Positions 1 to 64,000 of a stretch of 64,000 nucleotides of DNA are shown here, one piece after another. The DNA is from Volvox africanus. Taxonomy: Eukaryota > Chlorophyta > Chlorophyceae > Chlamydomonadales > Volvocaceae. The stretch spans positions 2,735,501 through 2,799,500 of the forward strand of contig BSDZ01000016.1 of assembly GCA_030268105.1 (NCBI GenBank), in the 5' to 3' direction. A model generated the notes under the pieces. The model had not been told where the DNA came from and searched no databases. It saw nothing but the letters and a program-made list of their open reading frames with translations. Each line of letters opens with the position of its first letter. The stretch's first letter is position 1. Both the position numbers and the translations under genes were made by a program.

Positions 1-435
1 ATAGAAGCCGACTTCTATCGCAAAGGCAAGAGTACAAAACAGTTTGGTGAGCCTACCGACAGTACTCTTGAGAAGATTCAGTAAACTCAGCAAGTACTTG
101 CCCAGCTGAGTCCTGATCTCCGTAGTTTGGGCGATGAGAGTCGCCAACTGGTCCGGACGAACGCCGGTCTCAGTCGCCGCGGCAAGCAATGCCAGTGCAC
201 TGAGATTACCTGCGACTCAGAGCGTACACTTACACAACAAGTGCAGCAATCTAAGCAAAAGCAATTAAACAATTACAAACCGGAAGCGGCGGCGTCCAAA
301 ACGGCGCGGCCTAAGTCTTCGGCAAAAGTATCTAGCGGTCCTCGTGGTTCGTCGCTGGAACTCGCCATAGAAAGAACCTACTTCCGATTAGACAAAGAGA
401 GACAGTTAGGCAACGAACCTGTCTCGATACCAATT
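1..435 (-). other. Family A leader and primer binding site, copy A1 (cut by window start)
   Basis: Read on the minus strand, this follows the LTR at 436-1259. A primer binding site (TGGTATCGAGAC...) lies at about 418-432, three bases inside the LTR. The rest matches the leader of the plus-strand family A copies, including exon 1 (368 to 281), intron (280 to 210) and most of exon 2 (209 to 1) of the spliced leader ORF described for A12. The gag start would lie just left of the window. The other side of the LTR carries the end of a different copy (A2), so one LTR serves two internal regions. Confidence 0.85.
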
Positions 436-1259
436 TGTTGTACCTCTCGTTCGCGTTTGCTCATAAGTATCTGCACGTCTGGAGACTTTCGACACCGATG
501 CGCGAGCACTTGCAAGTACAGCAAGGCAAGCAAGAGCAAACAGAGACAGCGGAAGACTTCAAGACGAAGAGAGATATAACTTACAGTCTTACGGATCAGA
601 ACGATGCAATGGACGAAATCGCCGTCAGCGCCGGAAGCAAGCAATCATCACGCGGCGGTGATTAGCGAAGTTCAGGCTTAGCTCGGGCTAAGTAGAATAG
701 TGTATAGAAATAGTAATGTAGAACACACGAGTGTTCTCCGGTATCGAATGTCTTATCTTGCTTAGCCGTCCTCGCATCTGTTATACTCGCAGCATCGCAA
801 TGCCGTACGATTCACATTAGGAGGCCGATCCTAGATGTGACAACCCTACTGCGTCTAGGCGATGTCTACGCATAACAACGTGTAAGCCTTTCCGGCATTC
901 GCATGATGCAAGGGTCCGGATAACAATATCCGGTTGCAGGGCATGCATCGCGACGAGTGCGGCGCTCTCAACGTGTGCTTTAATGAAGTAATATTATATC
1001 AGATAATATTACTTATCGTTTCGTAGCACGAGCATAATGCGCACTTCAATGCTTCGGGTTTTCATGCATGCTAGGCAGATTTGCCATGATGCGATGTCGC
1101 GATGGATAATGACAACATGCCAAATGCATATATAAATGTACACGAATACATTTATATCATGCAGGTTCATTCATATGCAATGCGTTCATCACAAAAGCAC
1201 TTCGCCTCGTAGGATCGCGTCGACCTACGCGTCGGCGGAAAATGAACCGTAGCACAACA
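436..1259 (-). repeat. LTR, family A, shared by A1 and A2
   Basis: 824 bp, bounded on the minus strand by TGTTGTG at the right edge and ACAACA at the left edge. On the right it abuts a polypurine tract and the pol end of A2, and on the left the primer binding site of A1. It holds the family's hairpins: the 12-bp-stem AT palindrome near 983-1011, the CCGGATA/TATCCGG stem and the hairpin with a TCGT loop near 727-744. Confidence 0.93.
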
Positions 1260-1318
1260 ATTATCCCCCCTCCCGTATGCAGCGTCCTCGCTGCATCATA
1301 CAGCATCGACTGCAGGGG
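1260..1318 (-). promoter_or_regulatory. Polypurine tract and hairpin, A2
   Basis: On the minus strand GGGAGGGGGG (1265-1274) lies five bases before the LTR, the normal place for the plus-strand DNA primer of LTR elements. Just upstream is a perfect hairpin with stem ATGCAGCG and loop 4 nt (1277-1296), kept with small changes in every family A and B copy. Confidence 0.8.
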
Positions 1319-2989
1319 TCATTGGGCTTGCGTGGCACGTTTGCGGGCTTCTTCGAGCAGGGGTTTCATGTCCTGTGAGAAGTTGCGTGCCGGTTCCCAT
1401 GAGTTGTGCTCGTCGGTATACCCTGTCCACTTAACCAAGTACTCGTGTACTGTTCGCTTACGTCGGTGTCGGCCCACACGACGCGCGCGATAATCTAACA
1501 CCCGCTCCACATCGTAAAACTTCTGTTTACCAGCGATCCAGGTCTCGGGAACTGGTTCGATCGCTGTGGGGGCGTTAGCAGGCTCAGGGACGGGTTCCGT
1601 ACCACGATACGGACGAACAAGCGATACGTGAAACGTGGGGTGAATGGTCATATCAGCGGGCAATGCAAGCTCCACAGCCACATTCCCAACCATGCGCATG
1701 ACAGGATACGGACCAATCCAGCGGGGTAAGAGTTTTCGGGATCCGTCGGCCAAGGAACGCAAGTTCTTGGTGCTTAGCAACACGAGTTGCCCTTCCGAAA
1801 ACGTCACATCCTGCTTGGATTTGTTGTAGTATTCTGTCGTTCGTTGCTGCGCCGCGTCCAAACACGACTTCGCGTCTGTGATTCGGGACATAAAAGACTT
1901 GGCAAAAAGTTTAGCAGCAGGCACGTTCACTTCCAACTCACGCCACACGGGTAGCGCGGGATGAAACCCGTAGTTAAGAAAGAACGGACTTTTGCCTGTA
2001 GAGCGGTTAACAGCATTGTTAAGCGCGAATTCTGCCGCAGTCAAATATGTATCCCAAACAAGTGGTGTGCGACCAGCATAATTGCGCAACATATCACCCA
2101 ACGTGCGGTTTGTGCGTTCGGTTTGACCATCAGTCTGCGGGTGATACGCCGTGCTCAGGTTGACGCGCGTGCCAACTAGTTTGCAGAGCGCTTCCCAAAA
2201 CTTAGACGTGAACTGTCCACCGCGGTCCGAGATCACATTTTTGGGAATCCCGTGTAACCGAACCACATTATCGAAAAACAGACGTGCGGTTTGCTCAGCC
2301 GTGCAGGATGATGTGCATGGTGCTAGGTGAACCATCTTAGTCAGATGATCGACCATTACGAACACCGCATCGTATCCCCCCTCAGTTTTGGGCAGCGCGA
2401 CTACGAAGTCCATGGAAACACTTTCCCAAGGCGCATCCGGGACAGGCAACGGTTGCAACAACCCATGGCCCTTACCGGACAAAGCCTTATTGCGCTGGCA
2501 CAGACTGCATGTCTGGACGAAGTTCGCCGCATCCTTAGCCAAACGAGGCCACCAAAAGGAACGTTGCACCAAGTCGATCAATCGCTTGCTACCAGGGTGT
2601 CCTGCTAACGGGTCCTCGTGGAACCGCGCAAGGATGTCGTAGCGTAGCGCGTCGTCGTTCGGAACGACGATTTGCGTAGCTGCACCCTCCGTCCGTAGCC
2701 AAAGGCCATTCTGCTTGCGAAGGTTTTCTACATTAGCCGGGTCCAAGAACCAGGCGTCTGCGTTGTAGGCAACCTTCAACCGCTCCGCGAGGTCCGTCGC
2801 GATCGGTACCTCCTCGCTACGCGGCCGCACGACGGGCGCTGCCAAAATTGCAGCGTGTAGCGACGGATGTCGACTGAGAGCATCGGCAATATTCAATTTA
2901 CCAGAAATATACTCCCAGGTGCAGTTGAACCTAGCTAGATATTCCATCCACCTAGCTTGACGGCGGTTCAACGTCGGAACGTTTTGCAA
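1319..2989 (-). pseudogene. pol: pol 3' part of A2: RNase H end, integrase, chromodomain
   Basis: Open on the minus strand with no internal stop from the truncation point to the TGA at 1321-1319. It contains the last RNase H residues, the integrase zinc-binding HHCC set ([13 protein letters not shown]), the catalytic DDE triad (MDFVV, SDRGG, QTERTN), a GPY/F module (WIGPYPV) and a chromodomain (YLVKWTGY...NSWEP) that would direct the integrase to methylated histone chromatin. Everything upstream (gag, protease, RT) is missing. At 2988-2989 the sequence switches to an LTR of opposite orientation with two shared bases, so any reading frame continuing past that point is a chimera with LTR sequence and not a real start. 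Confidence 0.9.
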
Positions 2990-3546
2990 TATTACTTCAT
3001 TACAGCACACGTTGAGAGCGCCGCACTCGTCGCGATGCATGCCTTGCAACCGAATATCGTTATTCGGACCCTTGCATCATGCGAATGCCGGAAAGGCTTA
3101 TACGTTGTTATGCTTGGACTTCGCCTATACGCAGTAGCGTTGTCACACTTAGGATCGGCCTCCTAGTGTGAATCGTACGGCATTGTGATGCTGCGAGTAT
3201 AACAGATGCGAGGACGGCTATGCAAGACAAGATATTCGACACTGGAGAACACTCGTGTGTTCTACATTATTATTGATATACGCTACTCTACTTAGCCCGA
3301 GCTAAGCCTAAATTTCGCTATTCCCCACCGCGTGATGATTGCTTGCTTCCGGCGCTGACGGCGATTGCGTCCATTGCACCGCTTCGATCTGTAAGACTGT
3401 AAGTTATATCTCTTCTTGTTTGAAGTCTTCCGCTGTCTCTGTTTGCTCGTGCTTGCCTTGCTGTACTTGCAAGTGCTCGCACATTGGTGTCGCAAGCCTT
3501 CAGACGCGCAGATACTGATGAGCAAACACGAAGGAGAGGTACAACA
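2988..3546 (+). repeat. 5'-truncated LTR, family A (5' LTR of A3)
   Basis: The last 559 bp of a family A LTR, ending GGTACAACA. It starts inside the central AT-rich palindrome and lacks about the first 270 bp. Its left edge is the inverted junction with A2, so two elements stand 5' end to 5' end. Confidence 0.9.
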
Positions 3547-4012
3547 AATTGGTATCGAGACAGGTTCGTTGCCTAACTGTCTCTCTTTGTCTAATCGGAA
3601 GTAGGCTCTTTCTATGGCGAGTTCCAGCGACGAACCACGAGGACCGCTAGATACTTTTGCCGAAGACCTAGGCCGCGCCGTTTTGGACGCCGCCGCTTCT
3701 GGTTTGTAATTGTTTAATTGCTTTTGCTTAGATTGCTGCACTTGTTGTGTAAGTGTATGCTCTGAGTCGCAGGTAATCTCAGTGCACCGGCATTGCTTGC
3801 CGCGGCGACTGAGACCGGCGTTCGTCCGGACCAGTTGGCGACTCTCATCGCCCAAACTACGGAGATCAGGACTCAGCTGGGCAAGTACTTGCTGAGTTTA
3901 CTGAATCTTCTCAAGAGTACTGTCGATAGGCTCACCGAATTGTTTTATACTCTTGCCTTTGCGATAGAAGTCGGCTTCTATTATGCAAACCTAGGGTATC
4001 GCTTCGTGCTCC
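3547..4012 (+). other. A3 leader with primer binding site
   Basis: The primer binding site is at about 3550-3566 (TGGTATCGAGAC...), three bases after the LTR. The plant initiator-Met site usually reads TGGTATCAGAGC, so the priming tRNA may be a variant or another tRNA. The remainder carries the leader ORF listed separately. Confidence 0.8.
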
Positions 4013-4047
4013 ATGTCCGCGGAACACGACGATACGCCGCACACTAG
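3614..4047 (+). CDS. Candidate spliced leader ORF, A3 copy (120 aa)
   Basis: Exon 1 3614-3701, intron 3702-3772 (GT...AG, 71 nt), exon 2 3773-4047 ending TAG. The product is described under the A12 copy. The 3' end overlaps the gag start (4013) by 35 nt in another frame. Confidence 0.45.
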
Positions 4048-5248
4048 CCTAGCTAGCCAACCCGATTTTGTTGTGGCTGCTAGAGCGCCGGATAGAGGTC
4101 TTGAGACTGTTGGCGCGCGAGCCACTCAAGAGCCCCTTTTCCTTCAGACCCCTGCTCACTTAATTGTGCCGCATTCAGCAGTTAACACCAATATGGACAA
4201 CACTGCTGGACCAAGGGTTCTGCCATTACCTCAAGCTTGAGGGCATGATGACATCCCTGAGGTGATGAGATTGTCGATTCCCGTTCCTAGGCTCAATATC
4301 TCGCTGACCGACAAGACACCAGGGCATAGCATAGCCGATGCAACTCGTGCGTACGTGCGTGACGCTAAAAAGTATCTCCAGGCTGTTCATGGTGGCGATA
4401 ATGACGGTATCAGGTGTCTCTTCGTTGGTAACACCCTCGAGGGCTCAGCGAAGGACTGGTATCGCGAATGGACCACCGCCCAGGGCAACTATACTTTTGA
4501 CGAGATGATCGCCGCTTTGCTTGCACGGTTCGCTACTGAGGTTCAAGCACGCGATGTGGAGGCTCGTAAGGTTTTGGCAGCCGGTAGCTACCACATGCGT
4601 CGGGGTGAAAATGTACCTGCGTACCAGTCACGCTTCGAAGCACTTGTGACCCCCATTGCTGATCTCACCGAAACCGAGCGTGTCTTTTGGTTTAAGGGAG
4701 GCCTGACGAAACTTTTGGCTAAATGGTGCGCTACTGACTTGGCTGGGGTGCCGATCAAGTCGTATGATGCCTTGGTCACTTTTGCTAAGGGCACGGAGAT
4801 ACGACTCCTTGCCGGTGAGGAAGGAGTCAAGTCTGCCCCTCGTGCAAATGCCGTGCAAGTGCAGGATCCGCTTGGGGAAGCTGTAGCTCTCGACCAGGAC
4901 CTCGGCGCGACCCGCCCCACGCCTACTGCCGCGACGCGACGCAGCAACGGGCAATGCAAGGCGCGCGGGGGCGCTAGCTCGGGTGTCCGCGGGTCAGGAG
5001 GAGCTGGTCCGAGCTCGGACCCGGCTAAGAGCAGGAAGCGTGGTGGTGCGCCGTCGTCGGCAGCCGCACAGCGCTCTGACCCCAATGCGAAGCGGACTCG
5101 CACGGATGACTCGTTTATGCCAAAATGGAATTGCAATCGTTCCGAGTTTGAACGTCGGAAAGCGGCCAATGTTTGTCTACAGTGCGCGGAGAGCCATCCT
5201 ACGAAGGATTGCCCGTTACTGCCGCCGTTTGTACCTCAGCCGAAATAG
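4013..5248 (+). pseudogene. gag: gag of A3, one nonsense codon
   Basis: Codes for the capsid/nucleocapsid polyprotein that would form the virus-like particle. Same start and end as the intact gag of A12. It contains the helical Retrotrans_gag-like core and a C-terminal zinc knuckle (CLQCAESH..KDC). Codon 76 is TGA (4238-4240) where other copies have CGA in CTCGAG, a C-to-T change at a CpG. Reading could resume only from internal ATGs such as 4265. The same stop is present in A4, so it was inherited or spread by recombination. It ends at the UAG at 5246-5248. Confidence 0.88.
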
Positions 5249-8200
5249 GGGCTTGCCCGGGTTCCTGTGGAGGGGGCACCGCGCGGGATTTCTGAACTAA
5301 CGCGTGGTCGGTGGTCATCCTTACGGCCAGCCGTGAAGGCATTGTTGCCTTGCGTACTTGGACACATCGAGCGAGTCATTGCACGACGCATCACGCTTGA
5401 CGGACGCACGGGACTTCTCTGCTTCGATCCGTTGTGTAATTTGTTTACACCTCTCCGTCCCCTGTCGTCTATCAATCTGTCTAACCACGTGGTTTTGTTC
5501 ATCCCCTCGTCTCTGCGTGAGATGTCGGAACAGTTGGCCGTTTACAGGAGATGTAGGCGTCAATATCCAGGCACCGCCGCATGTGTGTTACTCCCCGCTT
5601 TCTGTCGGCGCAAGGCAGAGGCATCGTTAAGGGGTATGCGGTGTGTCCACCGGTTCGAGCCGGGCACCGTTTTGTTTAATGGTGTGGATCGGGAGGGTAT
5701 GCTGGCTCCGTGGCCAGGCACATCCTACTCAGTTGACGTTCGGTACGAAGCTCCTGATGAGGTAGCCGTAGGTTACGGACCCGCCCTAAGTGCACTAACG
5801 TTATCTGCTGGGCAGTCGCTCGTAGATAACCGTGTCCCTGTGGTTCAGATCGGTTTGAATGGCCGTACTCTGAAGGCACTTGTTGACACTGGTGCCAGCG
5901 ACGACTTCATCTCTGTCGCAGAGGTGAATGTGCTGGGGTTGTCCCCAGAGTCGTCTGATTGTCCACAGGTTACCCTTGCTGACGGGGGTAAGCATCCCAT
6001 CGTGGGCAGGATTACCCTTAGCCTATCGATAGGCCCTTTGCGTGTTGTGACCCGGCCGTACGTGCTGCAGGGCTTAGCAGAGACTGCACCCTACATAATG
6101 GGGTCGTCGACATTACGACAGTACTGCGCGCACATCGACATGGAGACCGCAACCCTGCATATGTGCAAGGGTACTCTGTCGATTAAGGTACCTTTCCTGT
6201 CGTTCGAACGTGTCACACCAAAGGAGGGCGAAGCTGAGGTGGTGCCTATGGTTAATTTCGCTGTGACCACAATGGCCGCGCGAATCGAACCAGAGCTAGT
6301 CAGGCGTAAGGAAGCCGTCCGTTTGTTACGGAAGGGTGCCCACGGACTGCTTTTGAGGCCACGGGTGGGCTGTTGTGCCTTCACCGCGCAGATTTCTGTG
6401 GATCCTGAGGTTGAGGCCCTACTGTCGCAGTATGAGGACGTCTTTAAAGATATCCCTGGCCTACCACCTATGCGTCCTGTTGATCACACAATCCCTCTCA
6501 TGCCTGGAGCGCAGCCTACGGCCCGGCCAATGTACAGGTTGAGTCCATTGGAGCTGGACGAGGTGAAGCGCCAGGTGACGGATTTGCTCGCAAAGGGTAT
6601 GATACGCCCCAGCACATCCCCGTATTCTGCACCGATTTTGTTTGTCGGTAAGAAGGATGGGACCTTGCGCATGTGCATCGATTACTGGGGGTTGAATGCG
6701 AGTACGGTGAAAAATCGCTACCCTTTACCACGCGTTGACAACCTGTTGGATAAGCTGAAGGGATCGGCTTACTGTTCCTCGATTGACTTGCAACAGGGCT
6801 ATAATCAGATCCGCATCGCTGCCTCTGATATTCCGAAAACCGCTTTTCGGACGCCCTTCGGTCAGTTCGAGTATACAGTCCTATCGTTTGGTTTGACTAA
6901 TGCCCCTGCGACGTTTCAGGCGGTTATGGACCGAATGTTTAGGCCGTTTATCGACAGGTTCGTTGTTTGCTACCTGGATGACATCTTGGTTTATTCTAAG
7001 ACGCGCGAGGAGCACTTGGAGCATCTTCGGCTCGTGCTGGACGTTATGAGGCGGGAGCAATTGTTTGCTAAACGCGCCAAATGCTTTTGGGCACAGCCTC
7101 AGGTGGAATATTTGGGCAACATTGTGTCGGCCACTGGTGTGAAGATGGACCCGCGGAAGGTCGCCGTGGTTCGCGATTGGCCCGCGCCTCAGAACCTCAC
7201 GGAGCTGCGTAAGTTCCTTGGCTTGACCAATTATTTCCGAAAGTTCATTGAAAAATATTCCATCATTGCTGCCCCGCTTACTAACTTAACTCGCAAAGGC
7301 GTTTTCGTTTCGCTCGAGTCGTGGACGTCGCAATGCCAGCGGGCATTCGAAGAGCTCAAGCGAACCGTTGCCGAAGATGTCACCCTTGCATTCCCTGATT
7401 ACTCGTTGCCGTTTTGTGTTGAGGTAGTGTCTGATGCCTCAGTATTTGGAAGCGGCGCTGTATTGTTACAGGAAGGGCGACCGATTGCCTTCACGAGTAA
7501 GAAGTTTTCTGGTGCGGAGATTCGCTACACCACCGGGGAACAGGAGCTTCTGGCAGTGCTGCATGCTTTAAGGGAATGACGCTGTTACCTCGAGGGACGC
7601 CCGTTTACTTTAAAGACTGACCACAAGCCCCTAACGTTTTTGCAAAGCCTTCTGACGTTGAACCGCCGTCAAGCTAGGTGGATGGAATACCTAGCTAGGT
7701 TCGAATGCACCTGGGAGTACATTTCTGGTAAATTGAATATTGCTGATGCTCTCAGTCGACATCCGTCGCTACACGCTGCAATTTTGGCAGCGCCCGTCGT
7801 GCGACCTCATAACGAGGAGGTGCCGATCGCGACGGACCTCGTGGAGCGGTTGAAGGCGGCCTACAACGCAGATGGCTGGTTCTTGGAGCCGGCTAATGTA
7901 GAAAACCTTCGCAAGCAGAATGGCCTTTGGCTACGGACGGAGGGTGCAGCTACACAAATCGTCGTTCCGAACGACGACGCGCTACGCTACGACATCCTTG
8001 CGCGGTTCCACGAGGACCCGTTAGCAGGACACCCTGGTAGCAAGCGGTTGGTCGAGTTGGTGCAACGTTCCTTTCGGTGGCCTCGTTTGACTAACGATGC
8101 GGCGAACTTCGTACAGACATGCAGTCTGTGCCAGCGCAATAAGGCTTTGTCCGGTAAGGGCCATGGGTTGTTGCAACCGTTGCCTGTCCCGGATGCGCCT

Positions 8201-8623
8201 TGGGAAAGTGTTTCCATGGACTTCATAGTCGCGCTGCCCAAAACTGAGGGGGGATATGATGCGGTGTTCGTAATGGTTGATCGTCTATCTAAGATGGTTC
8301 ACCTAGCACCATGCACATCGTCCTGCACGGCTGAACAAACCGCACGTCTGTTTTTCGACAATGTGGTTCGGTTACACGGGGTTCCCAAAAATGTGATCTT
8401 GGACCGCGGTGGGCAGTTCACGTCTAAGTTTTGGGAAGCGCTCTGCAAGCTAGTTGGCATGCGTGTCAACCTGAGCACAGCGTACCACCCGCAGACTGAT
8501 GGTCAAACCGAACGCACAAACCGCACGTTGGGTGATATGTTGCGCAATTATGCTGGTCGCACACCACTCGTTTGGGATACATATTTGACTGCGGCAGAAT
8601 TCGCGCTTAACAACGCTGTTAAC
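5249..8623 (+). pseudogene. pol: pol of A3: protease, RT, RNase H, truncated integrase
   Basis: In the same frame as gag, directly after its UAG. In order: a linker of about 200 codons, aspartic protease (LVDTGASDD near 5879-5905), reverse transcriptase (YLDDILVYS near 6971), RNase H, the HHCC zinc domain and the DDE core of integrase. TGG became TGA at 7577-7579 in RNase H. The coding region ends abruptly after LNNAVN and the next base starts an LTR, so the GPY/F module, chromodomain and polypurine tract are gone. RT also carries a R-to-W change (IDYWGLN). Its length of 3375 nt equals that of A4, which shares both lesions. Confidence 0.9.
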
Positions 8624-9445
8624 TGTTGTGCTACGGTTAGTGTCCCCCGATGCGTAGGTGAATGTGATCCTACAAGGCGAAGTGCTATTGTGATGAACAC
8701 ATTGCATATGAATGAATCTGCATGATATAAATGTATTTGTGTACATTTATATATGCATTTGGCATGTTGTCATTATCCATCGCGTCATCGCATCATGGCA
8801 AATCCGCCTAGCATGCATGAAAGCCCGAAGCATTGAAGTGCGCATTATGCTCGTGCTACGAAACGATAAGTAATATTATCTGATATAATATTACTTCATT
8901 TAAGCACACGTTGAGAGCGCCGCACTCGTCACAACACATGCCCTGCAACCGGATATTGTTATCCGGACCCTTGCATCATGTGAATGCCGGAAAGGCTTAT
9001 ACGTTGTTATGCATAGACATCGCCTATACGCAGTAGGATTGTCACATCTAGGATCGGCCTCCTAATGTGAATCGTACGGCATTGCGATACTGCGAGTATA
9101 ACAGATGCGAGGACGGCTAAGCAAGATAAGACATTCGATACCGGAGAACACTCGTGTGTTCTATATTACTATTGCTATACGCTATTCTACTTAGCCCGAG
9201 CTAAGCCTAAACTTCGCTAATCACCGCCGCGTGATGATTGCTTGCTTCCGGCGCTGACGGCGATTTCGTCCATTGCATCGTTCCGATCTGTAAGACTGTA
9301 AGTTATATCTCTTCTTGTTTGAAGTCTTCCGCTGTCTCTGTTTGCTCGTGCTTGCCTTGCTGTACTTGCAAGTGCTCGCACATTGGTGTCGCAAGCCTTC
9401 AGACGCGCAGATACTGATGAGCAAACACGAAGGAGAGGTACAACA
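8624..9445 (+). repeat. LTR, family A, shared by A3 (3') and A4 (5')
   Basis: 822 bp, TGTTGTG...GTACAACA. It is preceded directly by truncated integrase sequence rather than a polypurine tract and followed by a primer binding site. It belongs to the subgroup with TTTAAGCACAC after the AT palindrome. Confidence 0.95.
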
Positions 9446-9912
9446 AATTGGTAGCGAGACCAGGTTCGTTGCCTAACTGTCTCTCTTTGTCTAATCGGAA
9501 GTAGGTTCTATCTATGGCGAGTTCCAGCGACGAACCACGAGGACCGCTAGATACTTTTGCCGAAGACCTAGGCCGCGCCGTTTTGGACGCCGCCGCTTCC
9601 GGTTTGTAATTGTTTAATTGCTTTTGCTTAGATTGCTGCACTTGTTGTGTAAGTGTATGCTCTGAGTCGCAGGTAATCTCAGTGCACCGGCATTGCTTGC
9701 CGCGGCGACTGAGACCGGCGTTCGTCCGGACCAGTTGGCGACTCTCATCGCCCAAACTACGGAGATCAGGACTCAGCTGGGCAAGTACTTGCTGAGTTTA
9801 CTGAATCTTCTCAAGAGTACTGTCGATAGGCTCACCGAATTGTTTTGTACTCTTGCCTTTGCGATAGAAGTCGGCTTCTATTATGCAAACCTAGGGTATC
9901 GCTTCGTGCTCC
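9446..9912 (+). other. A4 leader with primer binding site
   Basis: The primer binding site at about 9449-9465 reads TGGTAGCGAGACC, a variant also seen in A6 and family B; A3, A5, A8, A9 and A12 have TGGTATCGAGAC. Confidence 0.8.
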
Positions 9913-9947
9913 ATGTCCGCGGAACACGACGATACGCCGCACACTAG
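9514..9947 (+). CDS. Candidate spliced leader ORF, A4 copy (120 aa)
   Basis: Exon 1 9514-9601, intron 9602-9672, exon 2 9673-9947. Splice sites and reading frame are intact, although gag downstream carries a stop. See the A12 copy for the description. Confidence 0.45.
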
Positions 9948-11148
9948 CCTAGCTAGCCAACCCGATTTTGTTGTGGCTGCTAGAGCGCCGGATAGAGGTC
10001 TTGAGACTGTTGGCGCGCGAGCCACTCAAGAGCCCCTTTTCCTTCAGACCCCTGCTCACTTAATTGTGCCGCATTCAGCAGTTAACACCAATATGGACAA
10101 CACTGCTGGACCAAGGGTTCTGCCATTACCTCAAGCTTGAGGGCATGATGACATCCCTGAGGTGATGAGATTGTCGATTCCCGTTCCTAGGCTCAATATC
10201 TCGCTGACCGACAAGACACCAGGGCATAGCATAGCCGATGCAACTCGTGCGTACGTGCGTGACGCTAAAAAGTATCTCCAGGCTGTTCATGGTGGCGATA
10301 ATGACGGTATCAGGTGTCTCTTCGTTGGTAACACCCTCGAGGGCTCAGCGAAGGACTGGTATCGCAATTGGACCAACGCCCGGGGCAACTATACTTTTGA
10401 CGAGATGATCGCCGCTTTGCTTGCACGGTTCGCTACTGAGGTTCAAGCACGTGATGTGGAAGCTTGTAAGGTTTTGGCAGCCGGTAGCTACCACATGCGT
10501 CGGGATGAACATGTACCTGCGTACCAGTCACGCTTCGAAGCACTTGTGACTCCCATTGCTGACCTCACTGAATCCGAGCGTGTCTTTTGGTTTAGGCGAG
10601 GCCTGACGAAAATTTTGGCTAAATGGTGCGCTACTGACTTGGCTGGGGTGCCGATCAAGTCGTATGATGCTTTGGTCGCTTTTGCTAAGGGCACGGAGAT
10701 ACGACTCCTTGCCGGTGAGGAAGATATCCAGTCTACCCCTCGTGCAAATGCCGTGCAAGTGCAGGATCCGCTTGGGGAAGCCGTAGCTCTTGACCATGAC
10801 TTTGGAGCGACCCGCCCCACGCCTACTGCCGCGACGCGACGCAGCAACCGGCAACGCCAGGCTCGCGGGGGCGCTAGCTCGGGTGTCCGTGGGTCAGGAG
10901 GAGCAGGTCCGAGCTCGGACCCGGCTAAAAACAGGAAGCGTGGTGGTGCGCCGTCGACGGCAGCCGCACAGCGTTCCGACCCTAATGCGAAGCGGACTCA
11001 CACGGACGACACGTATATGCCAAAATGGAATTGCAATCGTTCTGAATTCGAGCGTCAGAAATTGGCCAACGTTTGTCTACGGTGTGCGGAGAGCCATTCC
11101 ACGAAGGATTGCCCGCTAATGCCGCCGTTTGTACCTCAGCCGAAATAG
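9913..11148 (+). pseudogene. gag: gag of A4, one nonsense codon
   Basis: Full length, with the same TGA as A3 (10138-10140) after LPLPQA. The rest is open: the core with KDWYRNWTNARGNYTFDE, a basic Gly/Ser/Arg-rich stretch and the zinc knuckle CLRCAESHSTKDC. It ends with UAG at 11146-11148. Confidence 0.88.
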
Positions 11149-11159
11149 GGGCTTGCCCC
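11146..11159 (+). promoter_or_regulatory. gag-pol UAG with adjoining hairpin (candidate readthrough site)
   Basis: The stop codon UAG is followed without frame change by open pol sequence. The last G of UAG plus GGG pairs with CCCC across a CUUG loop. The UAG context (CCGAAATAGGGGCTTGCCC) is the same at 5246, 14770, 23990, 37398, 42412 and 50691; some copies have three instead of four closing C residues. Readthrough of UAG is an established way to make Gag-Pol in gammaretroviruses. Use of this site for that purpose is inferred. Confidence 0.5.
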
Positions 11160-12268
11160 GGTACCAGCGGCGGGGGCACCACCTGGGATTTCTGAACTAA
11201 CGCGTGGTCGGTGGTCATCCTTACGGCCAGCCGTGAAGGCATTGTTGCCTTGTGTACTTGGACACATCGAGCGAGTCATTGCGCGACGCATCACACTTGA
11301 CGGACGCACGGGACTTCTCTGCTTCGACCCGTTGTGTAATATGTTTACACCTCGCCGTCCCCTGTCGTCTATCGATCTGTCTAACCACGTGGTTTTGTTC
11401 ATCCCCTCGTCTCTGCGTGAGATGTCGGAACAGTTGGCCATATACAGGAGGTGTAGGCGTCAATATCCAGGCACCGCCGCATGTGTTTTACTCCCCGCTT
11501 TCTGTCGGCGCAAGGCAGAGGCATCGTTAAGGGGTATGCGGCATGTCCACCGGTTCGAGCCGGGCCCCGTTTTGTTTAATGGTGTGGATCGGCAGGGTAC
11601 GCTGGCTCCGTGGCCAAGCACATCCTACTCGGTTGACGTTTTGTACGAAGCTCCTGACGGGGGTGCCGTGGGTTACGGACCCGCCCTAAGTGCACTAACG
11701 TTATCTGCTGGGCAGTCGCTCGTAGATAACCGTGTCCCTGTGGTTCAGATCGGTTTGAATGGCCGTACTCTGAAGGCACTTGTTGACACCGGTGCCAGCG
11801 ACGACTTCATCTCTGTCGCAGAGGTGAATGTGCTGGGGTTGTCCCCAGAGTCGTCTGATTGTCCACAGGTTACCCTTGCTGACGGGGGTAAGCATCCCAT
11901 CGTGGGCAGGATTACCCTTAGCCTATCGATAGGCCCTTTGCGTGTTGTGACCCGGCCGTACGTGCTGCAGGGCTTAGCAGAGACTGCACCGTACATAATG
12001 GGGTCGTCGACATTACGGCAGTACCGCGCGCGCATCGACATGGAGACCGCAACCCTGCATATGTGCAAGGGTACTCTGTCGATTAAGGTACCTTTCCTGT
12101 CGTTCGAACATGTCACACCAAAGGAGGGCGAAACTGAGGCGGTGCCTATGGTTAATTTCGCTGTGACCACAATGGCCGCGCGAATCGAACCAGAGCTAGT
12201 CGGGCGTAAGGAAGCCGTCCGTTTGTTACGGAAGGGTGCCCACGGACTGCTTTTGAGGCCGCGGGTGG
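11149..12268 (+). pseudogene. pol: pol of A4, first part: linker and protease
   Basis: Continues the gag frame after the UAG. It contains the linker region and the protease ([13 protein letters not shown], near 11779-11815), and stops at 12268 where A5 is inserted. The frame resumes at 19213 (codon GGC split between 12268 and 19213). Confidence 0.88.
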
Positions 12269-13082
12269 TGTTGTGCTACGGTTCATTTCCCGCCGACGCG
12301 TAGGTCGACGTGATCCTACAAGGCGAAGTGCTTTTGTGATGAACGCATTACATATGAATGAATCTGCATGATATAAATATATTCACATCCATTTATATAT
12401 GCATCTGGCATGTTGTCATTATCCATCGCGACATCGCATCATGGCAAATCCGCCTAGCATGCATGAATAACCGAAGCATTGAAGTGCGCATTATGCTCGT
12501 GCTACAAAACGATAAGTAATATTATCTGATATAATATTACTTCATTTAAGCACACGTTGAGAGCGCCGCACTCGTCACAACACATGCCCTGCAACCGGAT
12601 ATCGTTATCCGGACCCTTGCATCATGCGAATGCCGGAAAGGCTTATATGTTGACATCGCCCATACGCAGTAGGGTTGTCACATCTAGGATCGGCCTCCTA
12701 ATGTGAATCGTACGGCACTGCGATGCTGCGAGTATAACAGATGCGAGGATGGCTAAGCTAGACAAGACATTCGATACCGGAGAACACTCGTGTGTTCTAT
12801 ATTACTATTTCTATACACTATCCTACTTAGCCCGAGCTAAGCCTGAACTTCGCTAGTCACCGCCGCATGATGATTGCTTGCTTCCGGCGCTGACGGCGAT
12901 TTCGTCCATTGCATCGTTCTGATCCGTAAGACTGTAAGTTATATCTCTCTTCGTCTTGAAGTCTTCCGCTGTCTCTGTTTGCTCTTGCTTGCCTTGCTGT
13001 ACTTGCAAGTGCTCGCGCATCGGTGTCGATAGTCTCCAGACGCGCAGATACTTATGAGCAAACGCGAACGAGAGGTACAACA
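12269..13082 (+). repeat. 5' LTR of A5
   Basis: 814 bp, TGTTGTG...GTACAACA. Reference copy for the LTR hairpins: AT palindrome with 12-bp stem 12514-12542; CCGGATA/TATCCGG 12595-12612; bulged CACAT...ATGTG stem 12679-12705; AGAACAC-TCGT-GTGTTCT 12781-12798; CTTAGC-CCGA-GCTAAG 12826-12841. Confidence 0.95.
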
Positions 13083-13548
13083 ATTTGGTATCGAGACAGG
13101 TTCGTTGCCTAACTGTCTCTCTCTGTCTAAGCGGAAGTAGGTTCTTTCTATGGCGAGTTCCAGCGACGAACCACGAGGACCGCTAGATACTTTTGCCGAG
13201 GACTTAGGCCGCGCCGTTTTGGACGCCGCCGCTTCCGGTTTGTAATTGTTTAATTGCTTTTGCTTAGATTGCTGCACTTGTTGTGTAAGTGTACGCTCTG
13301 AGTCGCAGGTAATCTCAGTGCACCGGCATTGCTTGCCGCGGCGACTGAGACCGGCGTTCGTCCGGACCAGTTGGCGACTCTCATCGCCCAAACTACGGAG
13401 ATCAGGACTCAGCTGGGCAAGTACTTGCTGAGTTTACTGAATCTTCTCAAGAGTACTGTCGGTAGGCTCACCGAACTGTTTTGTACTCTTGCCTTTGCGA
13501 TAGAAGTCGGCTTCTATTACGCAAAACTAGGGTATCGTTTCGTGCTCC
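13083..13548 (+). other. A5 leader with primer binding site
   Basis: The primer binding site starts at 13086 (TGGTATCGAGACAGG). The leader ORF is listed separately; nothing else is recognised. Confidence 0.8.
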
Positions 13549-13583
13549 ATGTCCGCGGAACACGACGATACGCCGCATACTAG
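13150..13583 (+). CDS. Candidate spliced leader ORF, A5 copy (120 aa)
   Basis: Exon 1 13150-13237, intron 13238-13308, exon 2 13309-13583. Intact. See the A12 copy for the description. Confidence 0.45.
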
Positions 13584-14772
13584 CCTAGCTAGCCAACCCG
13601 ATTTTGTTGTGGCTGCTAGAGCATCGGATAGAGGTCTTGAGACTGTTGGCGCGCGAGCCACTCAAGAGCCCCTTTTCCTTCAGACCCCTTCTCACTTAAT
13701 TGTGCCGCATTCAGCAGTTAACACCAATATGGACAACACTGCTGGACCAAGGGTTCTGCCATTACCTCAAGCTCGAGGGCATGATGACATCCCTGAGGTG
13801 ATGAGATTGTCTATTCCCGTTCCTAGGCTCAATATTTCGCTGACCGACAAGACACCAGGGCATAGCATAGCCGATGCAACTCGTGCGTACGTGCGTGACG
13901 CTAAAAAGTACCTCCAAGCTGTTCATGGTGGCGATAATGACGGTATCAGGTGTCTCTTCGTTGGTAACACCCTCAAGGACTGGTATCGCAATTGGACCAA
14001 CGCCCGGGGCAGCTATACTTTTGACGAGTTGGTCGCCGCTTTGCTCGCACGATTCGCTACTGAGGTTCAAGCACGCGATGTGGAAGCTCGTAACGCTTTG
14101 GCAGCCGGTAGCTACCACATGCGTCGGGATGAAAATGTACCTGCGTACCAGTCACGCTTCGAAGCACTTGTGACTCCCATTGCTGACCTCACCGAATCTG
14201 AGCGTGTCTTTTGGTTTAGGCGAGGCCTGACGAAATTTTTGGCTAAATGGTGCGCTACTGACTTGGTTGGAGCGCAGATCAAGTCGTATGACGCGTTGGT
14301 CGCTTTTGCTAAGGGCGCGGAGGTACGACTCCTTGCCGGCGAGGAAGAAGTCAAGTCTGCCCCTCGTGCAAATGCCGTGCAAGTGCAGGATCCGCTTGGG
14401 GAAGCTGTAGCTCTCGACCAGGACCTCGGCGCGACCCGCCCCACGCCTACTGCCGCGACGCGACGCAGCAACGGGCAATGCAAGGCGCGCGGGGGCGCTA
14501 GCTCGGGTGTCCGTGGTACAGGAGGAGCAGGTCCGAGCTCGGACCCAGCTAGGAACAGGAAGCGTGGTGGTGCGCCGTCGTCGGCAGCCGCACAGCGTTC
14601 CGACCCCAACGCGAAGCGTACTCGTACGGACGACACATTTATGCCAAAATGGAATTGCAATCGTTCCGAATTCGAGCGTCGGAAATTGGCCAATGTTTGT
14701 CTACGGTGTGCGGAGAATCATTCCACGAAGGATTGCCCTCTAATGCCGCCGTTTGTACCTCAGCCGAAATAG
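13549..14772 (+). CDS. gag: gag of A5, intact (407 aa)
   Basis: Open from ATG to UAG. N-terminal about 85 residues are acidic/polar, followed by the helical Retrotrans_gag-like core (about residues 95-245, with DAKKYLQAVHGG, KDWYRNW and ERVFWFRRGLTKFLAKW), a Gly/Ser/Arg-rich basic linker, and a zinc knuckle CLRCAENHSTKDC of the form CX2CX3HX4C. It is four codons shorter than the 411-residue A12 gag because 12 nt after NTL are missing. It would form particles and package RNA. Its own pol is out of frame (see next entry), so it could give Gag but not Gag-Pol. Confidence 0.88.
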   Translation: MSAEHDDTPHTSLASQPDFVVAARASDRGLETVGARATQEPLFLQTPSHLIVPHSAVNTNMDNTAGPRVLPLPQARGHDDIPEVMRLSIPVPRLNISLTDKTPGHSIADATRAYVRDAKKYLQAVHGGDNDGIRCLFVGNTLKDWYRNWTNARGSYTFDELVAALLARFATEVQARDVEARNALAAGSYHMRRDENVPAYQSRFEALVTPIADLTESERVFWFRRGLTKFLAKWCATDLVGAQIKSYDALVAFAKGAEVRLLAGEEEVKSAPRANAVQVQDPLGEAVALDQDLGATRPTPTAATRRSNGQCKARGGASSGVRGTGGAGPSSDPARNRKRGGAPSSAAAQRSDPNAKRTRTDDTFMPKWNCNRSEFERRKLANVCLRCAENHSTKDCPLMPPFVPQPK

Positions 14773-17700
14773 GGGCTTGCCCGGGTTCCTGCGGCGGGGG
14801 CACCACCTGGGATTTCTGAACTAACGCGTGGTCGGTGGTCATCCTTACGGCCAGCCGTGAAGGCATTGTTGCCTTGTGTACTTGGACCGTACTCTGAAGG
14901 CACTTGTTGACACCGGTGCCAGCGACGACTTCATCTCTGTCGCAGAGGTGAACGCGCTGGGGTTGTCCCCAGAGTCGTCTGATTGTCCACAGGTTACCCT
15001 TGCTGACGGGGGTAAGCATCCCATCGTGGGCAGGATTACCCTTAGCCTATCGTTAGGCCCTTTGCGTGTTGTGACCCGGCCGTACGTGCTGCAGGGCTTA
15101 GCAGAGACTGCACCGTACATAATGGGGTCGTCGACATTACGACAGTACCGCGCGCGCATCGACATGGAGACCGCAACCCTGCATATGTGCAAGGGTACTC
15201 TGTCGATTAAGGTACCTTTCCTGTCGTTCGAACATGTCACACCAAAGGAGGGCGAAACTGAGGCGGTGCCTATGGTTAATTTCGTTGTGACCGCAATGGC
15301 CGCGCGAATCAAACCAGAGCTAGTCGGGCGTAAGGAGGCCGTCCGTTTGTTACGGAAGGGTGCCCACGGACTGCTTTTAAGGCCGCGGGTGAGCTGTTGT
15401 GTCACCACCGCGCAGATTTCTGCGGATCTTGAGGTTGAGGCCCTACTGTCGCAGTATGAGGACGTCTTTAAAGATATCCCTGGCCTACCACCTATGCGTC
15501 CTGTTGATCACACAATCCCTCTCATGCCTGGAGCGCAGCCTACAGCCCGGCCAATGTACAGGTTGAGTCCATTGGAGCTGGACGAGGTGAAGCGCCAGGT
15601 GACGGATTTGCTCGCGAAGGGTATGATACGCCCCAGTACATCCCCGTATTCTGCACCGATTTTGTTTGTCGGTAAGAAGGATGGGACCTTGCGCATGTGC
15701 ATTGATTACCGGGGGTTAAATGCGAATACGGTGAAAAATCGCTACCCTTTGCCACGCGTTGACGACCTGTTGGATAAGCTGAAGGGCTCGGCTTATTTTT
15801 CCTCAATTGACTTACAACAGGGCTACAATCAGATTCGCATCGCTGCCTCTGATATCCCGAAAACCGCTTTTCGGACGCCCTTCGGTCACTTTGAGTATAC
15901 GGTCCTATCGTTTGGTTTGACTAATGCCCCTGCGACGTTTCAGGCGGTTATGGACCGAATGTTTAGGCCGTTTATCGACAGGTTCGTTGTTTGCTACCTG
16001 GATGACATCTTGGTATATTCTAAGACGCGCGAGGAGCACTTGGAGCATCTTCGGCTCGTGCTCGACGTTATGAGGCGGGAGCAATTGTTTGCTAAACGCG
16101 CCAAATGCTTTTGGGCGCAGCCTCAGGTGGAATATTTGGGCCATATTGTGTCGGCCACCGGTGTGAAGATGGACCCGCGGAAGGTCGCTGTGGTTCGCGA
16201 TTGGCCCGCGCCTCAGAACCTCACGGAGCTGCGTAAGTTCCTTGGCTTGACCAATTATTTCCGAAAGTTCATTGAAAAATATTCCATCATTGCGGCCCCG
16301 CTTACTAACTTAACTCGCAAAGGCGTTTTCGTTTCGCTCGAGTCGTGGACGTCGCAATGCCAGCGGGCATTCGAAGAGCTCAAACGAATCATTGCCGAAG
16401 ATGTCACCCTTGCATTCCCTGATTACTCGTTGCCATTTCGTGTTGAGGTAGTGTCTGATGCCTCAATATTTGGAAGCGGCGCTGTATTGTTACAGGAAGG
16501 GCGACCGATTGCCTTCACGAGTAAGAAGTTTTCTGGTGCGGAGATTCGCTACACCACCGGGGAACAGGAGCTTCTGGCCGTGCTGCATGCTTTAAAGGAA
16601 TGGCGCTGTTACCTCGAGGGACGCCCGTTTACTTTAAAGACTGACCACAAGCCCCTAACGTTTTTGCAAAACGTTCCGACGTTGAACCGCCGTCAAGCTA
16701 GGTGGATGGAATATCTAGCTAGGTTCAACTGCACCTGGGAGTATATTTCTGGTAAATTGAATATTGCCGATGCTCTCAGTCGACATCCGTCGCTACACGC
16801 TGCAATTTTGGCAGCGCCCGTCGTGCGGCCGCGTAGCGAGGAGGTGCCGATCGCGACGGACCTCGCGGAGCGGTTGAAGGTTGCCTACAACGCAGACGCC
16901 TGGTTCGCGGACCCGGCTAATGTAGAAAACCTTCGCAAGCAGAATGGCCTTTGGCTACGGACGGAGGGTGCAGCTACGCAAATCGTCGTTCCGAACGACG
17001 ACGCGCTACGCTACGACATCCTTGCGCGGTTCCACGAGGACCCGTTAGCAGGACACCCTGGTAGCAAGCGATTGATCGACTTGGTGCAACGTTCCTTTTG
17101 GTGGCCTCGTTTGGCTAAGGATGCGGCGAACTTCGTCCAGACATGCAGTCTGTGCCAGCGCAATAAGGCTTTGTCCGGTAAGGGCCATGGGTTGTTGCAA
17201 CCGTTGCCTGTCCCGGATGTGCCTTGGGAAAGTGTTTCCATGGACTTCGTAGTCGCGCTGCCCAAAACTGAGGGGGGATACGATGCGGTGTTCGTAATGG
17301 TCGATCGTCTGACTAAGATGGTTCACCTAGCACCATGCACATCATCCTGCACGGCTGAGCAAACTGCACGTCTGTTTTTCGATAATGTGGTTCGGTTACA
17401 CGGGATTCCCAAAAATGTGATCTCGGACCGCGGTGGGCAGTTCACGTCTAAGTTTTGGGAAGCGCTCTGCAAACTAGTTGGCATGCGCGTCAACCTGAGC
17501 ACGGCGTATCACCCGCAGACTGATGGTCAAACCGAACGCACAAACCGCACGTTGGGTGATATGTTGCGCAATTATGCTGGTCGCACACCACTTGTTTGGG
17601 ATACATATTTGACTGCGGCAGAATTCGCGCTTAACAATGCTGTTAACCGCTCTACAGGCAAAAGTCCGTTCTTTCTTAACTACGGGTTTCATCCCGCGCT

Positions 17701-18334
17701 ACCCGTGTGGCGTGAGTTGGAAGTGAACGTGCCTGCTGCTAAACTTTTTGCCAAGTCGTTTATGTCCCGAATCACAGACGCGAAGTCGTGTTTGGACGCG
17801 GCGCAGCAACGAACGACAGAGTACTACAACAAATCCAAGCAGGATGTGACGTTTTCGGAGGGGCAACTCGTGTTGCTAAGCACCAAGAACTTGCGTTCCT
17901 TGGCCGACGGATCCCGAAAACTCTTACCCCGCTGGATTGGTCCGTACCCTGTCGTGCGCATGGTTGGGAATGTGGCTGTGCAGCTTGCATTGCCCGCTGA
18001 TATGACCATTCACCCCACGTTTCACGTATCGCTTGTTCGTCCGTATCGTGGTACGGAACCCGTCCCTGAGCCTGCTAACGCCCCCGCAGCGATCGAACCA
18101 GTTCCCGAGACCTGGATCGCTGGTAAACAGAAGTTTTACGATGTGGAGCGGGTGTAAGATTATCGCGCGTGTCGTGTGGGCCGACACCGACGTAAGCGAA
18201 CAGTACACGAGTACTTGGTTAAGTGGACAGGGTATACCGACGAGCACAACTCATGGGAACCGGCACGCAACTTCTCACAGGACATGAAACCCCTGCTCGA
18301 AGAAGCCCGCAAACGTGCCACGCAAGCCCAATGA
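14773..18334 (+). pseudogene. pol: pol of A5: long ORF, 500-bp deletion and late stop
   Basis: Compared with A6, 500 bp of the gag-protease linker are missing at 14886/14887. This shifts frame, so reading through the gag UAG soon meets a stop. From 14876 the other frame is open for 1093 codons: protease (D12-T-G), RT with YLDD at 374-377, RNase H, integrase H720, H727, C757, C760 and D790, D851, E887 (DD35E), GPY/F. TTA became TAA at 18155-18157 just before the chromodomain (to 18334). All catalytic residues I can see are present. Residue numbers count from 14876. Confidence 0.9.
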
Positions 18335-18393
18335 CCCCTGCAGTCGATGCTGTATGATGCAGCGAGGACGCTGCATACGGGAGGGGGGATAAT
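18335..18393 (+). promoter_or_regulatory. A5 3' untranslated stretch, hairpin and polypurine tract
   Basis: Holds the hairpin ATGCAGCG-AGGA-CGCTGCAT and the purine run GGGAGGGGGG, which ends five bases before the LTR at 18394. Confidence 0.8.
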
Positions 18394-19207
18394 TGTTGTG
18401 CTACGGTTCATTTCCCGCCGACGCGTAGGTCGACGCGATCCTACAAGGCGAAGTGCTTTTGTGATGAACGCATTACATATGAATGAATCTGCATGATATA
18501 AATGTATTCACATACATTTATATATGCATCTGGCATGTTGTCATTATCCATCGCGACATCGCATCATGGCAAATCCGCCTAGCATGCATGAATAACCGAA
18601 GCATTGAAGTGCGCATTATGCTCGTGCTACAAAACGATAAGTAATATTATCTGATATAATATTACTTCATTTAAGCACACGTTGAGAGCGCCGCACTCGT
18701 CGTGATACATGCCCTGCAACCGGATATCGTTATCCGGACCCTTGCATCATGCGAATGCCGGAAAGGCTTATATGTTGACATCGCCCATACGCAGTAGGGT
18801 TGTCACATCTAGGATCGGCCTCCTAATGTGAATCATACGGCACTGCGATGCTGCGAGTATAACAGATGCGAGGATGGCTAAGCTAGACAAGACATTCGAT
18901 ACCGGAGAACACTCGTGTGTTCTATATTACTATTTCTATACACTATCCTACTTAGCCCGAGCTAAGCCTGAACTTCGCTAGTCACCGCCGCGTGATGATT
19001 GCTTGCTTCCGGCGCTGACGGCGATTTCGTCCATTGCATCGTTCTGATCCGTAAGACTGTAAGTTATATCTCTCTTTGTCTTGAAGTCTTCCGCTGTCTC
19101 TGTTTGCTCTTGCTTGCCTTGCTGTACTTGCAAGTGCTCGCGCATCGGTGTCGATAGTCTCCAGACGCGCAGATACTTATGAGCAAACGCGAACGAGAGG
19201 TACAACA
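18394..19207 (+). repeat. 3' LTR of A5
   Basis: 814 bp, the same length as the 5' LTR. Sequence differences are mostly transitions, plus a short block change (CACAAC versus CGTGAT) downstream of the CGCCGCACTCGT motif. Confidence 0.95.
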
Positions 19208-21467
19208 GGTGGGCTGTTGTGCCATCACCGCGCAGATTTCTGTGGATCCTGAGGTTGAGGCCCTACTGTCGCAGTATGAGGACGTCTTTAAAGATATCCC
19301 TGGCCTACCACCTATGCGTCCTGTTGATCACATAATCCCTCTCATGCCTGGAGCGCAGCCTACGGCCCGGCCAATGTACAGGTTGAGTCCATTGGAGCTG
19401 GACGAGGTGAAGCGCCAGGTGACGGATTTGCTCGCAAAGGGTATGATACGCCCCAGCACATCCCCGTATTCTGCACCGATTTTGTTTGTCGGTAAGAAGG
19501 ATGGGACCTTGCGCATGTGCATCAATTACTGGGGGTTGAATGCGAGTACGGTGAAAAATCGCTACCCTTTACCACGCGTTGACGACCTGTTGGATAAGCT
19601 GAAGGGATCGGCTTACTTTTCCTCGATTGACTTGCAACAGGGCTATATTCAGATCCGCATCGCTGCCTCTGATATTCCGAAAACCGCTTTTCGGACGCCC
19701 TTCGGTCAGTTCGAGTATACAGTCCTATCGTTTGGTTTGACTAATGCCCCTGCGACGTTTCAGGCGGTTATGGACCGAATGTTTAGGCCGTTTATCGACA
19801 GGTTCGTTGTTTGCTACCTGGATGACATCTTGGTTTATTCTAAGACGCGCGAGGAGCACTTGGAGCATCTTCGGCTCGTGCTGGACGTTATGAGGCGGGA
19901 GCAATTGTTTGCTAAACGCGCCAAATGCTTTTGGGCACAGCCTCAGGTGGAATATTTGGGCAACATTGTGTCGGCCACTGGTGTGAAGATGGACCCGCGG
20001 AAGGTCGCCGTGGTTCGCGATTGGCCCGCGCCTCAGAACCTCACGGAGCTGCGTAAGTTCCTTGGCTTGACCAATTATTTCCGAAAGTTCATTGAAAAAT
20101 ATTCCATCATTGCTGCCCCGCTTACTAACTTAACTCGCAAAGGCGTTTTCGTTTCGCTCGAGTCGTGGACGTCGCAATGCCAGCGGGCATTCGAAGAGCT
20201 CAAGCGAACCGTTGCCGAAGATGTCACCCTTGCATTCCCTGATTACTCGTTGCCGTTTTGTGTTGAGGTAGTGTCTGATGCCTCAGTATTTGGAAGCGGC
20301 GCTGTATTGTTACAGGAAGGGCGACCGATTGCCTTCACGAGTAAGAAGTTTTCTGGTGCGGAGATTCGCTACACCACCGGGGAACAGGAGCTTCTGGCAG
20401 TGCTGCATGCTTTAAGGGAATGACGCTGTTACCTCGAGGGACGCCCGTTTACTTTAAAGACTGACCACAAGCCCCTAACGTTTTTGCAAAGCCTTCTGAC
20501 GTTGAACCGCCGTCAAGCTAGGTGGATGGAATACCTAGCTAGGTTCGAATGCACCTGGGAGTACATTTCTGGTAAATTGAATATTGCTGATGCTCTCAGT
20601 CGACATCCGTCGCTACACGCTGCAATTTTGGCAGCGCCCGTCGTGCGACCTCATAACGAGGAGGTGCCGATCGCGACGGACCTCGTGGAGCGGTTGAAGG
20701 CGGCCTACAACACAGATGGCTGGTTCTTGGAGCCGGCTAATGTAGAAAACCTTCGCAAGCAGAATGGCCTTTGGCTACGGACGGAGGGTGCAGCTACACA
20801 AATCGTCGTTCCGAACGACGACGCGCTACGCTACGACATCCTTGCGCGGTTCCACGAGGACCCGTTAGCAGGACACCCTGGTAGCAAGCGGTTGGTCGAG
20901 TTGGTGCAACGTTCCTTTCGGTGGCCTCGTTTGACTAACGATGCGGCGAACTTCGTACAGACATGCAGTCTGTGCCAGCGCAATAAGGCTTTGTCCGGTA
21001 AGGGCCATGGGTTGTTGCAACCGTTGCCTGTCCCGGATGCGCCTTGGGAAAGTGTTTCCATGGACTTCATAGTCGCGCTGCCCAAAACTGAGGGGGGATA
21101 TGATGCGGTGTTCGTAATGGTCGATCGTCTATCTAAGATGGTTCACCTAGCACCATGCACATCGTCCTGCACGGCTGAACAAACCGCACGTTTGTTTTTC
21201 GACAATGTGGTTCGGTTACACGGGGTTCCCAAAAATGTGATCTTGGACCGCGGTGGGCAGTTCACGTCTAAGTTTTGGGAAGTGCTCTGCAAGCTAGTTG
21301 GCATGCGTGTCAACCTGAGCACAGCGTACCACCCGCAGACTGATGGTCAAACCGAACGCACAAACCGCATGTTGGGTGATATGTTGCGCGATTATGCTGG
21401 TCGCACACCACTCGTTTGGGATACATATTTGACTGCGGCAGAATTCGCGCTTAACAACGCTGTTAAC
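19208..21467 (+). pseudogene. pol: pol of A4, second part: RT, RNase H, truncated integrase
   Basis: 19208-19212 is the target duplication of A5; pol resumes at 19213. RT is complete to YLDDILVYS but carries IDYRG changed to INYWG and a QGYN to QGYI change near the active-site region. RNase H carries the same TGG-to-TGA stop as A3 (20421-20423). Integrase has the HHCC and DDE residues and ends at LNNAVN exactly at an LTR start. The apparent start at 19179 inside the preceding LTR is an artefact of the nested insertion. Confidence 0.9.
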
Positions 21468-22289
21468 TGTTGTGCTACGGTTAGTTTCCCCTGATGCGTA
21501 GGTCAATGTGATCCTACAAGGCGAAGTGCTATTGTGATGAACACATTGCATATGAATGAGTCTGCATGATATAAATGTACTTGTGTACATTTATATATGC
21601 ATTTGGCATGTTGTCATTATCCATCGCGTCATCGCATCATGGCAAATCCGCCTAGCATGCATGAAAGCCCGAAGCATTGAAGTGCGCATTATGCTCGTGC
21701 TACGAAACGATAAGTAATATTATCTGATATAATATTACTTCATTTAAGCACACGTTGAGAGCGCCGCACTCGTCGTGATACATGCCCTGCAACCGGATAT
21801 TGTTATCCGGACCCTTGCATCATGTGAATGCCGGAAAGGCTTATACGTTGTTATGCATAGACATCGCCTATACGCAGTAGGATTGTCACATCTAGGATCG
21901 GCCTCCTAATGTGAATCGTACGGCATTGCGATACTGCGAGTATAACAGATACGAGGACGGCTAAGCAAGATAAGACATTCGATACCGGAGAACACTCGTG
22001 TGTTCTATATTACTATTGCTATACGCTATTCTACTTAGCCCGAGCTAAGCCTAAACTTCGCTAATCACCGCCGCGTGATGATTGCTTGCTTCCGGCGCTG
22101 ACGGCGATTTCGTCCATTGCATCGTTCCGATCTGTAAGACTGTAAGTTATATCTCTTCTTGTTTGAAGTCTTCCGCTGTCTCTGTTTGCTCGTGCTTGCC
22201 TTGCTGTACTTGCAAGTGCTCGCACATTGGTGTCGCAAGCCTTCAGACGCGCAGATACTGATGAGCAAACACGAAGGAGAGGTACAACA
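21468..22289 (+). repeat. LTR, family A, shared by A4 (3') and A6 (5')
   Basis: 822 bp. Truncated integrase on the left, primer binding site (TGGTAGCGAGACC, from 22293) on the right. Confidence 0.95.
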
Positions 22290-22357
22290 AATTGGTAGCG
22301 AGACCAGGTTCGTTGCCTAACTGTCTCTCTTTGTCTAATCGGAAGTAGGTTCTTTCT

Positions 22358-22791
22358 ATGGCGAGTTCCAGCGACGAACCACGAGGACCGCTAGATACTT
22401 TTGCCGAAGACCTAGGCCGCGCCGTTTTGGACGCCGCCGCTTCCGGTTTGTAATTGTTTAATTGCTTTTGCTTAGATTGCTGCACTTGTTGTGTAAGTGT
22501 ATGCTCTGAGTCGCAGGTAATCTCAGTGCACCGGCATTGCTTGCCGCGGCGACTGAGACCGGCTTTCGTCCGGACCATTTGGCGACTCTCATCGCCCAAA
22601 CTACGGAGATCAGGACTCAGCTGGGCAAGTACTTGCTGAGTTTACTGATTCTTCTCAAGAGTACTGTCGGTAGGCTCACCGAATCGCTTTGTACTCTTGC
22701 CTTTGCGATAGAAGTCGGCTTCTATTACGCAAACCTAGGGTATCGTTTCGTGCTCCATGTCCGCGGAACACGACGATACGCCGCACACTAG
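22358..22791 (+). CDS. Candidate spliced leader ORF, A6 copy (120 aa)
   Basis: Exon 1 22358-22445, intron 22446-22516, exon 2 22517-22791. Carries the GFRPDHLA variant also present in A9 and A12. See the A12 copy. Confidence 0.45.
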
Positions 22792-23992
22792 CCTAGCTAG
22801 CCAACCCGATTTTGTTGTGGCTGCTAGAGCACCGGATAGAGGTCTTGAGACTGTTGGCGCGCGAGCCACTCAAGAGCCCCTTTTCCTTCAGACCCCTGCT
22901 CACTTAATTGTGCCGCATTCAGCAGTTAACACCAATATGGACAACACTGCTGGACCAAGGGTTCTGCCATTACCTCAAGCTCGAGGGTATGATGACATCC
23001 CTGAGGTGATGAGATTGTCAATTCCCGTTCCTAGGCTCAATATTTCGCTGACCGACAAGACACCAGGGCATAGCATAGCCGATGCAACTCGTGCGTACGT
23101 GCGTGACGCTAAAAAGTATCTCCAGGCTGTTCATGGTGGCGATAATGACGGTATCAGGTGTCTCTTCGTTGGCAACACCCTCGAGGGCTCAGCGAAGGAC
23201 TGGTATCGCAATTGAACCAACGCCCGGGGCAACTATACTTTTGACGAGATGATCGCCGCTTTGCTCGCACGATTCGCTACTGAGGTTCAAGCACGTGATG
23301 TGGAAGCTCGTAAGGTTTTGGCAGCCGGTAGCTACCACATGCGTCGGGATGAAAATGTACCTGCGTACCAGTCACGCTTCGAAGCACTTGTGACTCCCAT
23401 TGCTGACCTCACTGAATCCGAGCGTGTCTTTTGGTTTAGGCGAGGCCTGACGAAAATTTTGGCTAAATGGTGCGCTACTGACTTGGCTGGGGTGCCGATC
23501 AAGTCGTATGATGCTTTGGTCGCTTTTGCTAAGGGCACGGAGATACGACTCCTTGCCGGTGAGGAAGATATCCAGTCTACCCCTCGTGCAAATGCTGTGC
23601 AAGTGCAGGATCCGCTTGGGGAAGCCGTAGCTCTTGACCATGACTTTGGAGCGACCCGCCCCACGCCTACTGCCGCGACGCGACGCAGCAACCGGCAACG
23701 CCAGGCTCGCGGGGGCGCTAGCTCGGGTGTCCGTGGGTCAGGAGGAGCAGGTCCGAGCTCGGACCCGGCTAAAAACAGGAAGCGTGGTGGTGCGCCGTCG
23801 ACGGCAGCCGCACAGCGTTCCGACCCCAATGCAAAGCGGACTCACACGGACGACACGTATATGCCAAAATGGAATTGCAATCGTTCTGAATTCGAGCGTC
23901 AGAAATTGGCCAACGTTTGTCTACGGTGTGCGGAGAGCCATTCCACGAAGGATTGCCCGCTAATGCCGCCGTTTGTACCTCAGCCGAAATAG
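22757..23992 (+). pseudogene. gag: gag of A6, one nonsense codon
   Basis: The codon at the A3/A4 stop is CGA here, but the Trp codon of WYRNW is TGA (23213-23215). Downstream the frame is open through the core and the zinc knuckle to UAG at 23990-23992. The same TGA occurs in the duplicate A9. Confidence 0.88.
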
Positions 23993-26894
23993 GGGCTTGC
24001 CCCGGTTCCAGCGGCGGGGGCACCACCTGGGATTTCTGAACTAACGCGTGGTCGGTGGTCATCCTTACGGCCAGCCGTGAAGGCATTGTTGCCTTGTGTA
24101 CTTGGACACATCGAGCGAGTCATTGCGCGACGCATCACGCTTGACGGACGCACGGGACTTCTCTGCTTCGACCCGTTGTGTAATATGTTTACACCTCGCC
24201 GTCCCCTGTCGTCTATCGATCTGTCTAACCACGTGGTTTTGTTCATCCCCTCGTCTCTGCGTGAGATGTCGGAACAGTTGGCCATATACAGGAGGTGTAG
24301 GCGTCAATATCCAGGCACCGCCGCATGTGTTTTACTCCCCGCTTTCTGTCGGCGCAAGGCAGAGGCATCGTTAAGGGGTATGCGGCATGTCCACCGGTTC
24401 GAGCCGGGCCCCGTTTTGTTTAATGGTGTGGATCGGGAGGGTACGCTGGCTCCGTGGCCAAGCACATCCTACTCGGTTGACGTTTTGTACGAAGCTCCTG
24501 ACGGGGGTGCCGTGGGTTACGGACCCGCCCTAAGTGCACTAACGTTATCTGCTGGGCAGTCGCTCGTAGATAACCGTGTCCCTGTGGTTCAGATCGGTTT
24601 GAATGGCCGTACTCTGAAGGCACTTGTTGACACCGGTGCCAGCGACGACTTCATCTCTGTCGCAGAGGTGAATGTGCTGGGGTTGTCCCCAGAGTCGTCT
24701 GATTGTCCACAGGTTACCCTTGCTGACGGGGGTAAGCATCCCATCGTGGGCAGGATTACCCTTAGCCTATCGATAGGCCCTTTGCGTGTTGTGACCCGGC
24801 CGTACGTGCTGCAGGGCTTAGCAGAGACTGCACCGTACATAATGGGGTCGTCGACATTACGGCAGTACCGCGCGCGCATCGACATGGAGACCGCAACCCT
24901 GCATATGTGCAAGGGTACTCTGTCGATTAAGGTACCTTTCCTGTCGTTCGAACATGTCACACCAAAGGAGGGCGAAACTGAGGCGGTGCCTATGGTTAAT
25001 TTCGCTGTGACCGCAATGGCCGCGCGAATCGAACCAGAGCTAGTCGGGCGTAAGGAGGCCGTCCGTTTGTTACGGAAGGGTGCCCACGGACTGCTTTTAA
25101 GGCCACGGGTGAGCTGTTGTGTCACCACTGCGCAGATTTCTGTGGATCCTGAGGTTGAGGCCCTACTGTCGCAGTATGAGGACGTCTTTAAAGATATCCC
25201 TGGCCTACCACCTATGCGTCCTGTTGATCACACAATCCCTCTCGTGCCTGGAGCGCAGCCTACGGCCCGGCCAATGTACAGGTTGAGTCCATTGGAGCTG
25301 GACGAGGTGAAGCGCCAGGTGACGGATTTGCTCGCGAAGGGTATGATACGCCCCAGCACATCCCCGTATTCTGCACCGATTTTGTTTGTCGGTAAGAAGG
25401 ATGGGACCTTGCGCATGTGCATTGATTACCGGGGGTTAAATGTGAATACGGTGAAAAATCGCTACCCTTTGCCACGCGTTGACGACCTGTTGGATAAGCT
25501 GAAGGGTTCGGCTTACTTTTCCTCAATTGACTTACAACAGGGCTACAATCAGATTCGCATCGCTGCATCTGATATCCCTACTACGCAAATCGTCGTTCCG
25601 AACGACGACGCGCTACGCTACGACATCCTTGCGCGGTTCCACGAGGACCCGTTAGCAGGACACCCTGGTAGCAAGCGGTTGGTCGAGTTGGTGCAACGTT
25701 CCTTTCGGTGGCCTCGTTTGACTAACGATGCGGCGAACTTCGTACAGACATGCAGTCTGTGCCAGCGCAATAAGGCTTTGTCCGGTAAGGGCCATGGGTT
25801 GTTGCAACCGTTGCCTGTCCGGGATGCGCCTTGGGAAAGTGTTTCCATGGACTTCATAGTCGCGCTGCCCAAAACTGAGGGGGGATATGATGCGGTGTTC
25901 GTAATGGTCGATCGTCTATCTAAGATGGTTTACCTAGCACCATGCACATCGTCCTGCACGGCTGAACAAACCGCACGTTTGTTTTTCGACAATATGGTTC
26001 GGTTACACGGGGTTCCCAAAAATGTGATCTTGGACCGCGGTGGGCAGTTCACGTCTAAGTTTTGGGAAGCGCTCTGCAAACTAGTTGGCATGCGCGTCAA
26101 CCTGAGCACGGCGTATCACCCGCAGACTGATGGTCAAACCGAACGCACAAATCGCACGTTGGGTGATATGTTGCGCAATTATGCTGGTCGCACACCACTC
26201 GTTTGGGATACATATTTGACTGTGGCAGAATTCGCGCTTAACAACGCTGTTAACCGCTCTACAGGCAAAAGTCCGTTCTTTCTTAACTACGGGTTTCATC
26301 CCGCGCTACCCATGTGGCGTGAGTTGGAAGTGAACGTGCCTGCTGCTAAACATTTTGCCAAGTCTTTTATGTCCCGAATCACAGACGTGAAGTCGTGTTT
26401 GGATGCGGCGCAGCAACGAAGGACAACTCGTGTTGCTAAGCACCAAGAACTTGTGTTCCTTGGCCGACGGATCCCGAAAACTCTTACCCTGCTGGATTGG
26501 TCCGTATCCTGTCATGCGCATGGTTGGGAATGTGGCTGTGGAGCTTGCATTGCCCGCTGATATGACCATTCACCCCACGTTTCACTTATCGCTTGTCCGT
26601 CCTTATCGTGGTACGGAACCCCTCCCTGAGCCTGCTAACGCCCCCGCAACAATCGAACCAGTTCCCGAGACCTGGATCGCTGGTAAACAGAAGTTTTACG
26701 ATGTGGAGCGGGTGTTAGATTATCGCGTGCGTTGTGTGGGCCGACATCAACGTAAGCGGACAGTACACGAGTACTTGGTCAAGTGGACAGGGTATACCAG
26801 CGAGCACAACTCATGGGAACCGGCACGCAACTTCTCACAGGACATGAAGCCTCTGCTCGAAAACGCCCGCAAACGTGCCACGCAAGCCCAATGA
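23993..26894 (+). pseudogene. pol: pol of A6: RT/RNase H deleted in frame, integrase frameshifted
   Basis: In frame with gag after the UAG. Linker, protease and the first part of RT (to AASDIP) are present. Then 1113 bp (371 codons), including YLDD and RNase H, are missing, and the sequence continues in frame with [13 protein letters not shown] of the integrase. The product is open for 827 codons from 24077 but has no RT active site. Near 26420 a net 47-bp deletion shifts frame before the GPY/F module; the rest, including the chromodomain (to 26894), lies in another frame. Confidence 0.9.
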
Positions 26895-26953
26895 CCCTTG
26901 CAGTCGATGCTGTATGAAGCAGCGAGGACGCTGCATACGGGAGGGGGGATAAT
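26895..26953 (+). promoter_or_regulatory. A6 polypurine tract and hairpin
   Basis: Purine run GGGAGGGGGG at about 26939-26948, preceded by the hairpin (here AAGCAGCG...CGCTGCAT with one mismatch). Confidence 0.78.
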
Positions 26954-27786
26954 TGTTGTGCTACGGTTCATTTCCCGCCAATGCGTAGGTCGATGCGACC
27001 CTACAAGGCGAAGTGTTATCTTGATGAACGCATGAATGACTATTGCATATGAATGAACCTGCATGATATAGATGTATTCGCATACATTTATATATGCATT
27101 TGGCGTGTTATCATTATCCATCACGACATCGCATCATGGCAAATCCGCCTAGCATGCATGAAATACCGAATCATTGAAGTGCGCATTATGCTCGTGCTAT
27201 GGAACGATAAGTAATATGATTTGATATAATATTACTTCATTACAGCACACGTTGAGAGCGCCGCACTCGTCACGATGCATGTCTTCCAACCGAATATCGT
27301 TATTCGGACCCTTGCATCATGTGAATGCCGGAAAGGCTTATACGTTGTTATGCGTAGACATCGCCTATACGCAGTAGGGTTGTCACACTTAGGATCGGCC
27401 TCCTAGTGTGCATCGTACGGCATTGCGATGCTGCGAGTATAACAGATGTGAGGACGGCTAAGCAAGATAAGACATTCGATACCGGAGAACACTCGTGTGT
27501 TCTACATTATCATTGCTATACGCTACTCTACTTAGCCCGAGCTAAGCCTAAACTTCGCTATCACCGCCGCGTGATGATTGCTTGCTTCCGGCGCTGACGG
27601 CGATTACGTCCATTGCACTGCTTCGATCTGTAAGACTGTAAGTTATATCTCTTCTTGTCTTGAAGTCTTCCGCTGTCTCTGTTTGCTCTCGTTTGCCTTG
27701 CTGTACTTGCAAGTGCTCGCGCATCGGTGTCGCAAGCCTTCAGACGTGCAGATACTTATGAGCAAACACGAAGGAGAGGTACAACA
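26954..27786 (+). repeat. 3' LTR of A6
   Basis: 833 bp, TTACAG subgroup with ACTTAGGA/TCCTAGTGTG stem. Directly followed, without leader or primer binding site, by gag sequence of A7. Confidence 0.95.
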
Positions 27787-29286
27787 ATGATACGCCGCTC
27801 ACTAGCGTAGCAAGCCAACCCGAATTTGTTGTGGCTGCTAGAGCTCCGGATAGAGGTCTTGAGACTGTAGGTACACGAGCCACTCAAGAGCCCCTTGTCC
27901 TTCGAACCCCTGCCCACTTAATTGTGCCGCATTCAGCAGTTAATACGAATATGGACAACACTGCTGGGCCACGGGTCCTGCCATTACCTCAATCGCAAGG
28001 GCACGCTGCCATTCCTGAGGTGATGAGATTGACAATTCCCGTTCCTAGGCTTAAAATCTCGCTGAGTGAAAAGACACCAGGGCATAGCATAGCCGATGCA
28101 ACTCGTGCGTACATGCGCGACGCTAAAAAGTATCTCCAGGCTGTTCATGGTGGCGATAATGATGGTATCAGGTGTCTCTTCGTTGGCAACACCCTCGAGG
28201 GCTCAGCGAAGGACTGGTATCGCAATTGGACCAACGCCCGGGGCAACTATACTTTTGACGAGTTGGTCGCCGCTTTGCTCGCACGATTCACTACTGAGGT
28301 TCAAGCACGCGATGTGGAAGCTCGTAAGGTTTTGGCAGCCGGTAGCTACCACATGCGTCGGGATGAAAATGTACCTGCGTACCAGTCACACTTCGAAGGA
28401 CTTGTGACTCCCATTGCTGACCTCACTGAATCCGAGCGTGTCTTTTGGTTTAGGCGAGGCCTGACGAAACTTTTGGCTAAATGGTGCGCTACTGACTTGT
28501 CTGGGGTGCCGTTCAAGTCGTACGATGCCTTGGTCACTTTTGCTAAGGGTACGGAGATACGACTCCTGGCTGGTGAAGAAGATGTCCAGTCTACCCCTCG
28601 TGCAAATGCTGTGCAAGTGCAGGATCCGCTTGGGGAAGCTGTGGCTCTGGACCAGGAACTTGGAGCTACCCGCCCCACGCCTACTGCCACGGCGCAACGC
28701 AGCAACCGGCAACGCAAGGCACGCGGGGGCGCTAGCTCGGGTGTCCGCGGGTCAGGAGGAGCAGGTCCGAGGTCGGACACAGCTAAAAGCAGGAAGCGTG
28801 GTGGTGTGCAGTCGACGGCAGCCGCACAGCGCTCTGACCCCAATGCAAAGCAGACTCGCACGGATGACCCATTGATGCCAAAATGGAATTGCAATCGTTC
28901 CGAGTTCGAACGTCGGAATGCGGCCAATGTTTGTCTACAGTGCGCGGAAAGCCATCCTACCAAGGATTGCCTGTTTACGGGACTTCTCTGCTTCGATCCG
29001 CTGTGTAATCTGTTTACACCACGCCGTCCCCTGTCGTCCATCTATCTGCCAAACCACGTGGTTTTGTTCATCCACTCGTCTCTGCGTGAGATGTCGGAAC
29101 AGTTGGCCGTTTACAGGAGATGTAGGCGTCAATATCCAGGCACCGCCGCATGTGTGTTACTCCCTGCTTTCTGTCGGCGCAAGGCAGAGGCATCGTTAAG
29201 GGGTGTGCGGTGTGTCCACCGGTTCGAGCCGGGCCCCGTTTTGTTTAACAGTGTGGATCGGGAGGGTATGCTGGCTCTGTGGCCAG
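27787..29286 (+). pseudogene. gag: A7: gag fused to pol linker by deletion, no start codon
   Basis: Begins at the sixth gag codon region (GATACGCC) exactly at an LTR end, so the leader and gag ATG are gone. The frame is open from there; core, basic linker and zinc knuckle (CLQCAESH..KDC) are present. At 28975-28977 a 190-bp deletion with one added T removes the end of gag, the UAG and the start of pol, so gag runs straight into the linker ([10 protein letters not shown]). Near 29286 it passes into family B leader sequence, where the frame closes at 29397-29399. A10 is the duplicate without the deletion. Confidence 0.85.
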
Positions 29287-29910
29287 GGACAAGGAGTTTA
29301 CTTGAACGTGGACAGTACTCGAGTGAAAATTCCAAAGGTAGAGTCCTACCTTACTCTCTTTTTCCTTTTAAGGTACTAATTGAAATACATGTTGTGTGAT
29401 CAGTATCCACCAACTATGAAGGAGAGTGATCAGGCTATTATTAGTGTCCAATATGAAGAACCGGAGACCACACCGAACGTTGATAACTTATATAATCCCC
29501 AATCAGATGCTCCCCAGTCGAACTCCCCTTATCCAGCTCAGAAACCTCCTGGGGCGTCAGATCCTATGAGGCCCACCGAGGTGGAGCAGAACCCAGCGAT
29601 GGTATCGCTACAGCAACTTATGGATGAAGGTGGGGTCCCTGGTTTCGTAGTCCCAACGCCTCAACTACATATTCGTCATGATGCCGAACCTAAGACTATC
29701 GCAAGTGCCACTCGTTCCTATGTCCGTGATACTAAAAAGTACCTGAAGTTGGTAAAGGGTGGTGATCGCGACGAAGTGAAGTGTCTTTTCATCGGAGCTA
29801 CACTAAGCGGCGTCGTGAGAGAATGGTATGATCATTGGACCACTGTACAGGAGCACTTTACGTTCGAAGAATTAATTAACGTGCTCCTTAATAATTTCGC
29901 TCCCGGAAAT
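29287..29910 (+). pseudogene. gag: B1: family B leader end and gag N-terminal part
   Basis: 29287-29388 matches the leader of B3 (on the opposite strand at 59944 onward). gag starts at ATG 29389 (or 29416), with a Pro/Ser/Asn-rich acidic N-terminus (ESDQAIISVQYEEPETTPN) and the start of a Retrotrans_gag-like core (SATRSYVRDTKKYLKLVKGG, EWYDHWTTVQEHFTFEEL) clearly related to that of family A. It breaks off at about 29910, where sequence switches to family B integrase on the opposite strand. Confidence 0.82.
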
Positions 29911-31796
29911 CAGTCCGTCGTCCGTTGTTGTGCCGCGTCCAAGCATGCCTTCGTGTCTGTCATGCGGGATAGGAACGACTTGGCAAAGGTTTTAGCCGCT
30001 GGAATATTTACCTCCAACTCTCGCCACACGGGTAGCGCAGGATGGAATCCATAATTCAGAAAGAAAGGGCTTTGACCTGTAGAGCGGTTAACAGTGTTGT
30101 TAAGTGTAAATTCTGCCGAAGTCAGAAACATATCCCAAACAGAGGGTGTGCGTCCCACGAAATTTCGTAACATATCGCCCAGCGTGCGATTTGTGCGTTC
30201 GGTTTGCCCATCGGATTGTGGATGATATGCTGTGCTCAAATGAACGTGCATGCCGACGAGTTGACATAGCGCTTCCCAAAACTTAGACGTGAATTGACCG
30301 CCGCGATCGGATATCACATTTTTAGGAACGCCATGCAATGGGACCACGTTATCGAAAAATAATCATGCTGTTTGTTCAGCGGTGCAAGACAAGGTGCAGG
30401 GGGCTAAGTGAACCATCTTGGTCAAGCGATCAACCATAACGAACACCGAGTCGTATCCCCCCTCAGTTTTAGGCAGCGTGACTACAAAGTCCATAGAAAC
30501 ACTTTCCCAAGGGGCATTTGGTATAGGTAAAGGTTGTAATAAACCCTGGCCCTTACCGGATAGTGCTTTATTGCGCTGACATAAACTGCACCTTTGCACG
30601 AAGTTTTCCGCATCCTTCACCACGCGCGGCCACCAGAACGAGCGCCGTACTAGCTCTGCCAATCGCGTGCTTCCAGGATGTCCTGCTAACGGGTCCTCGT
30701 GGAACCGAGCAAGAATATCGTAGCGCAAAGCGTCGTCGTTCGGCACAACAATTTGTGTGGTCGAGCCATCCTTCCGCAGCCATAAATTGTGCGCTTGTGC
30801 AGATGTTTCACATTACTTGGCAAAACAAACCATAGGTCTACTTCATACGCTATCTTTAGTCGCTGCGCGAGATCCGCTGCTATCGGCACCTCCTGACTGC
30901 GTGAATGGGTAACCTGTGCTGCTAGAATTGCAGCGTGTAATGATGGGTGGCGACTGAGGGCGTCAGCAATATTAATTCTGCCGGCGATATACTCCCATGT
31001 ACAGTCGAAACGAGATAGATACTCCATCCACCGGGCTTGTCGTCGGTTAAGTGTGGGGACACTCTGCAAGAATGTCAGTGGTTTGTGATCGGTCTTCAGC
31101 ATAAAAGGGCGGCCTTCGAGGTAACAGCGCCATTCCTTTAAAGCATGTAGAGCTGCCAACAGCTCCTGCTCTCCGGTTGTATATCGGGTCTCCGCACCCG
31201 AGAACTTTTTACTCGTGAAGGCGATCGGTCGTCCTTCCTGCAACAATACAGCGCCGCTTCCTACACGTTCTTCTTTATGACCATTTGAGCTCCTAACTAC
31301 TCCGGTATCGATAGCAATTTTTATTCCGTATTTTTCTAAAACAAAATCATCATCGTTGATTCTGTCAATTAAATTATAATTATACATGCAAGGAAGCATC
31401 CGATATTACTTCAACACGAAACGGCAACGAGTAATCAGGGAAAGAAAGTGTAACGTCGTCGGCGACGATTCGCTTGAGCTCTTCGAATGCCTGCTGACAC
31501 GCAGGTGTCCAGGCCTCTAGCGACACGAAACCTACTTTCTTCGTCAAATTCGTAAGCGGGGCCGCAATAATGGAGTATTTATTAATAAACTTACGGAAGT
31601 AGTTGGTCAAACTTAAGAACTGGCGTAGTTTGGTGAGGTTCTGAGGTGCGGGCCATTCACGAACCACAGCTACCTTCCGTGGGTCCATCCTTATTCCAGT
31701 GGCCGACACGATGTGGCCCAAATACTCCACCTGAGGCTGCGCCCAACAACACTTGGCGCGTTTAGCAAACAATTTCTCCCGCTTCATCACCTCAAG
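29911..31796 (-). pseudogene. pol: B1: family B integrase, RNase H and RT end, inverted and broken
   Basis: On the minus strand from right to left: the end of RT with its connection (KREKLFAKRAK...[12 protein letters not shown]), RNase H, integrase HHCC and DDE. There are several breaks: an AT-rich insert of about 124 bp at 31262-31385; a one-base loss near 30787 (restored in the duplicate B2); TGA at 30365-30363 where family A has an Arg codon; and truncation at DAAQQRTTD. The RT side is cut at KRE...LEVMK and joins an LTR end at 31797. Gag, protease and RT active site are absent. Confidence 0.87.
31262..31385. other. AT-rich foreign insert in B1 RNase H
   Basis: About 124 bp, much richer in A+T than its surroundings, between GCGCCGCTTCC and TGCAAGGAAGC. 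B3 is uninterrupted at the equivalent place (63073-63095). On the minus strand it is open and would read LIDRINDDDFVLEKYGIKIA..., but joins RNase H in the wrong frame on one side. Source not recognised. Confidence 0.65.
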
Positions 31797-31933
31797 TGTT
31801 GTATCCTTCCTTCTTCAACCATGCACTGAATCTGCACGTCTGAATGTTAGCGAGTGCGCACCGTGCTTAAGAACAGCAAGGCGATCCAATGCGAGTAAAG
31901 TGACAGCGGAAGACTCAAGATTAAGGAAAGATT
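31797..31933 (-). repeat. Family B LTR fragment (last 137 bp)
   Basis: Matches the last 137 bp of the B3 LTR (60380 onward), with the terminal ACAACA (TGTTGT in plus reading) joined to RT sequence on the left. It ends at the telomere-type repeats. Confidence 0.88.
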
Positions 31934-32038
31934 AAGGGTTTAGGGTTTAGGGTTTAGGGTTGTAGGGTTGTAGGGTTTTTGGGTTTAGGGTTTTAGGGGT
32001 TTTAGCCTTAGGGTTTTAACCCTAAACCCTAAAACCCT
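31934..32038. repeat. Head-to-head telomere-type repeats
   Basis: Left part: imperfect TTTAGGG units reading rightwards (three perfect in a row, then TTGTAGGG, TTTTTGGG and TTTTAGGG variants). Right part from about 32017: CCCTAAA units (AACCCTAAACCCTAAAACCC). The turn is GGGTTTTAACCC at 32011-32022. Each half has the orientation a chromosome end would have. Confidence 0.9.
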
Positions 32039-32040
32039 AT

Positions 32041-32644
32041 CCATTGGCATTTTATATCACGTAATAATACTTTAAATATTACTATCTCATCTACGTCATA
32101 AACCATACGTGTAAGAGAGAATGCGAAGATCGCGATTGTTGGGTCGGCAACCGAATATCGATATTCGGTTCTTCGCATACTGCATGCGTTGCATCCCTTA
32201 ATATCACGGATGACACGATATTTAGAACAGTGCTATGAAGGTACTCACACTTGATGTCGGAATCCAGTAAGACCTGTACTGCGCATTGGTATCGCGACGT
32301 GATAGGTGCGAGGACGGCCGCCTAGAGACCAAAGTCGGCTCACGCTACTTTGGACTAAGTACTCGTGTACTTAACTCTATCTAATTCGCATACATACATT
32401 ATACTCATTTATATTCGGCCTGAGCTATTCCAGCACAGCATCTCCAGCCGAATGATGAACATTGCCCGCAGGGTCTGACGGCCATTTACCGATTTGTAAA
32501 CGAAGACTATCTTTCCTTATCATTGAGTCTTCCGCTGTCACTTTGTTCGCATTGGATTGCCTTGCTGTTCGTAAGCTTGGTGTGCACTAGCTAACATTCA
32601 GACGTGCAGATTCAGTGCATGATCGAAGAAGGAAGGATACAACA
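32041..32644 (+). repeat. Family B LTR fragment (last about 604 bp)
   Basis: Plus-strand orientation, ending GGATACAACA. It aligns with the 3' three quarters of the B3 LTR. It contains CCGAATATCGATATTCGG (perfect palindrome) near 32152-32169 and AAGTAC-TCGT-GTACTT at 32357-32372. So the telomere block sits between two truncated, oppositely oriented LTRs of the same family. Confidence 0.88.
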
Positions 32645-32944
32645 GCCTCAAAAGCAGTCCATGGGCACCCTTCCGTAACAAAACGGACAGCTTCCTTATG
32701 CCCGACTAGCTCCGGTTCCATTTGTGCGGCCATTGCGGTCACGGCGAAATTAACCATAGGCACCGCCTCAGCTTTGCCCCCCTCAGGTGTGACATGGTCA
32801 AACGACAGGAAAGGTACCTTAATCGACAGAGTACCCTTGCACATATGCAGGGTTGCGGCCTCCATGTCGATGCGCGCGCGGTACTGTCGTAATGTCGCAG
32901 ACCCCATTATGTACGGTGCAGTCTCTGCTAAGCCCTGCAGCACG
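32645..32944 (-). pseudogene. pol: Protease-region fragment of family B type, inverted
   Basis: 300 bp on the minus strand coding [14 protein letters not shown]...FVTEGCPWTAFEA, downstream of the protease active site. It resembles family A ([20 protein letters not shown]) but has many replacements (AT-to-GG in GMEPELVGH etc.), so it is probably family B. It lies between an LTR-B end and an LTR-A start with no extra bases. Confidence 0.75.
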
Positions 32945-33768
32945 TGTTGTGCTACGGTTAGTTTCCCGCCGATGCGTAGGTCGATGTGATCCTACAAGGC
33001 GAAGTGCTATTGTGATGAACACATTGCATATGAATGAATCTGCATGATATAAATGTATTCGTGTACATTTATATATGCATTTGGCATGTTGTCATTATCC
33101 ATCGCGACATCGCATCATGGCAAATCCGCCTAGCATGCATGAAAGCCCGAAGCATGGAAGTGCGCATTATGCTCGTGCTACAAAACGATAAGTAATATTA
33201 TCTGATATAATATTACTTCATTAAAGCACACGTTGAGAGCGCCGCACTCGTCGTGATACATGCCCTGCAACCGGATATCGTTATCCGGACCCTTGCATCA
33301 TGTGAATGCCGGAAAGGCTTATACGTTGTTATGCGTAGACATCGCCTATACGCAGTAGGGTTGTCACATCTAGGATCGGCCTCCTGATGTGAATCGTACG
33401 GCATTGCGATGCTGCGAGTATAACAGATGTGAGGACGGCTAAGCAAGATAAGACATTCGATACCGGAGAACACTCGTGTGTTCTATATTACTATTGCTAT
33501 ACGCTATTCTACTTAGCCCGAGCTAAGCCTGAACTTCGCTAATCACCGCCGCGTGATGATTGCTTGCTTCCGGCGCTGACGGCGATTTCGTCCATTGCAT
33601 CGTTCCGATCTGTAAGACTGTAAGTTATATCTCTCTTCGTCTTGAAGTCTTCCGCTGTCTCTGTTTGCTCTCGCTTGCCTTGCTGTACTTGCAAGTGCTC
33701 GCGCATCGGTGTCGAAAGTCTCCAGACGCGCAGATACTTATGAGCAAACGCGAAGGAGAGGTACAACA
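32945..33768 (+). repeat. LTR, family A (A8)
   Basis: 824 bp, complete TGTTGTG...GTACAACA. The left neighbour is the inverted protease fragment, the right neighbour the A8 leader. Confidence 0.94.
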
Positions 33769-34255
33769 AATTGGTATCGAGACAGGTTCGTTGCCTAACT
33801 GTCTCTTTGTGTCAAATCGGAAGTAGGTTCTCTCTATGGCGAGTTCCAGCGACAAACCACGTGGACCGCTAGACACTTTTGCCGAACACCTAGGCCGCGC
33901 CGTATTGGACACCGCTGCTTCCGGTTTGTAATCGTTAAATTGCTTTTGTCTAGATTGCTGCACTTGTTGTGTAAGTGTACGCTCTGAGTCGCAGGTAATC
34001 TCAGCGCTCCGGCATTGCTTGCCGCGACGATTGAGACCGGCTTTCGTCCGGACCAGTTGGCGACTCTTATCGCCCAAACTATGGAGATCAGGACTCAGCT
34101 GGGCAAGTACCTGCTGAATTTGCTGAATCTTCTCAAGAGTACTGTCGGTAGGCTCACCGAACTGTTTTGTACTCTTGCCTTTGCGGTAGAAGTCGTCTTC
34201 TATTACGCAAACCTAGGGTATTGCTTCGTGTTCCATGTCTGCGGAACGCGACGAT
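33769..34255 (+). other. A8 leader, truncated at gag start
   Basis: Primer binding site from 33772. The leader ORF is diverged but unbroken: exon 1 33836-33923, intron 33924-33994 with GT and AG kept, exon 2 from 33995 running into the following LTR. It carries about seven silent changes against A5 (CGA to CGT, GAT to GAC, GTT to GTA and others) and several replacements, but no stop or indel. It ends one codon short of the usual gag region, at an LTR start. Confidence 0.8.
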
Positions 34256-34865
34256 TGTTGTGCTACAGTTCATTTCCCGCCAATGCGTAGGTCGATGCGA
34301 CCCTACAAGGCGAAGTGTTATCTTGATGAACGCATGAATGACTATTGCATATGAATGAACCTGCATGATATAGATGTATTCGCATACATTTATGTATGCA
34401 TTTGGCATGTTATCATTATCCATCACGACATCGCATCATGGCAAATCCACCTAGCATGCATGAAATACCGAATCATTGAAGTGTGCATTATGCTCGTGCT
34501 ATGAAACTATAAGTAATATTATTTAATATAATATTACTTCATTACAGCACACGTTGAGCGTGTTGTGCTACGGTTCGTTTCCCGCCGATGCGTAGGTTGA
34601 TGCGATCCTACAAGGCGAAGTGTTATCTTGATGAACGCATGAATGACTATTGCATATGAATGAACCTGCATGATATAGATGTATTCACATACATTTATAT
34701 ATGCATTTGGCATGTTATCATTATCCATCACGACATCGCATCATGGCAAATCCGCCTAGCATGCATGGAATACCGAATCATTGAAGTGTGCATTATGCTC
34801 GTGCTATGAAACTATAAGTAATATTATTTAATATAATATTACTTCATTACAGCACACGTTGAGAG
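34256..34865 (+). repeat. Two tandem 305-bp partial LTRs
   Basis: 34256-34560 and 34561-34865 each begin exactly at TGTTGTG and stop at the same place in the LTR (CACACGTTGAG), followed directly by the next TGTTGTG; the third start (34866) is a full LTR. The duplicate block has only one partial copy (47854-48158). Confidence 0.92.
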
Positions 34866-35698
34866 TGTTGTGCTACGGTTCGTTTCCCGCCAATGCGTAG
34901 GTCGATGCGATCCTACAAGGCGAAGTGTTATCTTGATGAATGCATGAATGACTATTGCATATGAATGAACCTGCATGATATAGATGTATTCACATACATT
35001 TATATATGCATTTGGCATGTTATCATTATCCATCACGACATCGCATCATGGCAAATCCGCCTAGCATCCATGAAATACCGAATCATTGAAGTGCGCATTA
35101 TGCTCGTGCTATGGAACTATAAGTAATATTATTTGATATAATATTACTTCATTACAGCACACGTTGAGAGCGCCGCACTCGTCACGATGCATGCCTTGCA
35201 ACCAAATATCGTTATTCGGACCCTTGCATCATGCGAATGGCGGAAAGGCTTATACGTTGTTATGCTTGGACTTCGCCTATACGCAGTAGCGTTGTCACAC
35301 TTAGGATCGGCCTCCTAGTGTGAATCGTACGGCATTGCGATGCTGCGAGTATAACAGATGCGAGGACGGCTAAGCTAGACAAGACATTCGACACTGGAGA
35401 ACACTCGTGTGTTCTACATTATTATTGATATACGCTACTCTACTTAGCCCGAGCTAAGCCTAAATTTCGCTATTCACCACCGCGTGATGATTGCTTGCTT
35501 CCGGCGCTGACGGCGATTGCGTCCATTGCACCGCTTCGATCTGTAAGACTGTAAGTTATATCTCTTCTTGTTTGAAGTCTTCCGCTGTCTCTGTTTGCTC
35601 GTGCTTGCCTTGCTGTACTTGCAAGTGCTCGCACATTGGTGTCGCAAGCCTTCAGACGCGCAGATACTGATGAGCAAACACGAAGGAGAGGTACAACA
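34866..35698 (+). repeat. 5' LTR of A9
   Basis: 833 bp, complete, TTACAG subgroup. The second stem reads CCAAATA...TATTCGG, one of the few copies in which that stem is broken. Confidence 0.94.
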
Positions 35699-36164
35699 AA
35701 TTGGTATCGAGACAGGTTCGTTGCCTAACTGTCTCTCTTTGTCTAATCAGAAGTAGGCTCTTTCTATGGGGAGTTCCAGCGACGAACCACGAGGACCGCT
35801 AGATACTTTTGCCGAAGACCTAGGCCGCGCAATTTTGGAAGCCGCCGCTTCCGGTTTGTAATTGTTTAATTGCTTTTGCTTAGATTGCTGCACTTGTTGT
35901 GTAAGTGTACGCTCTGAGTCGCAGGTAATCTCAGTGCACCGGCATTGCTTGCCGCGGCGACTGAGACCGGCTTTCGTCCGGACCATTTGGCGACTCTCAT
36001 CGCCCAAACTACGGAGATCAGGACTCAGCTGGGCAAGTACTTGCTGAGTTTACTGATTCTTCTCAAGAGTACTGTCGGTAGGCTCACCGAATCGCTTTGT
36101 ACTCTTGCCTTTGCGATAGAAGTCGGCTTCTATTACGCAAACCTAGGGTATCGTTTCGTGCTCC
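35699..36164 (+). other. A9 leader with primer binding site
   Basis: Primer binding site from 35702 (TGGTATCGAGACAGG). Contains most of the leader ORF. Confidence 0.8.
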
Positions 36165-36199
36165 ATGTCCGCGGAACACGACGATACGCCGCACACTAG
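35766..36199 (+). CDS. Candidate spliced leader ORF, A9 copy (120 aa)
   Basis: Exon 1 35766-35853 (starts MGSSSDEPRG), intron 35854-35924, exon 2 35925-36199. Intact. See the A12 copy. Confidence 0.45.
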
Positions 36200-37400
36200 C
36201 CTAGCTAGCCAACCCGATTTTGTTGTGGCTGCTAGAGCACCGGATAGAGGTCTTGAGACTGTTGGCGCGCGAGCCACTCAAGAGCCCCTTTTCCTTCAGA
36301 CCCCTGCTCACTTAATTGTGCCGCATTCAGCAGTTAACACCAATATGGACAACACTGCTGGACCAAGGGTTCTGCCATTACCTCAAGCTCAAGGGCATGA
36401 TGACATCCCTGAGGTGATGAGATTGTCGATTCCCGCTCCTAGGCTCAATATCTCGCTGACCGACAAGACACCAGGGCATAGCATAGCCGATGCAACTCGT
36501 GCGTACGTGCGTGACGCTAAAAAGTATCTCCAGGCTGTTCATGGTGGCGATAATGACGGTATCAGGTGTCTCTTCGTTGGTAACACCCTCGAGGGCTCAG
36601 CGAAGGACTGGTATCGCAATTGAACCAACGCCCGGGGCAACTATACTTTTGACGAGATGATCGCCGCTTTGCTCGCACGATTCGCTACTGAGGTTCAAGC
36701 ACGTGATGTGGAAGCCTGTAAGGTTTTGGCAGCCGGTAGCTACCACATGCGTCGGGATGAAAATGTACCTGCGTACCAGTCACGCTTCGAAGCACTTGTG
36801 ACTCCCATTGCTGACCTCACTGAATCCGAGCGTGTCTTTTGGTTTAGGCAAGGCCTGACGAAAATTTTGGCTAAATGGTGCGCTACTGACTTGGCTGGGG
36901 TGCCGATCAAGTCGTATGATGCTTTGGTCGCTTTTGCTAAGGGCACGGAGATACGACTCCTTGCCGGTGAGGAAGATATCCAGTCTACCCCTCGTGCAAA
37001 TGCCGTGCAAGTGCAGGATCCGCTTGGGGAAGCCGTAGCTCTTGACCATGACTTTGGAGCGACCCGCCCCACGCCTACTGCCGCGACGCGACGCAGCAAC
37101 CGGCAACGCCAGGCTCGCGGGGGCGCTAGCTCGGGTGTCCGTGGGTCAGGAGGAGCAGGTCCGAGCTCGGACCCGGCTAAAAACAGGAAGCGTGGTGGTG
37201 CGCCGTCGACGGCAGCCGCACAGCGTTCCGACCCCAATGCAAAGCGGACTCACACGGACGACACGTATATGCCAAAATGGAATTGCAATCGTTCTGAATT
37301 CGAGCGTCAGAAATTGGCCAACGTTTGTCTACGGTGTGCGGAGAGCCATTCCACGAAGGATTGCCCGCTAATGCCGCCGTTTGTACCTCAGCCGAAATAG
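36165..37400 (+). pseudogene. gag: gag of A9, one nonsense codon
   Basis: Same Trp-to-TGA stop as A6 (36621-36623), otherwise open to UAG at 37398-37400. A few replacements against A6 (FWFRQG for FWFRRG). Confidence 0.88.
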
Positions 37401-40302
37401 GGGCTTGCCCCGGTTCCAGCGGCGGGGGCACCACCTGGGATTTCTGAACTAACGCGTGGTCGGTGGTCATCCTTACGGCCAGCCGTGAAGGCATTGTTGC
37501 CTTGTGTACTTGGACACATCGAGCGAGTCATTGCGCGACGCATCACGCTTGACGGACGCACGGGACTTCTCTGCTTCGACCCGTTGTGTAATTTGTTTAC
37601 ACCTCGCCGTCCCCTGTCGTCTATCGATCTGTCTAACCACGTGGTTTTGTTCATCCCCTCGTCTCTGCGTGAGATGTCGGAACAGTTGGCCATATACAGG
37701 AGGTGTAGGCGTCAATATCCAGGCACCGCCGCATGTGTTTTACTCCCCGCTTTCTGTCGGCGCAAGGCAGAGGCATCGTTAAGGGGTATGCGGCATGTCC
37801 ACCGGTTCGAGCCGGGCCCCGTTTTGTTTAATGGTGTGGATCGGGAGGGTACGCTGGCTCCGTGGCCAAGCACATCCTACTCGGTTGACGTTTTGTACGA
37901 AGCTCCTGACGGGGGTGCCGTGGGTTACGGACCCGCCCTAAGTGCACTAACGTTATCTGCTGGGCAGTCGCTCGTAGATAACCGTGTCCCTGTGGTTCAG
38001 ATCGGTTTGAATGGCCGTACTCTGAAGGCACTTGTTGACACCGGTGCCAGCGACGACTTCATCTCTGTCGCAGAGGTGAATGTGCTGGGGTTGTCCCCAG
38101 AGTCGTCTGATTGTCCACAGGTTACCCTTGCTGACGGGGGTAAGCATCCCATCGTGGGCAGGATTACCCTTAGCCTATCGATAGGCCCTTTGCGTGTTGT
38201 GACCAGGCCGTACGTGCTGCAGGGCTTAGCAGAGACTGCACCGTACATAATGGGGTCGTCGACATTACGGCAGTACCGCGCGCGCATCGACATGGAGACC
38301 GCAACCCTGCATATGTGCAAGGGTACTCTGTCGATTAAGGTACCTTTCCTGTCGTTCGAACATGTCACACCAAAGGAGGGCGAAACTGAGGCGGTGCCTA
38401 TGGTTAATTTCGCTGTGACCGCAATGGCCGCGCGAATCGAACCAGAGCTAGTCGGGCGTAAGGAGGCCGTCCGTTTGTTACGGAAGGGTGCCCACGGACT
38501 GCTTTTAAGGCCACGGGTGAGCTGTTGTGTCACCACTGCGCAGATTTCTGTGGATCCTGAGGTTGAGGCCCTACTGTCGCAGTATGAGGACGTCTTTAAA
38601 GATATCCCTGGCCTACCACCTATGCGTCCTGTTGATCACACAATCCCTCTCGTGCCTGGAGCGCAGCCTACGGCCCGGCCAATGTACAGGTTGAGTCCAT
38701 TGGAGCTGGACGAGGTGAAGCGCCAGGTGACGGATTTGCTCGCGAAGGGTATGATACGCCCCAGCACATCCCCGTATTCTGCACCGATTTTGTTTGTCGG
38801 TAAGAAGGATGGGACCTTGCGCATGTGCATTGATTACCGGGGGTTAAATGTGAATACGGTGAAAAATTGCTACCCTTTGCCACGCGTTGACGACCTGTTG
38901 GATAAGCTGAAGGGTTCGGCTTACTTTTCCTCAATTGACTTACAACAGGGCTACAATCAGATTCGCATCGCTGCATCTGATATCCCTACTACGCAAATCG
39001 TCGTTCCGAACGACGACGCGCTACGCTACGACATCCTTGCGCGGTTCCACGAGGACCCGTTAGCAGGACACCCTGGTAGCAAGCGGTTGGTCGAGTTGGT
39101 GCAACGTTCCTTTCGGTGGCCTCGTTTGACTAACGATGCGGCGAACTTCGTACAGACATGCAGTCTGTGCCAGCGCAATAAGGCTTTGTCCGGTAAGGGC
39201 CATGGGTTGTTGCAACCGTTGCCTGTCCGGGATGCGCCTTGGGAAAGTGTTTCCATGGACTTCATAGTCGCACTGCCCAAAACTGAGGGGGGATATGATG
39301 CGGTGTTCGTAATGGTCGATCGTCTATCTAAGATGGTTTACCTAGCACCATGCACATCGTCCTGCACGGCTGAACAAACCGCACGTTTGTTTTTCGACAA
39401 TGTGGTTCGGTTACACGGGGTTCCCAAAAATGTGATCTTGGACCGCGGTGGGCAGTTCACGTCTAAGTTTTGGGAAGCGCTCTGCAAACTAGTTGGCATG
39501 CGCGTCAACCTGAGCACGGCGTATCACCCGCAGACTGATGGTCAAACCGAACGCACAAATCGCACGTTGGGTGATATATTGCGCAATTATGCTGGTCGCA
39601 CACCACTCGTTTGGGATACATATTTGACTGTGGCAGAATTCGCGCTTAACAACGCTGTTAACCGCTCTACAGGCAAAAGTCCGTTCTTTCTTAACTACGG
39701 GTTTCATCCCGCGCTACCCATGTGGCGTGAGTTGGAAGTGAACGTGCCTGCTGCTAAACATTTTGCCAAGTCTTTTATGTCCCGAATCACAGACGTGAAG
39801 TCGTGTTTGGATGCGGCGCAGCAACGAAGGACAACTCGTGTTGCTAAGCACCAAGAACTTGTGTTCCTTGGCCGACGGATCCCGAAAACTCTTACCCTGC
39901 TGGATTGGTCCGTATCCTGTCATGCGCATGGTTGGGAATGTGGCTGTGGAGCTTGCATTGCCCGCTGATATGACCATTCACCCCACGTTTCACTTATCGC
40001 TTGTCCGTCCTTATCGTGGTACGGAACCCCTCCCTGAGCCTGCTAACGCCCCCGCAACAATCGAACCAGTTCCCGAGACCTGGATCGCTGGTAAACAGAA
40101 GTTTTACGATGTGGAGCGGGTGTTAGATTATCGCGTGCGTTGTGTGGGCCGACATCAACGTAAGCGGACAGTACACGAGTACTTGGTCAAGTGGACAGGG
40201 TATACCAGCGAGCACAACTCATGGGAACCGGCACGCAACTTCTCACAGGACATGAAGCCTCTGCTCGAAAACGCCCGCAAACGTGCCACGCAAGCCCAAT
40301 GA
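37401..40302 (+). pseudogene. pol: pol of A9, same deletions as A6
   Basis: Shares the 1113-bp RT/RNase H deletion and the 47-bp integrase frameshift of A6; open for 827 codons from 37485. The chromodomain part ends at 40302. Point differences from A6 include NRYPLP to NCYPLP and GDML to GDIL. Confidence 0.9.
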
Positions 40303-40361
40303 CCCTTGCAGTCGATGCTGTATGAAGCAGCGAGGACGCTGCATACGGGAGGGGGGATAAT
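40303..40361 (+). promoter_or_regulatory. A9 polypurine tract and hairpin
   Basis: Same arrangement as A6: mismatched ATGCAGCG-type hairpin, then GGGAGGGGGG close to the LTR. Confidence 0.78.
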
Positions 40362-41194
40362 TGTTGTGCTACGGTTCATTTCCCGCCAATGCGTAGGTCG
40401 ATGCGACCCTACAAGGCGAAGTGTTATCTTGATGAATGCATGAATGACTATTGCATATGAATGAACCTGCATGATATAGATGTATTCGCATACATTTATA
40501 TATGCATTTGGCGTGTTATCATTATCCATCACGACATCGCATCATGGCAAATCCGCCTAGCATGCATGAAATACCGAATCATTGAAGTGCGCATTATGCT
40601 CGTGCTATGGAACGATAAGTAATATGATTTGATATAATATTACTTCATTACAGCACACGTTGAGAGCGCCGCACTCGTCACGATGCATGTCTTCCAACCG
40701 AATATCGTTATTCGGACCCTTGCATCATGTGAATGCCGGAAAGGCTTATACGTTGTTATGCGTAGACATCGCCTATACGCAGTAGGGTTGTCACACTTAG
40801 GATCGGCCTCCTAGTGTGCATCGTACGGCATTGCGATGCTGCGAGTATAACAGATGTGAGGACGGCTAAGCAAGATAAGACATTCGATACCGGAGAACAC
40901 TCGTGTGTTCTACATTATCATTGCTATACGCTACTCTACTTAGCCCGAGCTAAGCCTAAACTTCGCTATCACCGCCGCGTGATGATTGCTTGCTTCCGGC
41001 GCTGACGGCGATTACGTCCATTGCACTGCTTCGATCTGTAAGACTGTAAGTTATATCTCTTCTTGTCTTGAAGTCTTCCGCTGTCTCTGTTTGCTCTCGT
41101 TTGCCTTGCTGTACTTGCAAGTGCTCGCGCATCGGTGTCGCAAGCCTTCAGACGTGCAGATACTTATGAGCAAACACGAAGGAGAGGTACAACA
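40362..41194 (+). repeat. 3' LTR of A9
   Basis: 833 bp, nearly identical to 26954-27786. Followed directly by gag of A10 without leader. Confidence 0.95.
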
Positions 41195-42414
41195 ATGATA
41201 CGCCGCTCACTAGCGTAGCAAGCCAACCCGAATTTGTTGTGGCTGCTAGAGCTCCGGATAGAGGTCTTGAGACTGTAGGTACACGAGCCACTCAAGAGCC
41301 CCTTGTCCTTCGAACCCCTGCCCACTTAATTGTGCCGCATTCAGCAGTTAATACGAATATGGACAACACTGCTGGGCCACGGGTCCTGCCATTACCTCAA
41401 TCGCAAGGGCACGCTGCCATTCCTGAGGTGATGAGATTGACAATTCCCGTTCCTAGGCTTAAAATCTCGCTGAGTGAAAAGACACCAGGGCATAGCATAG
41501 CCGATGCAACTCGTGCGTACATGCGCGACGCTAAAAAGTATCTCCAGGCTGTTCATGGTGGCGATAATGATGGTATCAGGTGTCTCTTCGTTGGCAACAC
41601 CCTCGAGGGCTCAGCGAAGGACTGGTATCGCAATTGGACCAACGCCCGGGGCAACTATACTTTTGACGAGTTGGTCGCCGCTTTGCTCGCACGATTCACT
41701 ACTGAGGTTCAAGCACGCGATGTGGAAGCTCATAAGGTTTTGGCAGCCGGTAGCTACCACATGCGTCGGGATGAAAATGTACCTGCGTACCAGTCACGCT
41801 TCGAAGCACTTGTGACTCCCATTGCTGACCTCACTGAATCCGAGCGTGTCTTTTGGTTTAGGCGAGGCCTGACAAAACTTTTGGCTAAATGGTGCGCTAC
41901 TGACTTGTCTGGGGTGCCGTTCAAGTCGTACGATGCCTTGGTCACTTTTGCTAAGGGTACGGAGATACGACTCCTGGCTGGTGAAGAAGATGTCCAGTCT
42001 ACCCCTCGTGCAAATGCTGTGCAAGTGCAGGATCCGCTTGGGGAAGCTGTGGCTCTGGACCAGGAACTTGGAGCTACCCGCCCCACGCCTACTGCCACGG
42101 CGCAACGCAGCAACCGGCAACGCAAGGCACGCGGGGGCGCTAGCTCGGGTGTCCGCGGGTCAGGAGGAGCAGGTCCGAGGTCGGACACAGCTAAAAGCAG
42201 GAAGCGTGGTGGTGTGCAGTCGACGGCAGCCGCACAGCGCTCTGACCCCAATGCAAAGCAGACTCGCACGGATGACCCATTGATGCCAAAATGGAATTGC
42301 AATCGTTCCGAGTTCGAGCGTCGGAATGCGGCCAATGTTTGTCTACAGTGCGTGGAAAGCCATCCTACCAAGGATTGCCTGTTGCTGCCGCCGTTTGTAC
42401 CTCAGCCGAAATAG
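41195..42414 (+). pseudogene. gag: gag of A10, no start codon, otherwise open
   Basis: Starts at the LTR end like A7. Open from 41197 to UAG at 42412-42414 with core and zinc knuckle (CLQCVESH..KDC, Ala to Val). Lacking leader, primer binding site and ATG, it could only be translated from internal ATGs. Confidence 0.86.
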
Positions 42415-42883
42415 GGGCTTGCCCGGGTTCCTGCGGAGGGGGCACCACCCGGGATTTCTGAACTAACACGTGGTCGGTGGTCATCCTTACGGCCAGCCAT
42501 GAAGGCATTGTTGCCTTGCGTACTTGGACACATCGAGCGAGTCATTGCGTGATGCATCACGCTTGACGGACGCACGGGACTTCTCTGCTTCGATCCGCTG
42601 TGTAATCTGTTTACACCACGCCGTCCCCTGTCGTCCATCTATCTGCCAAACCACGTGGTTTTGTTCATCCACTCGTCTCTGCGTGAGATGTCGGAACAGT
42701 TGGCCGTTTACAGGAGATGTAGGCGTCAATATCCAGGCACCGCCGCATGTGTGTTACTCCCTGCTTTCTGTCGGCGCAAGGCAGAGGCATCGTTAAGGGG
42801 TGTGCGGTGTGTCCACCGGTTCGAGCCGGGCCCCGTTTTGTTTAACAGTGTGGATCGGGAGGGTATGCTGGCTCTGTGGCCAG
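42415..42883 (+). pseudogene. pol: pol linker fragment of A10
   Basis: In frame with gag after the UAG. TGA at 42550-42552 replaces CGA (CpG to TpG; GCGCGACGC in other copies). It breaks off within LALWPG, before the protease, at the junction with the family B leader. Confidence 0.84.
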
Positions 42884-43507
42884 GGACAAGGAGTTTACTT
42901 GAACGTGGACAGTACTCGAGTGAAAATTCCAAAGGTAGAGTCCTACCTTACTCTCTTTTTCCTTTTAAGGTACTAATTGAAATACATGTTGTGTGATCAG
43001 TATCCACCAACTATGAAGGAGAGTGATCAGGCTATTATTAGTGTCCAATATGAAGAACCGGAGACCACACCGAACGTTGATAACTTATATAATCCCCAAT
43101 CAGATGCTCCCCAGTCGAACTCCCCTTATCCAGCTCAGAAACCTCCTGGGGCGTCAGATCCTATGAGGCCCACCGAGGTGGAGCAGAACCCAGCGATGGT
43201 ATCGCTACAGCAACTTATGGATGAAGGTGGGGTCCCTGGTTTCGTAGTCCCAACGCCTCAACTACATATTCGTCATGATGCCGAACCTAAGACTATCGCA
43301 AGTGCCACTCGTTCCTATGTCCGTGATACTAAAAAGTACCTGAAGTTGGTAAAGGGTGGTGATCGCGACGAAGTGAAGTGTCTTTTCATCGGAGCTACAC
43401 TAAGCGGCGTCGTGAGAGAATGGTATGATCATTGGACCACTGTACAGGAGCACTTTACGTTCGAAGAATTAATTAACGTGCTCCTTAATAATTTCGCTCC
43501 CGGAAAT
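42884..43507 (+). pseudogene. gag: B2: family B leader end and gag N-terminal part
   Basis: Duplicate of 29287-29910. gag ATG at 42986; breaks off at about 43507 at the inverted integrase. Confidence 0.82.
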
Positions 43508-45394
43508 CAGTCCGTCGTCCATTGTTGTGCCGCGTCCAAGCATGCCTTCGTGTCTGTCATGCGGGATAGGAACGACTTGGCAAAGGTTTTAGCCGCTGGA
43601 ATATTTACCTCCAACTCTCGCCACACGGGTAGCGCAGGATGGAATCCATAATTCAGAAAGAAAGGGCTTTGACCTGTAGAGCGGTTAACAGTGTTGTTAA
43701 GTGTAAATTCTGCCGAAGTCAGAAACATATCCCAAACAGAGGGTGTGCGTCCCACGAAATTTCGTAACATATCGCCCAGCGTGCGATTTGTGCGTTCGGT
43801 TTGCCCATCGGATTGTGGATGATATGCTGTGCTCAAATGAACGTGCATGCCGACGAGTTGACATAGCGCTTCCCAAAACTTAGACGTGAATTGACCGCCG
43901 CGATCGGATATCACATTTTTAGGAACGCCATGCAATGGGACCACGTTATCGAAAAATAATCATGCTGTTTGTTCAGCGGTGCAAGACAAGGTGCAGGGGG
44001 CTAAGTGAACCATCTTGGTCAAGCGATCAACCATAACGAACACCGAGTCGTATCCCCCCTCAGTTTTAGGCAGCGTGACTACAAAGTCCATAGAAACACT
44101 TTCCCAAGGGGCATTTGGTATAGGTAAAGGTTGTAATAAACCCTGGCCCTTACCGGATAGTGCTTTATTGCGCTGACATAAACTGCACCTTTGCACGAAG
44201 TTTTCCGCATCCTTCACCACGCGCGGCCACCAGAACGAGCGCCGTACTAGCTCTGCCAATCGCGTGCTTCCAGGATGTCCTGCTAACGGGTCCTCGTGGA
44301 ACCGAGCAAGAATATCGTAGCGCAAAGCGTCGTCGTTCGGCACAACAATTTGTGTGGTCGAGCCATCCTTCCGCAGCCATAAATTGTTGCGCTTGTGCAG
44401 ATGTTTCACATTACTTGGCAAAACAAACCATAGGTCTACTTCATACGCTATCTTTAGTCGCTGCGCGAGATCCGCTGCTATCGGCACCTCCTGACTGCGT
44501 GAATGGGTAACCTGTGCTGCTAGAATTGCAGCGTGTAATGATGGGTGGCGACTGAGGGCGTCAGCAATATTAATTCTGCCGGCGATATACTCCCATGTAC
44601 AGTCGAAACGAGATAGATACTCCATCCACCGGGCTTGTCGTCGGTTAAGTGTGGGGACACTCTGCAAGAATGTCAGTGGTTTGTGATCGGTCTTCAGCAT
44701 AAAAGGGCGGCCTTCGAGGTAACAGCGCCATTCCTTTAAAGCATGTAGAGCTGCCAACAGCTCCTGCTCTCCGGTTGTATATCGGGTCTCCGCACCCGAG
44801 AACTTTTTACTCGTGAAGGCGATCGGTCGTCCTTCCTGCAACAATACAGCGCCGCTTCCTACACGTTCTTCTTTATGACCATTTGAGCTCCTAACTACTC
44901 CGGTATCGATAGCAATTTTTATTCCGTATTTTTCTAAAACAAAATCATCATCGTTGATTCTGTCAATTAAATTATAATTATACATGCAAGGAAGCATCCG
45001 ATATTACTTCAACACGAAACGGCAACGAGTAATCAGGGAAAGAAAGTGTAACGTCGTCGGCGACGATTCGCTTGAGCTCTTCGAATGCCTGCTGACACGC
45101 AGGTGTCCAGGCCTCTAGCGACACGAAACCTACTTTCTTCGTCAAATTCGTAAGCGGGGCCGCAATAATGGAGTATTTATTAATAAACTTACGGAAGTAG
45201 TTGGTCAAACTTAAGAACTGGCGTAGTTTGGTGAGGTTCTGAGGTGCGGGCCATTCACGAACCACAGCTACCTTCCGTGGGTCCATCCTTATTCCAGTGG
45301 CCGACACGATGTGGCCCAAATACTCCACCTGAGGCTGCGCCCAACAACACTTGGCGCGTTTAGCAAACAATTTCTCCCGCTTCATCACCTCAAG
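43508..45394 (-). pseudogene. pol: B2: family B integrase, RNase H and RT end, inverted
   Basis: Duplicate of B1 with the base missing at 30787 still present, so integrase and RNase H are open together for 345 codons (43960-44997, minus strand), starting within the AT-rich insert (44860-44983). The stop at 43962-43960 (TGA for Arg) and truncation at DAAQQWTTD remain. HHCC and the first catalytic Asp lie in the open part; the other two acidic residues lie beyond the stop. Confidence 0.87.
44860..44983. other. AT-rich foreign insert in B2 RNase H
   Basis: Duplicate of the 31262-31385 insert, so it predates the tandem duplication. Confidence 0.65.
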
Positions 45395-45531
45395 TGTTGT
45401 ATCCTTCCTTCTTCAACCATGCACTGAATCTGCACGTCTGAATGTTAGCGAGTGCGCACCGTGCTTAAGAACAGCAAGGCGATCCAATGCGAGTAAAGTG
45501 ACAGCGGAAGACTCAAGATTAAGGAAAGATT
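45395..45531 (-). repeat. Family B LTR fragment (last 137 bp)
   Basis: Duplicate of 31797-31933. Confidence 0.88.
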
Positions 45532-45636
45532 AAGGGTTTAGGGTTTAGGGTTTAGGGTTGTAGGGTTGTAGGGTTTTTGGGTTTAGGGTTTTAGGGGTTT
45601 TAGCCTTAGGGTTTTAACCCTAAACCCTAAAACCCT
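45532..45636. repeat. Head-to-head telomere-type repeats, second copy
   Basis: Identical arrangement to 31934-32038, with the turn GGGTTTTAACCC near 45609-45620. Present through the tandem duplication, not as an independent event. Confidence 0.9.
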
Positions 45637-45638
45637 AT

Positions 45639-46242
45639 CCATTGGCATTTTATATCACGTAATAATACTTTAAATATTACTATCTCATCTACGTCATAAA
45701 CCATACGTGTAAGAGAGAATGCGAAGATCGCGATTGTTGGGTCGGCAACCGAATATCGATATTCGGTTCTTCGCATACTGCATGCGTTGCATCCCTTAAT
45801 ATCACGGATGACACGATATTTAGAACAGTGCTATGAAGGTACTCACACTTGATGTCGGAATCCAGTAAGACCTGTACTGCGCATTGGTATCGCGACGTGA
45901 TAGGTGCGAGGACGGCCGCCTAGAGACCAAAGTCGGCTCACGCTACTTTGGACTAAGTACTCGTGTACTTAACTCTATCTAATTCGCATACATACATTAT
46001 ACTCATTTATATTCGGCCTGAGCTATTCCAGCACAGCATCTCCAGCCGAATGATGAACATTGCCCGCAGGGTCTGACGGCCATTTACCGATTTGTAAACG
46101 AAGACTATCTTTCCTTATCATTGAGTCTTCCGCTGTCACTTTGTTCGCATTGGATTGCCTTGCTGTTCGTAAGCTTGGTGTGCACTAGCTAACATTCAGA
46201 CGTGCAGATTCAGTGCATGATCGAAGAAGGAAGGATACAACA
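45639..46242 (+). repeat. Family B LTR fragment (last about 604 bp)
   Basis: Duplicate of 32041-32644, ending GGATACAACA. Confidence 0.88.
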
Positions 46243-46542
46243 GCCTCAAAAGCAGTCCATGGGCACCCTTCCGTAACAAAACGGACAGCTTCCTTATGCC
46301 CGACTAGCTCCGGTTCCATTTGTGCGGCCATTGCGGTCACGGCGAAATTAACCATAGGCACCGCCTCAGCTTTGCCCCCCTCAGGTGTGACATGGTCAAA
46401 CGACAGGAAAGGTACCTTAATCGACAGAGTACCCTTGCACATATGCAGGGTTGCGGCCTCCATGTCGATGCGCGCGCGGTACTGTCGTAATGTCGCAGAC
46501 CCCATTATGTACGGTGCAGTCTCTGCTAAGCCCTGCAGCACG
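46243..46542 (-). pseudogene. pol: Protease-region fragment of family B type, inverted
   Basis: Duplicate of 32645-32944, again exactly between an LTR-B end and an LTR-A start. Confidence 0.75.
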
Positions 46543-47366
46543 TGTTGTGCTACGGTTAGTTTCCCGCCGATGCGTAGGTCGATGTGATCCTACAAGGCGA
46601 AGTGCTATTGTGATGAACACATTGCATATGAATGAATCTGCATGATATAAATGTATTCGTGTACATTTATATATGCATTTGGCATGTTGTCATTATCCAT
46701 CGCGACATCGCATCATGGCAAATCCGCCTAGCATGCATGAAAGCCCGAAGCATGGAAGTGCGCATTATGCTCGTGCTACAAAACGATAAGTAATATTATC
46801 TGATATAATATTACTTCATTAAAGCACACGTTGAGAGCGCCGCACTCGTCGTGATACATGCCCTGCAACCGGATATCGTTATCCGGACCCTTGCATCATG
46901 TGAATGCCGGAAAGGCTTATACGTTGTTATGCGTAGACATCGCCTATACGCAGTAGGGTTGTCACATCTAGGATCGGCCTCCTGATGTGAATCGTACGGC
47001 ATTGCGATGCTGCGAGTATAACAGATGTGAGGACGGCTAAGCAAGATAAGACATTCGATACCGGAGAACACTCGTGTGTTCTATATTACTATTGCTATAC
47101 GCTATTCTACTTAGCCCGAGCTAAGCCTGAACTTCGCTAATCACCGCCGCGTGATGATTGCTTGCTTCCGGCGCTGACGGCGATTTCGTCCATTGCATCG
47201 TTCCGATCTGTAAGACTGTAAGTTATATCTCTCTTCGTCTTGAAGTCTTCCGCTGTCTCTGTTTGCTCTCGCTTGCCTTGCTGTACTTGCAAGTGCTCGC
47301 GCATCGGTGTCGAAAGTCTCCAGACGCGCAGATACTTATGAGCAAACGCGAAGGAGAGGTACAACA
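46543..47366 (+). repeat. LTR, family A (A11)
   Basis: 824 bp, complete; duplicate of 32945-33768. Confidence 0.94.
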
Positions 47367-47853
47367 AATTGGTATCGAGACAGGTTCGTTGCCTAACTGT
47401 CTCTTTGTGTCAAATCGGAAGTAGGTTCTCTCTATGGCGAGTTCCAGCGACAAACCACGTGGACCGCTAGACACTTTTGCCGAACACCTAGGCCGCGCCG
47501 TATTGGACACCACTGCTTCCGGTTTGTAATCGTTAAATTGCTTTTGTCTAGATTGCTGCACTTGTTGTGTAAGTGTACGCTCTGAGTCGCAGGTAATCTC
47601 AGTGCTCCGGCATTGCTTGCCGCGACGATTGAGACCGGCTTTCGTCCGGACCAGTTGGCGACTCTTATCGCCCAAACTATGGAGATCAGGACTCAGCTGG
47701 GCAAGTACCTGCTGAATTTGCTGAATCTTCTCAAGAGTACTGTCGGTAGGCTCACCGAACTGTTTTGTACTCTTGCCTTTGCGGTAGAAGTCGTCTTCTA
47801 TTACGCAAACCTAGGGTATTGCTTCGTGTTCCATGTCTGCGGAACGCGACGAT
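47367..47853 (+). other. A11 leader, truncated at gag start
   Basis: Duplicate of the A8 leader, including the diverged spliced ORF from ATG 47434; joined to an LTR start at 47854. Confidence 0.8.
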
Positions 47854-48158
47854 TGTTGTGCTACAGTTCATTTCCCGCCAATGCGTAGGTCGATGCGACC
47901 CTACAAGGCGAAGTGTTATCTTGATGAACGCATGAATGACTATTGCATATGAATGAACCTGCATGATATAGATGTATTCGCATACATTTATATATGCATT
48001 TGGCGTGTTATCATTATCCATCACGACATCGCATCATGGAAAATCCGCCTAGCATGCATGGAATACCGAATCATTGAAGTGTGCATTATGCTCGTGCTAT
48101 GAAACTATAAGTAATATTATTTAATATAATATTACTTCATTACAGCACACGTTGAGAG
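47854..48158 (+). repeat. One 305-bp partial LTR
   Basis: Counterpart of 34256-34865 with one unit fewer; starts TGTTGTG and stops at CACACGTTGAGAG before the full LTR. Confidence 0.92.
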
Positions 48159-48991
48159 TGTTGTGCTACGGTTCGTTTCCCGCCAATGCGTAGGTCGATG
48201 CGATCCTACAAGGCGAAGTGTTATCTTGATGAATGCATGAATGACTATTGCATATGAATGAACCTGCATGATATAGATGTATTCACATACATTTATATAT
48301 GCATTTGGCATGTTATCATTATCCATCACGACATCGCATCATGGCAAATCCGCCTAGCATCCATGAAATACCGAATCATTGAAGTGCGCATTATGCTCGT
48401 GCTACAAAACGATAAGTAATATTATCTGATATAATATTACTTCATTACAGCACACGTTGAGAGCGCCGCACTCGTCACGATGCATGCCTTGCAACCAAAT
48501 ATCGTTATTCGGACCCTTGCATCATGCGAATGGCGGAAAGGCTTATACGTTGTTATGCTTGGACTTCGCCTATACGCAGTAGCGTTGTCACACTTAGGAT
48601 CGGCCTCCTAGTGTGAATCGTACGGCATTGTGATGCTGCGAGTATAACAGATGCGAGGACGGCTAAGCTAGACAAGACATTCGACACTGGAGAACACTCG
48701 TGTGTTCTACATTATTATTGATATACGCTACTCTACTTAGCCCGAGCTAAGCCTAAATTTCGCTATTCACCACCGCGTGATGATTGCTTGCTTCCGGCGC
48801 TGACGGCGATTGCGTCCATTGCACCGCTTCGATCTGTAAGACTGTAAGTTATATCTCTTCTTGTTTGAAGTCTTCCGCTGTCTCTGTTTGCTCGTGCTTG
48901 CCTTGCTGTACTTGCAAGTGCTCGCACATTGGTGTCGCAAGCCTTCAGACGCGCAGATACTGATGAGCAAACACGAAGGAGAGGTACAACA
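48159..48991 (+). repeat. 5' LTR of A12
   Basis: 833 bp, complete TGTTGTG...GTACAACA. Confidence 0.95.
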
Positions 48992-49457
48992 AATTGGTAT
49001 CGAGACAGGTTCGTTGCCTAACTGTCTCTCTTTGTCTAATCAGAAGTAGGCTCTTTCTATGGGGAGTTCCAGCGACGAACCACGAGGACCGCTAGATACT
49101 TTTGCCGAAGACCTAGGCCGCGCAATTTTGGAAGCCGCCGCTTCCGGTTTGTAATTGTTTAATTGCTTTTGCTTAGATTGCTGCACTTGTTGTGTAAGTG
49201 TACGCTCTGAGTCGCAGGTAATCTCAGTGCACCGGCATTGCTTGCCGCGGCGACTGAGACCGGCTTTCGTCCGGACCATTTGGCGACTCTCATCGCCCAA
49301 ACTACGGAGATCAGGACTCAGCTGGGCAAGTACTTGCTGAGTTTACTGATTCTTCTCAAGAGTACTGTCGGTAGGCTCACCGAATCGCTTTGTACTCTTG
49401 CCTTTGCGATAGAAGTCGGCTTCTATTACGCAAACCTAGGGTATCGTTTCGTGCTCC
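48992..49457 (+). other. A12 leader with primer binding site
   Basis: Primer binding site from 48995 (TGGTATCGAGACAGG). Contains most of the leader ORF. Confidence 0.8.
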
Positions 49458-49492
49458 ATGTCCGCGGAACACGACGATACGCCGCACACTAG
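49059..49492 (+). CDS. Candidate spliced leader ORF, A12 copy (120 aa), reference
   Basis: Exon 1 (49059-49146) starts M-G-S-S-S-D-E-P-R-G and ends in the first base of a Gly codon. A 71-nt intron (49147-49217, GTTTGT...GTCGCAG, pyrimidine-rich) follows. Exon 2 (49218-49492) continues in frame as NLSAPALLAAATETGFRPDH, a Leu-rich amphipathic stretch (TQLGKYLLSLLILLKSTVGR) and a hydrophobic/aromatic tail, to TAG. Unspliced, exon 1 stops at TAA four bases into the intron. Exon/intron lengths and splice sites are the same in A3, A4, A5, A6 and A9. It overlaps gag (49458) by 35 nt in another frame. No similarity recognised. It could be an accessory protein, a leader peptide regulating gag translation, or chance; no RNA evidence is available. 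Confidence 0.5.
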
Positions 49493-50693
49493 CCTAGCTA
49501 GCCAACCCGATTTTGTTGTGGCTGCTAGAGCACCGGATAGAGGTCTTGAGACTGTTGGCGCGCGAGCCACTCAAGAGCCCCTTTTCCTTCAGACCCCTGC
49601 TCACTTAATTGTGCCGCATTCAGCAGTTAACACCAATATGGACAACACTGCTGGACCAAGGGTTCTGCCATTACCGCAAGCTCGAGGGTATGATGACATC
49701 CCTGAGGTGATGAGATTGTCAATTCCCGTTCCTAGGCTCAATATTTCGCTGACCGACAAGACACCAGGGCATAGCATAGCCGATGCAACTCGTGCGTACG
49801 TGCGTGACGCTAAAAAGTATCTCCAGGCTGTTCATGGTGGCGATAATGACGGTATCAGGTGTCTCTTCGTTGGTAACACCCTCGAGGGCTCAGCGAAGGA
49901 CTGGTATCGCAATTGGACCAACGCCCGGGGCAACTATACTTTTGACGAGATGGTCGCCGCTTTGCTCGCACGATTCACTACTGAGGTTCAAGCACGCGAT
50001 GTGGAAGCTCATAAGGTTTTGGCAGCCGGTAGCTACCACATGCGTCGGGATGAAAATGTACCTGCGTACCAGTCACGCTTCGAAGCACTTGTGACTCCCA
50101 TTGCTGACCTCACTGAATCCGAGCGTGTCTTTTGGTTTAGGCGAGGCCTGACAAAACTTTTGGCTAAATGGTGCGCTACTGACTTGGTTGGAGCGCAGAT
50201 CAAGTCGTATGATGCTTTGGTCGCTTTTGCTAAGGGCACGGAGATACGACTCCTTGCCGGTGAGGAAGATGTCAAGTCTGTCCCTCGTGCAAATGCCGTG
50301 CAAGTGCAGGATCCGCTTGGGGAAGCTGTAGCCCTCGACCAGGAACTCGGAGCGACCCGCCCCACGCCTACTGCCGCGACGCGACGCAGCAACCGGCAAC
50401 GCCAGGCGCGCGGGGGCGCTAGCTCGGGTGTCCGTGGGTCAGGAGGAGCAGGTCCGAGCTCGGACCCGGCTAAAAACAGGAAGCGTGGTGGTGCGCCGTC
50501 GTCGGCAGCCACACAGCGTTCCGACCCCAATGCGAAGCGGACTCGCACGGACGACACGTATATGCCAAAATGGAATTGCAATCGTTCCGAATTCGAGCGT
50601 AGGAAATTGGCCAACGTTTGTCTACGGTGTGCGGAGAGCCATTCCACGAAGGATTGCCCTCTAATGCCGCCGTTTGTACCTCAGCCGAAATAG
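49458..50693 (+). CDS. gag: gag of A12, intact (411 aa), reference
   Basis: Open from ATG (start chosen as the first in-frame ATG shared by all complete copies; weak context CTCCATGT) to UAG 50691-50693. Residues 1-85 are polar and low in structure. About 95-250 form the Retrotrans_gag-like helical core (DAKKYLQAVHGG, SAKDWYRNW, YTFDEMVAALLARF, ERVFWFRRGLTKLLAKW). About 290-370 form a Gly/Ser/Arg-rich RNA-binding-like linker. The zinc knuckle is C388-C391-H395-C400, spacing CX2CX3HX4C. It would assemble cytoplasmic particles. The pol frame continues directly after the UAG. Confidence 0.92.
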   Translation: MSAEHDDTPHTSLASQPDFVVAARAPDRGLETVGARATQEPLFLQTPAHLIVPHSAVNTNMDNTAGPRVLPLPQARGYDDIPEVMRLSIPVPRLNISLTDKTPGHSIADATRAYVRDAKKYLQAVHGGDNDGIRCLFVGNTLEGSAKDWYRNWTNARGNYTFDEMVAALLARFTTEVQARDVEAHKVLAAGSYHMRRDENVPAYQSRFEALVTPIADLTESERVFWFRRGLTKLLAKWCATDLVGAQIKSYDALVAFAKGTEIRLLAGEEDVKSVPRANAVQVQDPLGEAVALDQELGATRPTPTAATRRSNRQRQARGGASSGVRGSGGAGPSSDPAKNRKRGGAPSSAATQRSDPNAKRTRTDDTYMPKWNCNRSEFERRKLANVCLRCAESHSTKDCPLMPPFVPQPK

Positions 50694-50704
50694 GGGCTTG
50701 CCCG
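50691..50704 (+). promoter_or_regulatory. gag-pol UAG, A12
   Basis: UAG followed by GGGCTTGCCC; the GGG/CCC stem with CUUG loop is kept, with three to four pairs. The frame is open on both sides. Confidence 0.45.
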
Positions 50705-51215
50705 GGTTCCTGCAGAGGGGGCACCACCTGGGATTTCTGAACTAACGTGTGGTCGGTGGTCATCCTTACGGCCAGCCGTTAAGGCATTGTTGCCTTGTGT
50801 ACTTGGACACATCGAGCGAGTCATTGCACGACGCATCACGCTTGACGGACGCACGGGACTTCTCTGCTTCGACCCGTTGTGTAATTTGTTTACACCTCTC
50901 CGTCCCCTGTCGTCTATCGATCTGTCTAACCACGTGGTTTTGTTCATCCCCTCATCTCTGCGTGAGATGTCGGAACAGTTGGCCGTATACAGGAGATGTA
51001 GGCGTCAATATCCAGGCACCGCCGCATGTGTTTTACTCCCCGCTTTCTGTCGGCGCAAGGCAGAGGCATCGTTAAGGGGTATGCGGCATGTCCACCGGTT
51101 CGAGCCGGGCACCGTTTTGTTTAATGGTGTGGATCGGGAGGGTATGCTGGCTCCGTGGCCAAGTACATCCTACTCGGTTGACGTTTGGTACGAAGCTCCT
51201 GACGGGGGTGCCGTA

Positions 51216-51242
51216 CACTATAACAACGGATTCGTGCGTTAG
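51216..51242 (+). repeat. D1 left terminal inverted repeat
   Basis: 27 bp beginning CACTATAACAACGGATTCG. It differs from the right end at one base (G for A at position 13). Confidence 0.92.
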
Positions 51243-51740
51243 CTCGCGTTAGGCTCGCGTTAGGGACCCCTAATGCGAGCCTAACGCAAGCTTAACGTGA
51301 ACTAACGCAAGTTTACGCAAAGCCTAACGCAAAGCAAACGCATTGCGTTATTTTTTGCGTATTCCTAACGCACCCTAACGCAAACGCAAACATATTTTTT
51401 TTGGGGGGACGAATATTTTTGTGTTTACTTTGCGTTAGCTTACGCAACCTAACGCAAACTTACGCAAGGTCAAACGCGCCCAGATAGATTCTAAGGTGCG
51501 CGTTAGGCCTAACGCACCGCAAGCGTTAGAGATTCATGTGCAAGCAAAAAAGCATAGCGTGCATGAAAGGTAACGCACGAAAAGTTCTCTAACGCACAAT
51601 ATACGCAGGCTTAACGCGCATTAACGCGGATTAACGCGCTTGAATGCATGCTTGTGTATGCTGCGAATAATGCGTACACAGCCAATAGTTGTGGGTTGCG
51701 TAAAAGCTTTAACGCATGTAACTAACATATTCACACACTT
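51236..51740. repeat. D1 left subterminal repeat region
   Basis: More than twenty short GCGTTAG, CTAACGCA, TTACGCA and AACGCA motifs in both orientations, some as inverted pairs around a GGGACCC centre (51262-51270). In CACTA elements such subterminal arrays bind the transposition protein; that function here is by analogy. Confidence 0.8.
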
Positions 51741-52244
51741 TCGCAAGGTCTTACGCATGCGATAGCAACATTCGCACCACTTTCGCTTTGCGTACGAGGC
51801 AGGCTCGCATTCTTGCTCACTGTAGCTACTTTGGTCGTTCTGGTTATTTCTTTATTGTTTCGGTTATCATTCCTGTTATAGTTTGCTGTTTTACCCACCC
51901 GCTGCAGAATATTTTTAGTGTGTACGAATATATCCTGTCGTAATGTACATAGCTGTTATCAAGAATATCAATAGGATTTCAGTTTTAATAGGTGAAGATA
52001 TTCCAGGTGATTATTTACAGCTCATGATTCGGAAAGCATCCAGGTAAGCAGCTATTCATTCAACGAAACAATCAAATTCCTGCACATCCAATCCTGACAA
52101 TCAAATTTTGTTTATGAGCTCAATTATCATATGTACCATGCACCAATCATTTCAATCATCATTAGGCACATACATCCTAACTTCATCTGCCACCGCAGAT
52201 TTAGCAGCCCACCATAACATAAACATGTTAGATCTTAGTTCTAT
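51741..52244. other. D1 internal stretch without recognised gene
   Basis: About 500 bp, A+T-richer than the retroelements. No ORF, repeat or RNA recognised; the 3' untranslated region of the minus-strand D1 gene probably lies here. Confidence 0.4.
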
Positions 52245-53572
52245 CTAATAGTCTTCTATTTCACTCTCTCTGTTGTCGTCCTCCTCTGGTGCACTGGTGG
52301 CGTCATCCTGCTCGTCCTCAATCTTCTCGTCCTCGCTCACCTCCTCCAGCAACTCCTGTAAAGTTTAGAAAAGGAAAAGTATACTTATTTACATGCATAT
52401 GTATAAACGTAAATTAAGCTGTCACCACTCAGCAATTATCACTTCCGGTTACAATAATCTTAATCATGTCTAGGGTGGGCAGTGCTTTTAAGTACCACTA
52501 ATCATTCTAAAAGCAGAGTCTTTCATTTGCTGTACTATGTACTTGGACACTTTGTTACCTGTTTCTGCTTACTCCCTGAGCTCCCACGTTGACGTAGTGC
52601 CTGTGTACATCGCACACCTTCCGAAACACTCTTGACCTTTACCAGTCGAAACAACACATATTATAATTATACATTCAAACATGAAGGAAATTTAGATAAT
52701 AAGCTGAACTAAGGAAATTACCTTCTGTCGCTCGTAAATTTCATCGTCATCCGTAGACTTGTCTTCCAACGGCACCTGCTGGTCCAAAATATGTGAAGGG
52801 ACTTGGTAGTAATAAAAAGGTTATATTAAAAGTAAGTAATATCTGGCCTCAATATTTCGTACCTTTCTTTTGGTGCCCGTGCTTGGTCGCCTCACTTTCG
52901 TGGATGGCCGCACATCGTCATCGTTCGTTACCTTCAAGGTCCGACGTTAGCATACATATATGATTTGAGAAATTACAAGCTTACAATTTCTATCAAGAAA
53001 GAGAAAAATAAATCGACATGTGGCACACCAAACGACAAAGCACACAGGAAATGAAAAGGATATAACGAAACATGAAATTACAGCTCAATAAAACAGGAAG
53101 ACAGGATGAATGGGCTGTACCTTTTTTGCTGCCGCCTTGCTTGAGTTCCTAGCTTTCCTGCTGGAGTTCCTTGTCGTAGAGGGCTGTGAACTCTTTGCCT
53201 ACATAAAAAGGAAGTACGTTTGGGGAGAATAGGAACTCTTACATAAAAGACAGAAAGGAGAAAACAGGTTAAAGGACATTCATGATCTGTACATCCCTGT
53301 ACCTGAGATCCGTAATGTACATCACCCATCCAGCAATAGTTTTGCTAAGCGCGCCTGGTAATTTGCACACCCCATCATCCACTTTCCGTACTACTAGTAT
53401 TTGCACTAACCTGTCAGCGTCTAGCGGCCTTGACCTCTTTCTCCTGATGTATGCTAGCTGCGTTGGCAGCCAGCACCATCATCGATGCATCTTCACCATG
53501 CGCGGGCTGCTTTTGGCCTTTGCTAGGGCGCCCATTATGAGTTCCTAATGGCTCGTCATTTCGGCCGTTTTT
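52245..53572 (-). pseudogene. D1 minus-strand gene, seven predicted exons, one stop
   Basis: Exons on the minus strand: 53572-53411, 53344-53303, 53198-53121, 52931-52863, 52775-52722, 52636-52559, 52355-52245. Each boundary has GT and AG, every intron falls between codons (phase 0), and the last exon ends TAG. The joined frame has 198 codons with one TGA at 53416-53414. The product is Ser/Thr/Lys-rich in the middle (e.g. NSSRKARNSSKAAAKK) with a strongly acidic tail (EEVSEDEKIEDEQDD, EIEDY end), like a nuclear protein. No known domain recognised. Upstream exons are uncertain, so this is the 3' part of a longer gene, perhaps one of the transposon's own proteins or captured host sequence. Confidence 0.5.
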
Positions 53573-53678
53573 CTACGGGTTGGTGGCATTAAAGTATTTT
53601 GTACACGACAAAAATGAACGCAGGAAAAAAATATCATTCTTTTACCAGTTAAAGTAAAAAAACAAATGTTATGCATAC

Positions 53679-53815
53679 CTACTACTTAAAAGCGAAGAGT
53701 AGTGCTTCCGTACTCCGTCCAGGGTTGTGCGGCTGCCAATCAATCCCATGTAAGCAACAATGTTTTGTAACCCTGCTTTACAACATCCTTTATATGTACA
53801 TTTAATGCCACCCAT
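53679..53815 (-). pseudogene. Possible upstream exon of the D1 gene
   Basis: On the minus strand an ATG at 53815 opens MGGIKCTYKGCCKAGLQN... for 45 codons to a GT splice donor (AG|GTATGC) at 53678. The donor phase does not match the next predicted exon, so one boundary is wrong or the copy is frameshifted. It overlaps another short open stretch (KLYVCCLRKQGCPIELLPYD..., about 53800-53900). Confidence 0.3.
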
Positions 53816-55529
53816 TGTACACAGTCGTCAGGTCGTCCATGTCATACGGTAGCAGTTCTATTGGACAACCTTGCTTGCGCAGGCAGCATACGTATAATTT
53901 CTGCAGCATCAACAGCTAATCATATATTTGTAAAGAAATAATAATTGCTTCAGTAACGAATGGAGCCGCCTTCTGCTTATGATGGAAAGTCCCGTATACA
54001 TGACACTCTTTACATCCCGAAAACACTTTTTCCCTGAAAGTCAGGAACATTTTCAGTGTGTCATGCCTGGAAGTGAGCCACTAGAAGGCAACATTGCATC
54101 AGATCTGCTAGATGGCATCGACCAAGGCAGCAGCAGCTTGGCTCAAAGCTTGGCTCTTCCTGGTTTTAGTAGCAATGAGAAGTGACTTCATTGTGACGAG
54201 GATGTTTAGAATCACCATTGCAACGTTTGTACTAGAGATGCCCCGTCTATGTGCTATTGTTGTATCCTTAATGCATTTCGGTAATTCATTAAGATATAAT
54301 AATTATCTGTTTATTATTTTATAATATAATATATTTAATTATCATATTAACTGTTTCATGTTTCCATCTGGCATTCGATTTGTGGATTTGGTCTCGGCTG
54401 TCGACGACCAATACTAACCGACTTCCTGAAACATCCGAACCTGTCGGTTACTCCATAACCTGTATGGAATGGGCCATTTACCGCCTGAATGGTAAATGGT
54501 GGAACATCTGGTTCCTGGTTCACTGAATCTCCGGTTGTAGTGGTGACTTCTGAAGGTCACGCCCGGTTCGAGGCCTTATGGTCTCTCAAGTACGACCTAG
54601 TCGGCGGCTCTACTTAATCGGGCTCTGGCACAACAACCGGTATCTTTTGATACCACCCTTCGTGGGTACCATATACAACAGCTATTTGGGAGCCAGGGCC
54701 AGCGGGATGGGATGGAAGACCAGGGTTCTGGGCAGCCCTCAGTACAGTGCTGTCATCTGGTTAGGCACGTGCTTGGAGTTTCTGGAGCCATGAAACAATT
54801 TTGGTTAGGAATGTGCATGACGTTTTTGATGCGATGACAAAATAATGACCCTGCTGAAAATTGTGGCGTGAATCCGTTGAACTATTCATTCCCGTGCAGC
54901 GATTGAACTATTCTGCATTGCAATATGTCTGGATTGGGGAAGCATTGGGGTCATAGAGTACCTCTCACACATGCTCGTTTTCATGGTCAATTTTCACACA
55001 TATGCCAAGCTGCTATGATGCTTGCCAGACAAGGCTATCTAATTTTTGGGGCCTGCTCGATGTGTAACTGTGGCTCTTGGTGACTTTGTTTGGGTCTCCA
55101 TCTGGAAACATTGTTGCCTGGCTACTGTGTAAGGTTTGCTGTTGCCAAATTTCCGCGGTCCTTACCCAGACTTGCTAACTCCGGCAGCTTGCTGCTCAAT
55201 AATTAGAAAGCCTTCCATAATTAGAACGGTAGCCCTGAACAGCCATGTGTGGCACTTCAGAGTTCTATGTTATAAAGTAAGCCACATGTACAGGTTCTAA
55301 ATTCGTATAATGGTGGCGATTTAGCGATGTTAACAAGTGTTCACCAGAGCAATCTCTTGTACTAGGACTAATATTTATAGCGCTATCCTAAATTGAAACT
55401 GACTTTGATGATATTTTATGCACAAAGTCTCCATGCATCTGCACAATAAGAGCAACTAAGCAAAGTAAATAAATCCGGCCAACCCGTGCTTCGAACATTA
55501 TTATGCACTATCTACATAAACTTTGCGTA
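53816..55529. other. D1 internal sequence, no gene recognised
   Basis: Mostly A+T-rich. 54361-54835 is richer in G+C with small inverted repeats (CCATTTACC...GGTAAATGG, 54474-54499) and a 71-codon plus-strand open frame (54578-54793) with no recognised features. 54836-55500 shows nothing identifiable. Confidence 0.4.
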
Positions 55530-55909
55530 AAGTGCGTTACAGTGCGTTACAGTGCGTATGGTAACGCACTGTACGCAAGATATACGCAACCTGTTTGCGT
55601 AAAGTTAACGCGTGCGTTAGGTTTGCGATCGGAATGCGTACAGCTCGCGTTAGAACATACGCAAGCCCACGATTTTCGAGTATCACAAAACGTAATAAAA
55701 ATTACAGGGAACTTTCATACTCATTATAAATATTGTTTTCATTTAAAAGAACTTGAAAACGACGCACTATAACAGACGTTCTGTCAAGTTTTCTATATGT
55801 TGCGTTAGGCTCGCGTTAGGCCAACGCAAACTCAAACGCACAAAACGCAGCCTTACGCACACATACGCGCCCTAACGCGAGCCTAACGCACGAATCTGTT
55901 GTTATAGTG
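55530..55909. repeat. D1 right subterminal repeats and terminal inverted repeat
   Basis: GCGTTA/TAACGC motifs crowd 55530-55660 and 55800-55900, including a near-perfect tandem of AGTGCGTTAC at about 55530-55556. The terminal repeat is 55883-55909, ending GTTGTTATAGTG. The dense motif blocks are broken by about 140 bp of A+T-rich sequence (55665-55800). Confidence 0.82.
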
Positions 55910-58900
55910 GTAGGTTACGGACCCGCCCTAAGTGCACTGACGTTGTCTGCTGGGCAGTCGCTCGTAGATAACCGTGTCCCTGTGGTTCAGATCGGTTTGA
56001 ATGGCCGTACTCTGAAGGCACTTGTTGACACCGGTGCCAGCGACGACTTCATCTCTGTCGCAGAGGTGAATGTGCTGGGGTTGTCCCCAGAGTCGTCTGA
56101 TTGTCCACAGGTTACCCTTGCTGACGGGGGTAAGCATCCCATCGTGGGCAGGATTACCCTTAGCCTATCGATAGGCCCTTTGCGTGTTGTGACCCGGCCG
56201 TACGTGCTGCAGGGCTTAGCAGAGACTGCACCGTACATAATGGGGTCGTCGACATTACGACAGTACCGTGCGCGCATCGACATGGAGACCGCAACCCTGC
56301 ATATGTGCAAGGGTACTCTGTCGATTAAGGTACCTTTCCTGTCGTTCGAACATGTCACACCAAAGGAGGGCGAAACTGAGGCGGTGCCTATGGTTAATTT
56401 CGCTGTGACCGCAATGGCCGCGCGAATCGAACCAGAGCTAGTCGGGCGTAAGGAGGCCGTCCGTTTGTTACGGAAGGGTGCCCACGGACTGCTTTTAAGG
56501 CCACGGGTGAGCTGTTGTGTCACCACTGCGCAGATTTCTGTGGATCCTGAGGTTGAGGCCCTACTGTCGCAGTATGAGGACGTCTTTAAAGATATCCCTG
56601 GCCTACCACCTATGCGTCCTGTTGATCACACAATCCCTCTCGTGCCTGGAGCGCAGCCTACGGCCCGGCCAATGTACAGGTTGAGTCCATTGGAGCTGGA
56701 CGAGGTGAAGCGCCAGGTGACGGATTTGCTCGCGAAGGGTATGATACGCCCCAGCACATCCCCGTATTCTGCACCGATTTTGTTTGTCGGTAAGAAGGAT
56801 GGGACCTTGCGCATGTGCATTGATTACCGGGGGTTAAATGCGAATACGGTGAAAAATCGCTACCCTTTGCCACGCGTTGACGACCTGTTGGATAAGCTGA
56901 AGGGCTCGGCTTATTTTTCCTCAATTGACTTACAACAGGGCTACAATCAGATTCGCATCGCTGCCTCTGATATCCCGAAAACCGCTTTTCGGACGCCCTT
57001 CGGTCACTTTGAGTATACGGTCCTATCGTTTGGTTTGACTAATGCCCCTGCGACGTTTCAGGCGGTTATGGACCGAATGTTTAGGCCGTTTATCGACAGG
57101 TTCGTTGTTTACTACCTGGATGACATCTTGGTATATTCTAAAACGCGTGAGGAGCACTTGGAGCATCTTCGGCTCGTGCTCGACGTTATGAGGCGGGAGC
57201 AATTGTTTGCTGAATGCGCCAAATGCTTTTGGGCGCAGCCTCAGGTGGAATATTTGGGCCACATTGTGTCAGCAACCGGTGTTAAGATGGACCCGCGGAA
57301 GGTCGCCGTGGTTCGCGATTGGCCCGCGCCTCAGAACCTCACGGAGCTGCGTAAGTTCCTTGGCTTGACCAATTATTTCCGAAAGTTCATTGAAAAATAT
57401 TCCATCATTGCGGCCCCGCTTACTAACTTAACTCGCGAAGGCGTTTTCGTTTCGCTCGAGTCGTGGAGGTCGCAATGCCAGCGGGCATTCGAAGAGCTCA
57501 AACGAATCGTTGCCGAAGATGTCACCCTTGCATTCCCTGATTAATCGTTGCCATTTCGTGTTGAGGTAGTGTCTGATGCCTCAATATTTGGAAGCGGCAC
57601 TGTATTGTTACAGGAAGGGCGACCGATAGCCTTCACGAGTAAGAAGTTTTCTGGTGCGGAGATTCGCTACACCACCGGGGAACAGGAGCTTCTGGCCGTG
57701 CTGCATGCTTTAAAGGAATGGCGCTGTTACCTCGAGGGACGCCCGTTTACTTTAAAGACTGACCACAAGCCCCTAACGTTTTTGCAAAGCGTTCCGACGT
57801 TGAACCGCCGTCAAGCTAGGTGGATGGAATACCTAGCTAGGTTCGACTGCACCTGGGAGTACATTTCTGGTAAATTGAATATTGCCGATGCTCTCAGTCG
57901 ACATCCGTCGCTACACGCTGCAATTTTGGCAGCGCCCGTTGTGCGGCCGCGTAAAGAGGAGGTGCCGATCGCGACAGACCTCGCGGAGCGGTTGAAGGTT
58001 GCCTACAACGCAGACGCCTGGTTCGCGGACCCGGCTAATGTAGAAAACCTTCGCAAGCAGAATGGCCTTTGGCTACGGACGGAGGGTGCAGCTACGCAAA
58101 TCCTCGTTCCGAACGACGACGCGCTACGCTACGATATCCTTGCGCGGTTCCATGAGGACCCGTTAGCAGGACACCCTGGTAGCAAGCGATTGATCGACTT
58201 GGTGCAACGTTCCTTTTGGTGGCCTCGTTTGACTAAGGATGCGGCGAACTTCGTACAGACATGCAGTCTGTGCCAGCGCAATAAGGCTTTGTCCGGTAAG
58301 GGCCATGGGTTGTTGCAACCGTTGCCTGTCCCGGATGCGCCTTGGGAAAGTGTTTCCATGGACTTCGTAGTCGCGCTGCCCAAAACTGAGGGGGGATACG
58401 ATGCGGTGTTCGTAATGGTCGATCGTCTGACTAAGATGGTTCACCTAGCACCATGCACATCATCCTGCACGGCTGAGCAAACCGCACGTTTGTTTTTTGA
58501 TAATGTGGTTCGGTTACACGGGGTTCCCAAAAATGTGATCTTGGACCGCGGTGGACAGTTCACGTCTAAGTTTTGGGAAGCGCTCTGCAAGCTAGTTGGC
58601 ATGCGTGTCAACCTGAGCACAGCGTATCACCCGCAGACTGATGGTCAAACCGAACGCACAAACCGCACGTTGGGTGATATGTTGCGCAATTATGCTGGTC
58701 GCACACCACTTGTTTGGGATACATATTTGACTGCGGCAGAATTCGCGCTTAACAATGCTGTTAACCGCTCTACAGGCAAAAGTCCGTTCTTTCTCAACTA
58801 CGGGTTTCATCCCGCGCTACCCGTGTGGCGTGAGTTGGAAGTGAACGTGCCTGCTGCTAAACTTTTTGCCAAGTCTTTTATGTCCCGAATCACAGACGCG

Positions 58901-59452
58901 AAGTCGTGTTTGGACGCGGTGCAGCAACGAACGACGGAATACTACAACAAATCCAAGCAGGATGTGACGTTTTCGGAAGGGCAACTCGTGTTGCTAAGTA
59001 CCAAGAACTTGCGTTTCTTGGCCGATGGATCCCGAAAACTTTTACCCCGCTGGATTGGTCCGTATCCTGTCATGCGCATGGTTGGGAATGTGGCTGTGGA
59101 GCTTGCATTGCCCGCTGATATGACCATTCATCCCACGTTTCACGTATCACTTGTTCGTCCGTATCGTGGTACGGAACCCGTCCCTGAGCCTGCTAACGCC
59201 CCTGCAGCGATAGAACCAGTTCCCGAGACCTGGATCGCTGGTAAAGAGAAGTTTTACGATGTGGAGCGGGTGTTAGATTATCGCGTGCGTCGTGTGGGCC
59301 GACACCGACGTAAGCGGACAGTACACGAGTACTTGGTTAAGTGGACAGGGTATACCGACGAGCACAACTCATGGGAACCGGCACGCAACTTCTCGCAGGA
59401 CATGAAGCCTCTGCTCGAAGAAGCCCGCAAACATGCCACGCAAGCCCAATGA

Positions 59453-59511
59453 CCCCTGCAGTCGATGCTGTATGAAGCAGCGAGGACGCTGCATACGGGA
59501 GGGGGGATAAT
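59453..59511 (+). promoter_or_regulatory. A12 polypurine tract and hairpin
   Basis: Hairpin with AAGCAGCG/CGCTGCAT (one mismatch), then GGGAGGGGGG close to the LTR at 59512. Confidence 0.8.
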
Positions 59512-59653
59512 TGTTGTGCCACGGTTTGTTTCCCGCCGATGCGTAGGTGGATGCGACGCTACAAGGCGAAATGCTATTTTGATGAATGCATGAACGATCA
59601 ATGCATATGAATGAACCTGCATGATATAGATGTATTCGTATACATTTATATCA
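59512..59653 (+). repeat. 3' LTR of A12, first 142 bp only
   Basis: Starts TGTTGTGCCACGG and stops inside ACATTTATAT, where family B gag begins on the other strand with about two shared bases. Confidence 0.88.
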
Positions 59654-59943
59654 TGACGAATATGTAGTTGAGGCGTTGGGACTACGAAACCAGGGACCCC
59701 ACCTTCATCCATAAGTTGCTGTAGCGACACCATCGCTGGGTTCTGCTCCACCTCGGTGGGCCTCATAGGATCTGACGCCCCAGGAGGTTTCTGAGCTGGA
59801 TAAGGGGAGTTCGACTGGGGAGCATCTGATTGGGGATTATATAAGTTATCAACGTTCGGTGTGGTCTCCGGTTCTTCATATTGGACACTAATATTAGCCT
59901 GATCACTCTCCTTCATAGTTGGTGGATACTGATCACACAACAT
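59654..59943 (-). pseudogene. gag: B3: gag N-terminal fragment
   Basis: Minus-strand ATG at 59943-59941 and about 97 codons matching the B1/B2 gag (ESDQANISVQYEEPETTPN), cut at PQLHIRHD by the A12 LTR. Reading past that point runs antisense into A12 and is meaningless. Confidence 0.82.
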
Positions 59944-60379
59944 GTATTTCAATTAGTACCGTAAAAGGAAAAAGAGAGTAAGGTAGGACTCTACCTTTGG
60001 AATTTTCACTCGAGCACTGTCCACGTTCAAGTAAACTCCTTCGCGAGTAAAAATGTAGTCCACCAATACGTAGTCACCTTCAAATGAGTATATCCTTAAT
60101 AGCTGGACCTGTCAAATGTCCGACTTATTGGGGAAGCGATTCCAAGTATGATGGCAAAGAAAATCCTTCAGTGGATTTAAGACCTTTCCGGGTGGCGAAA
60201 ATATAATTAGTATTAACAGACGGGGGCTATACCAAAAGTTATAAGAGAGGATGATATAGTACCGACTTGCCGACGAAGTTATCCTGTGAAGCTCCTCGCC
60301 GCTGTTTGTTTGTGCAAGAATCTACTCCCCAATAGTGATGATGAGGCAGCTGTGAATCGAACCGTCTCGCTACCAAATT
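59944..60379 (-). other. Family B leader with primer binding site
   Basis: 436 bp between LTR-B and gag. The primer binding site at about 60361-60375 reads TGGTAGCGAGACGGT on the minus strand, five bases inside the LTR. Unlike family A, I see no spliced leader ORF. Part of this leader is also found at 29287 and 42884. Confidence 0.75.
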
Positions 60380-61157
60380 TGTTGTATCCTTCCTTCTTCA
60401 ACCATGCACTGAATCTGCACGTCTGAATGTTAGCTAGTGCGCACCGTGCTTACGAACAGCAAGGCGATCCAATCCGAGTAAAGTGACAGCGGAAGACTCA
60501 TGATTAAGGAAAGATTCAACTTACAATAATCCTCGTTTACAAATCAGTAGATCGCCGTCAGACCCCGTGGGCAATGTTCATCACTCGGCTGCAGATGGAA
60601 TGCTAGAACAGCTCAGGCCGAATATATATGATTATATCGTATGTATGCGAATTAGATCGAGTTAAGTACGCGGGTACTTGGTCCAAAGTAGCGCAAGCCG
60701 ACTTCGGTCTCTAGGCGGCCGTCCTCACACCTATCACGTCGCGATACCGATGCACAGTACAGGTCTTACTGAATTCCGACATCAAGTGTGAGTACCTTGG
60801 TAACACTGCTCTAAATATCGTGTCATCCTTGATATCATTGGATGCAACGCATGCAGTATGCGAAGGTCCGAATATCGATATTCGGTTGCCGACCCAACCA
60901 TCACGATCGTCGCCTTCTCGCATACGCGTATGGTTTATGACGTAAATAAGGTAATTATATTTAAAGTATTATTACTTGATATAATATGCCAATGGATAGA
61001 TCGCGCATTAATTATCAGCCTCGAGTCAAACATGTTGACCGACAGGGCGATGTCGTGAATGATTATATCATGCTAATATGATTGTATTATGCTTCATAAT
61101 GTTCGAATGCATTGGGGCCTATTTCGGTGCAACCGGTAATCAAACCGGCATACAACA
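60380..61157 (-). repeat. LTR, family B, complete (778 bp)
   Basis: Minus strand TGTTGTATGCCGG...GGATACAACA. The 6-bp terminal inverted repeat TGTTGT/ACAACA is the same as in family A. It contains the perfect palindrome CCGAATATCGATATTCGG (60868-60885) and AAGTAC-CCGC-GTACTT, the counterparts of family A hairpins. It abuts a polypurine tract on the right and a primer binding site on the left, so it too is shared between two internal regions. Confidence 0.93.
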
Positions 61158-61216
61158 ACTATCCCCCCTCCCGTATGCACCGTCCTCGCTGCATCGGACA
61201 GCATCAACTGCAAAGA
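61158..61216 (-). promoter_or_regulatory. B3 polypurine tract and hairpin
   Basis: Minus strand GGGAGGGGGG (about 61163-61172), five bases from the LTR, preceded by GATGCAGCG-AGGA-CGGTGCAT, the family B form of the hairpin. Confidence 0.78.
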
Positions 61217-64000
61217 TCATTGGGTCTGCGTGGCACGTAGGCGAGCTTTTTCCAACAGGGGCTTCATTTCCGGCGAGAAGTTACGCATCGGCTCCCACGA
61301 ATTATGCTCGCTAGAATAACCAGTCCACTTGACCAGATATTCGTGCACTTTCCACTTTCGTCGTTGTCGACCTACACGGCGAACCCGATAATCCAGTATC
61401 CGCTCCACATCATACACTTTTTGCTTGCCTGTGATCCAGGTCTCGGGACCGGGGTCTATTACTGCAGGGGCATCGGTGTTGTTTGTAACGGGCTCTGTTT
61501 TACGATAAGGATGGATGAGGGAGATATGAAATGTGGGATGGATATTCATGTCAGAAGGTAGGGATAGCTCCACAGCTACATTTCCTACCATGCAAACAAC
61601 GGAATATGGACCGATCCAGTGAGGTAACAATTTACGGGAACCGTCGGCGAGCGAACGCAAGTTTTTAGTGCTCAATAATACCATTTGTCCCACCGAAAAT
61701 GTTACGTCTCGTTTGGATTTATTATAATAGTCCGTCGTCCGTTGTTGTGCCGCGTCCAAACATGTCTTCGTGTCTGTCATGCGGGATAGGAACGACTTGG
61801 CAAAGGTTTTAGCCGCTGGGATATTTATCTCCAACTCTCACCACACGGGTAGCGCAGGATGGAATCCATAATTCAGAAAGAAAGGGCTTTGACCTGTAGA
61901 GCGGTTAACAGTGTTGTTAAGCGCGAATTCTGCCAAAGTCAGAAATGTATCCCAAACAGAGGGTGTGCGTCCCGCAAAATTCCTCAACATGTCCCCCAGT
62001 GTGCGATTTGTGCGTTCGGTTTGCCCATCGGATTGTGGATGATATGCTGTGCTCAAATGAACGCGCATGCCGACGAGTTGACAAAACTTCCCAAAACTTA
62101 GACGTGAATTGACCGCCGCGATCGGATATCACATTTTTAGGAACGCCATGCAATGGGACCACGTTATCGAAAAATAATCATGCTGTTTGTTCAGCGGTGC
62201 AAGACGAGGTGCAGGGGGCTAAGTGAACCATCTTGGTCAAGCGATCAACCATAACGAACACAGAGTCGTATCCCCCCTCAGTTTTAGGCAGCGCGACTAC
62301 AAAGTCCATAGAAACACTTTCCCAAGGGGCATTTGGTATAGGTAAAGGTTGTAATAAACCCTGGCCCTTACCGGATAGTGCTTTATTGCGCTGACATAAA
62401 CTGCACCTTTGCACGAAGTTTTCCGCATCCTTCACCACGCGCGGCCACCAGAATGAGCGTCGTACGAGCTCTGCCAGACGCATACTTCCAGGATGTCCTG
62501 CTAACGGATCCTCGTGGAACTGCGCAAGAATATCGTAGCGCAAAGCGTCATTGTTCGGCACGACGATTTGTGTGGTCGAACCATCTTTCCGTAGCCACAA
62601 ATCGTTGCGCTTGTGCAGATGCTCCACATTACTTGGAGGAGCAAACCATGGATCGGTCTGATATGCCATCTTTAGTCATTGCGCGAGATCCGCTGCTATC
62701 GGCACCTCCTGACTGTGCGAACGAGTAACCGGTGCTGCCAAAATCGCAGCATGTAATGATGGATGTCGACTGAGGGCGTCAGCAATATTAATTCTGCCGG
62801 CGATATATTCCCAAGTACAGTCGAAACGAGATAGATAATCCATCCACCGGGCCTGTCGTTGATTAAGCGTGGGGACACTCTGCAAGAATGTCAGCGGTTT
62901 GTGGTCAGTCTTCAGCGTAAAAGGGCGGCCTTCGAGGTAACAGCACCACTCCTTCAAAGCATGTAGAGCTGCCAACAGCTCCTGCTCTCCGGTTGTATAT
63001 CGGGTCTCTGCACCCGAGAACTTCTTACTCGTGAAGGCGATCGGCCGTCCTTCCTGCAACAATACAGCGACGCTGCCATGCCAGGAAGCATCCGATACAA
63101 CTTCAACACGGAATGGCAACGAGTAATCAGGGAAAGAAAGTGTAACGTCGTCGGCGACGATTTGCTTGAGCTCTTCGAATGCCCGCTGACACGCGGGTGT
63201 CCAGGCTTCGAGGGAAGTGAAACCTCCTTTCTTCGTCAAATTCGTAAGCGGGGCCGCAATAATGGAGTATTTATTAATAAACTTACGGAAGTAGTTGGTC
63301 AAACCCAAGAACTGGCGTAGTTTGGTGAGATTCTGCGGCGCGGGCCACTCGCGAACCACAGCTACTTTCCGAGGGTCCATCCTTATTCCAGATGCCGACA
63401 CGCTGTGGCCCAAATACTCCACCTGAGGCTGCGCCCAAAAAATACTTGGCGCGTTTAGCAAACAATTGCTCCCGCTTCATCACCTCAAGCACGAGCTTGA
63501 GATGCTTCAGGTGCTCCTCGCGCGTCTTGGAATATATTAAAATATCATCCAAATAACAAACGACGAACCTGTCGATATACAGTCTGAACATGAGATCCAT
63601 CACTGCTTGATATGTGGCGGGCGCATTAGTAAGTCCAAACGACAAGACCGTGTACTCGAAGTGACCAAAGGGGGTCCGGAAAGCAGTTTTCGGAATATCA
63701 GAGGCAGCAATGCGTATCTGATTATACCCTTGTTGAAGGTCAATCGAGGAAAAATAAGCTGAGCCCTTCAGCTTATCGAGCAGGTCATCGACGCGCGGCA
63801 AAGGGTAGTGATTTTTAATCGTGGTCGCATTCAAGCCCCTATAATCAATGCACATGCGCAACGTCCCATCCTTCTTACCGACAAGCAATATCGGCGCAGA
63901 ATATGGCGATGTGCTGGGCCGAATCATACCCTTTGCGAGCAGATTCCCCACTTGCCGCTTCACCCGCTCAATTTTGGCAGCCTAACCTGTACATAGGTTG
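61217..64000 (-). pseudogene. pol: B3 pol: RT, RNase H, integrase, chromodomain, decayed
   Basis: Runs off the right edge of the window. From right to left: RT ([18 protein letters not shown] near 63550), RNase H, integrase HHCC and DDE, GPY/F (WIGPYSVVCMVG), chromodomain (YLVKWTGYSSEHNSWEP) and TGA at 61219-61217. Breaks: frameshift near 63973, one extra base in a T run near 63440, TGA at 62678-62676, TGA at 62180-62178, a two-base loss near 62085 and TGA at 61840-61838. Each of the three TGAs replaces an Arg CGN codon of related copies, consistent with CpG decay. It resembles family A pol throughout but with replacements in most blocks. Confidence 0.9.

What the first reader, a model, noticed from the sequence alone, without database searches (positions are those of the whole stretch)
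49059..49492. Conserved spliced 120-aa ORF in the leader of family A
Between primer binding site and gag, every complete copy keeps the same exon 1 (88 nt), a 71-nt GT-AG intron and exon 2 (275 nt), joining in frame and overlapping the gag ATG by 35 nt in another frame (also at 3614, 9514, 13150, 22358, 35766). The diverged A8/A11 copies carry both silent and replacement changes but no stop or indel, while gag in several neighbours is already broken. Chromoviruses normally have no gene before gag. It might be an accessory protein, an N-terminal Gag extension reached by frameshift, or a translation control peptide.
Basis: partly seen in the sequence, partly recalled or inferred. Interest (0 to 1): 0.75.

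Follow-up and report, generated by a model that had tools for sequence, protein, structure and literature searches.

The report
Alternatively spliced Gag in Volvox retrotransposon
The supposed small gene in front of gag in this Volvox jumping element is most likely the front part of an alternatively spliced Gag gene: splicing swaps Gag's front end and can cut out its capsid core, and the genome holds precisely spliced copies as a record of it.

Summary
The sequence observation is right: exon 1 (88 nt), a 71-nt GT-AG intron and a 275-nt frame lie where stated. The interpretation needs changing. Exon 1 plus the first 153 nt of exon 2 are under protein-level selection in two families (dN/dS 0.25 and 0.13). 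The last 122 nt of the '120-aa ORF' show no such signal (0.66 and 0.76). That tail starts a second intron, 49371-49626, which joins the 80-residue module in frame to Gag. A third GT-AG intron, 49707-50309, removes the capsid core in frame. The own genome (Volvox africanus) holds loci with each intron excised at the exact junction: I1 7, I2 7 plus 7 by the acceptor 3 nt upstream, I3 23; the reversed control patterns gave 0 hits. The seven I2-less copies placed on a tree are not one clade. Deposited V. africanus proteins show the same joins. The alternative N-terminus at ATG 49458, inside intron 2, is also under selection, so the element appears to encode two Gag N-termini, each with or without capsid. 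Closest known: MLV SD'/SDARE-P50 and Cer1 CERV. New variant of a known kind; the accessory protein's function is inference.

The parts
48159..48991 (+). 5' LTR (TGTTGT...ACAACA)
   Evidence: Left boundary at 48158/48159 shared by many copies; termini read
48994..49009 (+). putative primer binding site TTGGTATCGAGACAGG
   Evidence: position after the LTR, read; tRNA not identified
49059..49146 (+). exon 1 (start of the N-terminal module, ATG)
   Evidence: codon-position bias p=5e-5 (family A) and p=0.001 (P5 family)
49147..49217 (+). intron 1, 71 nt, 44% T
   Evidence: precisely absent at 7 loci and in the nine P5-family copies L049-L057
49218..49370 (+). exon 2a (rest of the N-terminal module)
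   Evidence: codon-position bias p=0.016 and 2e-9; dN/dS of E1+E2a 0.25 and 0.13
49371..49626 (+). intron 2, 256 nt (donor G|GTAGGC, tandem acceptor TTCAG|CAG|TT)
   Evidence: precisely absent at 7 + 7 loci; joined out in deposited proteins P0001, P0006, P0007, for P0001 at a locus that holds it in DNA
49371..49492 (+).
49458..49626 (+). alternative (short-Gag) start codon and N-terminus, read when intron 2 is retained
   Evidence: codon bias p=0.0017 (49458-49624) and 8e-6; dN/dS 0.35 and 0.22
49627..49706 (+). exon 3a, linker kept in the isoforms described
49707..50309 (+). intron 3 / capsid core: coding when retained, 603-nt in-frame GT-AG intron when removed
   Evidence: Ty3_capsid and Retrotrans_gag under cut-off in the window gag, Retrotrans_gag above it in P0007; precisely absent at 23 loci
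50310..50690 (+). exon 4: basic region and CX2CX3HX4C zinc knuckle (nucleocapsid)
50691..50693 (+). gag UAG stop; in other window copies pol continues in the same frame behind it

Best explanation
The 5' part of gag in this Volvox africanus chromovirus is alternatively spliced. Shown by sequence: three GT-AG introns (I1 71 nt, I2 256 nt, I3 603 nt). Removing I1 and I2 fuses an 80-residue, predicted helical N-terminal module (E1+E2a) to Gag in place of the 56-residue N-terminus that starts at ATG 49458 inside I2. Removing I3 as well deletes the capsid core in frame and leaves a protein of about 234 aa: N-module + linker + basic zinc-knuckle nucleocapsid. Some spliced RNAs were reverse transcribed and integrated, leaving intron-less elements. 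Inferred: unspliced RNA is the genome and the messenger of short Gag(-Pol); I1/I2-spliced RNA makes long Gag(-Pol); triply spliced RNA makes an accessory RNA-binding protein that acts on the unspliced RNA (nuclear export, packaging or a splicing switch), as Cer1 CERV does for export. The confidence given is for the splicing architecture; I put the accessory function at about 0.3.
For: Exact-junction genomic copies, reversed control patterns 0 hits each: I1 7, I2 7, I2 with the acceptor 3 nt upstream 7, I3 23 loci. The 7 distinct loci (8 locus records) aligned carry LTR sequence in front (from 48300-48303, where the query began); C23 lacks all three introns. On a 43-row family-A tree the I2 state changes 7 times for 7 I2-less rows, and one clade of them is rejected, p-AU 0.00018. 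Deposited P0001 matches locus L027, which has I1 and I2 in its DNA, at 30/30, 50/50 and 20/20 residues; the V. africanus genome paper says gene prediction was assisted by transcriptome data and describes HISAT/StringTie/TransDecoder (passage and section seen). P0007 (28 cluster members) is the long Gag. P0011 (21 members), P0008 and P0010 are triply spliced; the locus tags of P0008, P0009 and P0010 (Vafri_12727, Vafri_7019, Vafri_9260) also name 214-aa proteins (P0022, P0020, P0032), of which I read P0020: short-Gag N-terminus. dN/dS N-module 0.25/0.13, short-Gag N-terminus 0.35/0.22, tail 0.66/0.76. Splice sites, near-identical array copies counted: donor 1 GT 70 of 71, acceptor 1 71 of 71, donor 2 GT 68 of 70, acceptor 2 CAGCAG 66 of 66, donor 3 73 of 73, acceptor 3 CAG 41 of 41.
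Against: No RNA reads were seen; RNA support is only through deposited gene models. Apart from P0001 the source loci were not identified, and I2- or I3-joined models may come from loci that lack the intron in DNA. Junction patterns for the P5 family found no I2-less or I3-less copy (0 hits). Two window copies (at 3614 and 9514) have donor 2 changed to AT. Donor 3 lies in a conserved E-V codon pair, so its conservation is not independent evidence. Recombination between co-packaged RNAs could lower the number of separate I2 losses; the I1-less family-A copies need only 2 changes, so most are one lineage. In the P5 family L063 and L066 have small deletions in exon 2a. No homologue outside V. africanus was listed, no Pfam domain reached cut-off in the N-module, no fold match: function has no support from homology.
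Confidence: 0.85

Rival explanations
1. A separate 120-aa accessory protein is made from I1-spliced, I2-retained RNA; only its first 80 residues matter, so the tail drifts.
For: E1+E2a constraint; an I1-less lineage with the frame contiguous; an I2-retained 115-aa ORF deposited for a related family (P0003).
Against: Cross-family similarity ends at donor 2 (alignment read by eye); exact I2 junctions at 14 loci; deposited proteins join the module to Gag.
Confidence: 0.15
2. I1 and I2 splicing is functional, but I3 removal is cryptic splicing noise and the capsid-less proteins are by-products.
For: TE transcripts are often aberrantly spliced (general knowledge); the capsid core is under clear constraint as coding (dN/dS 0.28 and 0.10); I3-less DNA copies could generate the gene models.
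Against: I3 is a multiple of 3 in both families (603 nt; 609 nt in L065); acceptor CAG in 41 of 41 family-A reads and in 17 of 17 P5 matches to a pattern that allowed CAG or CAA; capsid-less proteins are deposited for three families (P0011, P0008, P0005).
Confidence: 0.3
3. The upstream ATG and frame act as a translation-control uORF, not through their protein.
For: In unspliced RNA the exon-1 frame stops inside I1 after about 31 codons (read).
Against: Amino-acid level selection over 80 codons in two families and 43-52% identity to other families' proteins.
Confidence: 0.04
4. Intron-less copies are chance deletions or gene conversion, not products of splicing.
For: One copy, L083, does carry an unrelated deletion that is not GT-AG.
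Against: Exact GT-AG junctions at three introns plus the alternative acceptor; I2-less copies scattered on the tree.
Confidence: 0.02

Closest known systems
MLV SD' RNA / SDARE and protein P50 (PMC10496198; abstract and passages seen)
   Same: Alternative splicing with a donor inside gag gives an in-frame protein that keeps part of Gag and loses much of capsid; the spliced RNA is packaged, reverse transcribed and integrated.
   Different: MLV joins gag to the end of pol (integrase); here gag is joined to gag, with upstream exons supplying an alternative N-terminus. No sequence relation was found.
Cer1 CERV, C. elegans (PMC10309623; abstract and passages seen)
   Same: An LTR retrotransposon of the Ty3/gypsy family makes, by multi-exon splicing, a protein sharing peptides with Gag.
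   Different: CERV shares N-terminal Gag peptides and has its own C-terminal half; here the nucleocapsid end of Gag is kept and the N-module is shared with long Gag. RNA-export function is shown for CERV, only inferred here.
BARE1 and copia spliced gag RNAs (PMC3735527; passages seen); Arabidopsis EVADE (review PMC12786077; passages seen)
   Same: Splicing partitions retrotransposon RNA between genome and gag messenger.
   Different: There splicing favours Gag without Pol; here it changes the Gag N-terminus and removes capsid. [quoted passage not shown]
Ogre elements (mentioned in passages of PMC12786077 and PMC3735527; the original paper is not held)
   Same: Plant LTR retrotransposon with a functional spliced intron; an extra upstream ORF is recalled, not read.
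   Different: The upstream coding exons here join Gag rather than standing alone.

Membership tests
Ty3/gypsy chromovirus | PR, RT, RNase H, integrase and C-terminal chromodomain | tested here: met
   Pfam matches above cut-off for gag-asp_proteas, RVT_1, RT_RNaseH, Integrase_H2C2, rve and Chromo in two adjoining window ORFs, 55820-59449
Ty3/gypsy chromovirus | uninterrupted gag directly behind the leader (usual form, recalled) | tested here: not met
   three introns in the leader/gag part
Independent accessory gene before gag | whole ORF under its own coding constraint | tested here: not met
   tail 49371-49492 dN/dS 0.66 and 0.76 with bootstrap ranges including 1; frameshifts and stops
SDARE-type spliced retroelement | integrated DNA copies of a spliced genomic RNA | tested here: met
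SDARE-type spliced retroelement | gag donor joined to an acceptor in pol | tested here: not met
   acceptor 3 lies in gag
CERV-type export regulator | spliced product sharing peptides with Gag | tested here: met
   P0011, P0008
CERV-type export regulator | needed for export of unspliced RNA | not testable with these tools
   needs experiment
Ogre/Tat | intron between protease and RT domains | not tested
   feature recalled; not examined

The most novel reading that the evidence does not exclude
A green-algal LTR retrotransposon has its own Rev/CERV-like switch: the triply spliced 234-aa protein (N-module + nucleocapsid) binds the unspliced RNA and controls export, packaging or splicing, while two alternative Gag N-termini divide particle assembly from genome handling; packaged spliced RNAs seed satellite elements that make only one isoform.
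Probability: 0.3. Interest if true: 0.8.

Novelty: new variant of a known kind. Interest (0 to 1): 0.63.

Why it matters
How one RNA serves as genome and messenger is an open question for LTR retrotransposons. Here the genome itself records which spliced RNAs were packaged and copied, with several insertions per junction, in an alga whose genome paper reports deposited RNA-seq. It also shows that a spliced 'ORF' before gag in raw sequence can be alternative Gag exons.

Full report
What was checked. The finding describes an exon-intron-exon frame between the primer binding site and gag of 'family A'. The frame is there as stated: 88 + 71 + 275 nt, translating to 120 aa; five other full copies in the window align to it without gaps. 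The element is a Ty3/gypsy chromovirus by its Pfam domains. The own genome has 140,993,249 bases in 126 contigs; six of its contig lengths equal the contig lengths given for deposited Volvox africanus VaNZ11 proteins. The Thai V. africanus assembly is 141.0 Mbp (passage of PMC10291315).

Selection splits the 120-aa ORF in two. On 26 family-A rows, parsimony changes by codon position are 19/7/35 in exon 1 (p=5e-5), 12/16/29 in the first 153 nt of exon 2 (p=0.016) and 26/17/27 in the remaining 122 nt (p=0.26). In 22 copies of the related P5 family (named here after protein P0005; some nearly identical) the same pieces give 14/15/35 (p=0.001), 36/14/70 (p=2e-9) and 17/13/19 (p=0.54). dN/dS is 0.25 and 0.13 for the first 80 codons, and 0.66 (codon bootstrap 0.41-1.18) and 0.76 (0.48-1.32) for the tail. 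Frame-breaking changes: exon 1 has a 1-nt deletion in L047 and a lost ATG in L026; exon 2a has one stop in L019; the tail has -1 at 49388 (L012, L014), +5 at 49405 (L015, L020_3) and stops at 49424, 49445 and 49475. In the P5 family, L063 and L066 have small deletions in exon 2a.

A second intron explains the break. Deposited V. africanus proteins join residue 80 not to the tail but to Gag...LLKSTV|VNTNMDN.... In the window this is donor G|GTAGGC at 49371 and acceptor TTCAGCAG|TT ending at 49626, in frame. Between families similarity stops at this donor and the acceptor is kept (alignment read by eye). A pattern spanning the joined exons finds 7 genomic loci with the intron cleanly gone, and a pattern for the acceptor 3 nt upstream finds 7 others; reversed control patterns find none. 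The first intron is likewise gone at 7 loci and in the nine P5 copies L049-L057. One of the 7, L083, also has an unrelated deletion.

A third intron. Locus C23:1366956 lacks I1, I2 and also 49707-50309, again GT-AG and in frame, which holds the capsid core. A junction pattern finds 23 loci without this intron; three of them also lack I2 (C23, C100, C113). The 7 distinct spliced loci aligned have LTR sequence in front, so they look like reverse transcripts of spliced element RNA. On a tree of 43 family-A rows built without I1 and I2, the I2 state changes 7 times for 7 I2-less rows, I1 twice for 6 I1-less rows and I3 three times for 3 I3-less rows; holding the I2-less rows as one clade is rejected (p-AU 0.00018). 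I had seen a FastTree tree before that test, and recombination between co-packaged RNAs could reduce the number of events.

Products. Deposited proteins include the long Gag, E1+E2a+capsid (P0007, 28 cluster members), and proteins of 229-235 aa with all three introns joined out (P0011, 21 members; P0012, P0013; and P0008 and P0010, 231 aa, about 45% identical to P0011). Locus tags Vafri_7019, Vafri_12727 and Vafri_9260 each name both a 231-aa and a 214-aa protein; of the 214-aa proteins I read P0016, P0020 and P0029, which begin with a short-Gag-type N-terminus. P0001 is tied to a locus whose DNA holds I1 and I2 (L027); for P0002, P0005, P0006, P0007 and P0011 I did not identify the source locus. 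The authors of the Thai genome report transcriptome-assisted gene prediction and describe HISAT, StringTie and TransDecoder; I saw no reads, and did not read the paper behind the Vafri proteins.

Both N-termini matter. The ATG at 49458 and the 56 codons from it on lie inside intron 2, yet show coding signal in the gag frame: 17/20/40, p=0.0017, in family A, and 26/17/54, p=8e-6, in P5; dN/dS 0.35 and 0.22. The ATG is present in all 22 P5 copies. So intron 2 appears exonic in one isoform and intronic in the other. Intron 3 behaves the same way.

How it probably works. Shown: coding constraint, splice junctions preserved in DNA, deposited isoforms. Inferred: unspliced RNA as genome and short Gag(-Pol) messenger; doubly spliced RNA for long Gag(-Pol); triply spliced RNA for an N-module + nucleocapsid protein with basic clusters (RKRGG, AKRTRTDD) and a CX2CX3HX4C knuckle, fitting an RNA-binding, possibly nuclear regulator. 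The closest precedents are MLV SD'/SDARE with P50 and Cer1 CERV (abstracts and passages seen). No homologue outside V. africanus was listed at E <= 1 (limited sensitivity), Pfam gives nothing above cut-off for the module, and the fold search is uninformative.

Verdict. Observation confirmed, interpretation replaced: most likely not a free-standing gene but the alternative 5' exons of an alternatively spliced gag, with genomic copies of the spliced RNAs as the main evidence.

Noticed in passing
window 5246-5248, 11146-11148, 23990-23992, 37398-37400: gag ends in an in-frame UAG GGG CTT and a pro-pol frame is open directly behind it in the same frame in these four copies: probable stop-codon readthrough, as the MLV paper abstract PMC5778647 (search listing) describes for MLV. 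In the P5 family gag ends UAG GAA; pol frame not checked there.
   Followed up: partly
window 48963-49008, protein P0015: Deposited P0015 begins MSKHEGEVQQIGIETG and then continues with exon 2a: its first residues match a frame from ATG 48963 in the LTR across the primer binding site to an ACAG|GT donor. This suggests an alternative first exon replacing exon 1.
   Followed up: partly
G000:C16:2923588-2979858: Copies spaced by 1716 bases in several runs, each holding leader and gag start cut at about window position 49805: a satellite built from a truncated element.
   Followed up: no
G000:C25:1192547-1235968: P5-family copies repeated every 10,812 bases: a tandem array of a whole-element-sized unit.
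   Followed up: no
window 47853-48463 and 34253-35170: The first about 305 bases of the LTR are repeated in tandem in front of the LTRs of the copies at 35766 and 49059.
   Followed up: no
window copies at 3614 and 9514: Both carry donor 2 changed from GT to AT (CGATAGG), so they should be unable to splice intron 2 at the normal donor.
   Followed up: no
L083 (G000:C19:857591): An intron-1-less copy with a further deletion from 49270 to 50322 that is not GT-AG.
   Followed up: partly
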